This document shows positions 1 to 64,000 of a DNA stretch of 64,000 nt, in pieces. The stretch comes from a virus. A program made the translations under genes and the position numbers. How positions within the stretch are numbered: position 1 is the stretch's first letter; each line of letters starts with the position of its first letter. The DNA lies in IMG/VR virus record IMGVR_UViG_3300045012_000235, positions 60,601 to 124,600 of that record. One strand, given 5' to 3'. The notes beneath the pieces are model-generated. The model saw only the letters and a program-made list of their open reading frames with translations. It had not been told where the DNA came from and did no database searches.

Positions 1-2
1 GG

Positions 3-488
3 CCCGCCGACCTCCAGCATCCCGAGGTCAAGGGGATCGCCATCGGTGGTTGCCGCGTCTCCGGCAAACGGCTCGGCGGTCGCCTGCACGCGCACGCGCA
101 CATCCGCGGCGAGTCGCGCGGCTGGATCTGCTTTCGCAGTCCCGCGACGTTCGAGGAGAAAACCACGCGCCTGCACGAACTCGCGCACGTCGTCACCCGC
201 GAAGGACACACGAAGCGCTGGCGCGAGTTCCTGCTCCAGATCGGCGGGACGCTCGACGCCGTCGCCGGCTGCCGCGACCACCATCCGCGCAAGCGCCCGC
301 GCGTTGTGTCCACTGTCGTCAAGCCGGACGGCAGCGTCTTCGTCACCTACGACAGCGGCAGCGTGACCGGCTACCCGCCGGGGAGCCCCGGAGCCCTCAA
401 GCGAGGCGCCCCATCGGTGGGTCCTCCCACGACCGCCGAGTTCTTGGCGTGGAATGATCGTCTCAACAAGGCAGGTGGTTCCCAATGA
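3..488 (+). CDS. SprT-like zinc metallopeptidase, C-terminal part (5' end outside window)
   Basis: The frame is open from the window edge, so the N-terminus is missing. The visible 161 residues contain HELAH (bases 174-188) followed about ten residues later by GHTKRW. This is the HExxH...GH..W layout of SprT-like and related zinc peptidases, in which two histidines bind zinc and the glutamate is catalytic. Cellular SprT/Spartan proteins act on DNA-bound proteins; a role in clearing DNA-protein adducts in the phage is inferred only. The stop overlaps the next start (ATGA). The family call is fairly safe; the substrate is unknown. Confidence 0.7.
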   Translation, partial: PADLQHPEVKGIAIGGCRVSGKRLGGRLHAHAHIRGESRGWICFRSPATFEEKTTRLHELAHVVTREGHTKRWREFLLQIGGTLDAVAGCRDHHPRKRPRVVSTVVKPDGSVFVTYDSGSVTGYPPGSPGALKRGAPSVGPPTTAEFLAWNDRLNKAGGSQ

Positions 489-727
489 AAACTTCAAAGT
501 GCGCGGTGTTCACGGACAAAAACAAAAACGGCGTCTGCATCTGCGTCGTCAATTTCGAAGATCAAAAAGAGGTCAGCCAAGGATCCATCGTCCTCACGCC
601 GGCGATTGCGCGGCAGATCGCACACGACATCCTCGTCGAGGCCGACAAGATCGACGCGCTCGGCGGTCCGACGGAAGCACTCAAAAACATCTGCGTCCCC
701 GAGAACCGAAACGCGAGTGCGTCGTGA
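485..727 (+). CDS. hypothetical protein, 80 aa
   Basis: ATG overlaps the previous stop by four bases and the stop overlaps the next start, so it is translationally coupled on both sides. It is a soluble mixed alpha/beta protein with two N-terminal cysteines (C6 and C20). I do not recognise a family. Operon position and codon pattern support a real gene. Confidence 0.6.
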   Translation: MKTSKCAVFTDKNKNGVCICVVNFEDQKEVSQGSIVLTPAIARQIAHDILVEADKIDALGGPTEALKNICVPENRNASAS

Positions 728-1197
728 TGCCGAACACCCTCCTCACCAAAACCCAGCTCCGGGCGCTCGTCGCGCTCGCCGACGGGAAAGAGCGATCGAT
801 GCGCGCGTGCGGCGCCGTGAGCACGATGGAATCGCTGCGCGCTCGTGGGCTCATTGACTGCCGGCCCAATGAGAGTCTTGGTGACTCGCTCGCCGTGAAG
901 ATCAACGACGCGGGGCGGGCGTACCTGCCTACGGCTCGCCCCATTACCGAGGTCGACCGGATGCTCGCCCACGGCGACCGCATCGCGGGCAAGCCGTCCG
1001 CTCGCCGCCGCACGCACCTTCGGTTCGGCAAGCTCGAGATCGTCCTCGTCGAGGAGACGGCCGAACCGACCCTCGTCTACTTGACCAACGGCGAGGGCGT
1101 CATCGTCGAGGCGACAGCGGGCGAAATGATTCGAGCAGCGTCTGCCGTTCAGGAGCTGCTGGCAAACCCACCTCCCATGAAAAGGAACCCTCGATGA
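727..1197 (+). CDS. hypothetical protein, 156 aa, winged-helix-like N-terminus
   Basis: I chose the ATG that overlaps the upstream TGA; the frame is open further upstream but that part is antisense-like and lacks a ribosome site. Residues 5-55 (LTKTQLRALVALAD, then a helix and SLRARGLIDCR) look like a helix-turn-helix or winged-helix segment of the kind that asks whether a label is short or long. The C-terminal half has a beta-rich stretch. DNA binding is a guess from this pattern. Confidence 0.55.
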   Translation: MPNTLLTKTQLRALVALADGKERSMRACGAVSTMESLRARGLIDCRPNESLGDSLAVKINDAGRAYLPTARPITEVDRMLAHGDRIAGKPSARRRTHLRFGKLEIVLVEETAEPTLVYLTNGEGVIVEATAGEMIRAASAVQELLANPPPMKRNPR

Positions 1198-1583
1198 AAA
1201 CTACACTGCCTCTTCTCGCCGCCTTCGCGGCCGTCTTCTTCGCGCACCACGTGCAAGCCGACACGCCGGAGCTCCCGACGTACTCCTACGCCATCCAGAG
1301 CAAGGGTTACAAGGACGCGGGCCTGTTCATGTCGGCCATTCACCTCCGCGTGCCGTCCACGCTCTGGATCTGCGACGTCACCTACTCGGGCCGCGCCGGC
1401 ATGATGGTTCGGTGCTCGACCCCGCGACTGCCCGGCGGCGAGCTCCCCGAGGTCATCACGCACGTCAACTGCACGTCCGCCGACACGGACGCGGAAACCA
1501 TCCACTTGTCCACGCTGGATCAGGGGGTCTACGCTTCCATCTCGGTCATGTGCAAGCGCAACCTCTACGACGACGGGTTCTAG
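1194..1583 (+). CDS. exported protein with N-terminal signal peptide, 129 aa
   Basis: The N-terminus MKTTLPLLAAFAAVFFAHHVQA is a classical Sec signal peptide, with probable cleavage after VQA. The mature part has four cysteines (in WICDV, VRCST, VNCTS and VMCKR) that could form two disulfides in the periplasm. Start overlaps the upstream stop (ATGA). No family recognised. Export suggests a role at the host envelope, for example superinfection exclusion or lysis; that is inference. Confidence 0.6.
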   Translation: MKTTLPLLAAFAAVFFAHHVQADTPELPTYSYAIQSKGYKDAGLFMSAIHLRVPSTLWICDVTYSGRAGMMVRCSTPRLPGGELPEVITHVNCTSADTDAETIHLSTLDQGVYASISVMCKRNLYDDGF

Positions 1584-1588
1584 GCAAA

Positions 1589-1669
1589 ATGAAAACCCTC
1601 CTCGCCTACGCGCTGCCTTTCGCGCTCTTCATGGCCTGGGTCTGGTACGGCACCCACGGCGGACAGTAA
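1589..1669 (+). CDS. 26-residue single-pass membrane peptide
   Basis: A 26-codon frame starts 5 bases after the previous stop. It encodes a hydrophobic helix (LLAYALPFALFMAWVWY) with a short polar tail, enough for one membrane pass. It is too short to prove by coding statistics; its position between two operon genes supports it. Confidence 0.35.
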   Translation: MKTLLAYALPFALFMAWVWYGTHGGQ

Positions 1670-1695
1670 ACCCACTCAATCTAGGGGAATTGAAA

Positions 1696-1881
1696 ATGAC
1701 AGTCGAACACCTTCAAATCATGGCCAGGCGCCTGCACGCGCGCGACATCCGGATCAGCTTTCGGCGCAACTGGTCCGTCGCTGTCGTGACCGAGGATGCC
1801 AACATCATCATTGGTCATTCGTCCGACGAGCTCGAGACCGCCGTTCGCAACACCCTTCAAGAGCTCGAAAGGATCTCTTGA
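1696..1881 (+). CDS. hypothetical protein, 61 aa
   Basis: ATG at 1696 is preceded by AGGGGA at a good distance; a TTG two codons upstream lies too close to that site. Basic N-terminal half (MARRLHARDIRISFRRN) and an acidic, helical C-terminus. Unknown function. Confidence 0.5.
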   Translation: MTVEHLQIMARRLHARDIRISFRRNWSVAVVTEDANIIIGHSSDELETAVRNTLQELERIS

Positions 1882-2120
1882 GCACGGACCTCATAGCGGT
1901 ATGCGACGAGTGCCGAGAGGAGATCCACCTGGGGCAGAGGATGGGCTGTGAATTTTCATTCGGGTATGGGCGAAACGACGCCGTGGGACAGTCGCAGGTC
2001 GCAGAGTGGTGCCATGACCATTCAACCCACGGAAACGGCGTACGCGTCTTGATGGCCCAGAGCGAGCTGCACCAAAAGCTCGACGCAGAGAACTACACAA
2101 GACCCGCGTGGGACGAATGA
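1878..2120 (+). CDS. small CxxC protein, 80 aa
   Basis: TTG start overlaps the preceding stop (TTGA). The N-terminus carries CDEC, with further Cys/His at CEF and WCHDHSTH, so a metal-binding fold is plausible. Its end overlaps the YkgJ-like gene. Function unknown. Confidence 0.5.
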   Translation: MSTDLIAVCDECREEIHLGQRMGCEFSFGYGRNDAVGQSQVAEWCHDHSTHGNGVRVLMAQSELHQKLDAENYTRPAWDE

Positions 2121-2680
2121 ACCCCCACATCCGCTCTGCCTACCGCGAATTTGACGTCGCCGTCGCGCGCCTCGTCCGGAAGGCACGCACCGAGGTCAGC
2201 GTCCCGTGCGCGCCCGGCTGCAGCCACTGCTGCTCCGATGTCGCCTGGGCGATCCAGCCCGAGGTCGACGAGCTGGCCGAGCGCGTCCGCAGCATGCCGA
2301 CCGCGAAGCGCAACCGAGTCCTCGCGCGCACACGCGCCTGGCTCACTGGCATGCGCACGGCAGGCCTGGACCCGGACCACGTCTTCCCGGATCTCCGCAC
2401 CTACCACCGCGCCCGCCTCGCCTGCCCGCTGCTCGAAGACGGTCAGTGCACGGCCTACGACCTGCGGCCGCTCTCATGCCGGGCGCACTACGTCGTCGCA
2501 CCGGACGCGCGAGGCTGCGCAAACCGCGCGGAGGAGCCGACCATCACGACGCTGGAGATGCCGGACCTGATTGCCGGGACGGTTGTGCGAATGCTCGACG
2601 GTAAGCCCACTGAGCTTCGGGATCACCTCTTGCCCAGGCTGCTCGGGGCTGTACTTGATGTCGAACCGCTACCGGACTGA
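2117..2680 (+). CDS. YkgJ-family cysteine cluster protein
   Basis: The sequence has the family pattern C-x3-C-x2-CC (CAPGCSHCCS near residues 34-43) and later CPLLEDGQCTAYDLRPLSCR, followed by H and a further cysteine. These cysteines are expected to bind zinc or an iron-sulfur cluster. Members include flagellin lysine methylase-like proteins and many of unknown role. At about 187 residues the length fits. ATG chosen for its four-base overlap with the upstream stop. The family is well supported; the role in the phage is unknown. Confidence 0.75.
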   Translation: MNPHIRSAYREFDVAVARLVRKARTEVSVPCAPGCSHCCSDVAWAIQPEVDELAERVRSMPTAKRNRVLARTRAWLTGMRTAGLDPDHVFPDLRTYHRARLACPLLEDGQCTAYDLRPLSCRAHYVVAPDARGCANRAEEPTITTLEMPDLIAGTVVRMLDGKPTELRDHLLPRLLGAVLDVEPLPD

Positions 2681-2728
2681 TGCGAATCAGGAGCCGCGCC
2701 TAGCACTCGGTCGGGTTACACTTTCCGC

Positions 2729-2956
2729 ATGGACCAAGTCGTCTGGCTGTTCATCTCCATCCTGGTCGCGTGCCTCGTCTTCGCGATCCTGTTTTGGCTG
2801 GCAGGACTTACCGCGTCACTGTTCCCTCCAGCTCTTCAGCCAAAGGTCCGGACGTTCCTCTACATCCTGCTCGGCCTATTCGCGATCCTCTTCTTGCTCG
2901 GCGACATCGGGGTGTGGGGCACGTGGGGGTGGGGCGGTCATCACTACCACCGATAG
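2729..2956 (+). CDS. two-helix membrane protein, 75 aa
   Basis: Two hydrophobic segments (about residues 4-30 and 42-60) are separated by PPALQPKVR, and the protein ends in a Gly/Trp/His-rich tail (GWGGHHYHR). It resembles short two-pass membrane proteins common in Proteobacteria. A holin-like role is possible but unsupported. TACACT 6 bases before the ATG suggests a leaderless transcript. It abuts the convergent gene at 2957. Confidence 0.55.
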   Translation: MDQVVWLFISILVACLVFAILFWLAGLTASLFPPALQPKVRTFLYILLGLFAILFLLGDIGVWGTWGWGGHHYHR

Positions 2957-3235
2957 CTAGCCCACCCGGATCGCGAACCCGATCGCGATCCCGCACCCGA
3001 CGGCCAACACCACAAAGAGCGCGATCCACTTCTGCCGGCTGGCCCGGCGGATGAGGCTCGGCGGCTCGCTCGCGAACCGTGAGGCTTCACGGAGCAGCTT
3101 GCGCCGATCGTCCGGGCCGAGTCGCTCGGTCCGCCTGGATTCTTCGCGGATGAAGATCTCCGCCACCGTTTCTGTGACCTGGCCCGACCCGCGGCAGAGA
3201 TCGCAGCCGCCTTTGCATTTTGGGCACGCCCTCAC
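2957..3235 (-). CDS. membrane-anchored CxxCxG zinc-finger protein, 92 aa
   Basis: GTG start. The N-terminus has CPKCKGGCDLCRGSGQ, half of a DnaJ-type zinc finger, followed by a charged helical region. A C-terminal membrane helix (about residues 69-90) gives a cytoplasmic zinc knuckle with a tail anchor. It lies tail-to-tail with the upstream membrane protein. Confidence 0.55.
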   Translation of the reverse strand: MRACPKCKGGCDLCRGSGQVTETVAEIFIREESRRTERLGPDDRRKLLREASRFASEPPSLIRRASRQKWIALFVVLAVGCGIAIGFAIRVG

Positions 3236-3308
3236 AGAGACCTATCGTACCGTCAATTCTTGACTCCGCTACGTGGTCGTGGTCTCTAGGGGAGCGAGTC
3301 TGCACGGC

Positions 3309-3428
3309 GTAGCAACCGGGTAAACTCCGCCACCCTGCGAGGGGTCGCGCGATGGTGCTCGTCGGGCGGGACCTCCCACCCGCGATTGCTACCGCGCGGG
3401 CCTGCGCGCGGTCTCTCGCAGGGTGGCG
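3309..3428 (+). ncRNA. candidate structured RNA upstream of the primase gene
   Basis: Bases 3329-3342 (CGCCACCCTGCGAG) are perfectly complementary to 3415-3428. Inside this 14-bp stem, ACCGCGCG (3391-3398) and CGCGCGGT (3405-3412) form an 8-bp hairpin with a GGCCTG loop. GTAGCAA (3309-3315) can also pair with TTGCTAC (3386-3392), giving an alternative or pseudoknotted fold. No open frame explains the region. It could be a leader RNA, a free small RNA or part of a replication origin; strand and limits are uncertain. Confidence 0.5.
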
Positions 3429-3451
3429 TCAGCCAAGAAAGGGAGATTCCA

Positions 3452-3511
3452 GTGGCGACCGATCATCCGGCCGTAGAGAGCTTTCGCGTTAGTTTCTACG
3501 GTAAACGATGA
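3452..3511 (+). CDS. 19-residue leader peptide coupled to the primase gene
   Basis: GTG start with a strong ribosome site (AAGAAAGGGAGA). The frame runs 19 codons (MATDHPAVESFRVSFYGKR), and its TGA overlaps the primase ATG as ATGA. The primase ATG itself has no good ribosome site, so initiation there probably depends on translating this peptide. The sequence shows the overlap; coupling is inferred. Confidence 0.5.
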   Translation: MATDHPAVESFRVSFYGKR

Positions 3512-6201
3512 TGTCGGACCCGCAGCCCGTTGGGCTTGTTCTACCGGACTCGCTTTGCATCGTTGAGTCGGTCGAACAAGCCATCGAGGTCTGCTGCACC
3601 GCGGGACTCCGTCCCATCCTCATCCACGCCCCCGTCGAGGGAGGCGGTTGCACTTGCGGTCAGACCCACAAGGCCGCCGGCAAACACCCCATCGCGAAAA
3701 ACTGGCATGCACACGTTTACAGCCGCGATGAGCTCCTCGACGCAAGAGCGCGGCTCAAGTTTGTGCCGAACATTGGCATCGTACTCGGCGAGCAGCCGGG
3801 CGGCGAGTACCTCATCGCAGTCGATGTCGATGACGCCAACCGTTTCACGGTGCTCGAACTGCAGCTCGGCGCCTTGCCGGCGACACCGCGTTGCGATTCG
3901 GGGCGCGGCTATCGGCTCATCTTTGAGGCGCCGCCCGAGGTCGACGTCAAACAGCTCGTCAATGTCACTGGGGTCGGCGGCGAGTCGGGCGTGGACGTCA
4001 AAATCAAGGGCGGCCAGATTGTCGTCGCGCCCAGCGTGCACGCGAGCGGTCGGCGGTACGTCTGGACGAAAGTCGGCCCGATCGCCCGACTGCCCATTGC
4101 GTGGGCGTTGGAGCTCGTCAAGACGACCCCGCCACCGTGGGTGAAGAGCTTCACCCCACAAACGATGCAGGCCGACACGCGCGCCAAAAAGCGGGCGCAT
4201 CGGTACCTGGAAGTTGCCGTCATGCGTGACGCCGCCGCGCTTGCGGGATGCGGCGAAGGGATGCGCAACGACACGCTCTACAAGCGCGCGTTTGCGCTTT
4301 TCTCGCTCTGCGCGGGGCTCTACCTCTCCCACGAGTGGGCGTACGTCCACGAACAGCTCTTTCAAGCCGGGCGATCGGCGGGTCTACCCGAGCCCGAGGT
4401 TCGTCGGACGCTCTCCAGCGCCGAGAAGGGCGTGCGGGAGAGCGGCGCCGTACGGATGCCCGTCATGCTCGCCGAGCCAGAGCCGAGCCGGCCACCGTCA
4501 CCGCCAGGGACTTCGCGACCTCCTCCCTTCCAGGAAGAACCCGAGTTTAGACCGCAACATCCCTCGCGACCCGTCATCCGTGTGTCGACGGAGTTGTTAG
4601 AAAATGTAAATGCGGCCATCGCCGCACTCCGGACCGACAACAACATCTATCAGCGCGACGGTCTCTTGGTGCACACAACCCGCGTCACGCGCGAAGAGAG
4701 CGATGTCTCTCCGCACGTCGAGACCGACGACGGACGGCTCCACAAGCAGCTCGTCGAGGGCAGTCCGCAGATCCGAGAGACTCGGCTGTCCACCGTTCGT
4801 GAACGACTCTCGGCCGTCGCTGTCTTTCAGAAGTACGTCGAGAGCGCGGATCGGTGGAAGCCCATTCTACCGACCGACGCCATCGTGTCTGCGGTCCACG
4901 ACCGGGGGCAGTGGTCCGGTATTCCTCCCATCGTCGGTGTGGTGGAAACGCCGATGTTCTGTCCTGGTGGGGTGATCGTACAAACCACGGGCTACGACAA
5001 GCGAACTGGCTACCTTTACATGCCGAGCGAGCCGTTCCCGGTGGTCAGCGACGAGAACGCGACACAGGAATACGCCCGCTGGGCCTTCGACTTCTTGAGG
5101 GACGTTTTCATCGACTTCCCATACGTGTCGCCCGCTCATCAATCAGTGGCCATTTCCGCCATCATGACGTTGGTCGCCAGGCCCGCGATTCAGGGTTCGA
5201 TCCCAGCGCATCTCTTCGACGCCTCGACTCGTGGCAGCGGTAAGACGCTCCAGACCGACGCCATCGCGACCGCAGTCACCGGGCGTGGTGCCCCACGCAT
5301 GAACTACACCTCCGATGAAGTGGAGTTGGAAAAGATCCTCGGCGGCTACGCGCTCAAGGGATCGTCATTCATCTGCCTGGACAACGTGCCGACAATGCGG
5401 CCGTTCGGTGGCGGTCCGCTCGATCGGGTACTTACGGCGCGCGATAAGGTGGACCTCCGGGTGCTCGGCCGAACTGAGGTACTCACACTCACCTGGCGGG
5501 CGCTCATCATGGCGACGGGCAACAACATCACGCTTTTTGGCGAGACCGCTCGGCGAGTTCTCATGGCTCGACTGGAACCGATCGAGGAAAACCCAGAACG
5601 GCGGACGAAATTCACGCACAACGATCTACTTGAGTACGTGCGGGCGCAGCGGCCGCGCCTCGTGTCGGCAGCGCTACTCATCCTGCGCGCGTATCATCGG
5701 GCGGGATGCCCCAACATGGGATGCGCGCGGTGGGGCTCGTTCGAGGAGTGGTCACGACTCATCCCGCACGCGATCGTGTTCGCGGGTGGCGCAGACCCCA
5801 TGCTCGCGCGGCCGGAGCAGGATGAGGATGTCGACGTCGAGACGCAGGCGCTGGCGTGTATGCTCGATCAGTTACCGGTGCTGCACGAGAAGCTCCATAC
5901 CCTGGCTCCCGAAAGCGTGAACGGTGTCGGGATTGCGGCGCGCACCATTGTGTCGGCGCTCTACGAGCAGAACCCCGAGTGGCCTGAGTTTGAGCCACTC
6001 CGAGATGCCGTCGAGATCCTATGTAAGCCAAAGTACGGAAAGGCTCCTAGCAAACCGGATGCCGCAACGCTTGGCTACAAGCTCCGGTCGATGCGATCGA
6101 GGGTCCTGGGCGGTAGGAAGCTCATCGGTAAGCCTGGTGAGGCCCACGTCACGATGTGGCGGGTCGAGAAGACCGACACGAAAATTGACGTAAGTAATTG
6201 A
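3508..6201 (+). CDS. bifunctional DNA primase-polymerase / helicase-like replication protein
   Basis: 897 residues. The N-terminal 200 match prim-pol domains: a CTCG cysteine pair, KHPIAKNW, GIVLGEQPGG, IAVDVDDAN with metal-binding aspartates, and the SGRGYRLIF and GGQIVVAPS strands. This domain makes primers and extends them. The C-terminal half has a P-loop (RGSGKT, about residues 574-579), a Walker B-like strand (SSFICLDN, about 619-626) and a sensor-like ATGNN, consistent with a ring helicase. A proline-rich linker (about 327-355) joins the halves. It probably opens and primes the origin. It is expressed from the coupled leader just upstream. Confidence 0.85.
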   Translation: MMSDPQPVGLVLPDSLCIVESVEQAIEVCCTAGLRPILIHAPVEGGGCTCGQTHKAAGKHPIAKNWHAHVYSRDELLDARARLKFVPNIGIVLGEQPGGEYLIAVDVDDANRFTVLELQLGALPATPRCDSGRGYRLIFEAPPEVDVKQLVNVTGVGGESGVDVKIKGGQIVVAPSVHASGRRYVWTKVGPIARLPIAWALELVKTTPPPWVKSFTPQTMQADTRAKKRAHRYLEVAVMRDAAALAGCGEGMRNDTLYKRAFALFSLCAGLYLSHEWAYVHEQLFQAGRSAGLPEPEVRRTLSSAEKGVRESGAVRMPVMLAEPEPSRPPSPPGTSRPPPFQEEPEFRPQHPSRPVIRVSTELLENVNAAIAALRTDNNIYQRDGLLVHTTRVTREESDVSPHVETDDGRLHKQLVEGSPQIRETRLSTVRERLSAVAVFQKYVESADRWKPILPTDAIVSAVHDRGQWSGIPPIVGVVETPMFCPGGVIVQTTGYDKRTGYLYMPSEPFPVVSDENATQEYARWAFDFLRDVFIDFPYVSPAHQSVAISAIMTLVARPAIQGSIPAHLFDASTRGSGKTLQTDAIATAVTGRGAPRMNYTSDEVELEKILGGYALKGSSFICLDNVPTMRPFGGGPLDRVLTARDKVDLRVLGRTEVLTLTWRALIMATGNNITLFGETARRVLMARLEPIEENPERRTKFTHNDLLEYVRAQRPRLVSAALLILRAYHRAGCPNMGCARWGSFEEWSRLIPHAIVFAGGADPMLARPEQDEDVDVETQALACMLDQLPVLHEKLHTLAPESVNGVGIAARTIVSALYEQNPEWPEFEPLRDAVEILCKPKYGKAPSKPDAATLGYKLRSMRSRVLGGRKLIGKPGEAHVTMWRVEKTDTKIDVSN

Positions 6202-6366
6202 TCTCTCGTTCAACTTTTAGGGAGATGAGGCGATGAGGGGGATAGTACAAGCGCATTTTTCAAAATCATGAACTTGGGCACTGCGTGTGCTACAACAGCT
6301 CGCTCCATACTGCATTTTTCGACAGTCACAAGTGCAGCATCCCCCTGATCTCCCTATCTCCCTGTG

Positions 6367-6960
6367 ATGGACCTGTTCTTCTGCCCTGTCTGTGGACGCC
6401 GGCATTGTAAAGCGATCGGGACAGTATGCTCCGATTGTCGCATCCAATCGATAGCGCAACGATCGAACCGTTCCGGCGACTTGATACCTGGAAGATGCTT
6501 CTACTGTGATCGGGAAACTTTCGTCGGTAACGAGCATGTTGTCCCGCTCGCTCGAGGTGGGCCACATGAGTCGTGGAACATTGAGAAAGCCTGTCTTCTC
6601 TGCAACGGAGATAAGAGCGATCAGCTTCCGAGCGAGTGGTGCCCAACCCATGAAGAGGCGCTCACCATCGAACGGCGGGTGCCGACCATTTTTCCACGGA
6701 TGCGGCACGGACGAATTATTGGCGATCACGCTGATGGGTACGCTCGTATCCGTTCGTTGTGTGCCAACTTTATCTACACACTCCATACTGAAATAAGAGG
6801 GTTACCGAAGAGGAAATTGAACCAGGCGGTCACCGCGTGGCGTGCTGTTGAAAAGCTCCAGAGACACGTCAATGACGTGATTGTGAACGCGGAAGCTAAA
6901 GGAGAGAATGTGGAGAGGAAAGTAGAGTTCCGCCACCAAGTGGTCAGCAATCCGCCTTGA
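6367..6960 (+). CDS. HNH endonuclease (free-standing, homing-like)
   Basis: About 197 residues. Two zinc ribbons frame an HNH core: CPVC, CSDC, then CFYC...EHVVPLARGGPHESWNIE...CLLCNGDKSD. The EH(V)VP dyad and late N are the catalytic bb-alpha-metal residues, and the four cysteines hold zinc. Base composition is less GC-rich than the neighbours and no ribosome site is evident, both typical of an inserted mobile endonuclease. Its stop overlaps the convergent VRR-NUC gene by 17 bases. Confidence 0.8.
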   Translation: MDLFFCPVCGRRHCKAIGTVCSDCRIQSIAQRSNRSGDLIPGRCFYCDRETFVGNEHVVPLARGGPHESWNIEKACLLCNGDKSDQLPSEWCPTHEEALTIERRVPTIFPRMRHGRIIGDHADGYARIRSLCANFIYTLHTEIRGLPKRKLNQAVTAWRAVEKLQRHVNDVIVNAEAKGENVERKVEFRHQVVSNPP

Positions 6961-7303
6961 CCATTGCCGCCAGCTCCGCACACCACCTCGCAACCGTCTG
7001 CTCCACCGACTCCCCGGCGAGTGGCCAAAGCACTACGTGAGGCACGCCCCAGGAGCGGCAGAACTCGGCCCAAACCCTCTGCTCGGCGGAGAGTCGACCG
7101 CTTCTAGACTTCAATTCGATTTCGACAACACGCCCACCACGAACGTACCCAACGAGGTCGCACTGCCCCTTGATGCCGTACCGAACGACCTGGCCCCCAT
7201 GCAGCGCGCGAGCGGCGCCGACGTTGCGGCGGAAAAGACGTATCTCAGGACAGAGACGAGGGGCGGCGAGAAGGAGCGCGTCTTGGGTGGTTAGCTCGCC
7301 CAT
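6944..7303 (-). CDS. VRR-NUC domain nuclease
   Basis: The motif set RRNVGAAR...RYGIKGQCDLVGY...VVEIELKSRSGRLSAEQ is that of VRR-NUC (PD-(D/E)XK) nucleases: D of CDL and E-x-K of EIELK are the metal ligands. I chose the ATG giving 119 residues, the family's usual phage length. The frame stays open upstream over the next gene, so a longer start is possible. Stand-alone phage members cut branched DNA, consistent with repair or junction processing beside Dam and helicase genes. Confidence 0.8.
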   Translation of the reverse strand: MGELTTQDALLLAAPRLCPEIRLFRRNVGAARALHGGQVVRYGIKGQCDLVGYVRGGRVVEIELKSRSGRLSAEQRVWAEFCRSWGVPHVVLWPLAGESVEQTVARWCAELAAMVKADC

Positions 7304-7310
7304 CGGAACA

Positions 7311-7544
7311 TCATAGGAGCCGACCACTACTGTCGATGATGCAGTAGCCGTTCTCCATGCAGACAGCTCGCATACGCTCCTTCGATCGAAACGGATTCTC
7401 TCTCGATCCATCACCCGTCTCGTCGGACCCGTTCTCTAGGTCGACGTAGAAAGAGAAGATATTTCGAGCGCATAAGCTTGAAGGGGCCTGAATCAATCTC
7501 GGGAGCGCCTCGATGAGGTCTCGCACACTCTGACGACTCACCAT
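7311..7544 (-). CDS. hypothetical protein, 77 aa
   Basis: ATG follows a GGAG ribosome site and overlaps the Dam gene's stop. No recognised motif. The context is a minus-strand operon of DNA-metabolism genes. Confidence 0.5.
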   Translation of the reverse strand: MVSRQSVRDLIEALPRLIQAPSSLCARNIFSFYVDLENGSDETGDGSRENPFRSKERMRAVCMENGYCIIDSSGRLL

Positions 7545-8353
7545 ATGAGGAGCTCCCCCACCGCACCGCGTTTTCCGCCATTGCTGTTGATGTTCCTTCG
7601 AGCTTGTACCGCGCGCATCTCGAACCCCCTGTAGAGCTCCCGCACAGCGGGGAGGTCTGCGTTCGAAAGTAGAACGTGAACGCCCGACGCCTTGAGTCGT
7701 CCGGCGAAATCGACCAAGCGTTCTTGATCGGCGATCCCGAATCCGGCCGCCGTGAAGCTAGTGAAATCACTGGTCCCACCCACCGGAACGTAGGGCGGGT
7801 CGAAGTACACGAAGTCGCCCGACCGGGCCGGCTCCGCCACAAAGGTGAAATCGGCCTGGACTAAATCCACCCCCTGAAGCGCTCGCGCGCAGGCGCGCAG
7901 ATTTGCCTCGTCGCAGACGGTGGGGTTCTTGTAGCTGCCGATCGGGACATTGAAACCGCCGGAACGGTTGACGCGGTAGAGGCCATTGAAGCCAGTCTTG
8001 TTGAGGTAGATCATCCGCGCAGCAAGAGCGGGGCCGGTCAAATCACTCCCCAGCCCGCGCACGTGATAGTAGTGCTTTGCAGAGTGCAGCCGAGCGTGGG
8101 CGTGTAGCGTTTTGATGACCTCCTCGACGTCGTCTCGAACAGCTCTGTAGGTGCCTACCAACTCGCCGTTGGCGTCGCCGAGTCGCGTACCGCCAACCGG
8201 AGAGAGGTCGAAGAAGACGGCTCCACCACCGAGGAACGGTTCGACGTAGCGGCCAAACTTCTCGGGCACATGCTTTCGGATCTCGGGTAGGAGCTGCCGC
8301 TTGCCGCCGACCCATTTCAGAAATGGTGTTGCCGGAGACGGTAGTGCGGTCAT
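7538..8353 (-). CDS. dam: DNA adenine N6-methyltransferase, Dam-like (D12 class)
   Basis: 271 residues from the ATG with AAGGAG upstream. The family motifs are in order: PFLKWVGGKRQLLPEI at the N-terminus, YVEPFLGGGAVFF (AdoMet-binding FxGxG), the D/N motif GDANGELV, then DPPY (FVYFDPPYVP), the catalytic motif IV. Such enzymes methylate adenine, commonly in GATC, and can protect phage DNA from host restriction or mark replication. The recognition site cannot be read from sequence. Confidence 0.9.
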   Translation of the reverse strand: MTALPSPATPFLKWVGGKRQLLPEIRKHVPEKFGRYVEPFLGGGAVFFDLSPVGGTRLGDANGELVGTYRAVRDDVEEVIKTLHAHARLHSAKHYYHVRGLGSDLTGPALAARMIYLNKTGFNGLYRVNRSGGFNVPIGSYKNPTVCDEANLRACARALQGVDLVQADFTFVAEPARSGDFVYFDPPYVPVGGTSDFTSFTAAGFGIADQERLVDFAGRLKASGVHVLLSNADLPAVRELYRGFEMRAVQARRNINSNGGKRGAVGELLIW

Positions 8354-8526
8354 CGGGTCTCCTTGCATCCGGTTTCGTTGCCGTTCGGCTTGTAGAATTT
8401 GCACTCACCACCCTCTGTCGGGATGACGCCGCACGTGTGGCAGTACGGACCTTCGGCGTCGGGGCCGTGGTCACAGTCGTCGACACCAACCTCCGCACCG
8501 CACGCGACGCAGTACAGCGCGCTCAC
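8350..8526 (-). CDS. small double zinc-ribbon protein, 58 aa
   Basis: GTG start overlaps the helicase stop (GTGA). Two CxxC pairs (CVAC and CHTC), plus CDH and a C-terminal CKFY, suggest one or two zinc sites. Its stop overlaps the Dam start (ATGA), so the three genes are coupled. Function unknown. Confidence 0.55.
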   Translation of the reverse strand: MSALYCVACGAEVGVDDCDHGPDAEGPYCHTCGVIPTEGGECKFYKPNGNETGCKETR

Positions 8527-10229
8527 TCGATTCCTTGTTCGCGCAGCCAATCGCCGAAGGGCGATTCACCCTCTTCTTGCTGTATCGTTGGGTCGTCTTC
8601 CCTCACCATCTGTTCCTCGAACACGACAGCCTCTTCGGTCGCCGTTTTCTTCTCCGCCTGCTCCTTCTTCTCCTTGCGGGTTAGGTTTCGTTCGTACGCC
8701 GCTTGCCAGTCCGAGTCGCTGGCGAACGACGCCTTGATGGCCTCACTCCATGCCCAGGGAGGCCAGGCGCCGTAGTGGTCCTTGTACTTGGCTGACGCGA
8801 AGCCTGGTTTGTAGCCCTTCCTGCGGGCGACCTGCACCATGTCGTCGAAGAACGATCGCCGCATCACCTCGGGTGTGGAGTTGCGTCGCACGAGCTGCTC
8901 GTGGGTCTCCTCGGGCGTCTTCGGTTGATCTTCCGGTCGGAACTCGTAGCCGCAGTAGGGGCAGAGTACACGACCAATCGGAACGTACGCGTAGCAACGC
9001 TTGCAGAGTTTGATTGGCTCCCGGTGCGCCATCCGGAACGCGCGATCTTTCAGCGACCAGTGCAAGTCCTCGTGCGGGAATCCATGCCGGGCGATGTTGT
9101 TGGCATGGTCAATGAGAAGCGGCGAAACGCTCGGGTGCTTTACGCAACCGCGCGGACAGCCTGGGTGCCAAGGTCGCAGGATTCGACCCACGGACTGGCG
9201 GTAGAGAACAAGCGACTGGGTCGGGCGGGCATGCACGACACACTTGGCGCTCGGAACGTCAATCCCTTCGAGCAGGACGTTGACGTTGGACACCGCCTCG
9301 AGCTCTCCGTCTCCGAGCGCCTTGACGATTCGTCGTCGTTCAGTCTCGGGCGTTGTACCGTCCAGGTGCGCGATTCGAACGCCTGAAGTCTGAAACCTCA
9401 GGCAGATGTCGAGAGAGTGCGCAATGCTGCTGGCGAAGATGAACGTTCGTCGGCGCGGCCCCTCGACGAAGCCAATGCCGCCGTCCGGCCTCGGATACAG
9501 GTGAGCGAGCTTCAGCCAGTGATCGAGCAGGTTACCAACGAGCGTTTGCTTGCGCATGATTTCGCTAAGCGCACCCTCGTCGTAGTCGCCCCCAATGATG
9601 CGGACGTTCGAGAGATCCGGCTGCTCGGGCGCCGTGTAGCAGTCGGGGGCTACAATGAAGTTGTCGTGGATGAGTTCTTCGTAGGTGCAGACGACCTCCA
9701 AACTCTCGAAGAGGCTGCCGAGTGGTCGGCCGTCGTAGCGGGTGGGAGTCGCGGTGAAGCCGAGGATGATCGATTGCCGGTACTCGTCGGCGTCGAAAAT
9801 GTTGTCGATCATCGAATCGCTGACCGCGCGATGCGCCTCGTCGATGAGCACGATGCCCGCCGGCGGCTTCTTTCGACGAGCGAGCGTTTGAATGGAGGCA
9901 ACCTGCACCGAGCAAGACGCGTCGGTGCGCTCGTCGTCGCCACGAATGACGCCGACGTTTGTGATCCCGAGCAGCGCGAGCTGGTCCACGCACTGATCGA
10001 TCAACTCCATCCGGTGTGCGACGAAAAGTACCGGAACGGTCGACGTGCGAATGATGCTCGCGATAAGGACCATCTTGCCGGCTGCCGTGGGGGCTACGAG
10101 CAAGATCTTTCGCTTGCCGTCGCGGATGCGGTCACGAAGCGTCTGGAGCGCGCGCGCCTGGTAGGGACGCAACTCGGGCGGCTTGACGTCGATGAGTGTG
10201 GGGCGGTCGAAGAGGGGAAGGGTGTTCAC
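8523..10229 (-). CDS. SF2 DEAD/DEAH-box DNA helicase
   Basis: 568 residues. Motif I is APTAAGKM (a GK form lacking the usual GKT/S), Ia LFVAHR, II IDEAH, III GFTATPTR, V SNVNVLLEGID and VI YRQSVGRILRP, as in UvsW/RadD-type helicases. A four-cysteine zinc ribbon (CKRC...CPYC) follows the helicase core, and the C-terminal 100 residues are highly charged. GTG start overlaps the upstream gene. Probable role in branch migration, fork remodelling or recombination. The substitution after GK in the P-loop is worth noting; other motifs look intact. Confidence 0.85.
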   Translation of the reverse strand: MNTLPLFDRPTLIDVKPPELRPYQARALQTLRDRIRDGKRKILLVAPTAAGKMVLIASIIRTSTVPVLFVAHRMELIDQCVDQLALLGITNVGVIRGDDERTDASCSVQVASIQTLARRKKPPAGIVLIDEAHRAVSDSMIDNIFDADEYRQSIILGFTATPTRYDGRPLGSLFESLEVVCTYEELIHDNFIVAPDCYTAPEQPDLSNVRIIGGDYDEGALSEIMRKQTLVGNLLDHWLKLAHLYPRPDGGIGFVEGPRRRTFIFASSIAHSLDICLRFQTSGVRIAHLDGTTPETERRRIVKALGDGELEAVSNVNVLLEGIDVPSAKCVVHARPTQSLVLYRQSVGRILRPWHPGCPRGCVKHPSVSPLLIDHANNIARHGFPHEDLHWSLKDRAFRMAHREPIKLCKRCYAYVPIGRVLCPYCGYEFRPEDQPKTPEETHEQLVRRNSTPEVMRRSFFDDMVQVARRKGYKPGFASAKYKDHYGAWPPWAWSEAIKASFASDSDWQAAYERNLTRKEKKEQAEKKTATEEAVVFEEQMVREDDPTIQQEEGESPFGDWLREQGIE

Positions 10230-10390
10230 GATTCTTTTTCCACATCCAAAGGACCACCAGGAATGACACCACCAGGACCGTAGAGCTTACGGAGGCACTG
10301 AGGATTGACGCATTCGCCGCGCGCACATGCGGCAGAACAGGCGGTGCGCCGTGCTTGTCCACGTCGTCTGCGGAGGCGCTTTTTCTTCAC
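10226..10390 (-). CDS. small basic Cys-containing protein, 54 aa
   Basis: GTG start overlaps the upstream stop (GTGA). Very basic N-terminus (VKKKRLRRRRGQARR), then CSAACARGECVNPQC, which could bind zinc or nucleic acid. It is coupled to the helicase start. Confidence 0.45.
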   Translation of the reverse strand: MKKKRLRRRRGQARRTACSAACARGECVNPQCLRKLYGPGGVIPGGPLDVEKES

Positions 10391-10641
10391 GTGAAGAGTC
10401 CTCGCTGCCCCTTCGGCCAGAGCAGCTTGCAGACCTTGTCGAGCACACGCTGGCAAGTCTCTGGCTTGCTGCGGAGTTGACGAACACGCGCGAGCGTGTC
10501 GGGAAGTTCGTCGAGCTTACGAGCCACCTCTCCCCAAGAGAGTGATCCCTTGCCACCGCAGAGGTGGCAGCGGTCGGCCAGAACCAAAGGAGCGCGCGGA
10601 TTCGCAAGCCAACCGCGACCCAGGCAGATTTCGCAGACCAT
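10387..10641 (-). CDS. DnaJ-type zinc-finger protein, 84 aa
   Basis: Two CxxCxGxG-like repeats (CEICLGRG and CHLCGGKG) form one DnaJ-like zinc finger, followed by a helical, charged tail. ATG overlaps the stop of the ribbon-helix-helix gene. Likely a small zinc adaptor; no specific partner is known. Confidence 0.6.
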   Translation of the reverse strand: MVCEICLGRGWLANPRAPLVLADRCHLCGGKGSLSWGEVARKLDELPDTLARVRQLRSKPETCQRVLDKVCKLLWPKGQRGLFT

Positions 10642-10799
10642 CAGCGTTTACCGAGGCCGCGCTCCAGGAGGAGCCGAATCACATCGCTGATGCTCGGTTC
10701 GATGCCGGTCAGCTTCTTGGCCTCTTTCTGCCGTTGGACGATGCGCTCGTAGAGCGGTTTGCTCACGCGCGCAGCGATCTGGATGTCGTGACCGTTCAT
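10641..10799 (-). CDS. ribbon-helix-helix DNA-binding regulator (paralogue 1)
   Basis: 52 residues: an N-terminal strand (QIAARVSKPLYERI), then two helices, GIEPSISDVIRLLLERGL. This is the Arc/MetJ-type ribbon-helix-helix fold, which binds DNA as a dimer through the strand. The same layout occurs in the proteins at 21921 and 36621; all three are the first gene of a minus-strand block facing a plus-strand block. It probably autoregulates and represses the divergent promoters between 10800 and 10895. Confidence 0.75.
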   Translation of the reverse strand: MNGHDIQIAARVSKPLYERIVQRQKEAKKLTGIEPSISDVIRLLLERGLGKR

Positions 10800-10895
10800 C
10801 CACATCGTTTTAGCAGGACGGTTTCACCATTGACAACGAAAACACGAGGCCGTAGGGTCCGCGATAGAGAGAGTTAGAGAGGTAGGAGGTGCAGG
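10800..10895. promoter_or_regulatory. divergent promoter region 1
   Basis: Plus strand: TTGACA (10830-10835), 17 bases, TAGGGT (10853-10858), then GGAGG before the ATG at 10896. Minus strand: TTGTCA overlaps the same bases and TAAAAC lies 18 bases on, reading into the regulator. Back-to-back -35 boxes let one bound regulator control both directions. Confidence 0.55.
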
Positions 10896-11597
10896 ATGAC
10901 GGTGAGCGAAATCGCTCGAACCGAGATTCGGCAGATTGCCATTCTCGACACAGAAACCACATCGTTGGAGCCACCCCCGGTCGGCAAGATCATCGAGGTG
11001 GCGGTCATGCTCTACGATGTGAAGTTCGCGCAGCCTGTCGCTAGCTTCGCTAGCCTGATTCAGGCCGACTCGAACGAGGCGGAGCCCATCAACGGCATCC
11101 CGGCGGGAATGCTCGGTGCTGCGCGCACGGCAGACTTCGTGTGGCGCGCGGTCCAGTGGCTCATCGAGCCGGCGACCGTCATCATCGCGCATCGCGCTGA
11201 GTTCGATCGGCAGTTTTGTCCAGACCTCGGGAAGCCTTGGATCTGTTCCAAAACCGATATTCGTTGGGGTGATCGGGTACGTGGCGACCATCTTGTTCAG
11301 CTCGCGCTAGGGCTTGGACTCGGGGTCGCGAGCGCACACCGCGCGATGGCCGACGTCGACACGCTCGCGCGTATCCTGACGCGCGTCGCCGAGAAGGGTG
11401 GCGATCTTGAAGCGATGATCGTGCGCGCGATGCGACCAAAGAAGCTCTTCTACGCGCAGGTTTCGTACGAGAGACGACAGATTGCTAAGGATCACGGGTT
11501 TCTTTGGGATGAGGCCAAGCACGGCAAGAACTGGTACCGGTACATGCCGCCCGAGGACACGGGGGAGTTGCCGTTTCCGGTGAGGTTGGTGTCGTGA
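10896..11597 (+). CDS. DnaQ-like 3'-5' exonuclease (DEDD family)
   Basis: 233 residues. ExoI is ILDTETTSL with metal-binding D18 and E20. ExoII lies in the VIIAHRAEFDRQF stretch, and ExoIII is AHRAMADVDTLARIL with its His and Asp. The C-terminal 70 residues (from KKLFYAQVSYERRQ) form an extra domain seen beside exonucleases in other phages. Good ribosome site (GTAGGAGGTG). Likely proofreading or DNA-end trimming; first gene of the plus-strand recombination operon. Confidence 0.85.
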   Translation: MTVSEIARTEIRQIAILDTETTSLEPPPVGKIIEVAVMLYDVKFAQPVASFASLIQADSNEAEPINGIPAGMLGAARTADFVWRAVQWLIEPATVIIAHRAEFDRQFCPDLGKPWICSKTDIRWGDRVRGDHLVQLALGLGLGVASAHRAMADVDTLARILTRVAEKGGDLEAMIVRAMRPKKLFYAQVSYERRQIAKDHGFLWDEAKHGKNWYRYMPPEDTGELPFPVRLVS

Positions 11598-11968
11598 GCA
11601 ACGACCCTGACTTGATGAGACACGGCGGTAATCCAGAATCGATTGAGGCTCACGAATCAATCAAGGATTACAAGCAAAGGGTCAGGCTAGCCATCTATGC
11701 CGTCGCCAGAAGACGGGGGAGTACTGGAATCACTGCGGATGAAGTATCGGCTGAATGGGGATCGAGTCACAATCATGTAGCTCCAAGGATGACGGAGCTG
11801 AAAGCAGCCGGGTTGTTGGTTCCGACTCAAATTCGCAGGAAAACAAGAGCTGGTCGCTGGGCTCGTGTGTTGGTTATCAAGGGCGTGGAGACTTCGGAAG
11901 CCGGTCAGCCGGAGGACGATGGTGATGTACAGCGACTCGTCGCAGAGCATGTGAGTAACCATCGATGA
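11594..11968 (+). CDS. winged-helix protein, 124 aa
   Basis: GTG start overlaps the exonuclease stop. The central part (IYAVARRRGSTGITADEV, then a helix and RMTELKAAGLLVPT) fits a winged helix that binds DNA. Its end overlaps the nuclease gene start (ATGA), making it part of the recombination operon. Confidence 0.6.
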   Translation: MSNDPDLMRHGGNPESIEAHESIKDYKQRVRLAIYAVARRRGSTGITADEVSAEWGSSHNHVAPRMTELKAAGLLVPTQIRRKTRAGRWARVLVIKGVETSEAGQPEDDGDVQRLVAEHVSNHR

Positions 11969-13011
11969 AGGTCTTCGTCTGGGAAACCAAGACAACGAGC
12001 GAAGACATTGGTCCCGGCTCCACCTTCTGGAAGCGAACCACGCTCGATCCGCAGCTCTCGCTCTACATCCCTGCGATTCGAGCGATGGGGTACGACCCCC
12101 ACGGCTGCATTTACGATGCGCTCCGTAAGCCGGCGCAGTCTCCCGGGACCGTTCCGGTGCTCGACGACGACAGGCTCAAGATTGTGGTCGACGCAGCCGG
12201 TCAGCGTGTGCGTACCAAGGACGGCAAGAAATGGCGACAGACCGGCGACACCGAGGCCGGCTACGTACTTCAAACGCGACCCGAAACTCCAGAGGAGTAC
12301 GGCCAGCGCTGCCTAGAAGCCATCGCCGAGAACCCGGACAGGTACTACGCGCGGGGAGTGGTCGTGCGGCTGGAGGCCGACGAGCGAGAGGCGGCGGCCG
12401 ACAACTGGAACACGGCGGGGCAGATGCGGGAAGCGAAGCGACTCAACATCTACCCCAGGAATCCGGATTCGTGTATCTCGTGGTCGCGCGAGTGCGACTA
12501 CTTGAACGTGTGCGCCGGCATGGCGGCGATCGATGATCCTGTACTGTTCCAACACGAGGCGGCGCACGTCGAGCTGGATAACCTGTCGGACGACCTGAGT
12601 CTGCTCACGCAGTCCTCGATGCGGTCGTACCGATCCTGTCCGCGCAAGTTCTACTACCGGTACGTGCTGCGTCAGCGGCCGCTCAAGAAGGCCGAGACAC
12701 TGTCGACCGGCACAAGCATTCACAAAGCGCTCGACGTGTTCCGTCAAACAGGGGGCGATCTCGAGGCCGCCAAGAAAGCGCTCGTGACCGAGGATCTGTT
12801 CGTGCGCGCCAAGGAAGTAGCAATACTGACCGGCTACGCCGCGCGATGGAGCAAACCCACCGGGGTCGTCGCGATCGAGCATCAGTTCGATATCCCGCTC
12901 ATCAACCCCGAGACGGGGGCCGCCAGCCGAACATACAAGCTAGGCGGTAAGGTGGACGCGATCGTGGCCGCAGAGTCGGCTCAGGAACTGTTGAACCCAG
13001 CGACAGGATGA
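11965..13011 (+). CDS. PD-(D/E)XK nuclease with permuted domain order (Cas4/AddB-like, Fe-S type)
   Basis: 348 residues. The start reads MKVFVWETKTTSEDI: the E-x-K catalytic strand (E7, K9), which normally lies mid-protein, is at the N-terminus. The usual C-terminal half follows, ending with cysteines C170, C177 and C183. Only then comes the usual beginning (SLLTQSSMRSYRSCPRKFYYRYV, C225; STGTSIHKALDVF), and the protein ends just after GGKVDAIV, which carries catalytic D331. In ordinary members the order is Cys, H, D, ExK, three Cys. All key residues are present but circularly permuted at the D/ExK hairpin. Probably the recombination exonuclease partner of the Sak4-like ATPase. Start and stop both overlap neighbours, so the frame is not an artefact of start choice. 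Confidence 0.75.
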   Translation: MKVFVWETKTTSEDIGPGSTFWKRTTLDPQLSLYIPAIRAMGYDPHGCIYDALRKPAQSPGTVPVLDDDRLKIVVDAAGQRVRTKDGKKWRQTGDTEAGYVLQTRPETPEEYGQRCLEAIAENPDRYYARGVVVRLEADEREAAADNWNTAGQMREAKRLNIYPRNPDSCISWSRECDYLNVCAGMAAIDDPVLFQHEAAHVELDNLSDDLSLLTQSSMRSYRSCPRKFYYRYVLRQRPLKKAETLSTGTSIHKALDVFRQTGGDLEAAKKALVTEDLFVRAKEVAILTGYAARWSKPTGVVAIEHQFDIPLINPETGAASRTYKLGGKVDAIVAAESAQELLNPATG

Positions 13012-13937
13012 AAACAATGACCATTGATCTGAAACGAATCACCGAAGGCAAGGTTGCGCGCGAGCCGCGTGTTCTCATCTACTCGGCGGACGGCGTAGGC
13101 AAGACCCGGTTCGCTGCCGGCGCTCCAGACCCGTTCTTCATCGACGTCAACCGTGGCAGCCTCCAGTACGACGTGAAGCGGGTCATTCCGGAGACCTGGA
13201 GCGAAGTGATCGAATGGGTGGGTGCCGTAGAGCAGGGTCTCGTCAAATGCAAGACGCTGGTTATCGACTCCATCACCGATCTCGAGTACATGGGAAACGC
13301 TGAGTTCTTCCCCAACACGACCATCGACAAATGGGACGGGGGTTACGGGCGCGGAGAGGGTTACGCGCTCACGCGTTGGCGAGAGCTGCTCGCAGCGCTG
13401 GAGCGCACATGGGCCGCAGGCAAAGCGATCGTTCTTGTCGGGCACATGACCGTGAAACGGTTCGAGGACCCGACGGGCCCAGGGTTCGAGCGCTACGAAG
13501 TTGCCGCCAAACAGAAGCTCGCCGGATCGCTCAGGCAGTGGGTGGACTATGTGCTCTTCGCCAACATCGAGACGGTGCAGCAGAAGGTCGCCGGGGGAGA
13601 CGTCAAGATGGTCACCAACGGCGTGCGCTGGCTGCACACGCAACGCTCTCCCGCGTTCGACGCCAAGAGTCGAGGGACAACGCTCTTTCCCGAGAGGGTG
13701 CTCCTCTCGTGGGAGGAGTTCGCCAAGGCGAGGGCTGCCGATACAGCCAGACTCGCGGAGCTGCAGACCGAGATCGACGCCATGCTCAAGGAGATCGGTG
13801 ACGACAAGCTTGTGGCCGGCGTCAAGGAGTACATGCGTTCGTACCCCAACATGATCGTCGAGGCCCGCAACCGGGTGTCGGCGAGGCTTGAAGAGTTCCG
13901 GGCGACGGCGAAGCCGCCCGTGCAGAAGAGTGCGTAA
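13008..13937 (+). CDS. Sak4-like RecA-fold ATPase (single-strand annealing / recombination)
   Basis: 309 residues. Walker A is YSADGVGKTRFA and Walker B is CKTLVIDSITDLEY. A GHMTVKRFEDP region and a C-terminal coiled helical part follow, matching phage AAA_24/Sak4 ATPases. These promote annealing with a phage SSB and usually lie next to an exonuclease, as here. ATG overlaps the nuclease stop. Confidence 0.8.
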   Translation: MKTMTIDLKRITEGKVAREPRVLIYSADGVGKTRFAAGAPDPFFIDVNRGSLQYDVKRVIPETWSEVIEWVGAVEQGLVKCKTLVIDSITDLEYMGNAEFFPNTTIDKWDGGYGRGEGYALTRWRELLAALERTWAAGKAIVLVGHMTVKRFEDPTGPGFERYEVAAKQKLAGSLRQWVDYVLFANIETVQQKVAGGDVKMVTNGVRWLHTQRSPAFDAKSRGTTLFPERVLLSWEEFAKARAADTARLAELQTEIDAMLKEIGDDKLVAGVKEYMRSYPNMIVEARNRVSARLEEFRATAKPPVQKSA

Positions 13938-13961
13938 AAAAGGAAAAAGGAGAAAGAGAAG

Positions 13962-14441
13962 ATGGTTACCCCCGGAAATTACAAGGCACGCGGCATCAAG
14001 AGCAGCGTGCAGCTCGGCGAGACCGAGCGCGGCAACCTCCAGATCGGAATCGATCTGGACATCAAGAACGGATCGGAGTCGCTCGGGCAGATGACGACGT
14101 TCCTCTACTTCACGCCCGAGGCGGCACCCTACAGCTACGAGCGGCTGCGCGCGCTCGGTTGGAAGGGTCAGGGGCCCGACGACATCGACAACATGGACGG
14201 TATCGACGCCAACGAGGTCGATGTTCGTGTCACGGTGCCAGAGCAGTACAAGGACTCGAGCGGTGCGATCAAGATGGGTCAGAGCAAGGTCGAGATTCAG
14301 ACCGGTGGGGTAGGGAAGGTCACCCTCGCCAAGACGGTTGATGGGGCCACCTTCAAGGCGCGACTCAAGGCGATTGGTGGTGCTAGCGGCGGTGGTGCTC
14401 CGGCGGGTGGTGGTGGTTCTGGGCCGAAGCCGCCCTTCTGA
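13962..14441 (+). CDS. single-stranded DNA-binding protein-like
   Basis: 159 residues, beta-rich core with repeated short strands (GNLQIGIDLDI, TTFLYFTP), then a flexible Gly-rich tail ending GPKPPF. That tail resembles the C-terminal tip through which SSBs recruit partners. It lies between the Sak4-like ATPase and a helicase, as expected for the cognate SSB. A purine-rich ribosome site lies upstream. The family is inferred from architecture and context. Confidence 0.6.
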   Translation: MVTPGNYKARGIKSSVQLGETERGNLQIGIDLDIKNGSESLGQMTTFLYFTPEAAPYSYERLRALGWKGQGPDDIDNMDGIDANEVDVRVTVPEQYKDSSGAIKMGQSKVEIQTGGVGKVTLAKTVDGATFKARLKAIGGASGGGAPAGGGGSGPKPPF

Positions 14442-15781
14442 TGAAGATCGATCTGTCGTCCGACCAGCGCGAGGTCTACACCGCGATCTCGCGCTGGTCG
14501 CTGGGCAAGAGCGGGGGCGGCGTACTTGGGTCGACGCTGACGTGTGGGGGCCTCGCGGGATCTGGCAAGAGCACGCTCATTGGCGTGTTCGCCGCAGAGA
14601 CGAAATTGCTCGTCGCGTACGTCTGCTTTACCGGTCGCGCCGCTTCAAACTTGCGTCGCAAGCTCGAGGCGGCTGACGTTGAGACGACGCGCAAGATGCT
14701 GACCGACGACGAGCGGTCATTGACGGGTCGCTGGGCCCATCTCTTCTACGGTCGGCACGATCCAGAGGAGACGATGCCGTTCTGCGACACGATTCATCGC
14801 CTGCTTTATCGGCCCATCATCGACAGTCGGACCGAGGAGCTTCGTGGCTGGGAACGACGTAGCCAGCTTGATCGCTCGTACGACCTCATCGTGGTGGACG
14901 AGGCGTCCATGATTAGCGACACGGTCCTCGAAGATCTTCGCGCGCACGGCGTGCGGGTTCTTGCGGTCGGCGACCACGGTCAGCTTCCGCCCGTTCGGGG
15001 CAGTAGTTCGCTGATGGTCGCCCCCGATCTGCGGCTCGAGAAGATTCATCGGCAGGCCGAGTCGAGTCCCATCATCCGGATGGCGCATGCGCTGCGCACA
15101 ACGGGTCGGTTCGATCCGGCGCTTGCCGATGGTAACGCGGTGCAGGTGCTGTCGAAGTACGAGTACACGAGGGTGCTGAAAGAGTCGGTGGCTACGGCCT
15201 CGAGCGAGGAGTCGTTGAACGCGCACGGACCGACTGCGCCACTCGACGTCGCGGTCGTCTGTTGGAAGCACGTCACCCGCGTCTCGATCAACCGCACCGT
15301 CCGCGAGATGCTTGGCCACCAGGGCAAGCTGCCGCAGGTAGGGGAGCCGGTCATGGCGCTCCGAAACTACCCGCCGGTCTACAACGGGATGCGAGGCTTG
15401 CTTCAGCGAGACGCGGAACAGTTCTCGGACTCCTGGTGGTTGCTCAACGTGGACATCGACTTCCCAGACGAAGGGGTCAACGTCGAGAATCGAAACGTCT
15501 GCCGCGATCAATTTCATCGGCTGCCGCGCCGGCGCGGTGAGCAGTCGACGTTCGGTTCGGTCGACGAGTTGAAGGAGGCTGGCATCAAGGTTGATTCGAT
15601 GGGTGAGGCGGGCCACCTCTACGACTTCGGCTATGCGATGACCGTCCACAAGTCGCAGGGATCGCAATTCGAGCACGTCGTCGTGTGCGTGGATTGGAAC
15701 GAGGGCGATACCGACGACGCGCGGCGGCTTGCGTACACGGCGGTCACGCGCGCCAGCGGTCGGTTGACGGTGCTGCGTTGA
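14441..15781 (+). CDS. RecD/Dda-type SF1B DNA helicase
   Basis: 446 residues. Motif I is GLAGSGKSTL and motif Ia CFTGRAA; motif II is VVDEASM, III VGDHGQLPPV, IV near LEKIHRQ, V YAMTVHKSQGSQF and VI YTAVTRAS. These identify a 5'-3' SF1B helicase. An insertion between III and V (about 75 residues) resembles the SH3-like element of RecD2. ATG overlaps the SSB-like stop. Likely unwinds or remodels replication and recombination intermediates. Confidence 0.88.
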   Translation: MKIDLSSDQREVYTAISRWSLGKSGGGVLGSTLTCGGLAGSGKSTLIGVFAAETKLLVAYVCFTGRAASNLRRKLEAADVETTRKMLTDDERSLTGRWAHLFYGRHDPEETMPFCDTIHRLLYRPIIDSRTEELRGWERRSQLDRSYDLIVVDEASMISDTVLEDLRAHGVRVLAVGDHGQLPPVRGSSSLMVAPDLRLEKIHRQAESSPIIRMAHALRTTGRFDPALADGNAVQVLSKYEYTRVLKESVATASSEESLNAHGPTAPLDVAVVCWKHVTRVSINRTVREMLGHQGKLPQVGEPVMALRNYPPVYNGMRGLLQRDAEQFSDSWWLLNVDIDFPDEGVNVENRNVCRDQFHRLPRRRGEQSTFGSVDELKEAGIKVDSMGEAGHLYDFGYAMTVHKSQGSQFEHVVVCVDWNEGDTDDARRLAYTAVTRASGRLTVLR

Positions 15782-15975
15782 CGTTCGTTCTCCGGCTGGG
15801 CAGTTACTGGCTGCAGGGAGAGAATGGGTGGGGCGAACGAGGCTGCGCTCGCGAGTTCACGGCCTCTGAGCTCAAACGGTTCCTGCAGGCGTTCAATCGG
15901 ATTGCCGAGCCGCCCCCGGCAAGGCCGGACAGTGTCGTGATCGAGGAGACAGATGGCCTGCAACGCGAAACATAA
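15778..15975 (+). CDS. hypothetical protein, 65 aa
   Basis: TTG start overlaps the helicase stop (TTGA). Encodes TFVLRLGSYWLQGENGWG followed by a helical region. Unknown; the coupling supports a real gene. Confidence 0.45.
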   Translation: MTFVLRLGSYWLQGENGWGERGCAREFTASELKRFLQAFNRIAEPPPARPDSVVIEETDGLQRET

Positions 15976-16051
15976 AGGCCGGCTCCTGCAGCGGGTGGAG
16001 AAGTCGGCTCTGCGAGGCAAGCCGCTGACGGTGAAGCCTGTCAGGGAGTAG
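15953..16051 (+). CDS. small basic peptide, 32 aa
   Basis: ATG lies inside the end of the preceding gene. Ten basic residues, not counting histidine, in 32. Its stop overlaps the convergent gene at 16041. Weak but consistent with the packing of this operon. Confidence 0.3.
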   Translation: MACNAKHKGRLLQRVEKSALRGKPLTVKPVRE

Positions 16052-16394
16052 ACGTGCAGAACACATCGTCAGCCGCACACCCGCAAGCGCATGCCAACGG
16101 GTCTCCGTCGGGCGATGGTCCACACGGCTTGACGTGCGGGAAATCCTTACGGCAAGGTACGTCGCGGCCGGGCGTGGTCATCTCATTTTGAGCCGACACG
16201 AACCGATAGACAGGCGGCACGTAGTAGTCGTCTTCCCAGGCACCGCCGCCCTGCATGTGGCCTTCGCGTACCAACTCATAGCGACCTTCACCACGAGCCT
16301 CCCTCGGGTGCGTTAGGTCGCCATCATCCGTCTGGACGTGAGTGCTTCGAGGCTCGTGGCATATTCCGCACACCGGATTACGATCTTCGTTCAC
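16041..16394 (-). CDS. Cys-rich hypothetical protein, 117 aa
   Basis: GTG with a strong GAGGAGGA ribosome site. CGICHEPRSTH at the N-terminus and several C-terminal cysteines (PCRKDF, KPCG, CACGCAAD) suggest zinc binding. No family recognised. Confidence 0.55.
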   Translation of the reverse strand: MNEDRNPVCGICHEPRSTHVQTDDGDLTHPREARGEGRYELVREGHMQGGGAWEDDYYVPPVYRFVSAQNEMTTPGRDVPCRKDFPHVKPCGPSPDGDPLACACGCAADDVFCTSTP

Positions 16395-16426
16395 CCTGTC
16401 CTCCTCAGCGCGTACATTACGCGCCT
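16394..16426 (-). repeat. boundary element m1 (variant)
   Basis: GCGCGTA-ATG-TACGCGC forms a perfect 7-bp inverted repeat between two genes; its ATG opens a short frame (MYALRRTG) ending at the next gene's start. Confidence 0.4.
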
Positions 16427-16635
16427 AAGATACTCTTTCGTATCCACTCTGTCTCACGTGTCCACCGTCCGCCGGACGCGTCATACACGGCCTCGCGACG
16501 TCGAAACTGGTCGCCATAGACCTGTCCCACGAGACCCTCGCCCTGCTCCCCACCGATGACTCTGCGGATGACGTCTGTCACCGTGCGTACGGTCGGGACA
16601 GGAGAGAGGAGCTGCGCCAGTAGTTCAGGTCTCAT
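16417..16635 (-). CDS. hypothetical protein, 72 aa
   Basis: ATG start, 30 bases downstream of a boundary element. Helical with basic C-terminal half. Unknown. Confidence 0.45.
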   Translation of the reverse strand: MRPELLAQLLSPVPTVRTVTDVIRRVIGGEQGEGLVGQVYGDQFRRREAVYDASGGRWTRETEWIRKSILGA

Positions 16636-16670
16636 GCGGTCTCCGGTTCATTGCGCGCAGGATTATCTCG
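16633..16670 (-). repeat. boundary element m2
   Basis: ATAATCCTGCGCGC followed by a purine-rich ribosome site, in the gap between two small genes. Confidence 0.45.
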
Positions 16671-16923
16671 GGGAGGCGGTCGCCTTCTCCGCACCTTTCG
16701 GCATGCTCCAAGGTCCGCGCAGTGTGCCTCGAGCTGCCATCATCAGACCTTCGAATAGCTGTTCGTCACTTGGCCAGCCGGCAGGCATCGGAGTCATCTC
16801 CCAAGCCCAATGATTGGAAGCCTGGACCCCGCACGACTTGCTAATCAGGTGGATGACCATGCGAGTGGCGATGCGCCTCTGGTCGAGCGTGAGGCCGTTG
16901 GCCTCATCTGGCTTCTTTTTCAC
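16663..16923 (-). CDS. hypothetical protein, 86 aa
   Basis: GTG with GAAGGAGGAC upstream. Residues 10-35 form an amphipathic helix (LDQRRIATRMVIHLISK). No known family. Confidence 0.5.
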   Translation of the reverse strand: MKKKPDEANGLTLDQRRIATRMVIHLISKSCGVQASNHWAWEMTPMPAGWPSDEQLFEGLMMAARGTLRGPWSMPKGAEKATASPR

Positions 16924-16960
16924 CGCTTCGTCCTCCTTCGCGCGCAGGATGGCGCGACGG
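16924..16960 (-). repeat. boundary element m3
   Basis: CGCGCCATCCTGCGCGCG followed directly by the AAGGAGGAC ribosome site of the next gene. Confidence 0.5.
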
Positions 16961-16967
16961 TTGCTGA

Positions 16968-17303
16968 CTACCTATCATTCCATCCGACGCCTAGCGCGCC
17001 ATCCGACCCCACAACGACCCTACGACCGTTCGCGAAGATGACCTCGTGTGGAGCTTCCGCCGTATCGGCTACGTAGTTGCCCGACTGCGCCTTGGCTGCG
17101 GCCCAAGACATCTCCATCATGTCTTTCAGCTTGTCGACCAACGCTACCCCAGGATCGGTGTCCATGTAACGGCCACGGCGAATCCACCACTCATCGAAGT
17201 CCATCACCTTCGCCTCCTGGCCGCGCGCTTCCCTAGCCATCGCCTTGTATTGCTCGGTCGTGAAAGGACCGAAGCTGCTCGCATCATCCGTCCCGCTGCC
17301 CAT
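16968..17303 (-). CDS. hypothetical protein, 111 aa
   Basis: ATG with GGAGGAC upstream. Mostly helical, with WW at mid-protein (DFDEWWIRRGRY) and a beta-rich C-terminal end. Not recognised. Confidence 0.5.
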   Translation of the reverse strand: MGSGTDDASSFGPFTTEQYKAMAREARGQEAKVMDFDEWWIRRGRYMDTDPGVALVDKLKDMMEMSWAAAKAQSGNYVADTAEAPHEVIFANGRRVVVGSDGALGVGWNDR

Positions 17304-17330
17304 CTCGTCCTCCTTCGCGCGCATCACGTC
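17301..17330 (-). repeat. boundary element m4
   Basis: GTGATGCGCGCGAAGGAGGA: the element's ATG (17324) is in frame with the gene at 17303 and the following bases supply its ribosome site. Confidence 0.5.
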
Positions 17331-17551
17331 GTCTTCCGAGTGGGACCGGTGCGGACCTGAAACCCGCCAATCCGTACGACCCATCCCCACTGCGCAAGCT
17401 CTGCAATCGCTGCCTCTCTCGTGGACCATCGTGCGGCGCTGGATGGACGAGTGTTCCCATCAACAGGTCGCAAGATAGGAGCGCCCTTGCCGATAGGATG
17501 CGCCACCCACTCGTTCACTTGCTGTTGCAGTGTGCATTCGGGATAGTCCAT
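17324..17551 (-). CDS. hypothetical protein, 75 aa
   Basis: ATG preceded by CAGGAGGCG. Its stop falls inside boundary element m4. No motif recognised. Confidence 0.45.
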   Translation of the reverse strand: MDYPECTLQQQVNEWVAHPIGKGAPILRPVDGNTRPSSAARWSTREAAIAELAQWGWVVRIGGFQVRTGPTRKTT

Positions 17552-17592
17552 CCTCGCCTCCTGTTGCTCCACGCGCAGGATGGCGCGCCGAT
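17552..17592 (-). repeat. boundary element m5
   Basis: GGCGCGCCATCCTGCGCGTG, then a CAGGAGG ribosome site. It shares the CATCCTGCGCG core with m3 and with the plus-strand copy at 38325. Confidence 0.5.
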
Positions 17593-17604
17593 CTTGTTTA
17601 CCGT

Positions 17605-17835
17605 TCAGCACGGCGGCCTACGGTGCGGCGAGCCCCACTTGGGTCTCCGGTAGAAGCCGCCATATCCGTCAGGCACCGACTCGGGATGCTCGCCTCGCAT
17701 GATGGCTCTCGTCTCGTCGGTGTGCGAAGCCTCCGACCACCCGCATGTCGAGCAGACGTTGCCGTACTTCGGATCGGGGACACACACGAGGTAGCGGTTA
17801 CCGCTGTCAGCAAAGGTCTCGCAAGGGCACTTCAT
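17605..17835 (-). CDS. Cys-rich hypothetical protein, 76 aa
   Basis: ATG with AAGGAGACG upstream, supplied by the leader element. Cysteines at CPCETF, VCVP and CSTCGW suggest a zinc ribbon. Confidence 0.55.
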   Translation of the reverse strand: MKCPCETFADSGNRYLVCVPDPKYGNVCSTCGWSEASHTDETRAIMRGEHPESVPDGYGGFYRRPKWGSPHRRPPC

Positions 17836-17837
17836 CT

Positions 17838-17873
17838 TCACGTCTCCTTCGTCTTCAGTTGCTTTGCGCGCAT
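17838..17873 (-). repeat. boundary element m6 with leader peptide MRAKQLKTKET
   Basis: AATGCGCGC opens an 11-codon frame whose last codons (AAG GAG ACG TGA) are also the ribosome site of the next gene, two bases before its ATG. The same ending occurs at 38679-38714 on the other strand. Confidence 0.5.
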
Positions 17874-17912
17874 TAGATTGAATCCGTTGGCGGTTCAAAA
17901 CGCCTTGCACGT

Positions 17913-18656
17913 TCAACGCTCATACAATTTCGCGAACATCTCCCGGTAGAACTCCCGGAACGGTGACTCGGCCAAAAACTCCTCGCGCGTCATCCACCTC
18001 ACCGGGCAGCCTGCCTCGGTTTCGCGCGGCTCCCCGGAGGTCACGACGCTGAAGACGGTGACGTGTCGGCCGCGGTCAGCCGCACTCATTGCGGTGGGGG
18101 CGCTGTAGATGACCGACGCACCGATCGTGGTGAGGCCCGTCTCTTCTTCAAGCTCACGCGCTTGCGCTGCAAAGATCGTCTCCCCGTCCTCGACTTTGCC
18201 GCCGGGCATGGACCATCCGTTGTAGCGGCGGTTCCAGACGGCGAGCAGGCGACCGTCGGATCGTTCGACGTAAGACACAGCGGCGCGGGCGGTGCCGACT
18301 TCGTCCGGCTCCAGCAGCTTCATGTCGTCGGCGACCGACTGCAGCGTTTCGAGGGCGGCCACATTCCCCGCCGCAACCTTCTCCACCCACTGCGCGCGTG
18401 AATCGAAGAGTTGGTTGGCTGCTCGCCGGATGACGCGCAAGAGTTTGTCGCGCTCCTTCCGGAGGTAGTCCTCGTTCGAGGCATGCTGCGCGGCCGCGAT
18501 GATCCAGGCGCGAGCGAACCACTTGCCTTCCTCGATCGAGGTGATGTGCTGTCCGGCCACGATTTCGGACGCCATCGCTTCACGGTCGGTGCCAATCCGA
18601 CGTTGCTCGGCGGAGAGTCGCTCGACGAGTTGATCCACGTCCTCGTTCGTGTTCAT
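17913..18656 (-). CDS. Nudix hydrolase with helical N-terminal domain
   Basis: 247 residues. The C-terminal 130 residues contain the full Nudix box, G-x5-E-x7-REL-x-EE-x-GL (GKVEDGETIFAAQARELEEETGL), which binds the metal that activates water to cleave nucleoside diphosphate bonds. The N-terminal 110 residues are a separate helical domain. Possible substrates include modified dNTPs or NAD-type molecules. Start chosen by its overlap with the neighbouring stop (TGATG). Confidence 0.85.
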   Translation of the reverse strand: MNTNEDVDQLVERLSAEQRRIGTDREAMASEIVAGQHITSIEEGKWFARAWIIAAAQHASNEDYLRKERDKLLRVIRRAANQLFDSRAQWVEKVAAGNVAALETLQSVADDMKLLEPDEVGTARAAVSYVERSDGRLLAVWNRRYNGWSMPGGKVEDGETIFAAQARELEEETGLTTIGASVIYSAPTAMSAADRGRHVTVFSVVTSGEPRETEAGCPVRWMTREEFLAESPFREFYREMFAKLYER

Positions 18657-18883
18657 CAGAATCCGCCTTTCTTTACGCGTTCGGTTTCTTGCTCGGCGAG
18701 CATCCATTCCACGATCTCGATGAGCTCCTGGATCGCTTTCGCCAGCGATTCGTTGCTCGGTGGGTTGTAGAACCCTGTCGCGCCGGGTGTGTCTGCGGGT
18801 ACGGAGCCATCGTCCGTATGAATCCGACCCACGAGCTTTGGTTTGATCACGTCCAGCAAGGACTTGGCTTCACGCGGCGTCAT
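18656..18883 (-). CDS. hypothetical protein, 75 aa
   Basis: ATG with upstream purines; helical ends and a middle GFYNPPSNES segment. Coupled to the Nudix gene. Confidence 0.5.
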   Translation of the reverse strand: MTPREAKSLLDVIKPKLVGRIHTDDGSVPADTPGATGFYNPPSNESLAKAIQELIEIVEWMLAEQETERVKKGGF

Positions 18884-19274
18884 GAATTACCACCTTCTTT
18901 GCCACCATTTCTCCGTACCGGAACCACTCCAGGTCGTCGTACATGCGTCCGTGATCGTCGAACCCGTGGACGAATGAATCGAGCTCGTCGCCCGTGAGTC
19001 CGAGCACACGCAGGATCGTCGCACGCGGCGAGGTTTCGTGCGGTTCGGCGACGGCTCCCCTGATGACGAGCAGCGCGCCGAGGGCGCAGCAGCAGTCTCC
19101 TGTGAGTATCCACTTGCGTTTCGGGCCGATGCCGACGCCCCAGCATCCACGCACAATGCGTGCGGAGAACACCATCGACTGAGCGGCATGCAGGATGTCG
19201 GCGACGGCCGGCGGGACGCCGGATGGGACTTCGGTGGAGAAGGAGAGCGGGGTGGAGAAGGAGAGTTGTTTCAT
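18870..19274 (-). CDS. hypothetical protein, 134 aa
   Basis: ATG overlaps the upstream stop (ATGA). Contains a CCCALGAL cluster and an LRVLGLTGDELDSF segment. Repeated phrases at the N-terminus (SFSTPLSFST). Function unknown. Confidence 0.5.
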   Translation of the reverse strand: MKQLSFSTPLSFSTEVPSGVPPAVADILHAAQSMVFSARIVRGCWGVGIGPKRKWILTGDCCCALGALLVIRGAVAEPHETSPRATILRVLGLTGDELDSFVHGFDDHGRMYDDLEWFRYGEMVAKKVVIHDAA

Positions 19275-19576
19275 GGTTTGCTCCCGCGCACTTCCATGCA
19301 CTTCTCGTAGGAGATGTTGAACGTGTCGATAAATTTCTCGTCGCTGGGGTTTGGGCTGATGAGTGTGTAGGCCGTCCGCGAGAGCTCGCGGCACTCCTTC
19401 TCGTCTTTGCTCTGCTTGCGCGCCTTCTCGCCGTCCACGGCGCGTTGTTCACATGCTTGGGTCATCTCCGTCTGAAGAAGATCACTGTCGCGATACGCGT
19501 GGATGACCACGACGAGGATGGCTAGGATGATTGGCGAGACAATCGCCCATGACACCAACGCATCATTCGCTCGCAT
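19271..19576 (-). CDS. membrane-anchored protein, 101 aa
   Basis: One N-terminal membrane helix (about residues 9-27), then a charged, coiled, cysteine-containing region (CEQ, CREL, EKCME). The layout is like i-spanin/Rz-type lysis proteins, but no partner gene is evident, so that role is only a possibility. Confidence 0.5.
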   Translation of the reverse strand: MRANDALVSWAIVSPIILAILVVVIHAYRDSDLLQTEMTQACEQRAVDGEKARKQSKDEKECRELSRTAYTLISPNPSDEKFIDTFNISYEKCMEVRGSKP

Positions 19577-20084
19577 GCGCCTTCTCCCCCAGGTACGCGA
19601 ATCGCCGTACCCGTTTGCCTTCCCACTCCACCCAGTCGGCCCACCCGTCCGGGTCGCCGAGCACGGGGTTGAGCGGGCGGAACTTGACCTTGCCCGTCGT
19701 GTGGCTGACGTAGAGCACGTACGGCAGGTGCGTCTCGTGGTGTTCTACGATGCCTAGCGCTGTGTACGAGGGGCCTTTGTAGTGCTGATAGAGACCCGGG
19801 CGAAAGGTCGGTTCCTCGGTTTTGTTTGGTCCACGCCATGTTTCGTCAGTCACGTGCTGCCTCCATTCTTCCCATGTCCGTTGCTCGCCACCCGAACTCC
19901 TCGCGTGACGGCGCCGACCTTTCGCGCGTAGCCGGTTGAGGACGTTACCCGCCGGTCGCGCGAACGCCCACGTGGGTCGTCGGGTCTCCGGCCAGAGGCA
20001 GGACCCGAAGTAGCCAGGCCCCACCAGGCGATTCTTGGTCTGCTCCACGAGCAGCTTCAAGGCGCGGAGCTCGAAGTCGGTCAC
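19563..20084 (-). CDS. DUF1653-type protein, 173 aa
   Basis: The C-terminal 70 residues (PGLYQHYKGPSYTALGIVEH, followed by strands, ending WVEWEGKRVRRFAYL) match the small DUF1653 fold: HYKG.xY, an HxE and a closing RF. The N-terminal 100 residues are basic and separate. The biochemical role of the family is unknown. GTG start coupled to the upstream gene. Confidence 0.65.
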   Translation of the reverse strand: MTDFELRALKLLVEQTKNRLVGPGYFGSCLWPETRRPTWAFARPAGNVLNRLRAKGRRRHARSSGGEQRTWEEWRQHVTDETWRGPNKTEEPTFRPGLYQHYKGPSYTALGIVEHHETHLPYVLYVSHTTGKVKFRPLNPVLGDPDGWADWVEWEGKRVRRFAYLGEKAHASE

Positions 20085-20362
20085 GACGGCTTCTCGTATT
20101 CGAACGGTTCATCCTCGTCTTGCCAGACGTGGTCGCACCCGATGGGCACATCGGCCGTGAGACGACCGTCGTGTTCCATAAACACGGTGTTGCATGGATC
20201 ACACAGCACGATCCATTTCGCCGAGCCGTGCGTGCCGTCGGGACGCCGGAACGGCAATCCATTTGGGTTCGGAACGAGAAAGATGTGCGCGCTGTAGAGA
20301 TTCGGCTTGTGCACGCAGCCGAGCAGCACGTCGCCAGGCTTGGGGCTCGGTCGATCGCTCAC
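20081..20362 (-). CDS. hypothetical protein, 93 aa
   Basis: GTG start. Contains CDPC and CDHVW, plausible metal ligands, and an N-terminal PGDVLLGCVHKP strand. Coupled at both ends. Confidence 0.5.
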   Translation of the reverse strand: MSDRPSPKPGDVLLGCVHKPNLYSAHIFLVPNPNGLPFRRPDGTHGSAKWIVLCDPCNTVFMEHDGRLTADVPIGCDHVWQDEDEPFEYEKPS

Positions 20363-20457
20363 GAGAGGTGCCTGTTCATTGTGGGCACACGGATGCCTTT
20401 GTTTTGGATCGCCAGCAGGGCGGTGCGCATCACAGGGTGGATCTCGTCGTAGGTCAT
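20359..20457 (-). CDS. small peptide, 32 aa
   Basis: ATG overlaps the upstream stop and its own stop overlaps the next GTG. Helical. Supported mainly by coupling. Confidence 0.4.
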   Translation of the reverse strand: MTYDEIHPVMRTALLAIQNKGIRVPTMNRHLS

Positions 20458-20648
20458 GATCGTGATCTCACGAACTGGTTCAACCGATCGATCGCGCGGT
20501 AAAGCACGCGGTCGATCGCGTACTGCAGTGCGGACCGGATCGGGTTGGCGACGCGCGCCCGCCAGGTCGGCGCATAGGCGTGCTTCCACGGCAGTAGCCG
20601 ACCACACTCCGTGCACCAGATCGGGTCGTTCTCTGTCGAGATCGTCAC
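20454..20648 (-). CDS. zinc-knuckle protein, 64 aa
   Basis: GTG start overlaps the preceding stop (GTGA). WCTECGRL near the N-terminus and a long basic amphipathic helix behind it. Unknown. Confidence 0.5.
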   Translation of the reverse strand: MTISTENDPIWCTECGRLLPWKHAYAPTWRARVANPIRSALQYAIDRVLYRAIDRLNQFVRSRS

Positions 20649-21184
20649 GCGGTCTCCTTGATCTGACACGCCGTGCACCACTTGAATCCGTACACGCCGG
20701 GCGGCACGCAGCTTCCTTCGCCGAAACCACCAGGCAGTTCGACGGTGCACGGTTTGTCCGGCACGCAGCCGCACGCGTTGCAGCGGCGACCGTCCGGCCA
20801 TGCCGAGCTCGGGACTTCGGCCGGCACATCTTTCCAGGTGACGTGCAGGCGGTCCTTCGGCTTGTGCGCCACTGCCCATGCGCAGCGGGCGGCGAGATCG
20901 ACGGCAGCCAAGTGGGCACGCAATCGGTAGAGGTGCACGAGTCGCCCCTCCTTACCGCGCCGGTGTCGGCCGTGCAGCGTCGTGTACTCGAGCTCGCGGG
21001 TGCCGCGTTCGGTGCCAAGAGAGGCAAGCGCGGTGGGCGTAAGCTGTGCGGCAGCCTTCTGCCAGGAGCCCCAGACGGCGACGCAGTCGGCTGGACTGAG
21101 TTGGCCGGCGACGGGCGGGTGCGCCTCGTGAGCCTCGTAGACCATCGCCAGGAGGGCGATCTGGATGGGGGTGAGGTTCAGCAT
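20645..21184 (-). CDS. hypothetical protein with helical N-terminus and zinc-binding C-terminus, 179 aa
   Basis: Residues 1-60 are helical, like a winged helix (LTPIQIALLAMVYEAHEA). The C-terminal part has CNACGCVPDKPC, a later C and CTACQ, probably two zinc sites. It abuts the next gene. Confidence 0.55.
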   Translation of the reverse strand: MLNLTPIQIALLAMVYEAHEAHPPVAGQLSPADCVAVWGSWQKAAAQLTPTALASLGTERGTRELEYTTLHGRHRRGKEGRLVHLYRLRAHLAAVDLAARCAWAVAHKPKDRLHVTWKDVPAEVPSSAWPDGRRCNACGCVPDKPCTVELPGGFGEGSCVPPGVYGFKWCTACQIKETA

Positions 21185-21715
21185 TCAGGCACGATTCCGA
21201 GAGAGGGACGATGCCGATGCGAGACTGAGGCACCGGTCGCACGGTGTGAAGCCAGCCTCTTGTTTTTCCATGTCCGCGATGGACACCCAGGCACCGCAGC
21301 CGGCCATGAAGCCGCAGAGCGCGCGACCCTCGAAGAGGACGTGCACCGTGGGAGGGTCCGTGGAAGTCAGCCGTCCATGATGCAGTGAACAAACGTGGTA
21401 CGCGGCGATCGGCACACGTCCCGCCTTGCGCGCAGCGACGGGGCATTCGACGTGCCCAACCGGTTCTCCAGCGACGCCGCACTGGGTGCATTCCGCGAGC
21501 TCCGCACCGCATTCGCATCGAACCGACATGGGCCTCTTCAACCACTCCAAGATTGCCTCCAGGCACGAAACGCAGACGTGGTGTTTCACGACGAGGTCCC
21601 CTTCGAGACCGTTGAAGAGGATCGTCTCGGGAGAGCTGCGAACAGGGTCCGTCAGCAGGACTCCGCCTTTCTTGTTCAGCTCGTGGCCGCAACGGCAGCA
21701 CGTGGCGGCGATCAC
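21185..21715 (-). CDS. multi-zinc-ribbon protein, 176 aa
   Basis: GTG start. At least four CxxC-type pairs (CCRC, CVSC, CECG...CTQC, CDRC) with HVECP and CSLHH between them. Likely a scaffold stabilised by several zinc ions. No family recognised. Confidence 0.55.
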   Translation of the reverse strand: MIAATCCRCGHELNKKGGVLLTDPVRSSPETILFNGLEGDLVVKHHVCVSCLEAILEWLKRPMSVRCECGAELAECTQCGVAGEPVGHVECPVAARKAGRVPIAAYHVCSLHHGRLTSTDPPTVHVLFEGRALCGFMAGCGAWVSIADMEKQEAGFTPCDRCLSLASASSLSRNRA

Positions 21716-21924
21716 GGCTTCTCCGGCGGCAGCGTGGGCGCGAGCTGCCCTTTGATAAACGCGCGGGCGCGTTCACGTTCCTCGCGGGTGTAAAATCCTC
21801 GTTCGGAGAGCGCGAGATCCATCGCGCATTCGATCTGGTGCGTGCCGGCGTTGCCGCAGACGGGGCACGCGCTGGGCGGGCAGGCCCACTCGGCGAGCAG
21901 GAGAGATTTGTCGGTGTAGGTCAT
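21712..21924 (-). CDS. small zinc-binding protein, 70 aa
   Basis: ATG start. CPPSACPVCGNAGTHQIEC suggests a single zinc site, followed by a charged helix (TREERERARAF). Coupled to its neighbours on both sides. Confidence 0.5.
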   Translation of the reverse strand: MTYTDKSLLLAEWACPPSACPVCGNAGTHQIECAMDLALSERGFYTREERERARAFIKGQLAPTLPPEKP

Positions 21925-22100
21925 CGGCGTTTGCCGTTTGTTTGCAGACCGCGCTCCAGGAGCATCCGCACGACCTCGTTGATGCTCGGTTTGATGCCGT
22001 TGCTTTTGGCAATGCGCTGCTGTTCGGCGAGAATCTTGGCGTGGAGTCGCTTGGAAACTCGCCCGCTTATGACGACGTCTTGTGTTTCCGTTCGTTCCAT
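21921..22100 (-). CDS. ribbon-helix-helix DNA-binding regulator (paralogue 2)
   Basis: 59 residues: strand VVISGRVSKRLHAKI, then NGIKPSINEVVRMLLERGL. It matches the regulator at 10641 almost position for position (RVSK, then GI.PSI.(D/E)V.R.LLERGL). First gene of its minus-strand block, facing the plus-strand promoter at 22125. Probably a dimeric repressor of both directions. Confidence 0.75.
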   Translation of the reverse strand: MERTETQDVVISGRVSKRLHAKILAEQQRIAKSNGIKPSINEVVRMLLERGLQTNGKRR

Positions 22101-22163
22101 CGGTGACAACCGTAGTAAATGTCGTTGACGTCTGCAAGAGCTAGTTGTAGGGTCCTCCGCACG
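22101..22163. promoter_or_regulatory. divergent promoter region 2
   Basis: Plus strand: TTGACG (22125-22130), exactly 17 bases, TAGGGT (22148-22153). The ATG at 22164 is 10 bases past the -10 box, so the transcript is nearly leaderless. GTGACAACCGTA lies at the minus-strand start and may be part of the operator. Confidence 0.55.
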
Positions 22164-22514
22164 ATGAGCGTACGGATCTGGTCCGACATCCTGCGCGAGC
22201 GTTTCCGAGTGGAGCAGCAAGTTCGGGAGGGCGAGCACGCGTTCTCGTGCGCCGACTCGGATATCTCCTACGCGGACAAACTCGCGGTCCTGACCGAGGA
22301 GCTAGGCGAAGTCGCGCGCGAAGTGAACGAGCATACGGACTCGACTCTGCAGTATGCGCGGGATCCTAAACTCCTGCGGATGCCGCTGCATTGTGAGCGG
22401 TACTTCCGGCAGCGATTGCGTGCGGAGCTCGTCCAGGTGGCGCAGGTCGCTGTCGCTTGGATCGAGGCGATTGATACGGTCGAAGAATCGGTGGAGGTGC
22501 TCCGTGCCGGATGA
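22164..22514 (+). CDS. MazG-like nucleotide pyrophosphohydrolase
   Basis: 116 residues. Residues around DKLAVLTEELGEVAREV and, 45 residues on, RAELVQVAQVAVAWIEAI give the EExxE...ExxA/D pattern of all-alpha NTP pyrophosphatases. These remove non-canonical or excess NTPs, and phage MazGs are thought to adjust host nucleotide pools. First gene of the plus-strand block. Confidence 0.7.
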   Translation: MSVRIWSDILRERFRVEQQVREGEHAFSCADSDISYADKLAVLTEELGEVAREVNEHTDSTLQYARDPKLLRMPLHCERYFRQRLRAELVQVAQVAVAWIEAIDTVEESVEVLRAG

Positions 22515-22851
22515 TTTATCCGTCGGCTGCCCTCGTCATCCTGGCGGCAATCGCGAGTGCCAGGACTTCCGCTGCATGCGGACCTGGGAGCCGTCCGGGG
22601 CAGCGACGCCTGAAGAGCAGCTCCGTTGGTGGGCAATGGGCAACTCCGTGTGCCCGAACACCCGGCACGAGTGCTGCCCGGACTTCTCGTGTTGCAAGCC
22701 GCACCTCGCGTGGCCGCTCAAAAAGAGGGCCGAGTTCGTCGCTGCCGATCAGGGGACGCGCGAGAAGATGCTTCTGGGCTCGCTCAACGTACTGGTCGCG
22801 GAGACCATCGACGGCAACGTCACGCGCGGGGAGCCTACGGACCATGAGTAG
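22504..22851 (+). CDS. Cys-rich hypothetical protein, 115 aa
   Basis: GTG preceded by GGAGGTG, overlapping the MazG-like gene. Cysteines cluster in two sets (CPRH...CQDFRC and CPNTRHECCPDFSCC), suggesting metal binding. Not recognised. Confidence 0.55.
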   Translation: MPDDLSVGCPRHPGGNRECQDFRCMRTWEPSGAATPEEQLRWWAMGNSVCPNTRHECCPDFSCCKPHLAWPLKKRAEFVAADQGTREKMLLGSLNVLVAETIDGNVTRGEPTDHE

Positions 22852-23239
22852 CGACGCCATGATGCGCGCTGTCCTGCGGGCGATGGGGAAACTCATCGAG
22901 AGCGAGATCGGACCCGGTGTCGCGTTCGCGCTCTTTGTGGACTGGCGTGACGGGCGGCCGATTTCGTACCTGTCCAACGGCACCCGGATCGACATCGTTG
23001 CGGCTCTTGACGAGTGGTTGGGGAGGATCGGACGGACGCCCGCGGTTGAACGGGATGAGGCTCCAGCGCTCGAAGTGAAGTGCGTCGAACTAGGCAGCTC
23101 GATGGTCGAGGAAGATATCGACGTGGTCCTCTTCCTCTTCACGAACGGAGAAGAAGGAGAGACGGCATGGTTCTCGTCGCTCGCGAACGGACCGGAGGTT
23201 GTCGCATCGTGGGTTGCTACCGAGAGAGGGTTGTCGTGA
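22844..23239 (+). CDS. hypothetical protein, 131 aa
   Basis: ATG overlaps the preceding stop. Mixed fold with VAFALFVDWRDGRPISYLSN, reminiscent of small beta-rich phage proteins. Function unknown. Confidence 0.5.
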   Translation: MSSDAMMRAVLRAMGKLIESEIGPGVAFALFVDWRDGRPISYLSNGTRIDIVAALDEWLGRIGRTPAVERDEAPALEVKCVELGSSMVEEDIDVVLFLFTNGEEGETAWFSSLANGPEVVASWVATERGLS

Positions 23240-23262
23240 AGTTCAAGATATGGAGGAGATAA

Positions 23263-24192
23263 ATGCCGAAAGCATCGCGAGACGCCCTGAACGCAAAGGG
23301 CAAGACGGACGTCTACTACTTCGACCCGGCCGACGTCGTCCTGGTCACCAGCAAGGAGTCGGTGCTCTACGACGAGCGGGTGGACAACGACTACAAGGAG
23401 TCGCTCGTCCTCAACATGATGTACGCCCCGGATCCGGACGGTCCGCCGCAGGGCGTGCTCAAGGTGCTGCTCGGCCGGCGCAACCCCGAGACCGGCAAGG
23501 TCGAGATCATCGACGGCCGGCAGCGCACCAAGGCGGCGCGCGAAGCGAACAAGCGGCTGAAGAAGCAGGGGGGCGAGCCGATCCGGCTCCCGGTGCTGCT
23601 CCGGCGAGCGTCCAGCGATCAGCGCGTGATGGCGATGCTCATCAGCTCGAACGAGCACGCCACCGAGGACTCGCCGCTCGCCAAGGCGAGAAAGGCCCAG
23701 CGCTACATCGACCTCGGGCGCGACGAGAAGGAAGTGGCTGCCCTCTTCGGCATCAGCCCGGCGACCGTGAAGAACCTTCTCGCCCTGCTCGAGGCGCCCG
23801 CGGCGGTCCGGAATGCGGTGGAGAGCGGGAAGATTTCGGTCAGCGACGGCTACCGACTCGCGCGGCTCGAACCGGCGGAGGCCAAGGGGAAGGTCGCGGA
23901 GCTCGTCGAGAAGGCCCCACGGGCGGCGGGCAAGAAGCGGAGCCCAAATGCCAAGAAGGCCCGGGAGATCGTTCAGGGAGCCGACAACACCGCTCGGGCA
24001 AGGGCGGTGATAGAGGCGACAGCCAACATTCTCGACCGATCGGAGAAGACCGAGAACTTGGTGGCGTACGCTATCGCCGATTGGATCGAACGCAACTGGA
24101 ACGAGGTGAACTGGGGCGGGGACCCCAAAACCATTCCGGATCGGATTCGAGCAGGCGATTGGCGTGAGAAGGAGAAGGGAGACGCGGCGTGA
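23263..24192 (+). CDS. ParB/Srx-like protein with helix-turn-helix
   Basis: 309 residues. The N-terminal ParB-like domain ends in IIDGRQRTKAAREAN, the GxxR nucleotide-binding box. The central helix-turn-helix reads EKEVAALFGISPATVKNLLALLEAP, and a helical dimer region follows. In plasmids, ParB proteins bind CTP and segregate DNA; phage relatives may instead regulate or act as nucleases. No parA gene or obvious centromere repeat is nearby, so partition is not proven. Confidence 0.75.
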   Translation: MPKASRDALNAKGKTDVYYFDPADVVLVTSKESVLYDERVDNDYKESLVLNMMYAPDPDGPPQGVLKVLLGRRNPETGKVEIIDGRQRTKAAREANKRLKKQGGEPIRLPVLLRRASSDQRVMAMLISSNEHATEDSPLAKARKAQRYIDLGRDEKEVAALFGISPATVKNLLALLEAPAAVRNAVESGKISVSDGYRLARLEPAEAKGKVAELVEKAPRAAGKKRSPNAKKAREIVQGADNTARARAVIEATANILDRSEKTENLVAYAIADWIERNWNEVNWGGDPKTIPDRIRAGDWREKEKGDAA

Positions 24193-24431
24193 AGACGAAA
24201 GGGAAGAGGGGATTCGCCTCGATGGATTCGAACAAGCAGCGAGAGATCGCCAGCAAGGGCGGCAAGGCCGCTCACGCGCAGGGACGCGCGCACGAGTTCG
24301 ACTCGTCCAACGCGAAGGAGGCCGGCCGCAAGGGTGGTCTCATCCTGAGCGCGGATCGCGAGCACATGGCCGTGATCGGACGGGCCGGGGGTCGCAAGCG
24401 CGCGGAGAACATGCGGAAGAAGGCGAAGTGA
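24189..24431 (+). CDS. KGG-repeat (con-10-like) protein, 80 aa
   Basis: Contains three Gly-Gly repeats (SKGGKAAH, RKGGLIL, RAGGRKRAE), the pattern of small disordered stress-associated KGG proteins. Highly basic. ATG overlaps the ParB-like stop. Role in the phage unknown. Confidence 0.65.
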   Translation: MKTKGKRGFASMDSNKQREIASKGGKAAHAQGRAHEFDSSNAKEAGRKGGLILSADREHMAVIGRAGGRKRAENMRKKAK

Positions 24432-24449
24432 TCGCAATGGGGCACGGCG

Positions 24450-24959
24450 ATGAAGGCTGGGCAGTTTGTTTCGCGAAAATCACTAGAGGAACGTTTTTGG
24501 GAGAAGGTGAACAAAAACGGACCAACGCCGCGACCAGACCTTGGTCCATGCTGGGTATGGACAGCGGCAACCAATCAGCGAGGTTACGGACAGTTCGTCA
24601 TTGCGAAAGGCCACCAAGAGGCCGCATCGCGTGTCGCTCTCTTCCTTGTCGACGGCGTATGGCCGATGTGTGCGCTACATCGCTGCGACAATCCGCCATG
24701 CGTCAAGAACGTGGACGATACGCTTGGGCCATCGCACCTGTTTGGCGGAACGACACTGGACAATTCTAACGACAAGGTTGCGAAGAATCGACAGGCAAAG
24801 GGGGTGAACCACGGGCTAGCCAAACTGACGCCTGAGTTGGCAGAAGCGATCAAACTAGATAGGTCGAACGGCATGGGTCAGGTGGCGCTTTCTATAAAGT
24901 ACGGCGTGAGCCGAACATCAGTCAGAAACGTTCTATCCGGGAAAACGTGGAGATCATGA
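24450..24959 (+). CDS. HNH homing-type endonuclease with C-terminal HTH
   Basis: 169 residues. Core GPCWVWTAATNQRGYGQF, then CALHRCDNPPCVKN...HLFGGTTLDNSNDK: the H, N and second H positions of phage HNH_3 nucleases are present. The tail (EAIKLDRSNGMGQVALSIKYGVSRTSVRNVLSG) is an HTH that would read target DNA. Lower GC than its neighbours indicates a recent insertion. Confidence 0.8.
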   Translation: MKAGQFVSRKSLEERFWEKVNKNGPTPRPDLGPCWVWTAATNQRGYGQFVIAKGHQEAASRVALFLVDGVWPMCALHRCDNPPCVKNVDDTLGPSHLFGGTTLDNSNDKVAKNRQAKGVNHGLAKLTPELAEAIKLDRSNGMGQVALSIKYGVSRTSVRNVLSGKTWRS

Positions 24960-25552
24960 ACGATCGACAATTCGTGCTGGCGCACCTCAAGGCGTACTCG
25001 ATGAAAGTCGCAGCCCCCGGCGAGTGGTTCAAGCTCGCGTCTGGCGGCAAGTCGAAGCTTTACGTGGACGCGAAACGAACGGTTCTTAGCCGTCAGATTC
25101 ATCAGCCGCTCGCGGCACTTCTGTACGAGGAGATTCGCGCATTCGGGCACGTGGATGCTGTGGCCGGTGTCGTGCTCGGGGGCTGCCATCTGGCGAGCGT
25201 CGTCGCCACCTACGCCGCCGCGCGCAACGGCGAGCTCTCCTACAACGTCATCTTCGTGAGGAAGACCCCGAAGGATCACGGGACCGGGCACGTGGTCGAG
25301 CAAGCGTGGGCTCGGTACGGGGAGTGGGTCGTTCTCCTGGAGGACGTCCTTTCGACCGGCGCGACCGCAAAGCACGCGGTGGGCGCTCTTCGGGAGGCGG
25401 GGTTCGATGTTCGAGGGATCGTCGCGCTGCTCGATCGGCGCCCGCCGGACGCGCGCACGGATCATCTGGAGGGTGTGACACTTCGATCGGTGTACCGGCT
25501 CGAAGATCTTGAGCTGTCGAAGGACGACCTCGCGCAAGTTCAGGAGAGCTGA
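24956..25552 (+). CDS. pyrE: orotate phosphoribosyltransferase-like enzyme
   Basis: 198 residues. Motifs: FKLASGGKSKLYVDAKR (substrate loop), VLGGCHLAS, FVRKTPKDHG and the PRPP-binding loop VVLLEDVLSTGATAKHAV. This matches PyrE, which joins orotate to PRPP to give OMP in pyrimidine synthesis. With ThyX and MazG it suggests the phage boosts pyrimidine supply. ATG overlaps the HNH stop. Confidence 0.85.
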   Translation: MNDRQFVLAHLKAYSMKVAAPGEWFKLASGGKSKLYVDAKRTVLSRQIHQPLAALLYEEIRAFGHVDAVAGVVLGGCHLASVVATYAAARNGELSYNVIFVRKTPKDHGTGHVVEQAWARYGEWVVLLEDVLSTGATAKHAVGALREAGFDVRGIVALLDRRPPDARTDHLEGVTLRSVYRLEDLELSKDDLAQVQES

Positions 25553-25738
25553 ATGGACGATCACAAATGCGCCGTGTGTGGCAAGGGGATTCCCCGGCGT
25601 CCCTATCAGTCCAAGTCCGTGCGCGCCTGTTCGCCCGGCTGCGCCAAGTTGCTTGCCGTGAGCGAGCACCCCGACATCGAGACACGTTCCTCGCACTGGA
25701 AACACAAACTCACCGATGGAGGCAATCATGAAGAATGA
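25553..25738 (+). CDS. zinc-finger protein, 61 aa
   Basis: CAVCGKGIP...ACSPGCAK makes a compact four-cysteine zinc finger. It abuts the OPRT stop. Unknown. Confidence 0.5.
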   Translation: MDDHKCAVCGKGIPRRPYQSKSVRACSPGCAKLLAVSEHPDIETRSSHWKHKLTDGGNHEE

Positions 25739-25889
25739 ACCGATCCCGTACGCCGTCACCGACTTGCCCGTCCCGTACCGCGTGCGCGTTCTGACCGCGA
25801 GCGCCGAACTGCGTGCGTACGTCGTACCCAGGTCCAGTGTTGCCACCGCTGAGGAGCCGAAGTCGGAGACGCGGCTGAAGGTCGCGTGA
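25728..25889 (+). CDS. hypothetical protein, 53 aa
   Basis: ATG with GGAGG upstream, overlapping the previous gene's end. Two short strands; no recognised motif. Its stop overlaps the next GTG. Confidence 0.45.
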   Translation: MKNEPIPYAVTDLPVPYRVRVLTASAELRAYVVPRSSVATAEEPKSETRLKVA

Positions 25890-26080
25890 CCGAGGTCACC
25901 AACGCAGAAATCGCTCGCACGATCGCAGAGGCTGCCCGCTGCGACGTGCGGACGGCGCACAAGGCGCTGGAGCATGGGTACATGACGATCCGAAAGACCG
26001 AAGTGCGCGACCGGGTGGCGTTCGCGATTCGCAGACACCAAGGTCTCGTGGCCAAGTACAGCAAGGAGCATTATCCATGA
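25886..26080 (+). CDS. small helix-turn-helix protein, 64 aa
   Basis: GTG overlaps the upstream stop. ARTIAEAARCDVRTAHKALEHG followed by VRDRVAFAI looks like a LacI/MerR-style HTH. DNA binding is inferred. Confidence 0.55.
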   Translation: MTEVTNAEIARTIAEAARCDVRTAHKALEHGYMTIRKTEVRDRVAFAIRRHQGLVAKYSKEHYP

Positions 26081-26373
26081 GCATCAAGCCAGGGAACCTC
26101 GTCTTCAAGTCTGGGGCCGGCGGGACGCCGAAAGGAGCCTCCATACCCGACGCAGCCGGAGACATCATCTTCATGCACGCCGACAAGGAGTGGATGCGGA
26201 TCAAGGAGAACGGTTCGGTGATTATCCGCGACGCGGTCTTGTTCAATGATGCCGATGCGTACAAGCGTTTCAAGGCATGGCTCCTGGAGGCTACCGTTTG
26301 CTTCGAGGAGAAGACGGAAAATAAGGCGATTGACGCGGTCATCAGCGCGCAGGCGGGAAAGAATTTGTCGTGA
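26077..26373 (+). CDS. hypothetical protein, 98 aa
   Basis: ATG overlaps the previous stop and its stop overlaps the ATPase GTG. Beta-rich middle (DIIFMHADKEWMRIKENGSV) resembles small phage proteins of unknown role. Confidence 0.5.
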   Translation: MSIKPGNLVFKSGAGGTPKGASIPDAAGDIIFMHADKEWMRIKENGSVIIRDAVLFNDADAYKRFKAWLLEATVCFEEKTENKAIDAVISAQAGKNLS

Positions 26374-28142
26374 AGCTGCGACTTTCTCCCGACGTCACGC
26401 TCCCGACGGATGCCGTCACGCAAACGTTCGCCGTGCTCGGCAAGCGTGGCTCGGGCAAAACGAACACCGCCAGCGTGCTCGCCGAGCAGCTCATCGAGGC
26501 AGGGCTCCCCGTCGTGTACGTGGATCCCATCGGAGTGACGTGGGGGCTCCGGCACTCGCGCGACGGCAAGTCGCCGGGGCTGCCTGTCATCATCCTTGGT
26601 GGTGAGCACGCAGACGTACCGCTCGAGGAGACGGGCGGCGCGGTCATCGCCGACTTTGTGATTGAGCACCGGCAACCGGTGGTGCTCGACCTCGGTCTCT
26701 TCTCGAAGGGCGCGCAGCGGCGGTTCATGGTGGATTTCGCAGAGCGGCTCTACTTGAAGAACCGCGATGCGCTGCACGTCATGCTCGACGAATGCGACAC
26801 TTTTGTGCCCCAGCGCATCGACCACGGTGGAGAGCGACTCGTGGGCGCCATCAACGATCTCGTGAGAAAGGGTCGCGCGCGTGGGCTCGGCGTCACGCTC
26901 ATTAGTCAGCGGCCGGCACTCGTCTCGAAGGATGTTCTCACGCAGGTTGAGACACTCATTGCACATCGGATGACCGGACCGCAGGATCGCGACGCCATCG
27001 AGCGGTGGATCGAGCACAACGCCGATCGAGACGGTACCGATGTGTTGGCATCGCTTCAGACGCTTGGTGACGGGGACGCGTGGGTCTGGAGCCCGAGCTG
27101 GCTCAAGAAGATGGTCCGCACGCACATCAACCTGCGAGAGACGTTCGACTCGTCGGCGACGCCGAAGGCGGGTGCTCGAGTGACCGCGCCAAAGCACGCG
27201 GCCGAGGTGGACCTGGGCGAGCTCCGTGACAAGCTCGCGGCGACCATCGAGAAGGCGAAGGCCGACGATCCGAGGGTGCTACGGGGACGTGTTCAGGAAT
27301 TGGAGAAGCAGTTGAAGCGCGCGTTCGCCGCTAGCGAGGCGCCAGCCTTCTCCAAGACCGTGGAGGTCCCGATACTGTCGAAAGAGCAGGTGAGGCTGCT
27401 AGAAGACCTGCGCGGTGAAGTGGTAGGAATCCGCGCAGGTGCCATCGTCAAGCTCGACGATCGAGTCAGCGAGATGGTTCGGTTCTACGGAGACCTCAAG
27501 ACCGGTATGCTGGAGATGGCCGATCGGGTGGAAAAGCTGGTCGCGAAGCTCAGCGTCGAGGGGCACGTCGTCAACGCCTACGACCTCCGGTGGAGCAAGA
27601 AGAATCGGAAGGATCTCAAACCGCCACCGGCAGTAACTAACGGTGCAGCACATCGCCCGGTTGCCGCCGGGTCCGGCGAGCCGATGTCCGGAGGTCGCCG
27701 CCGCATTCTGCTCGCGCTTGCGCGCCACGGGGCATGCAGCAAGGGCAAGCTCGCCGTCCTGACGCGCTACGCCTCCAATGGCGGAGGGTTCAACAACAAC
27801 CTGAGTGCGCTCCGGACGGCGGGTCATATCGCTGGCAACGACCCGCTCGAGATCACCGACGACGGTTTCCGTGTGCTCGGTCGCTTTGATCCGTTGCCCG
27901 AGGATGCCGACGCTCTTTTCACGGAATGGATGCAGCACCCCGAACTGAATAGGTCGCACCGTGAAATCATGCGGACGCTCAAGGGATCGCTTGCGCCCAT
28001 GACAAAGGAAGAAATCGCCAGGCTCTGCGATCCGCCGTACGAGCCGGGAGGCGGCGGTTTCAACAACGCGCTCTCGCGCCTCCGCACGCTCGGCGTCATC
28101 GAGGGCAAGGGCGACATTCGGCTTGCGGAGCAGCTCCGATGA
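26370..28142 (+). CDS. HerA/DUF87-type ATPase with duplicated C-terminal winged helix
   Basis: 590 residues. P-loop VLGKRGSGKTNTAS (about 22-35), DPIGVTWG after the second strand, Walker B VMLDECDTFV, and an ISQRP arginine-finger region as in HerA/FtsK ATPases. The tail holds two repeats containing GGGFNNxLSxLRTxGxI, apparently paired winged helices. HerA-fold ATPases pump or remodel DNA, and some tailless viruses use them for genome packaging. With no terminase visible, such a role is possible but unproven; a recombination role is equally likely. Confidence 0.75.
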   Translation: MKLRLSPDVTLPTDAVTQTFAVLGKRGSGKTNTASVLAEQLIEAGLPVVYVDPIGVTWGLRHSRDGKSPGLPVIILGGEHADVPLEETGGAVIADFVIEHRQPVVLDLGLFSKGAQRRFMVDFAERLYLKNRDALHVMLDECDTFVPQRIDHGGERLVGAINDLVRKGRARGLGVTLISQRPALVSKDVLTQVETLIAHRMTGPQDRDAIERWIEHNADRDGTDVLASLQTLGDGDAWVWSPSWLKKMVRTHINLRETFDSSATPKAGARVTAPKHAAEVDLGELRDKLAATIEKAKADDPRVLRGRVQELEKQLKRAFAASEAPAFSKTVEVPILSKEQVRLLEDLRGEVVGIRAGAIVKLDDRVSEMVRFYGDLKTGMLEMADRVEKLVAKLSVEGHVVNAYDLRWSKKNRKDLKPPPAVTNGAAHRPVAAGSGEPMSGGRRRILLALARHGACSKGKLAVLTRYASNGGGFNNNLSALRTAGHIAGNDPLEITDDGFRVLGRFDPLPEDADALFTEWMQHPELNRSHREIMRTLKGSLAPMTKEEIARLCDPPYEPGGGGFNNALSRLRTLGVIEGKGDIRLAEQLR

Positions 28143-28480
28143 CAGCGGAGAAGATCTGTTCTCGGTGTGGACGCGCCTGGACTCTGCATCGTGAGGACGA
28201 GGTTGTGGTGTCTTGCCAGCTCGCTCGGCTCCGGGCCGATCTCCTGGCTGCCACCCAGTTTCAGTTCTTCGGAGCTGGAGGTCGTCGCGGAGACTACGTC
28301 CTCGTCTGCTTCAACGACGAAGAGGAGGATCGCCCCTGGGAGATCCAGGTCTTCACGTGCGAGAAGTCGAGCCCGTTCGGGAGCGATTTGAAGACTTTCA
28401 GGACTCAGAGCGAGGCGACCAACGAAGCGTTGCTGTTGGCCGCGAGGCTGACGAAGCCTCGCGACGGGGGCCGGCGATGA
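28139..28480 (+). CDS. hypothetical protein, 113 aa
   Basis: ATG overlaps the ATPase stop. N-terminal CSRCGRAWTLHRED and a later C suggest a half zinc ribbon; the rest is beta-rich. Unknown. Confidence 0.5.
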   Translation: MTAEKICSRCGRAWTLHREDEVVVSCQLARLRADLLAATQFQFFGAGGRRGDYVLVCFNDEEEDRPWEIQVFTCEKSSPFGSDLKTFRTQSEATNEALLLAARLTKPRDGGRR

Positions 28481-29244
28481 CGGAGAACATTTTCAATATC
28501 GGGATGATCGAAGTCGTTCGTCCGGAGGGACTCTTCGGGGGTGAGCGATGGGTTCAGCTTCGGTGCCACTACGCCGGTGATGGTAGTCCGCTTCTTGTGC
28601 AGATGCCGGAGAGGGCGTGGATGGGGGTGCTTGAGGCAGAACCGAGGACCCACTGCACGCTCGAAAACTGCGGACACATGCGGCAGCTCGACGCGATCGT
28701 CGACCTGCTCGGGATACACCGAGGCGGGATCTCGGTGCTCGATGAGCTCCGCAAGCGGTTGGAGTTTTGGGAGAAGCTCGAGACTGAGTGGACCGACGTC
28801 GGAGATGAATGGACCTACGCCATCAGGGAGGCGTTCCCGACACGCAGCGAATCGCACGACGAGTACGGTGTCGCGATGCAGATGGTGGGTCACAGGCACT
28901 CGAAGGGTAAGCTGGTCGCGCTCGTGAACTGGCTGCTCGTGCGGCTCAAGGACGAGGCGAGTCTTCGCGTTCAGGTGGACGAGCTGACGGCGCAGCGGGA
29001 TGCGTTCGGGCAGAAGGCACACCAGCTTCAGGAACGCGCGAAGGAACTGGAGGCGGTTGTCGGACCCGCGCAAGGGATTGCACGTAACGCGGCCGGTTCG
29101 GTGGTCTTATCGGCCACGGTGTACGCGCGCCTCCTGCGCCGGTTCAAGGGGGAGTGGAGCTACGACGAAAAAGAAACGCTGGACAGTCTGGCGGACAATG
29201 GGTGGTGCGCAGAGCGTGAGAGAGAACAGCTGGAGGAGGACTAA
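28477..29244 (+). CDS. hypothetical protein with coiled-coil, 255 aa
   Basis: ATG overlaps the upstream stop. The N-terminal 90 residues include CTLENCGHMRQLDAI; residues about 165-205 form a coiled coil (LRVQVDELTAQRDAFGQKA). No family recognised. Confidence 0.55.
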   Translation: MTENIFNIGMIEVVRPEGLFGGERWVQLRCHYAGDGSPLLVQMPERAWMGVLEAEPRTHCTLENCGHMRQLDAIVDLLGIHRGGISVLDELRKRLEFWEKLETEWTDVGDEWTYAIREAFPTRSESHDEYGVAMQMVGHRHSKGKLVALVNWLLVRLKDEASLRVQVDELTAQRDAFGQKAHQLQERAKELEAVVGPAQGIARNAAGSVVLSATVYARLLRRFKGEWSYDEKETLDSLADNGWCAEREREQLEED

Positions 29245-30132
29245 ATGGCGTACGAAGCGAAGATCATCCTGGACAGCGTGGGGCCGAACGGTGCACGGCT
29301 GACGACGTTCGAGCTCGAGTACCCACGCATCGTACATTCCGAGTTACTCACGCACCGAATGTTTTCGCGCAATAGCGCCTCCTCCCGCGCGATCCCGACC
29401 GAGAAGCTCCTCGGCCGGATCGAAGAGGATCCGATGCTGCCGGTTTGGTGGGGGAAAAATCAGGCAGGGATGGCTGCTCGCGAAAGCTTGGAAGGAGATG
29501 CGCTCGACAAAGCGAAGCGGCTCTGGCTCGAGGCCACCATGAGCGGCGTTCGATACGCGCGCGAGCTGGGTGCGGTCGGGCTGCACAAGCAGGTCGCCAA
29601 CCGACCTGCCGAACTCGGCATGTTCATCACCGTCGTTTGCACCGCGACAGAATGGGGCAATTTCTTTGGGCTTCGTGACCACGCGGCCGCGCAGCCGGAG
29701 CTGGCTTACGTCGCTCATCAAGCGCATCGTCTCTATCGGGAGAGCCAACCAAGAGAGCTCAAATCGAGACAGTGGCACTTGCCGTACGTGACCGGATTCG
29801 ACGAAGAAGCTCTGCTCGCGTCGGATCACGGCGAGGACGCAATGTGCTGCATCAGCATCGGTCGATGTGCTGCCGTCAGCTACCTGAACCAGGACAAGCG
29901 TGATCCGCCGGCGGACCTGGCGCGTGCCGACAAGCTCGCGGCGGCAGGCCACATGAGCCCCTTCGAGCACGTGGCGCAGGCGATTACCGAAGAGGAGTGG
30001 GTGCTTTACGGCACCGAACTCGGCGCACGTTGGGTGGATTGCGCAGTCCCGGTGGGCAACCTGTGGGGCTGGCGCCAATACCGCAAAGAGCTCAAGAACG
30101 AGCACAACTTCTCGAAGATTGGAGCCGCGTAA
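29245..30132 (+). CDS. thyX: flavin-dependent thymidylate synthase
   Basis: 295 residues. The ThyX signature RHRxxSxNxxSxR appears as LTHRMFSRNSASSRA; C-terminal HMSPFEHVAQ and a conserved WGNFFGLR region agree. ThyX methylates dUMP to dTMP using methylene-tetrahydrofolate and FAD/NADPH. Common in phages for dTTP supply. It directly abuts the upstream stop. Confidence 0.9.
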   Translation: MAYEAKIILDSVGPNGARLTTFELEYPRIVHSELLTHRMFSRNSASSRAIPTEKLLGRIEEDPMLPVWWGKNQAGMAARESLEGDALDKAKRLWLEATMSGVRYARELGAVGLHKQVANRPAELGMFITVVCTATEWGNFFGLRDHAAAQPELAYVAHQAHRLYRESQPRELKSRQWHLPYVTGFDEEALLASDHGEDAMCCISIGRCAAVSYLNQDKRDPPADLARADKLAAAGHMSPFEHVAQAITEEEWVLYGTELGARWVDCAVPVGNLWGWRQYRKELKNEHNFSKIGAA

Positions 30133-30461
30133 TGGGCGCTCATCTCATCGACGACATGTTCCAGTCCGACAAGTACCCGACGACCCCGCGGGGGAAGGTA
30201 CCGCTCAGCACCGAGGATCCGATGGCGCAGGACTTGTTGTGGGAATACGCGCAGCGTCGGCGAATGGTCGACGCGGAGTTCTCGGACGATCTGGAGGCTG
30301 CGTTGGTCGCGTCCGGATTCCCTCGTAAAGAAACCGTGTGCTTCGACTGCCAACCGAAAGCTATTGGTGCATTCCAAGCCGTCGTTGAAACCGTGCCGCT
30401 CTGCGCACGATGCCGTAAGCCGTGCATTCGTGGGCACTGGGTACAGGACGGCTCAACGTGA
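30132..30461 (+). CDS. hypothetical protein, 109 aa
   Basis: ATG directly follows the ThyX stop. C-terminal VCFDCQ...CARCRKPC indicates a zinc ribbon. Not recognised. Confidence 0.5.
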   Translation: MGAHLIDDMFQSDKYPTTPRGKVPLSTEDPMAQDLLWEYAQRRRMVDAEFSDDLEAALVASGFPRKETVCFDCQPKAIGAFQAVVETVPLCARCRKPCIRGHWVQDGST

Positions 30462-30715
30462 TCGATACCGGATGCGAGCATCCCTTCTCCGAGATCGTCG
30501 TCATCGGCGCGGACCTGACGCTCGTGCACTGGTGCACGCTCTGCGGGTCCATCCGTGACAACAACGGCGACCACGGGGCCCCGGCCGGCACATGGCGCGC
30601 ACCGGGTGGAGTCGTGCTACCGGGGTGGACGTGCTCGGCGTGCGGAGGAATGAACGGCTCTGCAAAGGAACTTTTGAAAGAGTGTCGAGGATGTGACGCT
30701 CCAAGGAGTCGATAA
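30458..30715 (+). CDS. zinc-ribbon protein, 85 aa
   Basis: GTG overlaps the upstream stop. CEH, WCTLCGS and CSACGG...CRGC give two zinc sites. Unknown function. Confidence 0.5.
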   Translation: MIDTGCEHPFSEIVVIGADLTLVHWCTLCGSIRDNNGDHGAPAGTWRAPGGVVLPGWTCSACGGMNGSAKELLKECRGCDAPRSR

Positions 30716-31308
30716 TGCCGCCGCCATGTGAGATTGTATGTCAACTATGCGGAGTAAAATTTGTAGACTACCTCAGCAATAATCGAAAATTCTGTTCGCG
30801 TCGTTGTCAGTGGAAATCTCAACCCCAGAAACACGGGCACGCAACGAGAGATGCGACGTCTTCCGAGTATTCTTCATGGGAAAACATGATTGCTCGCTGC
30901 TTTCAGAAGAATAGTCCGTGGTACGCGTACTACGGTGAGCAAGGCATCACGGTGTGCGAGAGATGGCTGTCTGCCGAAAACTTCCTCGCGGATATGGGAC
31001 CAAAGCCGACTCCAAAGCACACACTTGATCGTTTTCCGAATCGTCACGGAAATTACGAACCGGGCAACGTTCGGTGGGCGACGCGAGCTGAGCAGGCCGA
31101 GAACAGAGACGAGACGCGCATGTTTACGCATAACGGGATCACCGACACGTTACACGGGTGGGCCAAACGCCTTAGCCTCAAGCCAAGCGCTCTCGATGCG
31201 CGCATCCGCAGAGGTTGGTCTATGGAACGTGCGTTTACATCTGCAAGTGTACCCAGTGAGACACACCCGTTGACAGGTGGTAGTGTATGTGAAAAGAAAT
31301 CTCTCTGA
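30715..31308 (+). CDS. HNH-family homing-type endonuclease with zinc ribbon
   Basis: 197 residues. N-terminal CQLCGVKF...FCSRRCQ ribbon, then the familiar phage core WENMIARCF...YYGEQGITVCERW...FLADMGPKP...LDRFPN...YEPGNVRWATRAEQAENR. The local GC is clearly lower than on either side. Such genes usually spread by cutting alleles that lack them. Confidence 0.75.
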   Translation: MPPPCEIVCQLCGVKFVDYLSNNRKFCSRRCQWKSQPQKHGHATRDATSSEYSSWENMIARCFQKNSPWYAYYGEQGITVCERWLSAENFLADMGPKPTPKHTLDRFPNRHGNYEPGNVRWATRAEQAENRDETRMFTHNGITDTLHGWAKRLSLKPSALDARIRRGWSMERAFTSASVPSETHPLTGGSVCEKKSL

Positions 31309-31317
31309 GGAGGATCC

Positions 31318-31572
31318 ATGAACGAGAAAGAGATGTGGCTGAATCTCGTGTGTGCGGGCGCGGCCGGCTACGAGGTGCCCGCCGACTTCGACGGCGACTA
31401 CGACGACCTCATCAACGACATTGCCGACGTCGCCGAGGGGTTCGCCGACGAGATGCTTGATCGGTTCGAGGAGAAGTTCGGTCCCATCCAGGCAAACGGT
31501 GAACGCGAGCGCCCCAAGCGCGAGCGCAGCAGAGGCAAAGGGCGACGAGCAAAGCCGACGGCGGAGGACTGA
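31318..31572 (+). CDS. acidic/basic hypothetical protein, 84 aa
   Basis: ATG with GAGGAGG upstream. An acidic N-terminal half (DFDGDYDDLINDIADVAEG) and a very basic tail (RERPKRERSRGKGRR). Probably small and partly disordered. Confidence 0.5.
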   Translation: MNEKEMWLNLVCAGAAGYEVPADFDGDYDDLINDIADVAEGFADEMLDRFEEKFGPIQANGERERPKRERSRGKGRRAKPTAED

Positions 31573-31823
31573 TGAGCACGCGACTCACCGATGCTGAGCT
31601 CGCGGCGTTTGTCTCGAGCGTTCGCGTCGCCAGCGACTACCCTCACCAGGACTTTGGAGATGTGGGATTTGTCTTCGAGGACCTTGAGGAACACCTCGTT
31701 CTCGAAGAGCTGATTTCCGCGCGCAAGGTCATCTCAGTGGCGCGACGCCATCGCGATCTTCCTTCCATAGGGGATGCCTTGCGCGGGTACGATGCGCTGT
31801 TTTCGGGATCGGCCGATGAGTAA
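31572..31823 (+). CDS. hypothetical protein, 83 aa
   Basis: ATG overlaps the preceding stop by one base. Helical, acidic. No motif. Confidence 0.5.
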   Translation: MSTRLTDAELAAFVSSVRVASDYPHQDFGDVGFVFEDLEEHLVLEELISARKVISVARRHRDLPSIGDALRGYDALFSGSADE

Positions 31824-32079
31824 CCCCGTTCCAGACTGGCTTGTGGTCGGGGCTCTTGTCACGCTGCCCGATCTCGACAATCGCACGTCCAAGCACGGGA
31901 ACCGCTACCGCGTCGTCCACGTCAAGCCGTCGGAGCTCGTGGCGACCGGCATCGAGGTAGGTGTGCAGCCGGTCGACGCGCCGGAGTACAAGCAGCCCAA
32001 GTGCGTCAGCATGAACCATTGCGAGCGGTTGGAATCAGTCAGCGCTTCCGATCGGCCTCTTCCGAGGTTCTTGGCATGA
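31816..32079 (+). CDS. hypothetical protein, 87 aa
   Basis: ATG overlaps the upstream gene. Beta-rich (GNRYRVVHVKPSELVATGIEV), like an SH3- or KOW-type barrel; unproven. Confidence 0.5.
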   Translation: MSNPVPDWLVVGALVTLPDLDNRTSKHGNRYRVVHVKPSELVATGIEVGVQPVDAPEYKQPKCVSMNHCERLESVSASDRPLPRFLA

Positions 32080-32324
32080 GTGAGGAGATCGTCGCCCAAG
32101 GCAAGGCGTTCCTGGTGGGTGTGCAGTTCGTCAAACGCGATCCGTCGTCCGCTAACATCGCGCAGGCGTATCTCAAGCTCCAGGACGACGCGGACGGCCA
32201 TCCGTTCAAGGTGGCTGTGTCCGCCGAGGACGCGCACAAGTTCTCAAAGTACCTAGAACGGTTCGAGGGTGAGGACTACGCGGACGTCGAGATCACATTC
32301 ACGATCCGGAAGGATGAGACATGA
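32076..32324 (+). CDS. hypothetical protein, 82 aa
   Basis: ATG overlaps the upstream stop. Single-domain alternating strands and helix; acidic. Unknown. Confidence 0.5.
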   Translation: MSEEIVAQGKAFLVGVQFVKRDPSSANIAQAYLKLQDDADGHPFKVAVSAEDAHKFSKYLERFEGEDYADVEITFTIRKDET

Positions 32325-32554
32325 GTATTCAGTTTGAGTGTCCAACGTGCGGCGCCAGGCACGCACGCGGTTTTGTCAACGGAGTGGATGTTTTCCGGTG
32401 TCTTCGGTGTGGCTACTCTGGTTACGGCCACCACACCGACCCAGAGATTGATGCTGCCGTGCAGGCGGAGCATGTCGAGATCAATGCGCTTCATCGAGCA
32501 CTTGGCATTCCCGAAGTTCCTCAAGGCGTCGACCCGCTCAACGGGCCAGGGTAA
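32321..32554 (+). CDS. zinc-ribbon protein, 77 aa
   Basis: CPTCGARH...CLRCGYSG is a clear zinc ribbon, followed by a helical tail. Coupled start. Possibly a transcription or replication adaptor; no proof. Confidence 0.55.
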   Translation: MSIQFECPTCGARHARGFVNGVDVFRCLRCGYSGYGHHTDPEIDAAVQAEHVEINALHRALGIPEVPQGVDPLNGPG

Positions 32555-32565
32555 GAGGATCGATC

Positions 32566-32892
32566 ATGGACGTAGTTCAAAAAGTGAAAGACCTGTCGAA
32601 CCTCGCGTACGACGAGAACACGTCGAAGCACGAGCGGCTTCAGGCTGCCATCGCGGCGCTTCGGCTCGTCGATCGGTTCGTGCTCGGCAAAAGCAAAAAG
32701 AAGATCGACGTGGCGACCGACATCGTCAACACCGTCGTCGGCAAGATCATGAACCCCGACTTCATGGAGGGGGTCGCGAGCGGTGTCGACAAGTTCGCGG
32801 ACAGCGTCGATCGGATCTTCGGAAGCGCAAAGAGAGTGTCCGATCGCCTCTCGCAGGGCGGTCGAAAGAGCAGCAAGCGGAAGTACAAATGA
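32566..32892 (+). CDS. helical hypothetical protein, 108 aa
   Basis: ATG with AAGAGGATC upstream. All-helical, basic C-terminal tail (KSSKRKYK). The N-terminal AYDENTSKHERLQAAIAALRLVD recalls helical regions of phage DUFs but is not diagnostic. Confidence 0.5.
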   Translation: MDVVQKVKDLSNLAYDENTSKHERLQAAIAALRLVDRFVLGKSKKKIDVATDIVNTVVGKIMNPDFMEGVASGVDKFADSVDRIFGSAKRVSDRLSQGGRKSSKRKYK

Positions 32893-33140
32893 CCATCTGG
32901 GACGACGCCCGGGTCGAGCTCGCGCAGAAGACGCGCGCCCAGATCGAGGAGGAGACCGCGACCAAGTGGGCTGCGCGGGCGGCCGCCGCGCACGAGCGCT
33001 ATCAGCAGACCGGCAACGTGCAGTGGCTCCGCGATTTCGAGGACTACCTCCACGAGGCGATCGAGCATGCTGCGTTCGCCGACGATACGGGAGCGGTGCT
33101 GCAGTCCTTGCGGGCGTGGGCGCGTAATTCATACGGCTAG
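32889..33140 (+). CDS. helical hypothetical protein, 83 aa
   Basis: ATG overlaps the upstream stop. Entirely helical, ending YG. Its stop overlaps the convergent gene by four bases. Confidence 0.5.
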   Translation: MTIWDDARVELAQKTRAQIEEETATKWAARAAAAHERYQQTGNVQWLRDFEDYLHEAIEHAAFADDTGAVLQSLRAWARNSYG

Positions 33141-33325
33141 TCGGCTTCTCCGTCTTCTCCAGACGCACCGCCAAAGAAGTGGTTGGATCGCTCCAGCTCG
33201 GCTAGCGCGGTTAGCTCGGCCAGCGCTGCATCTAGGCGTTTCACCAGATCGACGATGCGCGTCTCGAGCACAGAGCGGCTGATGCCGTGGAAGTCGAGGT
33301 ACTCGGTACGTTCGGCGGGAGTCAT
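33137..33325 (-). CDS. coiled-coil hypothetical protein, 62 aa
   Basis: ATG with GGAAGGAGC upstream. Central heptad-like stretch LVKRLDAALAELTALAELE. Unknown. Confidence 0.45.
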   Translation of the reverse strand: MTPAERTEYLDFHGISRSVLETRIVDLVKRLDAALAELTALAELERSNHFFGGASGEDGEAD

Positions 33326-33810
33326 TCTCGGTGCTCCTTCCTCCACGCTTCCATCGCGTCGGCGATGCCGCGCGCCTCGGCGGCCTTCTCAGGCTTCTCG
33401 CCCCCGTGCTTCGCGGCCCACGCGCGAACGAACGCCGGGGCGGTCGGGTCACGCGCGAGGAGCGTGAACATCGGTTCGTCGGCTTCGGCTTTGTCGTAGC
33501 AGGAGAACTGGCTCGGGTTGTTCTTGGTACCCACGGCCCACGGCCGGTCAATAGGCTCGAAGCCGACGATGCCGGTGCCGGTTGTTGACTGGGCCTTCTG
33601 GTCCATGAGCCGCGCGCAATCGGCGCACGCGGGGGTCCGGGTCCGGTCCGGCCAGACGATCCGGCCAGTGGCGGTGGCGCCGCACGCCTCGCCCGTGGCC
33701 GGTATGATGATACGGCACGCAACGGCTCCCGCCGGCGCCTGGGGGTGGACGGTGGGTGCAGCCGTAGTTTCCTGCGTCTGCTCGGCGTTCGTGAGTCCGA
33801 CGGGGTTCAT
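33322..33810 (-). CDS. hypothetical protein, 162 aa
   Basis: ATG chosen at the overlap with the next gene. Contains CGATATGR...CADCARL, perhaps a zinc site, and a C-terminal helix. Not recognised. Confidence 0.5.
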   Translation of the reverse strand: MNPVGLTNAEQTQETTAAPTVHPQAPAGAVACRIIIPATGEACGATATGRIVWPDRTRTPACADCARLMDQKAQSTTGTGIVGFEPIDRPWAVGTKNNPSQFSCYDKAEADEPMFTLLARDPTAPAFVRAWAAKHGGEKPEKAAEARGIADAMEAWRKEHRE

Positions 33811-34097
33811 TGCACGGTTCCTTTTTTGCTGTTGCAGTCGGCGCAGAGTTCGTGCTCGTGCACGTAGGTGTCGAGCAAGTCCGCTACAGCCAGGAGCACG
33901 TTGGCTTCGACGCGAGCCGCTTCCTCTTCGTCGACCGGCGGTTTGCTCAGATCCAACCGGGTGTTGATGTGGAAGTCGCCGCCCCCGGAGAGCACCACGG
34001 TGACGACGGCCTCGACGGATTTTCCGCCAGTCGTGAGCTTCTTCATCAGATCTTCGGCGGACGCATTCATGATCGCGTTCTCTTCGTCGGGTGTCAT
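33807..34097 (-). CDS. hypothetical protein, 96 aa
   Basis: ATG. Central strands (VEAVVTVVLSGGGDFHINTRLDL) and a C-terminal EHELCADCNSK. Coupled to both neighbours. Confidence 0.5.
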   Translation of the reverse strand: MTPDEENAIMNASAEDLMKKLTTGGKSVEAVVTVVLSGGGDFHINTRLDLSKPPVDEEEAARVEANVLLAVADLLDTYVHEHELCADCNSKKGTVQ

Positions 34098-34276
34098 TTC
34101 GTCTCCGTGGGGATGGCGCGAACAAGTTCAGTAACGAGATGCGGCTGTGCCCACGGCAAGCTCCGCGTGCGCATCGCCCCGCAGTGTGGGCAGCGTTTCA
34201 CACCCTCGGCGTACGCGATGGCGGAATTGTGGAAGCAGTCGCGGAGCGCGGTGGCGGCTTTCTCGAGCGCGAGCAT
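34094..34276 (-). CDS. small zinc-finger protein, 60 aa
   Basis: ATG overlaps the upstream TGA. RCPHCGAMRTRS lies mid-protein after an N-terminal helix. Function unknown. Confidence 0.5.
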   Translation of the reverse strand: MLALEKAATALRDCFHNSAIAYAEGVKRCPHCGAMRTRSLPWAQPHLVTELVRAIPTETK

Positions 34277-34509
34277 CACTGCGACCCCTCGATGGCAACC
34301 GACTCGATGTCGCCGGCATCGTTGAACCCGACACTCTCGATGCGGAGCGCGGCGTCGAAGACGGGGTTGTGGAGCCCCTGATCCTTATCGAGCGGGCGCT
34401 CGCCGTTGAGTTGTTCGATGAAGCTCTGGAGTTGCGCGCACTCGGTGGTGTTCTCGCCGGTGAGGTTGAGAAAGACGAAGCCGTCTACGTTTCGGATCTC
34501 GATCTTCAT
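34276..34509 (-). CDS. hypothetical protein, 77 aa
   Basis: ATG overlaps the upstream stop (ATGA). Beta-rich ends (KIEIRNVDGFVFLNL; DIESVAIEG). No family. Confidence 0.45.
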   Translation of the reverse strand: MKIEIRNVDGFVFLNLTGENTTECAQLQSFIEQLNGERPLDKDQGLHNPVFDAALRIESVGFNDAGDIESVAIEGSQ

Positions 34510-34820
34510 CACATCCTCGGAGGTGGGAAACCAAACGATACGAGTTCGATCGATTCGATGAGTTTGAGTGTCTTGCCCTCGACGCGCGCCACGTACCCGA
34601 TCGCGGCGTCGGCGGCGCGGTGCCACTCTTTGCTGGGGTGCTTGTCGTCGCACTGCCCTGGGCGGTACGCGGTCCACACGGCGCGCTGGATGATGCGTGG
34701 GACGAGTCTCCAGTGGCGAAGGCACATCAAGAGCTCCGGTTTGACGGGTTTGCCGCAGTCGCGCGCGTGGCATGTGTGCGGCAGCGGCTCGTCGAAGAGC
34801 TTGGTCTGCTTCGCGGTCAT
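34509..34820 (-). CDS. zinc-binding hypothetical protein, 103 aa
   Basis: HTCHARDCGKPVKPELLMCLRHW gives a C-x4-C-x10-C-x2-H site. This N-terminal module recurs in small phage proteins that handle simple DNA-linked tasks, but nothing specific is known. Coupled at both ends. Confidence 0.55.
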   Translation of the reverse strand: MTAKQTKLFDEPLPHTCHARDCGKPVKPELLMCLRHWRLVPRIIQRAVWTAYRPGQCDDKHPSKEWHRAADAAIGYVARVEGKTLKLIESIELVSFGFPPPRM

Positions 34821-35314
34821 TGCTTGCTCTTGGGCGCCTTGGTGCGTATCAGCTTCTTCACGGTCGCCTTGGCCGCGCGCGAGACAGGTCGCGCCCGTTT
34901 TGGTATCGTCGACCTCGGCACCGGCTGGCTTCGAGCCTTCACGACGAGCGTCCCGAGTTCACGCCACTCCCCCTTGCTTAGTGATTTGCTGCACCCTCTG
35001 CAGGCGTGCATGCGGTCGAAGGCGGCTGACAACTCCAGATCGAGCGCGTCGGCAATCTTCCTTGGATCCTTCCAGTTCCCAAGCCACTCACGATCCATTC
35101 GCATCCGGGCGAGAGCTCGGATCACTGGAGCGAGTCCGGGGCCGCCCAGGATGTCGGTGCCGTGCGCGGCGAGGACGAACCGCGCGTGGGCACGAGCCTC
35201 GTAGTAGAGGCTATCGTCTCCCTTGTTGGCGACCGCCTGGATGCTCTTCATCATCTTGGCGACCATGTCGCCGGCATCGTCGTTGTCGAACGGCCCGGTT
35301 CCCCATACGCCCAT
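34817..35314 (-). CDS. DUF4259-like protein with basic tail
   Basis: 165 residues from an ATG with GAAGGAGAG upstream. The start MGVWGTGPFDNDDAGDM is the DUF4259 hallmark. CRGCSKSL follows later and the last 40 residues are very basic. Biochemical role of the family is unknown. Confidence 0.65.
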   Translation of the reverse strand: MGVWGTGPFDNDDAGDMVAKMMKSIQAVANKGDDSLYYEARAHARFVLAAHGTDILGGPGLAPVIRALARMRMDREWLGNWKDPRKIADALDLELSAAFDRMHACRGCSKSLSKGEWRELGTLVVKARSQPVPRSTIPKRARPVSRAAKATVKKLIRTKAPKSKQ

Positions 35315-35333
35315 TAGCTCTCCTTCTTGTTGT

Positions 35334-35522
35334 TCATGCTCGGCATTCACCGTCCCCTACATCCATCGGTTTGATGTTGACCTCCACGACGCATAGCGAT
35401 CCATCCACGTTCGCAAGGCATCGGTACGTTCCGTCCGGCTGCCTCGTCGCTTTGCCCCAATACTGGATGCCAGGGTATCGACGGTCGCGTTCACCATCGA
35501 CGAGAACTTCGTTCGGTAACAT
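35334..35522 (-). CDS. hypothetical protein, 62 aa
   Basis: ATG; beta-rich, with paired strands GTYRCLANV and LCVVEVNIK. It abuts the upstream gene's stop. Confidence 0.45.
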   Translation of the reverse strand: MLPNEVLVDGERDRRYPGIQYWGKATRQPDGTYRCLANVDGSLCVVEVNIKPMDVGDGECRA

Positions 35523-35762
35523 CTACGCCTCGATTCTTCGGATTCGTCTCCCGGCGCCGGACGATGTCGTAACCGTCGAGAGTCCGAGACGTGTACGCAC
35601 CCGATTGAACGCGCTCAAGGGGGTGTTTCCGTAGGCGCGAGTGACGGTGCGCCCGCAGGTCGCTTGCGCCATGAACCGCGCACCGGTTCGCGTCTTGCGG
35701 ACGAGGATGTCCGTCGTCGTCCGACCGGACGGGCTGTGCCAGTGTGAACGAAACTCTTTCAT
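35523..35762 (-). CDS. hypothetical protein, 79 aa
   Basis: ATG with GAGGAGGGAG upstream. Basic, with TTTDILVRKTRTGARFMAQA strands suggesting a small nucleic-acid-binding fold. Unproven. Confidence 0.45.
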   Translation of the reverse strand: MKEFRSHWHSPSGRTTTDILVRKTRTGARFMAQATCGRTVTRAYGNTPLSAFNRVRTRLGLSTVTTSSGAGRRIRRIEA

Positions 35763-35935
35763 GCTCCCTCCTCGATCTCGATTTCGTTTCGGGTCCGTCC
35801 GCACCCAAAGCAGCGTTTCGACCCCTTCAGCTTCCCGTGCCGATGCGGAGTGCACGGGTCGACGTCCTCGGTCCGGGCAGGGAGGAGTTGATCGTCGTTG
35901 TTGGTGTACGCGGGCAACGGGTCGGAGCGGCTCAT
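35759..35935 (-). CDS. small zinc-finger protein, 58 aa
   Basis: ATG chosen because it overlaps the upstream stop exactly (ATGA). C-terminal RCFGCGRTRNE plus an upstream CTPHRH could bind zinc. Confidence 0.45.
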   Translation of the reverse strand: MSRSDPLPAYTNNDDQLLPARTEDVDPCTPHRHGKLKGSKRCFGCGRTRNEIEIEEGA

Positions 35936-36093
35936 CGAACGCGCCTTGTGCTGCGCCACGCTCGCCACACCTTGGGGAGGCTCGACGGATGACGAAGCAG
36001 TTCGCGCCAATTCACGCGAAACCGCTTCCCGTCGAACGCGGCCACCCAGAGAGTCGATGACGGTGTGGCATTTGTACGGTAGAGCGCTTCCAT
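35932..36093 (-). CDS. basic hypothetical protein, 53 aa
   Basis: Trp-containing and strongly basic C-terminus (KVWRAWRSTRRVR). Its stop overlaps the next start. Little else can be said. Confidence 0.4.
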   Translation of the reverse strand: MEALYRTNATPSSTLWVAAFDGKRFRVNWRELLRHPSSLPKVWRAWRSTRRVR

Positions 36094-36098
36094 GCCGT

Positions 36099-36293
36099 TC
36101 ACCGGTCCTTCAGCGGAAGTCGATTGAACGGTACGCGATTGGCGGCGTGACCTGAGTGCTTCAGACAGAATCGGCCGGGCAGGATCGCATACTCGGCGTA
36201 TTTGCCGAAGGTCAGTTGCCGGATCCGATAGCCCGCCGAGTCGGGGCATCGGCGGTCGCCTTCCTTGTGGTCGCAGCGTGGGTTCGATTTCAC
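36099..36293 (-). CDS. zinc-binding hypothetical protein, 64 aa
   Basis: GTG overlaps the upstream stop. RCDHKEGDRRCPDS and RFCLKHSGH supply C/C/C/H ligands, a pattern common in small phage zinc proteins. Confidence 0.5.
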   Translation of the reverse strand: MKSNPRCDHKEGDRRCPDSAGYRIRQLTFGKYAEYAILPGRFCLKHSGHAANRVPFNRLPLKDR

Positions 36294-36367
36294 GGTTCAC
36301 CTCTCATGAGCGCAGCGGCAAGGATGCCGAGGACCGCTGCCAAAAGCACGACGCCGAGAACGTTCAT
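36290..36367 (-). CDS. 25-residue membrane peptide
   Basis: Almost wholly hydrophobic (VLGVVLLAAVLGILAAALM) with RGEP at the end. Start and stop overlap the neighbours, which supports translation. Confidence 0.4.
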   Translation of the reverse strand: MNVLGVVLLAAVLGILAAALMRGEP

Positions 36368-36624
36368 CGGTCGGACTCCGGCGTGCTCGACAACTGAATC
36401 AAGTCCACCGAGATCTCGACAGGGCTCTCGATGCTCAACTGCGAGAACGAGAGGCACGGGCGCTCGCGGCTTCCGCATCCAGCCAAGGGGCTTCCTCCGT
36501 GTGTGCCGTCTGGATCGATGTAGAACACTTGCACTCCCGGCGTCTCGCGTTTCGGTTTACCCCGACATCCGGTGACCGACGCGAACAGCGTGACGGCAAC
36601 GAGGAAGACGTTCCGCCGATTCAC
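36364..36624 (-). CDS. lipoprotein, 86 aa
   Basis: GTG overlaps the regulator stop. N-terminal NRRNVFLVAVTLFASVTGC is a lipoprotein signal with lipidation expected at C20. The mature part has CGSRERPC and a YIDPDGTHGGS motif like extracellular repeat proteins. Probably outer- or inner-membrane anchored; perhaps an exclusion factor (inference). Confidence 0.55.
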   Translation of the reverse strand: MNRRNVFLVAVTLFASVTGCRGKPKRETPGVQVFYIDPDGTHGGSPLAGCGSRERPCLSFSQLSIESPVEISVDLIQLSSTPESDR

Positions 36625-36788
36625 AGCCCCACCGCCTTCAGAGCCCGGTCGAGCAGCGCGCGAACGGTTTCCGAGAAGTTGGCCTCCATCCCTGTGTCCT
36701 TGTGCAGCTTGTCCTGGTACTTGCGGATGCGCGCCTTGAGGTCGTCGGTCATGCGGATCTGGTTCTGTTTTGTCTGCGCCCGCTTCAT
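36621..36788 (-). CDS. ribbon-helix-helix DNA-binding regulator (paralogue 3)
   Basis: 55 residues: strand QNQIRMTDDLKARI, then GMEANFSETVRALLDRALK. More diverged than the other two but with the same strand-helix-helix plan, and again first in a minus-strand block. The adjacent GTACGGT-N6-ACCGTAC inverted repeat is its likely operator. Confidence 0.7.
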   Translation of the reverse strand: MKRAQTKQNQIRMTDDLKARIRKYQDKLHKDTGMEANFSETVRALLDRALKAVGL

Positions 36789-36854
36789 TGCTTCGTACGG
36801 TAGCACCACCGTACACCGATTGACAATGAGTGACGCGAGGGTATCCTCTCCGTG
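36789..36854. promoter_or_regulatory. divergent promoter region 3 with inverted-repeat operator
   Basis: GTACGGT (36795-36801) and ACCGTAC (36808-36814) form a perfect inverted repeat. Plus strand: TTGACA (36820-36825), 16 bases, TATCCT (36842-36847), ATG at 36855. Minus strand: TTGTCA overlaps the same -35, with TACCGT 18 bases on, inside the inverted repeat. Confidence 0.6.
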
Positions 36855-37082
36855 ATGGAAAAGATCCGGTACCGCTTCAAGGTGACGACGGCGGACGTGC
36901 CGCCGAGGATCCTCTTCGTCTACGGTCGCGATCCGGCGGACGCGCGCAGCAAGGTGACGGACCTCATCACGAGCATCGAGTCCGCGGGCACCGTCGAGAA
37001 GGGTGTCGTTCACTTCCCGCCCGAGGAGCTCCGCGAGGTGATGGCGACGATGCAGGACGGACGCCGAGCGCCGGGGGCGTGA
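36855..37082 (+). CDS. hypothetical protein, 75 aa
   Basis: ATG only 7 bases after the TATCCT box and with no ribosome site, so probably leaderless. Small alpha/beta protein (IRYRFKVTTADVPPRILFVYG). Unknown. Confidence 0.5.
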   Translation: MEKIRYRFKVTTADVPPRILFVYGRDPADARSKVTDLITSIESAGTVEKGVVHFPPEELREVMATMQDGRRAPGA

Positions 37083-37098
37083 GCCAAAGGAGGAAGTA

Positions 37099-37227
37099 AT
37101 GAGATTCGTTGTTCTGCTTTTACTACTCGTCGCGTGTGACCCGCCGGATCCCAATCTCGTCATGAATTGCCAGAAGGTGCTCTCCAGCGATGGTTCGGTC
37201 GTGGACATGGGACGGCTATCATCATAG
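37099..37227 (+). CDS. short lipoprotein, 42 aa
   Basis: ATG with AAGGAGGAAG upstream. MRFVVLLLLLVAC is a minimal lipoprotein signal with C13 as the lipid site; the mature part is about 30 residues with one more cysteine. Entry-exclusion lipoproteins can be this small, but the role is unproven. Confidence 0.5.
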   Translation: MRFVVLLLLLVACDPPDPNLVMNCQKVLSSDGSVVDMGRLSS

Positions 37228-37259
37228 TGCGACGTGCGAATGCGACCGAGAACCGAAAT

Positions 37260-37293
37260 AACAAACATGCGCGCGACTCTGGAGGGACGATGA
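37260..37293 (+). repeat. boundary element p1 with leader peptide MRATLEGR
   Basis: AACATGCGCGC; the ATG at 37267 opens an eight-codon frame ending (TGA 37291-37293) across the next gene's ATG at 37290. The GGAGG ribosome site lies inside the peptide. Confidence 0.5.
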
Positions 37294-37475
37294 CTTGGGG
37301 AATTTGGTGCGTCGAACCGAACTGCTGGCTACGTGATGCGCTAGGTCAGTCAAGACGTTTCACCGATAAGCTCGACGCCATTGTGGCAAAGAATCAGATG
37401 CGACGAATGTGGAGAACGGCGCGAGAGCGTGATCCAAAGTACGATTATCACGTCGCACCCTTCGTCGAGAGTTGA
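37290..37475 (+). CDS. hypothetical protein, 61 aa
   Basis: ATG with GGAGGGACG upstream. MTWGIWCVEPNCWL at the N-terminus has two cysteines; the remainder is a basic helix. Unknown. Confidence 0.5.
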   Translation: MTWGIWCVEPNCWLRDALGQSRRFTDKLDAIVAKNQMRRMWRTARERDPKYDYHVAPFVES

Positions 37476-37479
37476 AGTA

Positions 37480-37494
37480 ATCAAAATGCGCGCG
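37480..37494 (+). repeat. boundary element p2
   Basis: ATCAAAATGCGCGCG; here the element's own ATG (37486) is the start of the downstream gene. Confidence 0.5.
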
Positions 37495-37749
37495 ACCACT
37501 AAACAGACTTCGGACTCGTCCGGTACTACGGCGGACGTGCAACCGTCGCCCCCTGCCGGCGCGTCCGAAGAGCAGGGGGCCCTTCGGGGCCGAGGTAAGA
37601 GGCCAAAACGTGAGTCAGATCCGAATGCGAAACCGTGGCTGGTGTACGACTTGAAGCGCGGTTACGTATGGGGTCCGGGGCATGAGAGGTGGCCAGGTCG
37701 AGTAGCGACGTGGTCTGGACCAGGCAATCAAGGCGCGGCGGGAGACTAG
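37486..37749 (+). CDS. hypothetical protein, 87 aa
   Basis: Starts within the boundary element (MRATTKQ). Disordered first half, then WLVYDLKRGYVWGPGHERWPG, a Trp/Gly-rich segment. No family recognised. Confidence 0.4.
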   Translation: MRATTKQTSDSSGTTADVQPSPPAGASEEQGALRGRGKRPKRESDPNAKPWLVYDLKRGYVWGPGHERWPGRVATWSGPGNQGAAGD

Positions 37750-37763
37750 CGAAAATGCGCGCG
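37748..37763 (+). repeat. boundary element p3
   Basis: AGCGAAAATGCGCGCG; its ATG (37755) starts the next gene, immediately after the upstream TAG. Confidence 0.5.
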
Positions 37764-37922
37764 CACCCAGACATCGACGTGTCGGTTCGAGTGGCTGCCG
37801 CCGCCTGGGCCGGCATCCCGGCTCTCGTAAAAGAGGTAGACGCTTTCGTGAACGAGACGAATCTGCCGACGGCTATCGTGCTTTTCGTGACGACCATCAT
37901 CGCCATTTGTGTTGCAAACTAG
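37755..37922 (+). CDS. small tail-anchored membrane protein, 55 aa
   Basis: Starts in the element (MRAHPD). C-terminal hydrophobic helix LPTAIVLFVTTIIAICVA. Resembles a tail-anchored peptide; function unknown. Confidence 0.45.
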   Translation: MRAHPDIDVSVRVAAAAWAGIPALVKEVDAFVNETNLPTAIVLFVTTIIAICVAN

Positions 37923-37925
37923 GGT

Positions 37926-37959
37926 ATCGAAAATGCGCGCACGCTCGGAGGACCGATGA
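37926..37959 (+). repeat. boundary element p4 with leader peptide MRARSEDR
   Basis: ATCGAAAATGCGCGC; the ATG at 37933 opens eight codons whose TGA overlaps the next gene's ATG (37956). Confidence 0.55.
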
Positions 37960-38195
37960 GACGCATCCGAAAAGGAGTGACAGAACTGGACGTCATACGA
38001 GAGATGCTCAACGGGTGGCAACTCTCCCGACACTCGGTAGCGAATATGGGAGTTTCCCTACCAACGGCTGACCGTTGGCTCGAGGCCATACGACTCCGCA
38101 TCCCCGGAGCGCGCAAGTTCAAGGATGGCAAAACGACTTGGTACGAGTGGGAGCCGACGAGACTCATGCTCAAGAAGCATCGAGAAGGGCGTTAG
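37956..38195 (+). CDS. helix-turn-helix protein, 79 aa
   Basis: ATG with GGAGG upstream in the leader. TELDVIREMLNGWQLSRHSVANMGVSLPTADRWLEAI fits an HTH, then GKTTWYEWEPTR strands. Probably a small DNA-binding protein. Confidence 0.55.
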   Translation: MRRIRKGVTELDVIREMLNGWQLSRHSVANMGVSLPTADRWLEAIRLRIPGARKFKDGKTTWYEWEPTRLMLKKHREGR

Positions 38196-38211
38196 CGAAA
38201 ATGCGCGCTTC
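38193..38211 (+). repeat. boundary element p5
   Basis: TAGCGAAAATGCGCGCTT; the peptide MRASRQGTKET encoded here ends in the usual AAGGAGACG but has no TGA after it. Confidence 0.5.
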
Positions 38212-38232
38212 GCGACAAGGAACGAAGGAGAC

Positions 38233-38316
38233 GCGATCGTCCGCTGGCTCGTCATCCAAAGCTCAGACTACTTACCGTTGTGCAACGCCATACGGAATGG
38301 TGAGCACCTGAAGTGA
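38233..38316 (+). pseudogene. possible decayed small gene
   Basis: After the element's AAGGAGACG there is GCGATC where an ATG would be expected. The frame AIVRWLVIQSSDYLPL runs to a TGA at 38316. Either a rare start codon is used or the start has been lost. Confidence 0.25.
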
Positions 38317-38320
38317 ACAA

Positions 38321-38345
38321 CCAGCGCGCCATCCTGCGCGCAAAG
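38321..38345 (+). repeat. boundary element p6
   Basis: GCGCGCCATCCTGCGCGC, the same core as the minus-strand elements m3 and m5. It lies before the gene at 38378. Confidence 0.5.
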
Positions 38346-38377
38346 CGCCTGGGACTCAACGAAACGAAAGGAGACGG

Positions 38378-38659
38378 ATGATGGCCAAGTACAGGAAGCG
38401 ACCCGTGGTGATCGAGGCGGTGCAGTTCGACCCTGCCGTACATCCGTGGCCGGACGGGGTGCATGCGATGGTAGGTCCGTGGGCGTCCACCGAGTGCTTC
38501 GCTCGGGAGCTTGGTGCGAGCCCCGCCGACTGCGGGTGGGTGCCTACGCTGGAAGGCGGCCACGTCGCTCAGAAGGGCGACTGGATCATTACCGGGGTCA
38601 AGGGCGAGAAGTATCCGTGCAAGTCAGACATCTTCGAGGCGACATACGAGGCCGTGTAA
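38378..38659 (+). CDS. widespread phage protein of the AKYRKxPVVIEA type, 93 aa
   Basis: ATG with AAAGGAGAC upstream. AKYRKRPVVIEAVQFDP at the start and GDWIITGVKGEKYPCKSDIFEATYE at the end are hallmarks of a small protein found across many phages. No function has been established. Confidence 0.7.
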   Translation: MMAKYRKRPVVIEAVQFDPAVHPWPDGVHAMVGPWASTECFARELGASPADCGWVPTLEGGHVAQKGDWIITGVKGEKYPCKSDIFEATYEAV

Positions 38660-38674
38660 GGACGATCGGCGCTC

Positions 38675-38714
38675 ACCAATGCGCGCTTTTACTCAGCAAT
38701 CAAAGGAGACGTGA
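38675..38714 (+). repeat. boundary element p7 with leader peptide MRAFTQQSKET
   Basis: CCAATGCGCGC opens eleven codons ending AAG GAG ACG TGA at 38714, directly before the next start. It ends exactly like m6 on the other strand. Confidence 0.55.
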
Positions 38715-38718
38715 AGTG

Positions 38719-39012
38719 ATGGGAGTTGATGGCAGGCTGCTGGTATCGATGAGCGACAGGGAAAGGGCGCGAAAGTTCTTGGAACCCATCCTGACCTTCC
38801 GTAGAAGCCGAGTCTGGCATGATGCGGAGCTCGTGAAATGCCTCGCTGACCAATTCGCAGAGGTGCGACGGCAGGCGCTGAGCCGGCATCCTCAGTGCAC
38901 GTGCGCGGCCATCCAGAACGAGGACGACAGCCGGCACTTCCGCGAGTGCCCACTTCGCAAGGAACACGGTGGGCCTGATGGCGCCTGGGCCTCAGGTGGT
39001 GGGTCCAGGTAA
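38719..39012 (+). CDS. hypothetical protein, 97 aa
   Basis: ATG just after the leader peptide. Helical first half, then CTCAAIQNEDDSRHFRECPL, a likely C/C/H/C zinc knuckle also seen in other small phage proteins. Confidence 0.55.
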   Translation: MGVDGRLLVSMSDRERARKFLEPILTFRRSRVWHDAELVKCLADQFAEVRRQALSRHPQCTCAAIQNEDDSRHFRECPLRKEHGGPDGAWASGGGSR

Positions 39013-39032
39013 AACTGCGCAAGGAGGCTTGA

Positions 39033-39146
39033 ATGGTAACGGCGTGGCTCATCGTATTCGGTCTCTGCCTCTTGCTCGACATGCGCACGAACGATGGCTG
39101 CCTCTGCGGTGCGACCGCGTGGTGCCCGGTGCACAACCAGCCGTGA
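39033..39146 (+). CDS. small membrane protein with CxC tail, 37 aa
   Basis: ATG with AAGGAGG upstream. One hydrophobic helix (AWLIVFGLCLLLD) then CLCGATAWCP. Good ribosome site favours expression. Confidence 0.45.
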   Translation: MVTAWLIVFGLCLLLDMRTNDGCLCGATAWCPVHNQP

Positions 39147-39237
39147 ACGAAGTCCCAGGGGAGCCTCCCACGTCCCTACCTCGACAGGTGGCAGCAGAGG
39201 GCCGCGCTGGTCCGGCGACAACGGCCAGCCCAATACC

Positions 39238-39267
39238 TTGACGGTCGTTGACCGATCCGGATAGCAT
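39238..39267 (+). promoter_or_regulatory. promoter for the lipoprotein-sedolisin pair
   Basis: TTGACG (39238-39243), 18 bases, TAGCAT (39262-39267). The ATG at 39276 is eight bases later, implying a leaderless transcript. Confidence 0.45.
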
Positions 39268-39275
39268 CTTCCTCC

Positions 39276-39683
39276 ATGCGGCGAACGATTCTTGCAGCGC
39301 TCTCTGTCGTCTTCGTTATGGGATGCGGTCCCTCGGTTTGGCAGCAGCTCGTTACCACCATCGAGACCGGGCTCGAGAACGGCACCACCCTCGCTCAGCT
39401 CGAGGCGATCGTCGTGCAGTTCTTCCCGCAGTTCGCGAACGACGCCGCGATCGTCGACTCGATCTTGCAGGCCGTCATTTCGCTCCTGCAGACGACCAAC
39501 GTGTTGCCTCCCACGGCCCAGGCGAATGCCAACGCTCTGCAGTCGCAGATTGGCGTGAAGCTCGCCGCCGCGAAGAAGACGGGGTGGGTGCTGCCGCCGG
39601 ATGCCGCGGACGTCATCGCAGGGATCGCGCAAGGTCACTCTCCGAGGCTCGTTGCGGCGATTCAGGGGGCGGTGACGCGATGA
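39276..39683 (+). CDS. lipoprotein, 135 aa
   Basis: MRRTILAALSVVFVMGC is a lipoprotein signal (lipidation at C17). The rest is helical. It is coupled by ATGA to the sedolisin gene, so the two products are made together and may act at the same surface. Confidence 0.6.
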   Translation: MRRTILAALSVVFVMGCGPSVWQQLVTTIETGLENGTTLAQLEAIVVQFFPQFANDAAIVDSILQAVISLLQTTNVLPPTAQANANALQSQIGVKLAAAKKTGWVLPPDAADVIAGIAQGHSPRLVAAIQGAVTR

Positions 39684-40915
39684 CCCTCCGCTGCAGGCCG
39701 TACTACAAGCTCTCGAAGCGTTCGATCCACGAGCACATCAAGGCCCGCGCCGCCGGAAGCGGCCCCTGGACCGTTCCTGCGCTTTGCGCGTACTACGGCC
39801 TGCAGGCGGGCTCCCTTCCAGGTGGCGGAACCATCGGCATCCTCGAGCTCGGCGGCGGCTGGGTTGCGTCGGACATGACGACGTTCTTCGGCAACATCAA
39901 TCAGCCTGTGCCGTCCATTACGGACGTGTCGGTGGACGGCACGCAAAACGCGGGCGCGGCGGGCGGGGACGCGAGCGTCGAGGTTGCGCTCGACATTCAG
40001 GTGGCGGCTGCTGTCTACCAGTACCTGACGGGCAAGAAGGCGGTCGTGCGGATGTATTGGTCCCAAGGGATCGATACGGCGGCCATTGCGTCCAGCAAGG
40101 ACGGCTGCGCGGTGTGCTCGTGCTCCTGGGGCGACGACGAGCCGGCGTGGGGCGCGTCGGGGCTCGCTGAAATGCAGGCGGCGCTCGTGACCTGCACGGG
40201 GGCAGGCACCACGTTCTTCGCGGCCAGCGGGGACAACGACGGGGACGACAGCGACGGGACGGGCAAGCCGTCGGTCGATGCGCCCGCGAGCTGCACGAAC
40301 GCTGTCGCGTGCGGCGGAACCTCGACGCCGCAGTCCGGTCCGAGCGTCATCTGGAACAACAACCCGGGGAATGCGAACGGAGAGGGCACGGGCGGAGGCT
40401 ACAGCGGCACCTTCCCGTTCGCCGCATGGTGCACTGGTCCGACCGGAACAGGACGCATGGTGTCGGACGTGGCTTCGAACGCCGACCCCGACACAGGCTT
40501 CGAGATCGTTCAGGGTGGCCAGTCGCAAGTCGTCGGCGGCACTTCGGCAGCGGCGCCGTTCTGGGCGGGCGTCTTCGCCGCGCTTGGCGCGAAGGGGCAG
40601 GGCTTCGTCAACGCGAAGCTCTGGGGAGCCAAGAGCGACTTCACGGCGGTCACGAGCGGCACCAACGGGAGCTACCCGGCGGACGTGTGCTGTGGACTCG
40701 GGGTCCCGACTCAGGCCCTCTTGACCGCGTTGGCCGGTGCGGCAGCGCCCCCGGCGCCCCCGGCCCCGCCGAGCGGTTTGCTCAGCGCCGCCCAAGTCAT
40801 CGGCGTCCAGGCGGCCATCGACTCGGTGATCGATCCGGCGGATGCGCTCATCGAGAAGGTCGTCGTCGCGCCGGAGCTTCAGGCGGCCATTACGGCGCTC
40901 GGTCCGACATCGTGA
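39680..40915 (+). CDS. sedolisin (S53) serine-carboxyl peptidase without propeptide
   Basis: 411 residues. The catalytic set is in order: E101 and D105 (GGDASVEVALDIQ), the oxyanion-hole region SGDND (D185), and S289 in GGTSAAAPFWAG. The C-terminal FTAVTSGTNGSYPADVCCGLG matches the calcium site of sedolisins. These are usually secreted, acid-active proteases with a 150-200 residue propeptide. Here the catalytic domain starts almost at once and no signal peptide is seen. A Pro/Ala linker and about 60 extra residues follow. It may be a virion or lysis-associated protease; processing of phage or host-envelope proteins is a guess. Confidence 0.8.
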   Translation: MTLRCRPYYKLSKRSIHEHIKARAAGSGPWTVPALCAYYGLQAGSLPGGGTIGILELGGGWVASDMTTFFGNINQPVPSITDVSVDGTQNAGAAGGDASVEVALDIQVAAAVYQYLTGKKAVVRMYWSQGIDTAAIASSKDGCAVCSCSWGDDEPAWGASGLAEMQAALVTCTGAGTTFFAASGDNDGDDSDGTGKPSVDAPASCTNAVACGGTSTPQSGPSVIWNNNPGNANGEGTGGGYSGTFPFAAWCTGPTGTGRMVSDVASNADPDTGFEIVQGGQSQVVGGTSAAAPFWAGVFAALGAKGQGFVNAKLWGAKSDFTAVTSGTNGSYPADVCCGLGVPTQALLTALAGAAAPPAPPAPPSGLLSAAQVIGVQAAIDSVIDPADALIEKVVVAPELQAAITALGPTS

Positions 40916-41211
40916 GTCGCGCCCTCGAGATCGTCATGGGCACGTCAATCGCGTGCGCTCTGCTTGCGTCGGTCGTGTACTTTTCGGACTGCAAACCATC
41001 TCCGGCTTCCCCGACCCCCGCCACGATCGCGAGTAGCCTCGTCGAGGCCGGCTGCGCGGCCGCCTCACCAACCCTCGTGCAGTCGGTCCAATCCGAGCTC
41101 GAGGCCGGGAGTGTGCCGGCGTGGATGTCCTGCCTCGCGGCCGGTGGAACCGTGGCCTCGTGTGCGGTACCCTGTGATGCCGCGACCACCGTCACAGTGA
41201 CGCCTCCGTAA
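40912..41211 (+). CDS. membrane-anchored/exported small protein, 99 aa
   Basis: GTG overlaps the sedolisin stop. N-terminal hydrophobic segment (IVMGTSIACALLASVVYF), then six more cysteines in a Ser/Ala-rich body. Probably periplasmic and disulfide-bonded. Confidence 0.5.
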   Translation: MSRALEIVMGTSIACALLASVVYFSDCKPSPASPTPATIASSLVEAGCAAASPTLVQSVQSELEAGSVPAWMSCLAAGGTVASCAVPCDAATTVTVTPP

Positions 41212-41285
41212 CTTCTTGGTGTTTTGCAAATCAAAGGTCGTGGTAACCTGTAGCGTGTGGTCGTCCTAGAGAGAAGGATCACTTC

Positions 41286-41843
41286 ATGCCGCCCATCCGG
41301 GACGACGACCCGCCCGAACTTCGTCAACGCTTGTTCGGGAGCCCCGCTTTGGTAGCCGAGAACGCCATGCGGCTCGCATGGGAGGCTCGGCAGGACGTAA
41401 ACCTACTGAGCGGGGAAGTCAAAAATACCTCCGCACGGCTCCTGGATTTGGAGGGTCGGATCATCTCGAGTCTGGGGCGCATCGAACAACGCCTCGGTAT
41501 CGTTGAGCGGAAACCGATCAAATCCGAGAGCCGGCCCGAGCACGCTGCCGTCGTCATCACGTCGAGTCAGCGGCCCATCAGTTATCACGAACTGCCGGAT
41601 GCCATCGCCAAGGTGATGCCGGAGATCGAGCGTCGGCAGGCGGTGGCGTGGTGGATGGGGGTTATCGACGGGTTCAAGAACGCGTTTCGTGAGGGACTCC
41701 GCAAGGGCGCAGCGGGAGCGGTTGCGGCGCTCGTGCTCGCGGGGCTCCTCCTCGCGGCCGGGTACTTTTTACGCGACTGCGCGCACTCGATCGTCAAGAC
41801 GGGCAATTCAAGCGCGGTGCCGAAGATTCACGGGGTCGAGTAA
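41286..41843 (+). CDS. coiled-coil protein with C-terminal membrane helix, 185 aa
   Basis: ATG with AGAGAAGGAT upstream. Residues about 25-75 are coiled (VKNTSARLLDLEGRIISSLGRIEQRL); a membrane helix spans about 146-166. Its end overlaps the convergent lipoprotein by 16 bases. Could be a virion or lysis membrane protein. Confidence 0.55.
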   Translation: MPPIRDDDPPELRQRLFGSPALVAENAMRLAWEARQDVNLLSGEVKNTSARLLDLEGRIISSLGRIEQRLGIVERKPIKSESRPEHAAVVITSSQRPISYHELPDAIAKVMPEIERRQAVAWWMGVIDGFKNAFREGLRKGAAGAVAALVLAGLLLAAGYFLRDCAHSIVKTGNSSAVPKIHGVE

Positions 41844-42142
41844 GACGGCGTCCACTGTTTGCCGCGAACCTTCATCGGTTGCGGACCTGCGTCGGGGGAT
41901 GCGGCACTGAAGCGCATGTCGTCTGTCCCGATGTAGCAGCACGAGTCGGCCGGGCAGCCGACCGACGGGAAGCTCCCGCCGCACGTGTCTCCTTGGCCGC
42001 AGCACGTGAGCGGAGTCGTTGAGTAAATGACGCCCGATGGAGTGCACGGGTAGTCCGCCGTGGGCGTCTGCGCGGGATCGTGTTTGCTAACCCACGTGCA
42101 GCTCGTGAGCGCTACGGCGAGTGCGAGGACGACGCGAATCAT
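41828..42142 (-). CDS. lipoprotein, 104 aa, Cys-rich
   Basis: MIRVVLALAVALTSC is a lipoprotein signal. The mature part has seven further cysteines (CTPSG, TCCGQGDTC, GCPADSCC), as in disulfide-stabilised surface proteins. ATG overlaps the upstream stop. Confidence 0.6.
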   Translation of the reverse strand: MIRVVLALAVALTSCTWVSKHDPAQTPTADYPCTPSGVIYSTTPLTCCGQGDTCGGSFPSVGCPADSCCYIGTDDMRFSAASPDAGPQPMKVRGKQWTPSYSTP

Positions 42143-42389
42143 GCGAGCGTGACCTCGACTGGAACGGGTTCGACTTCGATGTACTCGGCGATCTGTGAGC
42201 CCCCGAACGCAAACGTGCCGCGCGCGTACCGGAAGAAGCGGCCTTGCCAGGACAAGATCGGGGCGAACTGGGCCTCGTCGTCCGGGAACCGTTCGTCGGG
42301 GAGATCTTCGAGTTCGGCTGTTCCGATGAGCGTTCCCGAGGTGGGGTCTGAAGGGTCTGTTTGGCACGCAAGTTCACGGTTTCGGTCAT
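42139..42389 (-). CDS. hypothetical protein requiring a frameshift or non-standard start
   Basis: The frame ending at 42139 clearly codes (DERFPDDEAQFAPILSWQG; FRYARGTFAFGGSQIAEYIE) and overlaps the lipoprotein start as ATGA. No ATG, GTG or TTG lies in that frame back to a TAG near 42398. MTETVNLRA at 42389 reads in another frame and could join it by a -1 shift near 42366-42372. A sequencing error, a programmed shift or a rare start are all possible. Confidence 0.4.
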
Positions 42390-42399
42390 GGGAACCATT

Positions 42400-42678
42400 C
42401 TACAGCAGTTTCAGTGCGTCGATCGCCGTCGCAGCGCCCGCAACACCGGCGACGACTCCGGCGATGGTTCCGATGACTCCAAGCACCGCGAGCACCTTGC
42501 CGAACGTGTCCGGCGACTTGACCCAGTCGGTGTTGCGGTAGCTCTCGGCGATGGCGATTTGCTCTTCGGGGGTGCACGTCAGGAAATCCTGAATCTCGTC
42601 GGGCGACAGGCTGGTTAGCGTGACGAGTTCGGCAACGTACTTCGTGAACGCTTCTTCTTCCGGCGTCAGGGCTGGCAA
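42400..42678 (-). CDS. small protein with C-terminal membrane helix, 92 aa
   Basis: TTG start with GGAGG six bases upstream, inside the previous gene's end. Helical acidic body (LTPEEEAFTKYVAEL) and a C-terminal Gly/Ala-rich membrane segment (AVLGVIGTIAGVVAGVAGAA). Possibly a tail-anchored virion or lysis protein. Confidence 0.5.
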   Translation of the reverse strand: MPALTPEEEAFTKYVAELVTLTSLSPDEIQDFLTCTPEEQIAIAESYRNTDWVKSPDTFGKVLAVLGVIGTIAGVVAGVAGAATAIDALKLL

Positions 42679-42926
42679 GAGATACCTCCGCCATCGAGGT
42701 CCACCGGCTTGCCGTGGCGGAGGAGCATGCTTTCGTTGTTGCAAAGCGCGGCCCTCTCGAGGGCCCGTACTTGCGACGGCGTGCAGGCGCCGGCATCCGG
42801 TGCGCAGATCGCTTCGATGAGAAGCTCGTCCTTGACCGCGCTCGTGGCGCTCTTCGTGTCCGCTTCTGCCCAACCGCCACCGCACCCGCACGAGGCGATG
42901 AGACCCAACCACCAAAGCCGGATCAC
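42666..42926 (-). CDS. lipoprotein, 86 aa
   Basis: GTG start. MIRLWWLGLIASC ends in a lipobox. Mature CAPDAGACTPSQ and C-terminal cysteines suggest disulfides. Coupled to the next gene. Confidence 0.55.
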   Translation of the reverse strand: MIRLWWLGLIASCGCGGGWAEADTKSATSAVKDELLIEAICAPDAGACTPSQVRALERAALCNNESMLLRHGKPVDLDGGGISCQP

Positions 42927-43141
42927 GAGGCCCTTGAGGTATCCACGATGAACGCCGAGACGTCCGCCATCGAGCGGCAGGCCCGGCTTGGGTGCAGGCC
43001 TTCCGCGCTGGTGTCCACCTGCGTCGAGTAGCCGACCGCGTACGCTGCCTGCTTGATCGAGCCGCTGTACGAGTTCCAGACCGAGTCGTCCACCACGGCC
43101 GTCGCCAGGATTCCGTCGCTGTTGCAGAGCGACAGAAACAT
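42923..43141 (-). CDS. hypothetical protein, 72 aa
   Basis: ATG overlaps the holin-like gene's stop region. VDDSVWNSYSGSIKQAAYAVGYS suggests a small folded domain. Its stop overlaps the lipoprotein GTG. Confidence 0.5.
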   Translation of the reverse strand: MFLSLCNSDGILATAVVDDSVWNSYSGSIKQAAYAVGYSTQVDTSAEGLHPSRACRSMADVSAFIVDTSRAS

Positions 43142-43617
43142 CACGCAGCCTTGGGCGGATCGGCCTTGACCCCGTTGTCGTTTGCCGCCGACTGCCGCGT
43201 GATCTTGGGCGCGGAGATGTGCTGGTGCGCCGTGATGCCGCTCACCGCTCCGGTGAGGGCCATGAAGCCCGCCAGAAAGGCGTTGAACCATGCGGCTTCG
43301 TTGTCGGTCGTCGCCGCTGTGATCGACATCACGAAAGCCGTCAGGAAGGTGCCGAACAGGGTCACGTACGGGATCCAGGCCGGGGGGAGCGGGATGACCC
43401 CGAGGAACGTTCCGGTGCTGATGGCTTGCGATACGAAACCGACCAGAACGCTCAGGAGGGCGACGATGACGGTCGTGGCTGTGACCTTCGCTACGATAAC
43501 GGGGGCCGCACCGGCGCCCGCCGTCTGCGCCAGCGCGGTTGAGGCTCCAAAAAGAAACAAGCACGTTGCGAGCATCAGGGCCATCATCCATGCCAGTTTT
43601 CGGGTTCGTTCGCGCAT
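43141..43617 (-). CDS. holin-like multi-pass membrane protein, 158 aa
   Basis: N-terminal signal-like segment (MALMLATCLFLFGASTALA) then three hydrophobic helices (about 40-65, 75-102 and 112-132) and a polar C-terminus. Size and topology fit phage holins, which form lysis holes at a set time. No holin family signature is seen, so the call rests on topology and on the nearby small membrane proteins. Confidence 0.45.
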   Translation of the reverse strand: MRERTRKLAWMMALMLATCLFLFGASTALAQTAGAGAAPVIVAKVTATTVIVALLSVLVGFVSQAISTGTFLGVIPLPPAWIPYVTLFGTFLTAFVMSITAATTDNEAAWFNAFLAGFMALTGAVSGITAHQHISAPKITRQSAANDNGVKADPPKAA

Positions 43618-43657
43618 GACGCGATTGTACCCGGCATAGCCTGTGTGCGGCAAACTT

Positions 43658-43867
43658 TTACAGGTGGTCGAGGTTCTGCGCGGGTTCGAGCCGCGCTCGA
43701 ATACCCTTTTCGAGGGAGATGACTTCGTCCAGAAGGGCATCGATCCGAGCGCGGAGCTTCTGATCTCCGGCGGTGGACGCACGCGCCACAGCGAATCGAA
43801 GATGCGCGCTCGAGTCCCGAAGAGCGTTGGCAGCGAGGTGGACGTGGTGACGCGATTCGATGCTCAT
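43658..43867 (-). CDS. helical hypothetical protein, 69 aa
   Basis: ATG with GGAGATC upstream. Almost entirely helical (LRARIDALLDEVISLEKGIRARL). Small coiled protein between structural and lysis-like genes. Confidence 0.45.
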   Translation of the reverse strand: MSIESRHHVHLAANALRDSSAHLRFAVARASTAGDQKLRARIDALLDEVISLEKGIRARLEPAQNLDHL

Positions 43868-43878
43868 GCGAGATCTCC

Positions 43879-45807
43879 TTACAGCAGCGTGATCGGTTGC
43901 GAGACGACCGGTGCTCCCAGGATGAGTGACAACGTTCGCGCATAGAGACCGCTCAGCCTGGTAGGAAGCGGGTTCGACGCCAGCGTGCGCGGATTGACCA
44001 CCGTGGCGGTCGCATGAGACGTCGCTCCGGTGACGGTTTCGCTCCGCACGAAGCCGCTCTTGACCGATCCTGGATTGAAAGCAAGGGTCCCCGACTCGTC
44101 CATGCCGGGGTTGTCGTAGAGCACGGTGCCCGTGCCGCCGCTCTTCTGTCCGTTCACGGTCTCGCCCGGCGTGAACGGCCCGCCCGTCACGTCCACGTAC
44201 GTCAGCGCGGGGGCGGTTTGCTGCGGCAACGTGAACTCCGCGAGCAACGTCATGAGGTGCGCGTCATCCGGTGGCGCCGCCTGCGAGGGGGACACGAGAA
44301 ATGCCGAACTCACGACGGCGTCAGCTTCCTCGCTCACCGATCGTGCGGGACGGATGTTCGCGAAATCGTGGTGAGTCTCTGCTCCAGGGGCGATCTCCGG
44401 ATTCGATAGGCCCGTGTACGCCGTCGTCAGCTTGACGAACGTCGCGCTCACGGATGCGACCGAGTATTGCACGCCCGGTTGCGCGTCGAACTCGATCGTC
44501 GCTGAACCTGTCGCGGTCGTTGCTGCGGCCGACGTGCCACTGTATGGGGTCGTGAGGATGCCGATTGTGCCTGCGTCGATCGCGACGGCGAGCACGTACG
44601 TGACAGTGGGCTGCTCGGCGAAGACGATGCCGGTGCCCGCGGGGAGTGTTTGCGCGACGGAGAACACGATCTCTTCGTCGCCGTGAGTTACATCGACGGT
44701 GCCCGAGAGCGCCTCTCCTACGATGACGCCGATCTGGCTGACCGTCGTCAGCACGGTCGGCGACCCCTGATTGACCCAGAAGTCGCCGGCGAGCTGGGGC
44801 GCGCTGTTTTGCTGCTGCGCGAGCGCGAAGTAGCTCGGCGGCAGGTAGATGAGCGGCCGGGTGATCGTGAGCTGAGCGGCGTCGGTGAGATCCGGGAAGT
44901 CTGCGGGTGTCGCTTCGGAGGGAAGAGGTGGTAGGAGAGCCTCGAGCGCGGCGAGCGTGATTTGTCCAACGCTGTTCTCGAAAGCTCCGGTCTGGAAGAC
45001 GAAGCACTCGGTGATTTCGGCAACGTCTATGCTGCCCCCGGCGAGCGTGACCACGGCCGGGAATTTTCCCATCAACTTCGTGTGGACCGTGAATGGGCCC
45101 GCCCCGGTCGAGTCGAGGTAGGTGAGCGCCATGATCTGCGCGCCGCTGCCGGCCGGGATCGCGGGCGTTGTGTCGACGCCATCGGTGTCGAGGGTGCTTG
45201 TCGAGTAGAACGCGACGACCGCCGCGGGCGCGGGGAGGGTCACGGGCCGCAGCGTGTACCGGTTGATGGTCGTTTGCTCCAGCGTGTACGGGAGCGTCGG
45301 CGACGCAACCGGAGGTGCATGCTCAGGACCGGTCGGCCGGCATGGGAATGGCGGCGGAGCGGGTGGGGAGTCGACGCTCGTCATGTTGAGCGTCAGGGTG
45401 CGGGTCGCGACGGGCGCGGTCACTGTTCCGCCGCCCGTATACGCGCCGTTGCCCGTGCTACCGACGAGCGCGAAGCTGTCGCCGGTGAGGTCCGCGATTT
45501 CGAACGATCCGTTGGCGGCGGTGTTGCCGGTCGCGTCGGCGAGGGTTACGACCATGCCGTTCGCGAGCCCTACGGTGGATGCGACTCCTACGACGATCGG
45601 GCTTGCGTTCGTGGCGGTCAGGACCGCCTGCGAGTACGCCGCGGAGGCGTCGCTCGCGACGGTGAGTCCAAACGCTTGCCCGAGAACCGGGTCGGTCGTG
45701 TCGTCTGTGTACAAGGGGACCGCGGAGAGCTTCGCGGCGGCCTGCGTGGGCGTGTAGATCGAGCCGGACGTCGCGATGCTAAAAGCCAGGGCGAGCTGGT
45801 TTGCCAT
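43879..45807 (-). CDS. large beta-rich structural protein, possibly fibre or receptor-binding
   Basis: 642 residues, mostly short beta strands with Gly/Thr/Ala-rich turns, no cysteine-rich or enzymatic motif. A GxGTVLYDNPGMD segment near the C-terminus resembles repeats in phage fibre and baseplate proteins (GTGTV after a VTGG/QKSGG turn). The N-terminus (ANQLALAFSIATSGS) lacks a signal. A surface fibre or capsid decoration role is inferred from composition. Confidence 0.45.
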   Translation of the reverse strand: MANQLALAFSIATSGSIYTPTQAAAKLSAVPLYTDDTTDPVLGQAFGLTVASDASAAYSQAVLTATNASPIVVGVASTVGLANGMVVTLADATGNTAANGSFEIADLTGDSFALVGSTGNGAYTGGGTVTAPVATRTLTLNMTSVDSPPAPPPFPCRPTGPEHAPPVASPTLPYTLEQTTINRYTLRPVTLPAPAAVVAFYSTSTLDTDGVDTTPAIPAGSGAQIMALTYLDSTGAGPFTVHTKLMGKFPAVVTLAGGSIDVAEITECFVFQTGAFENSVGQITLAALEALLPPLPSEATPADFPDLTDAAQLTITRPLIYLPPSYFALAQQQNSAPQLAGDFWVNQGSPTVLTTVSQIGVIVGEALSGTVDVTHGDEEIVFSVAQTLPAGTGIVFAEQPTVTYVLAVAIDAGTIGILTTPYSGTSAAATTATGSATIEFDAQPGVQYSVASVSATFVKLTTAYTGLSNPEIAPGAETHHDFANIRPARSVSEEADAVVSSAFLVSPSQAAPPDDAHLMTLLAEFTLPQQTAPALTYVDVTGGPFTPGETVNGQKSGGTGTVLYDNPGMDESGTLAFNPGSVKSGFVRSETVTGATSHATATVVNPRTLASNPLPTRLSGLYARTLSLILGAPVVSQPITLL

Positions 45808-45879
45808 GTTCAGGGGAGGCTACCACGATCATGCGCGTCTTTCGTGGCGTAGAAGCCCGCCCGGCGACCCGCAAAGGAT

Positions 45880-45909
45880 TTGCATCCAACAGGCATCACG
45901 TGGTAGACA
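45880..45909 (+). promoter_or_regulatory. candidate promoter of the CRISPR effector gene
   Basis: TTGCAT (45880-45885), 18 bases, TAGACA (45904-45909), leaving a leader of about 30 bases to the ATG at 45946 with GGGAGAAAG as ribosome site. Confidence 0.4.
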
Positions 45910-45945
45910 TTGATTGACAGCGAGCCACAAAGTGGGAGAAAGATC

Positions 45946-47739
45946 ATGTCCATTCGCGTCTTCAAGTACGGTCTGCTTGCGCCCACCACGAACGCCACCC
46001 TCGTGCGAGATCAACTCCGGCTCATGGGTCGGTACCGCAATGTTCTCACGGAGATCGAGTGCGCCCGGCGAGCTGCTCTGCGCCCAGTGCTTCGGGCGCA
46101 CGGGGACATTGCACAACTCGAGGCTGACGTGGGGCGGGCTCAAGCCGAATTGGACGCTGGACTCTTGGCGGTGCGCTCGGCCCGCGCGCAGACCCGCAGT
46201 CGGTCGGAAACTCAGGAGATGCGGGCGCGGGTCACGGCGGCTCGCGAAGTCCGGCGGCTCGCGAAGGGCGTGCTCGCTCAGGCCAGGCAAGCTCAGAAGA
46301 GCGATCCCGGTATCCTCGCCGCCAAGGATCGCATTCACGCCCGCGCTCTCGAGCTCACGAAATCCGCTCGGGAGCACTGCGGGGTCTACTGGGGCAGTTA
46401 CCTTCTTGTCGAGGACGCTGCAGGGAGTTCCTTCGAGAGCACTCCAATGTTCGACGGGACCGAGCCGTCCGATCCTCGGTTCGTGCGCTTTGATGGTCAG
46501 GGATCCGTCGGCGTGCAGATCCAGGGCGGCCGACCCGCGATTCAGCTCTTCGAGGAGAATACACTCTGCCGCATCGAACTGATCGAGGGGCGCCGCAATC
46601 CGGTCCTCCACCTGCGGGTGGGGTCGAAAGAGGACGGATCGCCGGTATGGGCAATTTTTCCGATGAAGATGCACCGGCCGTTTCCGCTGGGGAGCGTTGT
46701 CAAGAGAGTGACGGTTTCCATCCGGCGAATTGGCCCGCGCGAGCGATGGACCGTGCAATTCACGCTCGTCATTCCCGACGAGATCCGCGCTGCCATCAAC
46801 GATCGTAGGGTGGCGATTGACGTAGGATGGCGCCAGATGAGCGACGGCTCGGTTCGCGTGGCCTACCTCCGCGGGACGGACGGCTACGAGCACGACATGC
46901 GGCTACCGGCCCGGCTCGTCGAAGCCTTCGGACGGTCGGACGGTCTGCGCCGGGTTCGTGACAAGAACTTCAACGCCATTCGCCCGCAACTCGTTGCGTT
47001 CCTCGCGGCGAATCAGGTTCCGGCATGGCTGGTCAAGGCTACCGAGACGTTGCCGTACTGGCGGTCGGCCGGCCGGCTGGCTGCCCTCACTCGCAAGTGG
47101 GCTCAGAATCGCTTTCAGGGCGACGAGGCGGCCTACGACGCAATGGAGGCGTGGCGATACCACGATCACCACTTGTGGAGCTACGAATGTGATGAGCGAG
47201 CCAAGCATCTTGGGCATCGCAAGGACATCTACCGGGTCATGGCTCGGCAGCTCGCCAACAGGTACGAGCGACTCGTTCTGGAGGACTTTGATCTCCGGGA
47301 GGTTGCTGAGGTCCCGGCGCCCGACTCCGAGGAGCAGAACATTGCGGCGGCTCGCGCCAAACGTCAACGCATCGCAATCTCGGAGCTCCGCCTGTGCCTT
47401 GTGAATGCGTTCACGAAGATGCGCACGGACCACGTGTCTGCCGTGGACTCGACGCACATCTGCCACGTCTGCGGCTCGGTTGAAGAGTTTGATGCGGCCG
47501 TCAAGGTGAGCCACACGTGCTCTGGTTGTATGACGACGTGGGACCAGGATGACAACGCTTGCTATGTTCTCTTGGCTCGAAGCGAGCCGACGGGCGATGA
47601 CGAAACACCCGGGGGCGCTCGCGGGGAGGAAACTCCAACGATTATCGAGACTCGGTGGAGGCGGGCGGCTCGGTTGGCGGCTGAGAGGACGGCCAGAAAT
47701 GAGATCGCTCGCAAACCGGAGGGCAATGCTGCAGAATGA
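45946..47739 (+). CDS. compact Cas12-family (type V) CRISPR effector, Cas12m/V-U1-like
   Basis: 597 residues. The C-terminal half is a RuvC/TnpB-type nuclease: RuvC-I RRVAIDVGWRQ (D292), RuvC-II RLVLEDFDLREV (E446), a four-cysteine zinc ribbon (CHVCG at 506/509, CSGC at 525/528) and RuvC-III WDQDDNACYVLL (D533/D535). The N-terminal 280 residues hold long helices with coiled stretches (about 55-140) and a beta-rich wedge (about 180-280), as in small Cas12 proteins. It is far shorter than Cas12a (about 1300), longer than TnpB (about 400), and the array starts 21 bases after its stop. The D-x-GWR signature recalls type V-U1/V-M, from memory. All three acidic positions are kept. Start chosen for its ribosome site; an upstream in-frame ATG at 45910 lacks one. 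No transposon ends or tracr-like segment were seen. Confidence 0.85.
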   Translation: MSIRVFKYGLLAPTTNATLVRDQLRLMGRYRNVLTEIECARRAALRPVLRAHGDIAQLEADVGRAQAELDAGLLAVRSARAQTRSRSETQEMRARVTAAREVRRLAKGVLAQARQAQKSDPGILAAKDRIHARALELTKSAREHCGVYWGSYLLVEDAAGSSFESTPMFDGTEPSDPRFVRFDGQGSVGVQIQGGRPAIQLFEENTLCRIELIEGRRNPVLHLRVGSKEDGSPVWAIFPMKMHRPFPLGSVVKRVTVSIRRIGPRERWTVQFTLVIPDEIRAAINDRRVAIDVGWRQMSDGSVRVAYLRGTDGYEHDMRLPARLVEAFGRSDGLRRVRDKNFNAIRPQLVAFLAANQVPAWLVKATETLPYWRSAGRLAALTRKWAQNRFQGDEAAYDAMEAWRYHDHHLWSYECDERAKHLGHRKDIYRVMARQLANRYERLVLEDFDLREVAEVPAPDSEEQNIAAARAKRQRIAISELRLCLVNAFTKMRTDHVSAVDSTHICHVCGSVEEFDAAVKVSHTCSGCMTTWDQDDNACYVLLARSEPTGDDETPGGARGEETPTIIETRWRRAARLAAERTARNEIARKPEGNAAE

Positions 47740-47760
47740 AAAGGAGTGTTTGGGTGACCT

Positions 47761-49157
47761 GTGGCAGAGGGAACGCGACCCCTTCAAGCTCGCGACGGAT
47801 CGGCCCAGGCCGTATGATTCGCGAAGTCCACGTGGCAGAGGGAACGCGACCCCTTCAAGCTCGCGACGTCGATCGTCGCGAGCTTGCCCGCCAGCTCGAC
47901 GTCGTGGCAGAGGGAACGCGACCCCTTCAAGCTCGCGACTGGTGGTGGGCCGTCGCTACTCGGTTGGCTGGGCGCACGTGGCAGAGGGAACGCGACCCCT
48001 TCAAGCTCGCGACCGAGCAAAGGACGCTCTCTGCATCATCGACGACTTGTGGCAGAGGGAACGCGACTCCTTCAAGCTCGCGACTCATGGTGAGACGGGC
48101 GGTCTGCGCCAGCCAAGCGCAGCGTGGCAGAGGGAACGCGACTCCTTCAAGCTCGCGACCAGGCTTCGGTCGCACGGGCTCGATTGCGTCGCAGAGGTGG
48201 CAGAGGGAACGCGACCCCTTCAAGCTCGCGACCGGGGTACTGTGACAGACGACAAGGACGTTGACGAACCGGTGGCAGAGGGAACGCGACCCCTTCAAGC
48301 TCGCGACGAGAGCCTCACGTAGATGGCGACGCGGGTCGGAAGCGCGGCAGAGGGAACGCGACTCCTTGCAAGCTCGCGACTTGAACGTGAGGACGCCCCA
48401 CTGCTGGCTGCCGCCCGGTGGCAGAGGGAACGCGACTCCTTCAAGCTCGCGACACCGTCGCCGTCGTTGCGCCGCCTAGCATGGCGTCCGGTGGCAGAGG
48501 GAACGCGACTCCTTCAAGCTCGCGACATCGCTGTAAGAATCTCGACCCGTCGCAGGCGCCCGGGTGGCAGAGGGAACGCGACTCCTTCAAGCTCGCGACG
48601 GGGAAACCGCTGGCGGGACGCTTTTGCCCCGTCTCGTGGCAGAGGGAACGCGACTCCTTCAAGCTCGCGACCGCATCAATCACGACGTGCCGCCGCCGCT
48701 CTCGCGCGTGGCAGAGGGAACGCGACTCCTTCAAGCTCGCGACATGGCGGTCGACGTGGAAAAGTCGCGCGTTACCCTGTGGCAGAGGGAACGCGACCCC
48801 TTCAAGCTCGCGACGTGCCGTAGGCAGATAGGTAGTTGCAGGCACCAGTTGTGGCAGAGGGAACGCGACTCCTTCAAGCTCGCGACTTCCGGCACGCCTT
48901 ACAGCTGCCCTGGGCGCGCTCGTGGCAGAGGGAACGCGACCCCTTCAAGCTCGCGACAGTCAACGGCGTGGCCGAACGAAGTGGCTGCGTTGCTCGTGGC
49001 AGAGGGAACGCGACTCCTTCAAGCTCGCGACGCCGTTACGCGCACCCACCCCTCACGCGCGTAGTTCGTGGCAGAGGGAACGCGACTCCTTCAAGCTCGC
49101 GACGACGAGAACATGAATGGTTCGTGGCAGGGGGAACGCGACTCCTTCAAGCTCGCG
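47761..49157 (+). CRISPR. CRISPR array, 20 repeats and 19 spacers
   Basis: 36-base repeats begin at 47761, 47832, 47904, 47978, 48049, 48124, 48197, 48272, 48344, 48418, 48491, 48564, 48636, 48708, 48779, 48851, 48922, 48996, 49068 and 49124. Spacers are 35-39 bases, except the last (20). All spacers differ. Repeat positions 14-18 (CGCGA) can pair with 30-34 (TCGCG), placing a hairpin just before each spacer, as expected for a type V 5' handle. Position 20 is C or T between copies. Repeat 9 has T2 changed to C and an inserted G; repeat 20 has A8 changed to G and lacks the end. The degenerate end is distal to the effector gene, so the array reads in the same direction. No match to the rest of the window was noticed by eye. 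Confidence 0.97.
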
Positions 49158-49168
49158 TAGAGGGAATG

Positions 49169-49198
49169 TTCTTCTGCAGGACAATGATGCGCTATCCT
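49169..49198 (+). promoter_or_regulatory. candidate promoter just past the array
   Basis: TTCTTC (49169-49174), 18 bases, TATCCT (49193-49198); ATG at 49207 is eight bases on, so a leaderless transcript is likely. Confidence 0.35.
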
Positions 49199-49206
49199 CC
49201 CAGGGC

Positions 49207-49611
49207 ATGGCATCCTCCATCGCTGAAGCTTTCAAACAAGCCATCCTCACGAAGCGACCTGTCCGTCAAGATCCAAACCTTGCGCTTGTCGCGCACTGCA
49301 TCGCGCAAGCGTTGGCGCTGACGCCCACCGAGCTCGCCAAGGTGACCGCCGGCGTGCGCTCCGGGATCGCGAGCGGCGCCCTCAAGGTGACGATCCCGCA
49401 CGACGGGACCGGGCGAATCGATGAGACCAAGCTGCCGCCGCTGCCCAAGCTGCCGAAGGCGACGATTCATCCTCAGCGACCCGGGGCAGCTGTCAGCGAG
49501 CGCCTGGTCTCCCGGCTCGTGTCGACGTGCGCGACCTTGACCGCGAAGGAGCTCACGCTCGTGACGCAGGGCGTGCGGGCGGGGTTGCTCGCTAGGGGCG
49601 CGAAGCCCTAG
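49207..49611 (+). CDS. hypothetical protein, 134 aa, internal duplication
   Basis: Two related helical halves: ALTPTELAKVTAGVRSGIASGA and TLTAKELTLVTQGVRAGLLARGA, joined by a Pro/Lys-rich linker. Looks like a duplicated small helical module. First gene after the array; whether it affects the CRISPR system is unknown. Its end overlaps the convergent gene by 20 bases. Confidence 0.5.
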   Translation: MASSIAEAFKQAILTKRPVRQDPNLALVAHCIAQALALTPTELAKVTAGVRSGIASGALKVTIPHDGTGRIDETKLPPLPKLPKATIHPQRPGAAVSERLVSRLVSTCATLTAKELTLVTQGVRAGLLARGAKP

Positions 49612-49840
49612 GTCGAGATCTCGGGCGGTAGAGGTGGCGATTCACGATGAGAGGAGCCGCCGCTCGAGGTTGCCGGCTCTCCATGTATTTCACTTCAGTG
49701 ACGGGGCCTGCAGGAGCAGCAGCGGCCGGGGCGACCTGGGTGACGTGAGGCAACTCGGCGGCCTGGGGCGCTTCGTGGTCCGGTGTAAGCCGCTTCTTGA
49801 GCGCGGAGAGCGTATCGTGGATACTTGTTTGAATGGACAT
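49592..49840 (-). CDS. hypothetical protein, 82 aa
   Basis: A helical start, then a Pro/Ala-rich disordered middle and a basic tail (RPRSRPRASRP). Only minus-strand gene in this stretch. Unknown. Confidence 0.4.
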   Translation of the reverse strand: MSIQTSIHDTLSALKKRLTPDHEAPQAAELPHVTQVAPAAAAPAGPVTEVKYMESRQPRAAAPLIVNRHLYRPRSRPRASRP

Positions 49841-49855
49841 GCGTGATGACTTTGC

Positions 49856-50683
49856 ATGCCGTGTGCCGCCATGTATGAGGTGAAACAGGCCGCCATAGCG
49901 CGCGCCATAGACGTTCTTCGAGGGGGACCGCTGACGGCTGCAGCGTTCGCGGTGAAGATGTGGCCGGACCGGGTCACGGGTCGGACTCCCGGTCAGCACT
50001 CGAAGATGGGGCACTCGTTTCTTCGTCGTCTCGGCGAATTGAACTACATCTCGCGCATCGGCGACCTGTGGACGGTAAGCGTTTTTGACGGCCGTACGGC
50101 CGGTGGACAGGCTGTGCACGGTGAGACAAACGGCTATCCATCAGCCAACGGATACCCTGTTGGACCACCGCCTGACGGCCATTCAACGGCGAATGGGTAC
50201 CCCGTGCAACATTCCACCGGGCAGGCAACGGGTCAGGCCATCGGACATGTGACCGAACAAGCAGAGAGACAACGGCTTCATCGGCTGGTCCAGCAGGCGG
50301 GTGAACTGCTACCGACGGTGACGCACGACGCGGTGTTCGGTGACCTCCGGATTCGATCGATCGCGGTCGACGCCGCGCTCGTCGAGGCGTGCGCGATCGT
50401 CGTGCTTTCCGGTCACCAAGCGAACGTCTATCCGCCCTGTTCGGCGCCCTCCATGCTCGTCGGTCTCTCGCCGGCGGAAGCGGCGCGAGTCCTTCTTTTG
50501 CGCTGGAATCAGTCGGGGCAGGCCCCCGAGCTGCCGCGAGCCGGCGCGTGGATCCGCGTCCCCGACGGGATCATCGCTTGCCCCGGCTTCTGGCGTCCCG
50601 CAGGCGCGTCCGTGGGTTGGATCGACCCAGAAGACGTCAGGGCGCGGGTCCAGCGCCAGAGGGCCGCTGCGGGGCTCGCGTAG
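49856..50683 (+). CDS. hypothetical protein with winged-helix-like N-terminus and NGYP repeats, 275 aa
   Basis: Residues 8-70 (AIARAIDVLRGGPLTAAAFAV ... FLRRLGELNYISRIGDLW) look like a winged helix. A linker carries three copies of NGYP(S/V). The C-terminal half is a separate folded domain (YPPCSAPSMLVGLSPAEAARVLLLRW). ATG at 49856 or 49871. Upstream of the integrase; may control it (inference). Confidence 0.5.
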   Translation: MPCAAMYEVKQAAIARAIDVLRGGPLTAAAFAVKMWPDRVTGRTPGQHSKMGHSFLRRLGELNYISRIGDLWTVSVFDGRTAGGQAVHGETNGYPSANGYPVGPPPDGHSTANGYPVQHSTGQATGQAIGHVTEQAERQRLHRLVQQAGELLPTVTHDAVFGDLRIRSIAVDAALVEACAIVVLSGHQANVYPPCSAPSMLVGLSPAEAARVLLLRWNQSGQAPELPRAGAWIRVPDGIIACPGFWRPAGASVGWIDPEDVRARVQRQRAAAGLA

Positions 50684-50769
50684 GGGTCTGGAGTGGCGGC
50701 GGGGAAGGGTCTAAACGAGCGGATTTGACTCCCAACCTTATCAGTCGAAGGTGCGCGGCCGTTTCGGCG

Positions 50770-50798
50770 TTGCGGAGCACGAAAAGGGGCATTATCGT
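50770..50798 (+). promoter_or_regulatory. promoter of the integrase gene
   Basis: TTGCGG (50770-50775), 17 bases, TATCGT (50793-50798). The ATG at 50813 has no ribosome site, so a short or absent leader is likely. Confidence 0.4.
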
Positions 50799-50812
50799 GG
50801 GCAAACCACAGC

Positions 50813-51916
50813 ATGACTCGACCACTTTTGCCTACACGGGAGACGTATGCGGCGGTCGTCCTGCCCGGGATCCCGCTCCCTGCTATTGCGGTCCCGCATA
50901 GTGATGAGCCGCCCGCGGAGCGAATCTTCAAGCACTGGCTGGACGGTCGCGACCCAGCGACGATCGCTGGCTACCGGGGGGACCTAGCCGATTTGGGCGC
51001 CTTCATGCGGGACTCGAGCGGGAAGCCTCTCGTCCACCCGTCCGCTCGTCGGAGCCCTAAGGAGTCTGCGGCCGCCGCTAGGACGGCGATCGAGGCTCTC
51101 GTGTCGCTGGGCAATACGCAGGGGCCCACGATGGCGAATGCTTTCGTGCTGGCGTACCGAGCGCACCTTATCGGCGAGAAGGTTGCCCCCAGGACCGTCA
51201 ACCGTCGGCTGGCCGCGATTCGGTCGATGCTCAAGATGGCGCGATCGATCGGTTTCATCACCTGGACGGTCGAGATCGAGAGCATGAAGGTGGAGAGCGT
51301 CAAGGACACCCGTGGGCCCGGCCGGGACGCGGTTGCGATCATGATGGGAGCCCTGGTCAAGCGAGCGCATGGCGGCGACCGACACGCGTTCAGGGACCTC
51401 GCCATCTTGCGTCTCCTCTACGATCTGGGGCTCCGGCGGGGGGAGGTTGCCTCGCTCGATCTTGAGCATTGGGAGCCGACACGTCGGCGGCTCATGGTGT
51501 GGGGGAAGAAGCGTGCGGAGCGTGAACCCATCGACGATGTCCCGACCGAGACCGCGCGTGCCCTCGATGTGTGGATCAAGGTCCGGGGTGAAGAACCAGG
51601 GGCGCTCTTCATGTCGTTCGACCGGCGCATGAAAGGTCATCGACTGACCGGCTGGAGTATCTGGAGCACGATCACTGAGCTGGCCACCAGCCTCGGTTTG
51701 AACGCTCGGCCACACGGAGTCCGGCACACGGCCATCACCGAGGTGCTCAACGAGAGTCGGGGCGACGTCCGGGCCGCGCAACGGTTTTCCAGGCACAAGC
51801 GGCTCGAGACCTTGCAGGTGTACGACGACAACCGAGAGAACCTCGGAGGGCAGCTCGCTGCGAAGATCGCAGCGGACATGCCGGGACTCGACGAGAAGGA
51901 GGAGATTTCACGATGA
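50813..51916 (+). CDS. int: tyrosine recombinase / integrase (XerC/D-like)
   Basis: 367 residues. An N-terminal SAM-like core-binding domain (HWLDGRDPATIAGYRGDLADLGAFM) precedes the catalytic domain. First Arg is in DLGLRRGEVASL, Lys in VWGKKRAERE, H-x-x-R in ARPHGVRHTA, second His in FSRHKRLETLQ and Tyr nucleophile in QVYDDN. All catalytic residues are present. It implies site-specific integration or resolution, so the phage may be temperate. No att core could be identified in the 129-base gap upstream. Confidence 0.88.
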   Translation: MTRPLLPTRETYAAVVLPGIPLPAIAVPHSDEPPAERIFKHWLDGRDPATIAGYRGDLADLGAFMRDSSGKPLVHPSARRSPKESAAAARTAIEALVSLGNTQGPTMANAFVLAYRAHLIGEKVAPRTVNRRLAAIRSMLKMARSIGFITWTVEIESMKVESVKDTRGPGRDAVAIMMGALVKRAHGGDRHAFRDLAILRLLYDLGLRRGEVASLDLEHWEPTRRRLMVWGKKRAEREPIDDVPTETARALDVWIKVRGEEPGALFMSFDRRMKGHRLTGWSIWSTITELATSLGLNARPHGVRHTAITEVLNESRGDVRAAQRFSRHKRLETLQVYDDNRENLGGQLAAKIAADMPGLDEKEEISR

Positions 51917-52392
51917 CCGTGAAGATGAGTCAACTGAGAATTACCAGGGACATGCTCGCAGCGTGGGCAGCCGAATGCGGGCTGGATCTCGTACCGAAGC
52001 CGCCGTACGTGCTCGAAGATCCGAGTCAAGGGATGGTTGACGAAGCCATGAGATCAGCGCAGGAAGACGATCGAATGAGAATGGTCGATGGGATCGCCAA
52101 AGTCTACTTCCTTCAGGAAAACGGAACTGGAGCCATCAAGATCGGGACGTCGAAGCATCTGAAGAAGCGTATCGACGAGCTGACTCGAGAACTCCCTTCG
52201 GAGTCCACTCTCCTAGCGACCACGGACGGATGGCGCGAGACGGAGTGGGTACTACAGCGCCGCTTCGTCCACGCTCGCATCCGCGGCGAGTGGTTCCGCC
52301 CGGTGCCCGAGTTGCTCGAGTACATCGCAGGCTTGAAGGCGGCAGAGTCGAGTTCCGCGCAGCCCAAGTTGGCGCAGGTGTCCAATGGCTAA
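51913..52392 (+). CDS. T5orf172 / GIY-YIG-like protein
   Basis: 159 residues. The C-terminal half VYFLQENGTGAIKIGTSKHL ... TEWVLQRRFVHARIRGEWFRP matches T5orf172 (MUG113), a GIY-YIG relative common in phages: first strand, KIG after a gap, R/E and the late W-F-R. Nuclease activity is expected but not certain. ATG overlaps the integrase stop. Confidence 0.75.
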   Translation: MTVKMSQLRITRDMLAAWAAECGLDLVPKPPYVLEDPSQGMVDEAMRSAQEDDRMRMVDGIAKVYFLQENGTGAIKIGTSKHLKKRIDELTRELPSESTLLATTDGWRETEWVLQRRFVHARIRGEWFRPVPELLEYIAGLKAAESSSAQPKLAQVSNG

Positions 52393-52558
52393 ACTCTTCC
52401 GCCTCTTCGAGGAAATTCCAGCCCGAAGCCGTTCTTGTGAAGTACCCCACGCCCCCAATGCAAAAACAATTGTCGCGATGCGTGAGGCGAGACGCGGAGG
52501 GCTTCCGCGTTTCAAGGATGTGCACGTGCTCTTGGCCGACCTAAATGCGGACGATTGA
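52385..52558 (+). CDS. RelB/DinJ-like antitoxin without adjacent toxin, 57 aa
   Basis: The C-terminal 30 residues (AKTIVAMREARRGGLPRFKD, then HVLLADLNADD) match the RelB/DinJ antitoxin tail, which wraps and blocks a RelE-type toxin. The N-terminal DNA-binding part is short. No RelE-like gene follows; the next gene is on the other strand. It may neutralise a host toxin. Confidence 0.6.
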   Translation: MAKLFRLFEEIPARSRSCEVPHAPNAKTIVAMREARRGGLPRFKDVHVLLADLNADD

Positions 52559-52591
52559 GCGGACCACCGCGTTTTCTCTTCCCGTCGATAA

Positions 52592-54265
52592 CTAGAGCAC
52601 GGCCGCCGGCGCAGCTCCCGAGCTCGGCGAGAGCGCCGCCAGCGCGGCATTGAGCGCCGCCGCAGTCTCCTGCGTATATTTCCCATCGGTCGAAATTTGC
52701 GAGTCGGCGCTCGCCGCATTCCACGCCCGCGCGAAGTTCATCACCGACCGGGTCGCGTACTGCGGCGCGCCGGTGCGGCGGAGGGAGCCGAGAAGATCGA
52801 GCGCCATCGCCTTGAGCACGTCGTCGTCCACGCTGCCGACGCCGGCCATTCCGACGCACGGCCGCACGGACTCGAGGGACAAGAGGTAGAGACCCCCGTC
52901 GGCGCCGCGAACCGGCACCGAACCGCCGCCCGACCCGCGGAGCGTATTGCGCACGGAGGCAAAGATCTCCGGCGGGAGGCGAATCGGATCGCCCCAGCTC
53001 GCGCACGAGACTTCGCCCGGTGCCACGATGACGTAAGGCCACCACGGGCCGCCGCCCCATCCCCAGCCACCACCCCAGCCCCCGTAGCCGCGACCGCGGA
53101 AGACGCGACGACCGCCGCCCCCGCCGTGCCAACCGCCCCCGCCACCGTGCCCACCACCGCCACCATGACCGCCGCCCCCGCCCCCGCGGCCGACGCCTGC
53201 AGTCGTTCCGCCCGCGTCCGGGTAGGGGCCGTACGCGCCTCCTCCTGCAGCGGGTGGTGCTGACGCGGGGGGAGGACCTGCAGGCGCCGCCGAAGGTCCT
53301 GCGGGCGATGCCGAGGGTCCTTTTGCAGGCCCTGACGGGGCGCCCGGGTGCGGGGCGGCGCTCTGCAGGTTGTGTCCGACGGCCATCGCCATCCCGGTCT
53401 TCAGCGAGTTCTTGACGTCAGCAGGGATCTTCGCGTTCTCGAGCGTTTGGTCGGCGAGCGCGTGCTGCCCGGCCGAGGTTCCGATCCCGCCCGCGGAGTT
53501 GACGGCCGCCTGTGCGCTCGCGGGCAGCGACGCCATTGCGGCACGGAGCGTTGCCGGATCGGGCACCTTGCCCTGCGAGAGGGACTGCGAAATTTTCAAG
53601 CCGTTGCCGATCATCGTCTTGGCGGACGCATCGAGCCCTGGGATCGCGGACAGCGCGCCCATCGGGTCCTTGCCGTCCATTGCCGCGAACCCAACCGCGT
53701 AGAGCGCCTTGCCGGTTGGGCCGCCGGCGACGCTGTCGGCGACTCCGGCAATGAGTGCCGGGTCGATAGCTTGTCCGCTCGCGAGCGCTTGCCCGGCTGC
53801 GACGGCGCCCGAAGCACCATCCCCGATCGCAGCCGTGTTGCCTTGCACGATCGACGCGTAGGACGCTGCCGTTCGGTACACCTTGATCTCGTGCGAGAGC
53901 TGGTCTTTGGCGGCCTGAACGATGTTCTGGCCGTGCGCTATTTTCGACGCGTACTCGAGCGGAATCCGAACGCCTGCCGTCACCGTCTCGTAGGTCTCTT
54001 GGAGAGCTTTGCCGACGTACGGGATTTTCCCGAAGTCGATGTGGATCTTGGGGAGGCCGATGTGGAAGCCTTCGACACCGACTGGCTTCCACTCGCGTGG
54101 CCAGCACGCGAGCCCGGTGCCGACCGAACCGTCGCCGGTACCGAGCCTGTCTGCGATGGAAACGTTCGGGCCCTCATCCGGTCCCCACGGTCGGGGCGGG
54201 CAGTTGTACGGGAGCGTCGGGCAGAAGTTCTCGCCGAGGCCAATGCCGTTTCGGTAGAGGGTCAT
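52592..54265 (-). CDS. glycine-rich virion-type protein with peptidoglycan-binding-like C-terminus
   Basis: 557 residues from ATG with AGGAGCA upstream. An N-terminal cysteine-containing segment, a helical middle (about 120-320), a Pro/Ala stretch, a long Gly/His/Trp repeat region (GGGGGHGGGGG; GGWGGGWGWGGGPWWP) and a C-terminal domain ending STDGKYTQETAAALNAAL. That ending resembles the dGxxGxxT..A motif of peptidoglycan-binding domains. Probably a virion protein that touches the cell wall at entry. Confidence 0.5.
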   Translation of the reverse strand: MTLYRNGIGLGENFCPTLPYNCPPRPWGPDEGPNVSIADRLGTGDGSVGTGLACWPREWKPVGVEGFHIGLPKIHIDFGKIPYVGKALQETYETVTAGVRIPLEYASKIAHGQNIVQAAKDQLSHEIKVYRTAASYASIVQGNTAAIGDGASGAVAAGQALASGQAIDPALIAGVADSVAGGPTGKALYAVGFAAMDGKDPMGALSAIPGLDASAKTMIGNGLKISQSLSQGKVPDPATLRAAMASLPASAQAAVNSAGGIGTSAGQHALADQTLENAKIPADVKNSLKTGMAMAVGHNLQSAAPHPGAPSGPAKGPSASPAGPSAAPAGPPPASAPPAAGGGAYGPYPDAGGTTAGVGRGGGGGGHGGGGGHGGGGGWHGGGGGRRVFRGRGYGGWGGGWGWGGGPWWPYVIVAPGEVSCASWGDPIRLPPEIFASVRNTLRGSGGGSVPVRGADGGLYLLSLESVRPCVGMAGVGSVDDDVLKAMALDLLGSLRRTGAPQYATRSVMNFARAWNAASADSQISTDGKYTQETAAALNAALAALSPSSGAAPAAVL

Positions 54266-54275
54266 GGTGCTGCTC

Positions 54276-55427
54276 CTATTTCTTGCCGCTCGCCTTGATG
54301 ATCGCGATCGTGCCGCCCACGGCCGCCACGACGCCGACGCCAATGCCGACCTTCGCGAGGGTGGACATGCCCGGCTTGGCGTCGCCGGCAGGCTGCACAG
54401 CGGCCGAGGGGTCCGCCCCTGCATCCGGTGCAGCGGAGGCTGCCGCGGTATCCGACGACGCTGAGGGGTCGCTCGACGGCGCAGCCTTGCCGTTTGACGC
54501 CGCGGGCGCATCGCCACCGCCGGCGTCGTCCTGCTCCGGCGGAGCGACTTGCAATACGTTGATGTGTGCTGTCCACCACGCGGGCTGAGCGCCCCACTGG
54601 CGGTTCCACTGGCGAGCACCGAACCATGCCGGTCGCCGGCCCCACGCGGGCAGCCATCGTGTGGCGCCAAATCCCGCGGGGCGAGTGCCCCACTCGGGTC
54701 GCCACGCGTGCGCGATGACCTTTTCGCGAGCGGCGAGGCGGATTGCGGAGCTGACCGCGGGGTGCCGGATGGCGATTGCACCATGCCCGCGCTGCACGGC
54801 GTTTGTGGCTTCGCGCACAGCCAGCGCGTGGACTTGAGCCAAAGGCGTCCCAGGGCGGATGGGCGCGTTCACAGCTGCGCGGATCGCGCCTGGCACAGCG
54901 GGATGTTCCTCGACGATGGCGAACCGCGCACCGACGCCGAACCCAGAAACGGGACTACCGTTTAGGAAGACAGTGTCCGTGCTCATTGGATGCTTCTTGG
55001 GGGGTGGCGCAGATTCGTCGGGAAGGTCGGTGCAGAGGGGATCTCCCGGCGCGCATGTGGCTACTGAATCCATGAGGGCTCCTGATACTGTTGATGGTTC
55101 CTCGCCCCACCCGTCGGGTGGATCGGCGATGGGGACTTTCTTGCCGGCCGAGTTGACTGTTGTCGGAACGTACACGCTCGTTCCCTTGTGAGGTGTCGAG
55201 GGCCAGTCCGGATGCGCGCCAAACCATGTGTGCGTCTGGATCTGCGCGATGACAGGGTGCCCGTCGACCACGTCTGTGATGATGGTCCCGAGCGGGTACT
55301 TCAACATGTCGACGGACCACTTCGTGAGCGCGGCCGATCCGGGCCACGGCCACGAAGCGACAGTGCCCGGGATAGGGGGCAGCGCGTCGCCAAACTTGTA
55401 CGTCTTTTGCGGCTGATTGGCGAACAT
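54276..55427 (-). CDS. virion-associated protein with C-terminal membrane helix, 383 aa
   Basis: N-terminal 120 residues are beta-rich, the middle has repeats of a WG-type phrase (RPEWGTRPAGFGATRW, LPAWGRRPAWFGARQW, NRQWGAQPAWW), then an acidic Ala/Asp-rich linker and a membrane helix (about 355-376) ending KASGKK. The tail-anchor layout repeats in the genes at 56037 and 56925. Confidence 0.5.
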   Translation of the reverse strand: MFANQPQKTYKFGDALPPIPGTVASWPWPGSAALTKWSVDMLKYPLGTIITDVVDGHPVIAQIQTHTWFGAHPDWPSTPHKGTSVYVPTTVNSAGKKVPIADPPDGWGEEPSTVSGALMDSVATCAPGDPLCTDLPDESAPPPKKHPMSTDTVFLNGSPVSGFGVGARFAIVEEHPAVPGAIRAAVNAPIRPGTPLAQVHALAVREATNAVQRGHGAIAIRHPAVSSAIRLAAREKVIAHAWRPEWGTRPAGFGATRWLPAWGRRPAWFGARQWNRQWGAQPAWWTAHINVLQVAPPEQDDAGGGDAPAASNGKAAPSSDPSASSDTAAASAAPDAGADPSAAVQPAGDAKPGMSTLAKVGIGVGVVAAVGGTIAIIKASGKK

Positions 55428-55429
55428 GG

Positions 55430-55741
55430 CTACGCTCCCATCCTACCACTGGTCTTGAGCTTCCAGGCGGCCCACGCGAGCACAAACGTTTCGATGGCGA
55501 GCGAGCCGGCGATGGCGTTGCGGACCACGTGCGTACGCTCGCCGGCGACCAGGAGCCCTGCCCCGACGAGCACCGAACGAAGAAGAGTGTGTCCGATGGC
55601 GATGGGCAGCGCACCCGGGTCGCCGTTCAAGAGCGCGACGGCGCTCGATCCGGACGGAAGCGCCGGACACATGGCGGGCGGTTCGCCGAGACCGAATCCC
55701 GACGTTTGGCGACCGCCGCGTGAGATGGACTCTCCGATCAT
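55430..55741 (-). CDS. membrane protein, 103 aa
   Basis: ATG overlaps the upstream stop (ATGA). Two hydrophobic segments (about 43-64 and 73-93). In the virion block, so perhaps a membrane component of the particle or a lysis protein. Confidence 0.5.
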   Translation of the reverse strand: MIGESISRGGRQTSGFGLGEPPAMCPALPSGSSAVALLNGDPGALPIAIGHTLLRSVLVGAGLLVAGERTHVVRNAIAGSLAIETFVLAWAAWKLKTSGRMGA

Positions 55742-56040
55742 GAAGAAATCCTCGGGTTCATCCAACCTTCCACGGTGGCTCGCGACAGTGGCTCAAGTCC
55801 GTGTGCTGCGTCGTTCTTTGAGTTCCATCGGTATGCGCACGATCGGTAGCCACCGCCGGGTGCTGGAATGTAACCGTGGCACATGCGCGTCAAGGTCCCT
55901 TCAAACTTGGTGGATCGGCCACCCGAGTCGAGTCCTATGGCGTTCGGATTGATCGGCGTGTCACCCGGTCCGTCGAAGTTGTAGGAGGATCCCCACTCCG
56001 TGCAGCCGCACGCCGGGCATTTGAAGCCAGATCGTTTCAT
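55738..56040 (-). CDS. zinc-ribbon protein, 100 aa
   Basis: KCPACGCTEWGSSYNF at the start and RMCHG...YRSCAYRW supply four or more cysteines of a ribbon. Coupled on both sides. Function unknown. Confidence 0.5.
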   Translation of the reverse strand: MKRSGFKCPACGCTEWGSSYNFDGPGDTPINPNAIGLDSGGRSTKFEGTLTRMCHGYIPAPGGGYRSCAYRWNSKNDAAHGLEPLSRATVEGWMNPRISS

Positions 56041-56912
56041 GCTGCCCTCGCCGGCAGTCGCCGTGGTGCGGGTCTCGAGGCGCCCAAGTAGATTCCAACT
56101 CCGATCGCGGCAACCCCAGCGACAATCGCTACGGCAACGGCCGGGCTCTTGAGTTTGGCGACAACGTGCCCGGCCACGGTCGTCGGCGCGGTCCCCGGGT
56201 ACCAGAGCGTGTCGGGATCGAGCTTGTTCGCGGCGACCGTTGCCGCGTTGTCGAACATCAGGTCTTGTCCGGCCTTGCGTTGCGGCGCCGCGCCACGAAA
56301 GTTGCTGTTCGCCTTGGCCGCTGCCCAGTCGCCGCGGTTGAAGGCGTCGGCAAACACATGGAAGCCGTCCTTGGGGATGAAAGCACCACCCATCGCCCAG
56401 GCCATGCCGTGCACGGCCATCTGAGCGTCGGCGGGGGCGTCGGCGAAGTGAGGGAGTGATTTGACGAGTTCTTTCTCGTTGTCGGCCATCCGCGACGCCG
56501 TAAGGTCTTGGATGACCGTGGGCGAAATCTTGAGCTGCGTGATCTTCCGGTCGGTCGGCGCGTCGTAGGAGCCGCTTGCCTTGTGCGCGTTCTTGACCGT
56601 CTGCCAGTCCTGGATGATCTCGGCCTGCGTCGCCGGTTGCCCGTCGGACTTGTGCACCCAGGGGATGACGAGCGCGGGGCCGTAGCCGTTGATTCCGCTC
56701 TTGTCGTCGATCAGATAGCCGATCGCTGTGGTCACGAGACCGAGGCTGTCTGTGTACATCTCGGGCTCGACGCCCTCCCACTGCGACTGCGTTTTGACGA
56801 AGGCGTCCATGACGCTGTTGCGTGTCGCGCGGCCGCCGCTCGAAGCTCCGAGACCGTGCGACGCAACACGCCTCCTCGGCGGCGACACGTCCTGCCACGA
56901 GCTGATGTGCAC
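56037..56912 (-). CDS. lysozyme-like muralytic protein with C-terminal membrane helix
   Basis: 291 residues. QWEGVEPEMYTDSLGLVTTAIGYLID matches the E...D...T active-site stretch of GH24/T4-type lysozymes (E of WEG, D of TDS). AVHGMAWAMGG is also typical. These cut the glycan backbone of peptidoglycan. A membrane helix lies near the end (AVAVAIVAGVAAIGVGIYL), so the enzyme is membrane-held, as in a virion used for entry, rather than a free endolysin. The length exceeds simple lysozymes (about 160). Confidence 0.6.
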   Translation of the reverse strand: MHISSWQDVSPPRRRVASHGLGASSGGRATRNSVMDAFVKTQSQWEGVEPEMYTDSLGLVTTAIGYLIDDKSGINGYGPALVIPWVHKSDGQPATQAEIIQDWQTVKNAHKASGSYDAPTDRKITQLKISPTVIQDLTASRMADNEKELVKSLPHFADAPADAQMAVHGMAWAMGGAFIPKDGFHVFADAFNRGDWAAAKANSNFRGAAPQRKAGQDLMFDNAATVAANKLDPDTLWYPGTAPTTVAGHVVAKLKSPAVAVAIVAGVAAIGVGIYLGASRPAPRRLPARAA

Positions 56913-56924
56913 CGGACGACCCCC

Positions 56925-57758
56925 TTAGCCCGGGCTCGAAGGCTTCTTCTTGTGCGTGAGGGCCGCAACCGTTCCGCCGACCACCAGCGCCGCCGCAGCA
57001 CCGATGCCGATCTTCATGGGCAAAGACAACGTCGACAGGCAAAGGGCGGTGCCGGGGTACGGCGTCGGGAAGTCGGCCGCATGCTGCTTGGTGACCGCGA
57101 TGAGCGCACACAGGGTTGCGCGGTCGAGTGTGCCGTCGGTTGGAAGTGATCCGCCCGCATTCGCGTTGTACCAGCCCTGGAAGCACGCGACCGCTGCGGG
57201 CGGCGCCTTGGTCGGATCCGCGGGCCAGCTCGCGCAGGGCTTGTTGCCGCTCTTGAGGATGAGCGCGTTGAGCTGCGTCAGGGTGGCCAGGATCCACTGC
57301 AACTCGACGTCAGCGAGCTTGGACCAGATCCCGGGTGCGTTCTTGGCCGCCAGCGCGGCGTATCCCGCTTTGGAGATGCCTGGATGGTTCGGGTCTTCTT
57401 CGTCCGCTCCGATTGTGCCGCCCCGACCGACGCCCCCGATGCCCGAGCTCATCATCCGGTTGCCGATGCAGAGCGAGTTCTGCGTCCACTGCGGCACGAT
57501 GCGTCCGGCGCTGTCGGTGGCTTTGTCGAGAACGTTGTCCTTCCACCAGCAACCGGCCGTACGGATGTCGCGGTCGGTCGGTCCCTGGATCGGCACGTCC
57601 TCGACCCAGTCACCGTAGGTGCCTTCGTCGTGCATGACCTGAGCGGCCTGCCGGGGAGTCAGCGATCCCGGTTCGATCACGCATGGTTTGGGGACCAGGA
57701 TACGCGGGAAGCTGCTGCATCCGCCTCCGCACCCGCCGACTCCAGCTTGCTTGGTCAT
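56925..57758 (-). CDS. virion-type protein with C-terminal membrane helix, 277 aa
   Basis: ATG at 57758 overlaps the next gene. Cys-rich start (GGCGGGCSSF), central helical domain with CIGNRMMSSGIGGVGRGG, a CASWPADP...AAVACFQGWYNANAGG part similar in phrase to peptidoglycan-related domains, and a membrane helix (about 248-270) followed by KKK. Same tail-anchor plan as its neighbours. Confidence 0.5.
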   Translation of the reverse strand: MTKQAGVGGCGGGCSSFPRILVPKPCVIEPGSLTPRQAAQVMHDEGTYGDWVEDVPIQGPTDRDIRTAGCWWKDNVLDKATDSAGRIVPQWTQNSLCIGNRMMSSGIGGVGRGGTIGADEEDPNHPGISKAGYAALAAKNAPGIWSKLADVELQWILATLTQLNALILKSGNKPCASWPADPTKAPPAAVACFQGWYNANAGGSLPTDGTLDRATLCALIAVTKQHAADFPTPYPGTALCLSTLSLPMKIGIGAAAALVVGGTVAALTHKKKPSSPG

Positions 57759-58750
57759 GGCACATCCTCTCCGAGGTTCTCGTCGAACACGAGCGACCCC
57801 GCAATGCGGCCGTACTGCGCGGACCCGCAAAACGAGACCAGGAACTGATCCTCCGGGCTGAGCGCCGCGAGCTGGCAGGCGGTCAAGCCTATCGAAGCGC
57901 ACGGGTTGGTCAGCGGGTCGTTTTGCCGAACGCTGGCGAAGAGGGCGACATCGCACGGCAGTGGGATGGGGATGTCGAGCGTTTGCTCGAGTTGGGATTG
58001 CCGCCAGCGGTATCGGAGGTCGTGCATGTTGCCGAGGCTGACGCCACCGACGGGTTTGCCCCAGGGGCGGCCGCCGTTGGGCGGCTTGTACGCGGTCGGC
58101 GCGAACTGCGGGCCCGCGATGGTCTCGTAGAGCATGCACGGCCCGTAGCTGTCGCGGAACACGAGGCTGTCCGCGTTCTGGACGTTGCGCGTCACCATGA
58201 ACGTCTTCGGAATCAGCATGACATGCCAACTGATGCTGCCGTCGGGCGGATGCCAGAGAGGGCTCGTGATCTCTTTGCGGAAGATGGTGTTCGGAGCGCC
58301 ATCCACACCGGCGACTGTCGCGATGAGCTCCGCGTATTGCCGGATGCCCGTGAGCCGCACCCCTTGTTCGCCGGAGTTGAATTGCTCGCGGGCGAGCAGG
58401 AAAAGGTAGCGAAACTGCGACGGCGATTGCCCGGCCGTGACGAGTGATCCAGTCGGTGTCGCGGGAACGAGAACGCCGGTGCCTACCGGTTGACCGTACG
58501 GGTCGCTCCCGATGAGCGAGACGGACGGGTCGAGCGTGGCGGGGACGATCTCGTGGCGACCGGACAAGAGGCGCGTGCGGATTCCGTAGCCGACTCCGTT
58601 GGGGTCGCGTTGCAGATCGATCAGCCTTCGCTCGAGGTCACCGCGTCGTCCCCTCGTCGGCGGCGTCGCGGCAAAGGAATCCGTTCCCCCGGGCGTTCCG
58701 ACGCCGGCGGTCGGCAGCTCGATCAGCTTCGCTGTCTGGTCGCCGGGCAC
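57755..58750 (-). CDS. capsid-associated beta-rich protein, 331 aa
   Basis: After a disordered, basic N-terminus (about 45 residues) the sequence is a series of beta strands (GTGVLVPATPTGSLV; GSISWHVMLIPKTFMV), with no enzyme motif. It is the middle of three adjacent beta-rich genes. A minor capsid or vertex role is plausible; a tail role is equally possible. Confidence 0.45.
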   Translation of the reverse strand: MPGDQTAKLIELPTAGVGTPGGTDSFAATPPTRGRRGDLERRLIDLQRDPNGVGYGIRTRLLSGRHEIVPATLDPSVSLIGSDPYGQPVGTGVLVPATPTGSLVTAGQSPSQFRYLFLLAREQFNSGEQGVRLTGIRQYAELIATVAGVDGAPNTIFRKEITSPLWHPPDGSISWHVMLIPKTFMVTRNVQNADSLVFRDSYGPCMLYETIAGPQFAPTAYKPPNGGRPWGKPVGGVSLGNMHDLRYRWRQSQLEQTLDIPIPLPCDVALFASVRQNDPLTNPCASIGLTACQLAALSPEDQFLVSFCGSAQYGRIAGSLVFDENLGEDVP

Positions 58751-58759
58751 GTGGTTCCT

Positions 58760-59356
58760 TTATGGCTGGAGCAGGACAGCGAGATCCGGACTCTCGATTC
58801 CGAGCTTGCGCAGACGGCAGCGCGCATCGCTATCGCTCATGTCGTCCATGACTTTGTCCAAAAATTGCCACCCCTGGAAAAGGATGTGCACGTCGAACGG
58901 CACGCTCACCGGCGTTTGGAAAAGGATTGCGGCGACCTTGACGTTGCTCTGCTTGTAGAGCGGCCACCCGTTCGGCCACATCATCGACATCACGTCGAAC
59001 AGGTTCGCGAGGTCGATCGGAGGATCGCTGATGGCGTACTTTGGTCCGCCGTAGACATCCACCTTCACACCGACGCCGGTCTGGCTCTTGAGCTGCGAGA
59101 AGTACAGACTCTGGAACGGCGACCCAGGGAACGAGTTCTGCTGGAACAGCGTGAACGACACCTTCTCGATGATGGTGTCCGAGACGAGGTTGTTGTCGAA
59201 GCTCGCGACGATGGCGGGAGCATCAACCGCACTCGACGTGAACTGGATCGGGATGTCCGCGACGAACGGAACCCGGGGGACGCCTGCAACCATCCCATAC
59301 GCGATCCGTGGAGCGTACAAAGCCAAGTTGCGGATGTCGTGGTCTCGCGGTTGCAT
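58760..59356 (-). CDS. beta-rich structural protein, 198 aa
   Basis: ATG with GGAGAAAG upstream. Strand-rich (VPFVADIPIQFTSSAV; VKVAAILFQTPVSVPFDVHIL), no cysteine pairs except one. Looks like a jelly-roll or decoration protein. Inferred from composition and neighbours. Confidence 0.45.
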   Translation of the reverse strand: MQPRDHDIRNLALYAPRIAYGMVAGVPRVPFVADIPIQFTSSAVDAPAIVASFDNNLVSDTIIEKVSFTLFQQNSFPGSPFQSLYFSQLKSQTGVGVKVDVYGGPKYAISDPPIDLANLFDVMSMMWPNGWPLYKQSNVKVAAILFQTPVSVPFDVHILFQGWQFLDKVMDDMSDSDARCRLRKLGIESPDLAVLLQP

Positions 59357-59449
59357 GAGCTTTCTCCGGGGATCAGCGTACCTCAAAAAGAAAACGGGCG
59401 ACGCGACATCTCGTCACGCCGCCCGGTCTACTTCACGCGCCCTTGCGAC

Positions 59450-60733
59450 TTAGGCCGCGTGGCTCTTCATCATGCTCGGGTACCTTTCCGAGCAGTACGC
59501 CTTCCAGCCGCCGGGCATCTCCCAGCCCTTGATCTTGATGCCGAGCTTGAAGATGCCGCCCTTGAAGATCTGGCGGTTGACGTTGACCGACTGCGAGACG
59601 AGCGCCGGAGCCGAATCGAGCGTCTGCTCCAGCATGACCGACGGTGCGAGGGCGACCGTGGTGGTGACGTCGCTGACGTTGACGTCCGGCACGACGTTCG
59701 TTCCGAACGGCTCGTTGTCGATCGTCATCGCCTCGATCATCTGCGCCTGGTGCACGGCGTCCTGCGCGATGAAGATCATCCCGATGGGGATGCCGCGCTC
59801 GAGGAAGCAGGGCGACTCGACGGGGCGGTACATCTGGCCCCGGCAACCGTACCCCTGCCACCGGAGACCGCCCCAGGTGACCGGCGCGAGGTCGAAGTCG
59901 CGCGTCGCGTGGAAGACGCCGTAGTTGTCACCGGTGACGAGCGGGAACGCTCCCGTCACGCTGCCGACCCGCCGGAAGTTGACGGGCAGGAAGATCGTCG
60001 CGGAGTCCTTCGCGCGGTACTGCGCGTTGACCAGGGCGACGAACTCGACGATGGGCAGCTCGGACGTGCCGCTCGCTTCGGCGTCCGCGAAGGAACCGAA
60101 GTACGAGATGTCGGCCGCGAGCTCGTTGAGCACGAGTTCGCGCTGGCTCGTCTTCCACTGGAACTGGTACGCGTTGATGAAGTTCCAGCCTGCGCGCCAG
60201 GTCGCCGCACCCCATTCGAAGACGGCGGGAGTGATGACCTGATCGGCCGCTGCGGGCACGACATCGGTACCCATCGCGCCGTTGTTGAGGTCATTGGTCG
60301 TGTACACGTCGGGCGACGGCGGGGGCGCAACGGTGTTCGCCGGCGCCGTCCAGGCGTTGCCGATCGTGGAGAACGACGACGGCTCGCAGAAGACGTGCAC
60401 GCCGATGCCCTGCGCGAGGATGTCCGTCTGCAGGATGCCGTTGATGAGGAACGTGCTGTCGATGCTCGCGACGCCGGGGACCGCGGACGAACCCGAGAGC
60501 GGGTTGACCGTGTCGCCGAACGTTGTCTGCGCTTCCTCCGCCGACAGGGGGAGCGGAACCGTCCAGACCACTTCCTCGACCACGGGGACGTTTCCGAACC
60601 CGCAGCGCAGGCACTTCTCCGCGGCCTTCTCGTCGCCGGGCGGAGCGCCCAGGCCGAAGGGTACGCGCATCACCTTCTCGCGCGACTCGCCGCCGTACCG
60701 GATGGACTTCTTGTTCAGGAGATTCTTGGCCAT
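59450..60733 (-). CDS. probable major capsid protein, 427 aa
   Basis: ATG with GAAAGGGAAACG upstream. Mostly beta strands with long loops, a CLRCG pair near residue 41, and moderate Ala/Val content. Size, central position in the virion block and strong ribosome site suggest the main coat protein. I do not recognise an HK97 signature; a jelly-roll fold is possible. Structure prediction would settle it. Confidence 0.45.
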   Translation of the reverse strand: MAKNLLNKKSIRYGGESREKVMRVPFGLGAPPGDEKAAEKCLRCGFGNVPVVEEVVWTVPLPLSAEEAQTTFGDTVNPLSGSSAVPGVASIDSTFLINGILQTDILAQGIGVHVFCEPSSFSTIGNAWTAPANTVAPPPSPDVYTTNDLNNGAMGTDVVPAAADQVITPAVFEWGAATWRAGWNFINAYQFQWKTSQRELVLNELAADISYFGSFADAEASGTSELPIVEFVALVNAQYRAKDSATIFLPVNFRRVGSVTGAFPLVTGDNYGVFHATRDFDLAPVTWGGLRWQGYGCRGQMYRPVESPCFLERGIPIGMIFIAQDAVHQAQMIEAMTIDNEPFGTNVVPDVNVSDVTTTVALAPSVMLEQTLDSAPALVSQSVNVNRQIFKGGIFKLGIKIKGWEMPGGWKAYCSERYPSMMKSHAA

Positions 60734-60810
60734 TTTCGTTTCCCTTTCGAGCCCGCCGGTTCTTGGTCCGCTGCGGGAATTTGCAATCGTTTCGGTGGAG
60801 TTTTCGCGTG

Positions 60811-63800
60811 TCAGTTCATGTTGTGCATCAGGTCTTCCTCCACTTCGTCACCGACGAAGCCGAGGTACGGACTGTCGTCCAGGCAGCCGCATTCCGACGA
60901 AATCGGTTGCGGTCCCTGGGGATGCGGCAGCCTGGTCGGGCCGACTTGCAAGTGCCGGGGCGGAGACGACACACCGGCAGCCGGCGGCGCCGCGGGGGTA
61001 GCTGTCGCGGCAGTCGCGGTGGTGGCAGCGGCCTTCACGGCAGCCTTCACCGCGGGGTGATCGGCGACATCCGGGTGGCTGTCGGCGGCAACCGCTTTCG
61101 CGGCTTGTGTGGCGGCGGCGTGGACTTCCGGCGCCGGTGTGCCGGGGGCCGTGGCAGAGGCCGCCTGCGCGGCGTGTTCTGCGACTGCCTTCACCGCAGC
61201 CTGCACGGCGGGCTTGTCCGCGTCGGGGTGCGGAGCGGCGGCCGTTTCAGCTGCCTGCTTGGTGGCGGCGACCACGGCGGGGTGCGCGTTGCCGTGGGAT
61301 TGCTCCCAGTTCTTTTTCTCCTCCTCGTGCCATTCCGCTTCGGTGCGGGTCCAGCCGGGGGGAGGAGAGGACGGCACGAACGCGACGACTGTATCGACGG
61401 CGGGGGCCGGGGCGAGCGCGGCTTCCGTGGCCGGCGCCGGAGCTCCTTCAGGTGAAGGCATGGGGACGCCGGTCTGTTCGTGCAGCTGATGAATGTACGG
61501 GCTCACGTTGCTCGCGCAGTAGCTCGCGAGCTCGCGCCGGATGAGCGGCATCGCACGTTCGATGGCCCGCGTGCAGTTGAACGGTTCGGCAGCAGCGTAC
61601 GCGGTCGTGTTGACGGCGTTCTCGAGCGGCACGCCCGGGACAGAGGCCGCCACGGTCTGCACGGCGTCGGAGAACACTTCGCCGAGGCCAGGCTGACCGG
61701 GGTATCCGCTCGATGCGGGGCCTCCGGCTCCGATTCCCAGGACCTGCGGTACGGTCGGGAACCGGTCGTTGTTGATCTTTCGATCGTACTTCGGGTGCCA
61801 CTCGTGGTGCGAGCGCAAGTGCTCGGGTGTGGCGGGGGCGATGGACGGCGCCTCGGGCGGAGGAGGAGCTCCGGGCAAGCCGGCGGACGCGCGCTTGTGA
61901 TGCCACTCGCGCCACTCGTGCTCGGGCGCGTCGTGCTCGGGCGCGGGGAAGCCTTCGGCCGCCCGGGCGTGAGTCCACTGCGCGTGCTCGTGCGGGTGCC
62001 GCGCGTGCTCGTGCATCCGAGCCACGTGCGGGTGAAGGTGCCGGGCGCACTCCTGCAGGAGCTCGTGGCGAAGGTGCGGCAGCGCGCGCTGAAGCGCCAG
62101 CGTGAGGTCGACCGGTTCGGCCGCCGCGTGCATTGCCGCGTTGAATGCGTGCGCGGGATGCACGCCGGTCCTGTGCATGATGGTGTGGTGCATGTCCTCG
62201 ATGGCAGCGCCGACACCGCGCAGGCCCCAGCGATGCCGCTCACCGAAGTGGGCCGGCCACGCGGGCTGGACGGGTGCTGCGACGGCCGGAGGCGCGACGT
62301 ACCCTGGATCTGCGAATGCCGGAGCGGCCGGGGCGACCGTCTGCGGCCACGCGCGAGGCGTGACCCAGGGGTCGTGCCGCTCCTCGCGCCGGAAACGATC
62401 GGCGAGAGCGAACGGGCCGGCATCGCCGGCGCCCGAGAGCACACCGGCTTTGCCGGCGGCGCTGCCGCTGACGGCCGCGGTCCCGCTCTTCATGTTGAGC
62501 GTCGCCGAGACCTCCGCGGGGTACAGACGCGCGACCCAGCTCTTCTGCAGCGCGGGAACGCTCGTGTCTTTGCCGATGAGCATCGGCATCAGCACGTTCG
62601 TCCAGAACGTTGCAGCGAGCTTGATTCCGGCGCCGATTCCGATTCCCCTGGCGGGGGAACGCAGGGCCGCGTGCTTGATGAAGAGCGACCCTCCGAGCGG
62701 CAGCACGGTCAATGCGGCGAGGCTGCCGTAGCGCCACAGGTCGGGCGCCGAGGCGACGTTGAGCGCGTTGGCGAGTGTACCGGCGCCGTCGCTCGTGAAC
62801 TTGTCCGACGGCTTGCTCGCGGCTGAGGGGTTGTAGGTCGCGAGGAATCGGTCGACGGCGTCCGCGACGAGGAAGCCGGCGACACCGGCCCCCACTTCGA
62901 GGGCCATCGTGCCCGCTGTACGCGCCATGCTCTTGAGGTTGGGCGCGCGGACCTTGTGCGAACGGTACGACCGGACGACCTTCGTCTCGCGGGCGCGCCT
63001 GTGCTTCGGACGCCGACGGGCCTTGACGACCATTGCCTCGCGGGCGTGGTGACGACGCTTCGGGCGACGACGGGCCTTGACGACCATCGTTGTTTCGCGG
63101 ACGTGACGCGGGCGGCGCCGACGCGATTCGGCGGCCTTCTTGGTCTTGGACTTCCCGCCCTTGCGGCCCTTCCAGCCCTTCTTCGCGGCCTTGCTATGGC
63201 CGGCGCTGTCGCCGTGCCATGCGCGCACCTTCTTGTGCTTCTTGTGCTTCTTGTGGGCGGTGCGGCGCGGACGACGCTTCGCCATCACGTAGCTCGCATG
63301 CCCCTTCCTGCGAGCTGCCGACTTCCTGCGGCGCGGCTTGCGACGTTTCGCCGCAACGACCATCGGAGTCGCCTCGCGCACGCGGCGCGGACGGCGGCGC
63401 TTGGCCTTGACGGCGAAGCGACCGGTTCCAGCCTCTCGCACCCGACGCGGACGCCGGCGACGCGCAGAGACGACGGTCGTCTTGGACTTCGGCGCAGATC
63501 GACGCTTGGCGGCTCGGCGCTTCGGTGCGGCGCGATGGGCCGTCTTGGGCTTCTTGGCCGAGGACTTGCGGGCGGGGCGACGGGTCGACTTCTTCTTCTT
63601 GGGCATTGTCTTTTCCTCGCGAGCTACGACTGCGCGAATACCTTTGCCGAATGGAACCGTTCGTTTGACCGTGAACCCTTTCGGGTCGAGTTGCCGAAGG
63701 CGGACGTACTGGTCGGTGACGTCCACTTTGCCGGACTTGTAGCCGTGGCTTCTGGCCCACGCTTTCGCCTTCTCAGGCGTCCACCCGGCAGCTCTGTCGA

Positions 63801-64000
63801 AGAGCAGCGATTGTGTCCGCATGCGTGCCGACTCGACATACGAAGAAGGATCAGGAGGCGGCGGGGGCGGGTCGGGCGGCGGAGGTGTCGGCGGCGGGCG
63901 GTAGCTCGGGATGATCGTGCCGATACGGACTTCGCGGCGAGGCAGGGGCCTGCGTCCGTGCGGACGCGCCGGAGTACGCCGTCCAGTGCGTTCGCGCGCG
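60811..64000 (-). CDS. very large basic histone-like virion protein (5' end outside window)
   Basis: The frame is open to the window end, so at least 1060 residues. Upstream: a proline-rich stretch, then a folded segment (GWTPEKAKAW; RLRQLDPKGF). Next come about 240 residues of Arg/Lys repeats (RRRRPRRVRE, ARRRPKRRHHARE), like histone H1 or protamine. Then two hydrophobic helices, a His-rich part (HARHPHEHAQWTH), and an Ala-rich helical tail with repeated VKAAVKAAA-type units. The basic part probably condenses DNA in the particle. MPKKKK at 63606 has a ribosome site and may be an alternative start. Confidence 0.5.
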   Translation of the reverse strand, partial: ARERTGRRTPARPHGRRPLPRREVRIGTIIPSYRPPPTPPPPDPPPPPPDPSSYVESARMRTQSLLFDRAAGWTPEKAKAWARSHGYKSGKVDVTDQYVRLRQLDPKGFTVKRTVPFGKGIRAVVAREEKTMPKKKKSTRRPARKSSAKKPKTAHRAAPKRRAAKRRSAPKSKTTVVSARRRRPRRVREAGTGRFAVKAKRRRPRRVREATPMVVAAKRRKPRRRKSAARRKGHASYVMAKRRPRRTAHKKHKKHKKVRAWHGDSAGHSKAAKKGWKGRKGGKSKTKKAAESRRRRPRHVRETTMVVKARRRPKRRHHAREAMVVKARRRPKHRRARETKVVRSYRSHKVRAPNLKSMARTAGTMALEVGAGVAGFLVADAVDRFLATYNPSAASKPSDKFTSDGAGTLANALNVASAPDLWRYGSLAALTVLPLGGSLFIKHAALRSPARGIGIGAGIKLAATFWTNVLMPMLIGKDTSVPALQKSWVARLYPAEVSATLNMKSGTAAVSGSAAGKAGVLSGAGDAGPFALADRFRREERHDPWVTPRAWPQTVAPAAPAFADPGYVAPPAVAAPVQPAWPAHFGERHRWGLRGVGAAIEDMHHTIMHRTGVHPAHAFNAAMHAAAEPVDLTLALQRALPHLRHELLQECARHLHPHVARMHEHARHPHEHAQWTHARAAEGFPAPEHDAPEHEWREWHHKRASAGLPGAPPPPEAPSIAPATPEHLRSHHEWHPKYDRKINNDRFPTVPQVLGIGAGGPASSGYPGQPGLGEVFSDAVQTVAASVPGVPLENAVNTTAYAAAEPFNCTRAIERAMPLIRRELASYCASNVSPYIHQLHEQTGVPMPSPEGAPAPATEAALAPAPAVDTVVAFVPSSPPPGWTRTEAEWHEEEKKNWEQSHGNAHPAVVAATKQAAETAAAPHPDADKPAVQAAVKAVAEHAAQAASATAPGTPAPEVHAAATQAAKAVAADSHPDVADHPAVKAAVKAAATTATAATATPAAPPAAGVSSPPRHLQVGPTRLPHPQGPQPISSECGCLDDSPYLGFVGDEVEEDLMHNMN

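Follow-up and report, generated by a model that had tools for sequence, protein, structure and literature searches.

How is a nuclease to be read whose conserved motifs all stand in one chain, with the usual last part placed first? The question is raised by the ORF at 11965-13011 (+ strand) of the window, i.e. the whole stretch of 64,000 nucleotides analysed here (IMG/VR record IMGVR_UViG_3300045012_000235, positions 60,601 to 124,600). This ORF runs uninterrupted from ATG to TGA and encodes 348 aa. Its motifs follow each other as ExK, QxxxY, three Cys, Cys, H and D, and not in the collinear order Cys-H-D-ExK-3Cys. A first-pass annotation, made from the letters alone, had proposed a circularly permuted PD-(D/E)XK Fe-S nuclease, and the residues that it named (E7, K9, C170, C177, C183, C225 and D331) can all be read off the translation in their places. 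Its "H segment" corresponds to H253, while D331, described as lying at the very end, is 17 residues short of the C-terminus, so that this description is roughly right. For comparison between orders we divide the domain into module A (the Cys and the H), module B (up to the D) and module C (ExK to the third Cys). The gene then consists of the following parts:

11965..13011, + strand: permuted Fe-S PD-(D/E)XK nuclease, order C-A-B, 348 aa (Pfam, PHROG and unpermuted-only profiles, alignment, model with pLDDT 94)
11965..12513, + strand: module C, the natural C-terminal half, residues 1-183, with the ExK strand, QxxxY and three Cys (unpermuted-only profile positions 125-281 on residues 6-183)
11983..11991, + strand: catalytic E7-T-K9, RecB motif III (invariant in the same-order alignment; K in all three orders)
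12052..12066, + strand: Q30-L-S-L-Y34, the QhXXY motif, intact and behind ExK (Q and Y in every row having the column)
12472..12513, + strand: three predicted cluster cysteines, C170, C177 and C183 (alignment conservation)
12514..12603, + strand: fusion linker, residues 184-213, from the natural C-tail (HxEL) to the natural N-start (LLTxS) (linker and tail lengths)
12604..12768, + strand: module A, the natural N-terminus, with C225 and motif I H253 (module profile, conservation)
12769..12975, + strand: module B, strands up to the catalytic D331, RecB motif II, G-K-V-D (module profile, conservation)

The motif set itself is that of the RecB/AddB/Cas4-type enzymes, with H253 (I), D331 (II), E7/K9 (III) and Q30/Y34 (QhXXY) all in one chain. 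The four cysteines also follow the pattern of the Fe-S nucleases, with C225 near motif I and C170/C177/C183 after QhXXY, and would form a putative cluster. In Cas4, motifs I, II, III and QhXXY together with one N-terminal and three C-terminal cysteines define a RecB-like Fe-S nuclease that is a 5'-3' ssDNA exonuclease (PMC4176176, PMC3466216), and the QhXXY motif is essential in the Cas4 protein Pcal_0546 (PMC4176176).

Profile searches clearly reveal the rotation. The Pfam family PDDEXK_1 (PF12705) matches only residues 214-334, at profile positions 2-132 of 247, so that the C-terminal end of the protein carries the N-terminal half of the profile. The score is 51.9 bits against a curated cut-off of 22, although only half of the profile is covered, and the N-terminal half of phrog_1218 is matched to the C-terminal end likewise. 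As the order is cyclically rotated, the protein is a permuted homologue of the PF12705/phrog_1218 family and not an ordinary member. A profile built from unpermuted relatives only aligns with its halves swapped: positions 125-281 on residues 6-183 (200 bits) and positions 1-128 on residues 214-337 (109 bits). When the protein is doubled, the same profile finds a single unbroken domain, in which residues 214-531 cover positions 1-281 (299 bits). Two swapped segments in the single sequence and one full domain in the doubled copy are the standard signature of a circular permutation, and the result is far beyond chance. The permutation proposed in the first-pass annotation is thus supported, and so is the cut that it placed at the hairpin between the catalytic D and ExK strands, as the permuted chain begins and ends exactly where a short turn links the D and ExK strands of the unpermuted relatives (between the profile ends its median length is 11 residues, and it is never shorter than 5).

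The record that contains the window is that of an environmental virus, and a misjoined contig could in principle swap the halves of an ordinary nuclease gene. However, a search of all fetched loci with module profiles found 19 distinct ORFs of the order C-A-B on separate IMG/VR contigs from many different samples; fragments without a whole module, e.g. L265 and L266, are left out of this count. These are the same-order relatives that the first-pass annotation had proposed to look for, and because they are independent of each other, the misassembly it had warned of can be set aside. The close same-order group is about 70-76% identical (71-76% for the 11 aligned relatives), the gene is a single intact ORF under purifying selection, and another rotation occurs in isolated phage genomes. 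We therefore regard an assembly artefact as practically negligible.

This other rotation, B-C-A, was found by searching with the window protein and comprises 32 distinct ORFs, in which the chain is cut after the motif-I helix and before the helix that follows. The first-pass annotation, with no relatives for comparison, could not have noticed this second cut point. The usual order A-B-C is found in 59 distinct ORFs, and thus every cyclic order of the three modules exists. B-C-A nucleases are encoded by isolated, complete, Illumina-sequenced Tunturiibacter phages (Tunturi_1 gp59 and Tunturi_2 gp56, both annotated "exonuclease" only). Well-annotated "Cas4 family" or "RecB-like" exonucleases of outgroup phages have the usual order, as do Cas4 and AddB, and we therefore take A-B-C as ancestral. 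The nuclease gene was not found in a search of bacterial and archaeal genomes. One 94-kb contig, IMGVR_UViG_3300020229_000001, carries two B-C-A nuclease genes that differ from each other and both precede a Sak4 gene (L036 at ~83-92 kb, L041 at ~20-29 kb), and looks like either a case of paralogy or a chimeric contig. In the C-A-B gene of L012 (5001-6050) the middle segment (KATP...GKLYANQR..DET) resembles that of the short usual-order genes, an apparent recombination within the gene.

The catalytic and cysteine residues are conserved across the orders (52 usual-order, 23 B-C-A and 15 C-A-B aligned rows). The named residues and H253 are invariant across the 11 aligned same-order relatives, and no ingroup row having the column departs from C225, D331, K9, Q30, Y34, C177 or C183. 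H253 and C170 show one exception each, in a usual-order row, and three B-C-A rows have D in place of E7. Within the C-A-B clade the dN/dS ratio is 0.10-0.21 against eight relatives (simple counting, with synonymous sites near saturation for some), i.e. the gene is under purifying selection. The joint between the old C-tail and the old N-start measures 29-33 aa in the B-C-A genes; in the C-A-B genes it measures 24-44 aa (median 35). Genes of the order A-B-C continue for 22 aa or more beyond their last Cys, with a median of 29 aa. As joint and natural tail are similar in length, the natural ends were joined with little gained or lost.

A structure was predicted with AlphaFold2; the alignment had 104 rows, and its unpermuted and B-C-A relatives had been cut into collinearly aligning pieces. 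The model is a confident single fold (pLDDT 94.1, pTM 0.89); from the 11 full-length same-order rows alone the prediction was poor (pLDDT 51). Both the strand carrying E7 and K9 (residues 2-11) and the strand carrying D331 (residues 320-336) are long. The intact fold expected by the first-pass annotation is in agreement with this whole-chain model, and the active site should close with D331 beside E7/K9, as judged from homology and the confidence of the model.

The two segments are joined by a linker whose residues 201-210 have a mean pLDDT of 56 and are flexible, and a domain-swapped assembly would be compatible with the monomer prediction. The protein could then be a fusion of half-nucleases, active only as a domain-swapped dimer or together with a half encoded elsewhere. 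Yet all motifs lie within one chain, a search of the whole record revealed no second copy, no locus has split or duplicated modules, and the monomer model is confident throughout. We consider such half-nucleases quite improbable.

Instead, we suggest that the product of the ORF is very probably a RecB/AddB/Cas4-type Fe-S PD-(D/E)XK exonuclease that is circularly permuted but intact, under selection and of normal fold, and that would most likely resect ends together with Sak4 and a probable SSB. The natural ends are joined by the linker of ~30 residues, and new ends were opened in the hairpin that connects the catalytic D strand to the ExK strand, at its tip. The chain should then close into the normal fold, in which D331, E7, K9 and H253 would bind metal at one site and C225 would form one Fe-S "staple" with C170/C177/C183.

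The proposed role comes from these motifs and from the neighbouring genes, all on the same strand:

10896..11597, + strand: DnaQ-like exonuclease (RNase_T E 5e-10, phrog_192 E 3e-23)
11594..11968, + strand: small protein (phrog_1123, function unknown), immediately upstream and overlapping the nuclease start (PHROG match)
13008..13937, + strand: Sak4-like single-strand annealing protein, its start overlapping the nuclease stop (phrog_124 E 5e-38; ATGA seen directly)
13962..14441, + strand: probable SSB partner, no family match (position, C-terminal PPF tip, SSB at the same place in Tunturi_1/2)
14441..15781, + strand: Dda-like helicase (phrog_325 E 2e-65)

Whichever of the three orders it has, the nuclease lies just upstream of Sak4 in almost every locus, and an annotated SSB gene follows in Tunturi_1/2. 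An exonuclease gene thus stands beside an annealing-protein gene, as in a two-component recombination module. In most relatives the two genes adjoin each other, but in L008 and L009 they are ~2.7-2.8 kb apart, with other sequence in between. In Cas4 and AddB enzymes such motifs go together with an Fe-S cluster and 5'-3' exonuclease activity (PMC3466216, PMC4176176), and Sak4 of HK620 anneals ssDNA with its SSB (PMC5928155). From motifs and synteny, the most likely role of the nuclease would be to resect the ends of phage DNA in the 5'-3' direction, leaving 3' single strands that Sak4 and the SSB would then anneal in recombination and replication. The window is a phage genome, as it also encodes a ParB-like protein (23263-24192), a terminase large subunit (26370-28142) and a thymidylate synthase (29245-30132). 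In its right third there are many large ORFs without a PHROG match.

The common motif set and a weak local likeness to TIGR00372 (cas4) could instead hint at a CRISPR-type Cas4 for spacer handling or immune interference. However, the 20.5 bits of this match are far under the cas4 cut-off of 65, and in place of a cas gene context the neighbours Sak4, helicase and DnaQ-like exonuclease are recombination and replication genes. CRISPR Cas4 identity was rejected on both counts, and such a function is highly improbable.

How often the permutation has occurred was studied with trees of rectified sequences and AU tests of constrained clades. In the nuclease trees both rotations nest among usual-order genes, which separate them. 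A single permuted clade is rejected when all nucleases are included (p 0.0008), and the adjacent Sak4 rejects it too (p 0.007). It is not rejected by the nuclease alone in the first sample (p 0.32), by the first-sample nuclease and Sak4 together (p 0.07), or when L166, L176 and L191 are left out (p 0.13), and trees of modules A+B or C alone do not resolve the number of permutations. From these trees, at least two permutations have probably occurred independently. Alternatively, a tandem duplicate fused in a common ancestor could have been cut back in different ways by two lineages and so have given both rotations; the kind of joint (C-tail to N-start) and the similar linker length in both rotations, together with the tests in which a single clade was not rejected, would fit this. 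Against it stand the usual-order lineages between the rotations, the two rejections above and the tandem duplicate itself, which was looked for and not found. A single origin of this kind therefore seems rather unlikely.

The C-A-B order might itself have arisen more than once. L166 and L176 are C-A-B, yet their nucleases fall among usual-order genes, and a single C-A-B clade is rejected (nuclease p 0.005). The Sak4 tree, from which L176 was left out as its Sak4 match is too short, places L166 with the other C-A-B phages (100/99), so that a third permutation and an exchange of gene pieces are equally likely. Both genes (L166, 2635-4230; L176, 2944-4116) group with the short usual-order genes in sequence, and module C of each is interrupted midway by an additional Cys-rich insertion (CxxCKKK). 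It can tentatively be speculated, although we find it somewhat doubtful, that a series of at least three events took place beside Sak4, B-C-A once and C-A-B twice, the second time in L166/L176. The active site would have been kept always, and the rearrangements possibly made via the recombination module's own tandem duplications in concatemeric phage DNA; all three orders do coexist.

Permutation by duplication is known (PMC3320104) and predicts tandem or half-trimmed intermediates, while fission and fusion predict split genes. Tandem duplicates, split genes and leftover half-copies were sought in all loci (>100 ORFs), and none was found. The origin suggested in the first-pass annotation, a tandem duplication that later lost its outer halves, fits the in-frame joint of the natural ends (linker of 24-44 aa against a tail of at least 22), but an intermediate is missing from the >100 ORFs. 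The tandem-duplication route is plausible, and we propose that the clean end-to-end joint and the unchanged gene position favour a tandem duplication in place with later trimming.

Among known systems, the phage exonucleases of PHROG 1218/PF12705 are clear homologues, with all motifs, the Fe-S cysteines and a place near Sak4/RecA-like and SSB genes in common. However, the outgroup members have the usual order Cys-H-D-ExK-3Cys, whereas in the window protein this order is rotated and the new ends lie in the hairpin between D and ExK. Tunturi_1 gp59 and Tunturi_2 gp56 belong to the same family, adjoin Sak4 and SSB and are likewise permuted, but cut elsewhere (B-C-A and not C-A-B). The "iron staple" nucleases, i.e. 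the AddB nuclease domain and Cas4 (Sso0001, Pcal_0546), share motifs I-III, QhXXY and the 1 + 3 cysteines (PMC3466216, PMC4176176), but are unpermuted and differ in chain order and termini. The same kind of rearrangement is seen in the unrelated folds of permuted DNA methyltransferases, which also exist in several orders, and of saposin/swaposin (PMC3320104). There duplicated intermediates are documented, while none was found for the phage nuclease.

The nuclease family is thus already known, and for its circular permutation with two cut points we found no earlier report. Our literature search revealed no permuted PD-(D/E)XK or Cas4-like nuclease, while permuted members of other branches of the superfamily may have been mentioned. 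To our knowledge, natural circular permutation within a single enzyme domain is uncommon, and one family with all three orders at the same genomic spot is rarer. This is an unusually clear natural case, and it offers a natural test of how freely the ends of an enzyme can move, of duplication against fission models, and of whether an Fe-S "staple" tying both halves makes a fold tolerant of new ends.

Such enzymes are under-called where annotation relies on motif order or where structures are searched sequentially. Pfam and PHROGs match pieces only, a profile search of PDB sequences gave no match, and Foldseek gave no convincing PDB match for a confident model of a well-known fold (none with E <= 0.001; AddAB and RecE at rank 4-5 are at noise level), as expected since it aligns in sequence order only. 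Against the viral library BFVD, the best Foldseek matches are PD-(D/E)XK nucleases, mostly over about half of the chain (best TM 0.50). Two BFVD entries from outside the window, A0A6J5NSY1 and A0A516LBA7, align to the permuted model in sequence order over ~305-361 columns (TM 0.43-0.51), and from these structural alignments they may also be permuted nucleases.
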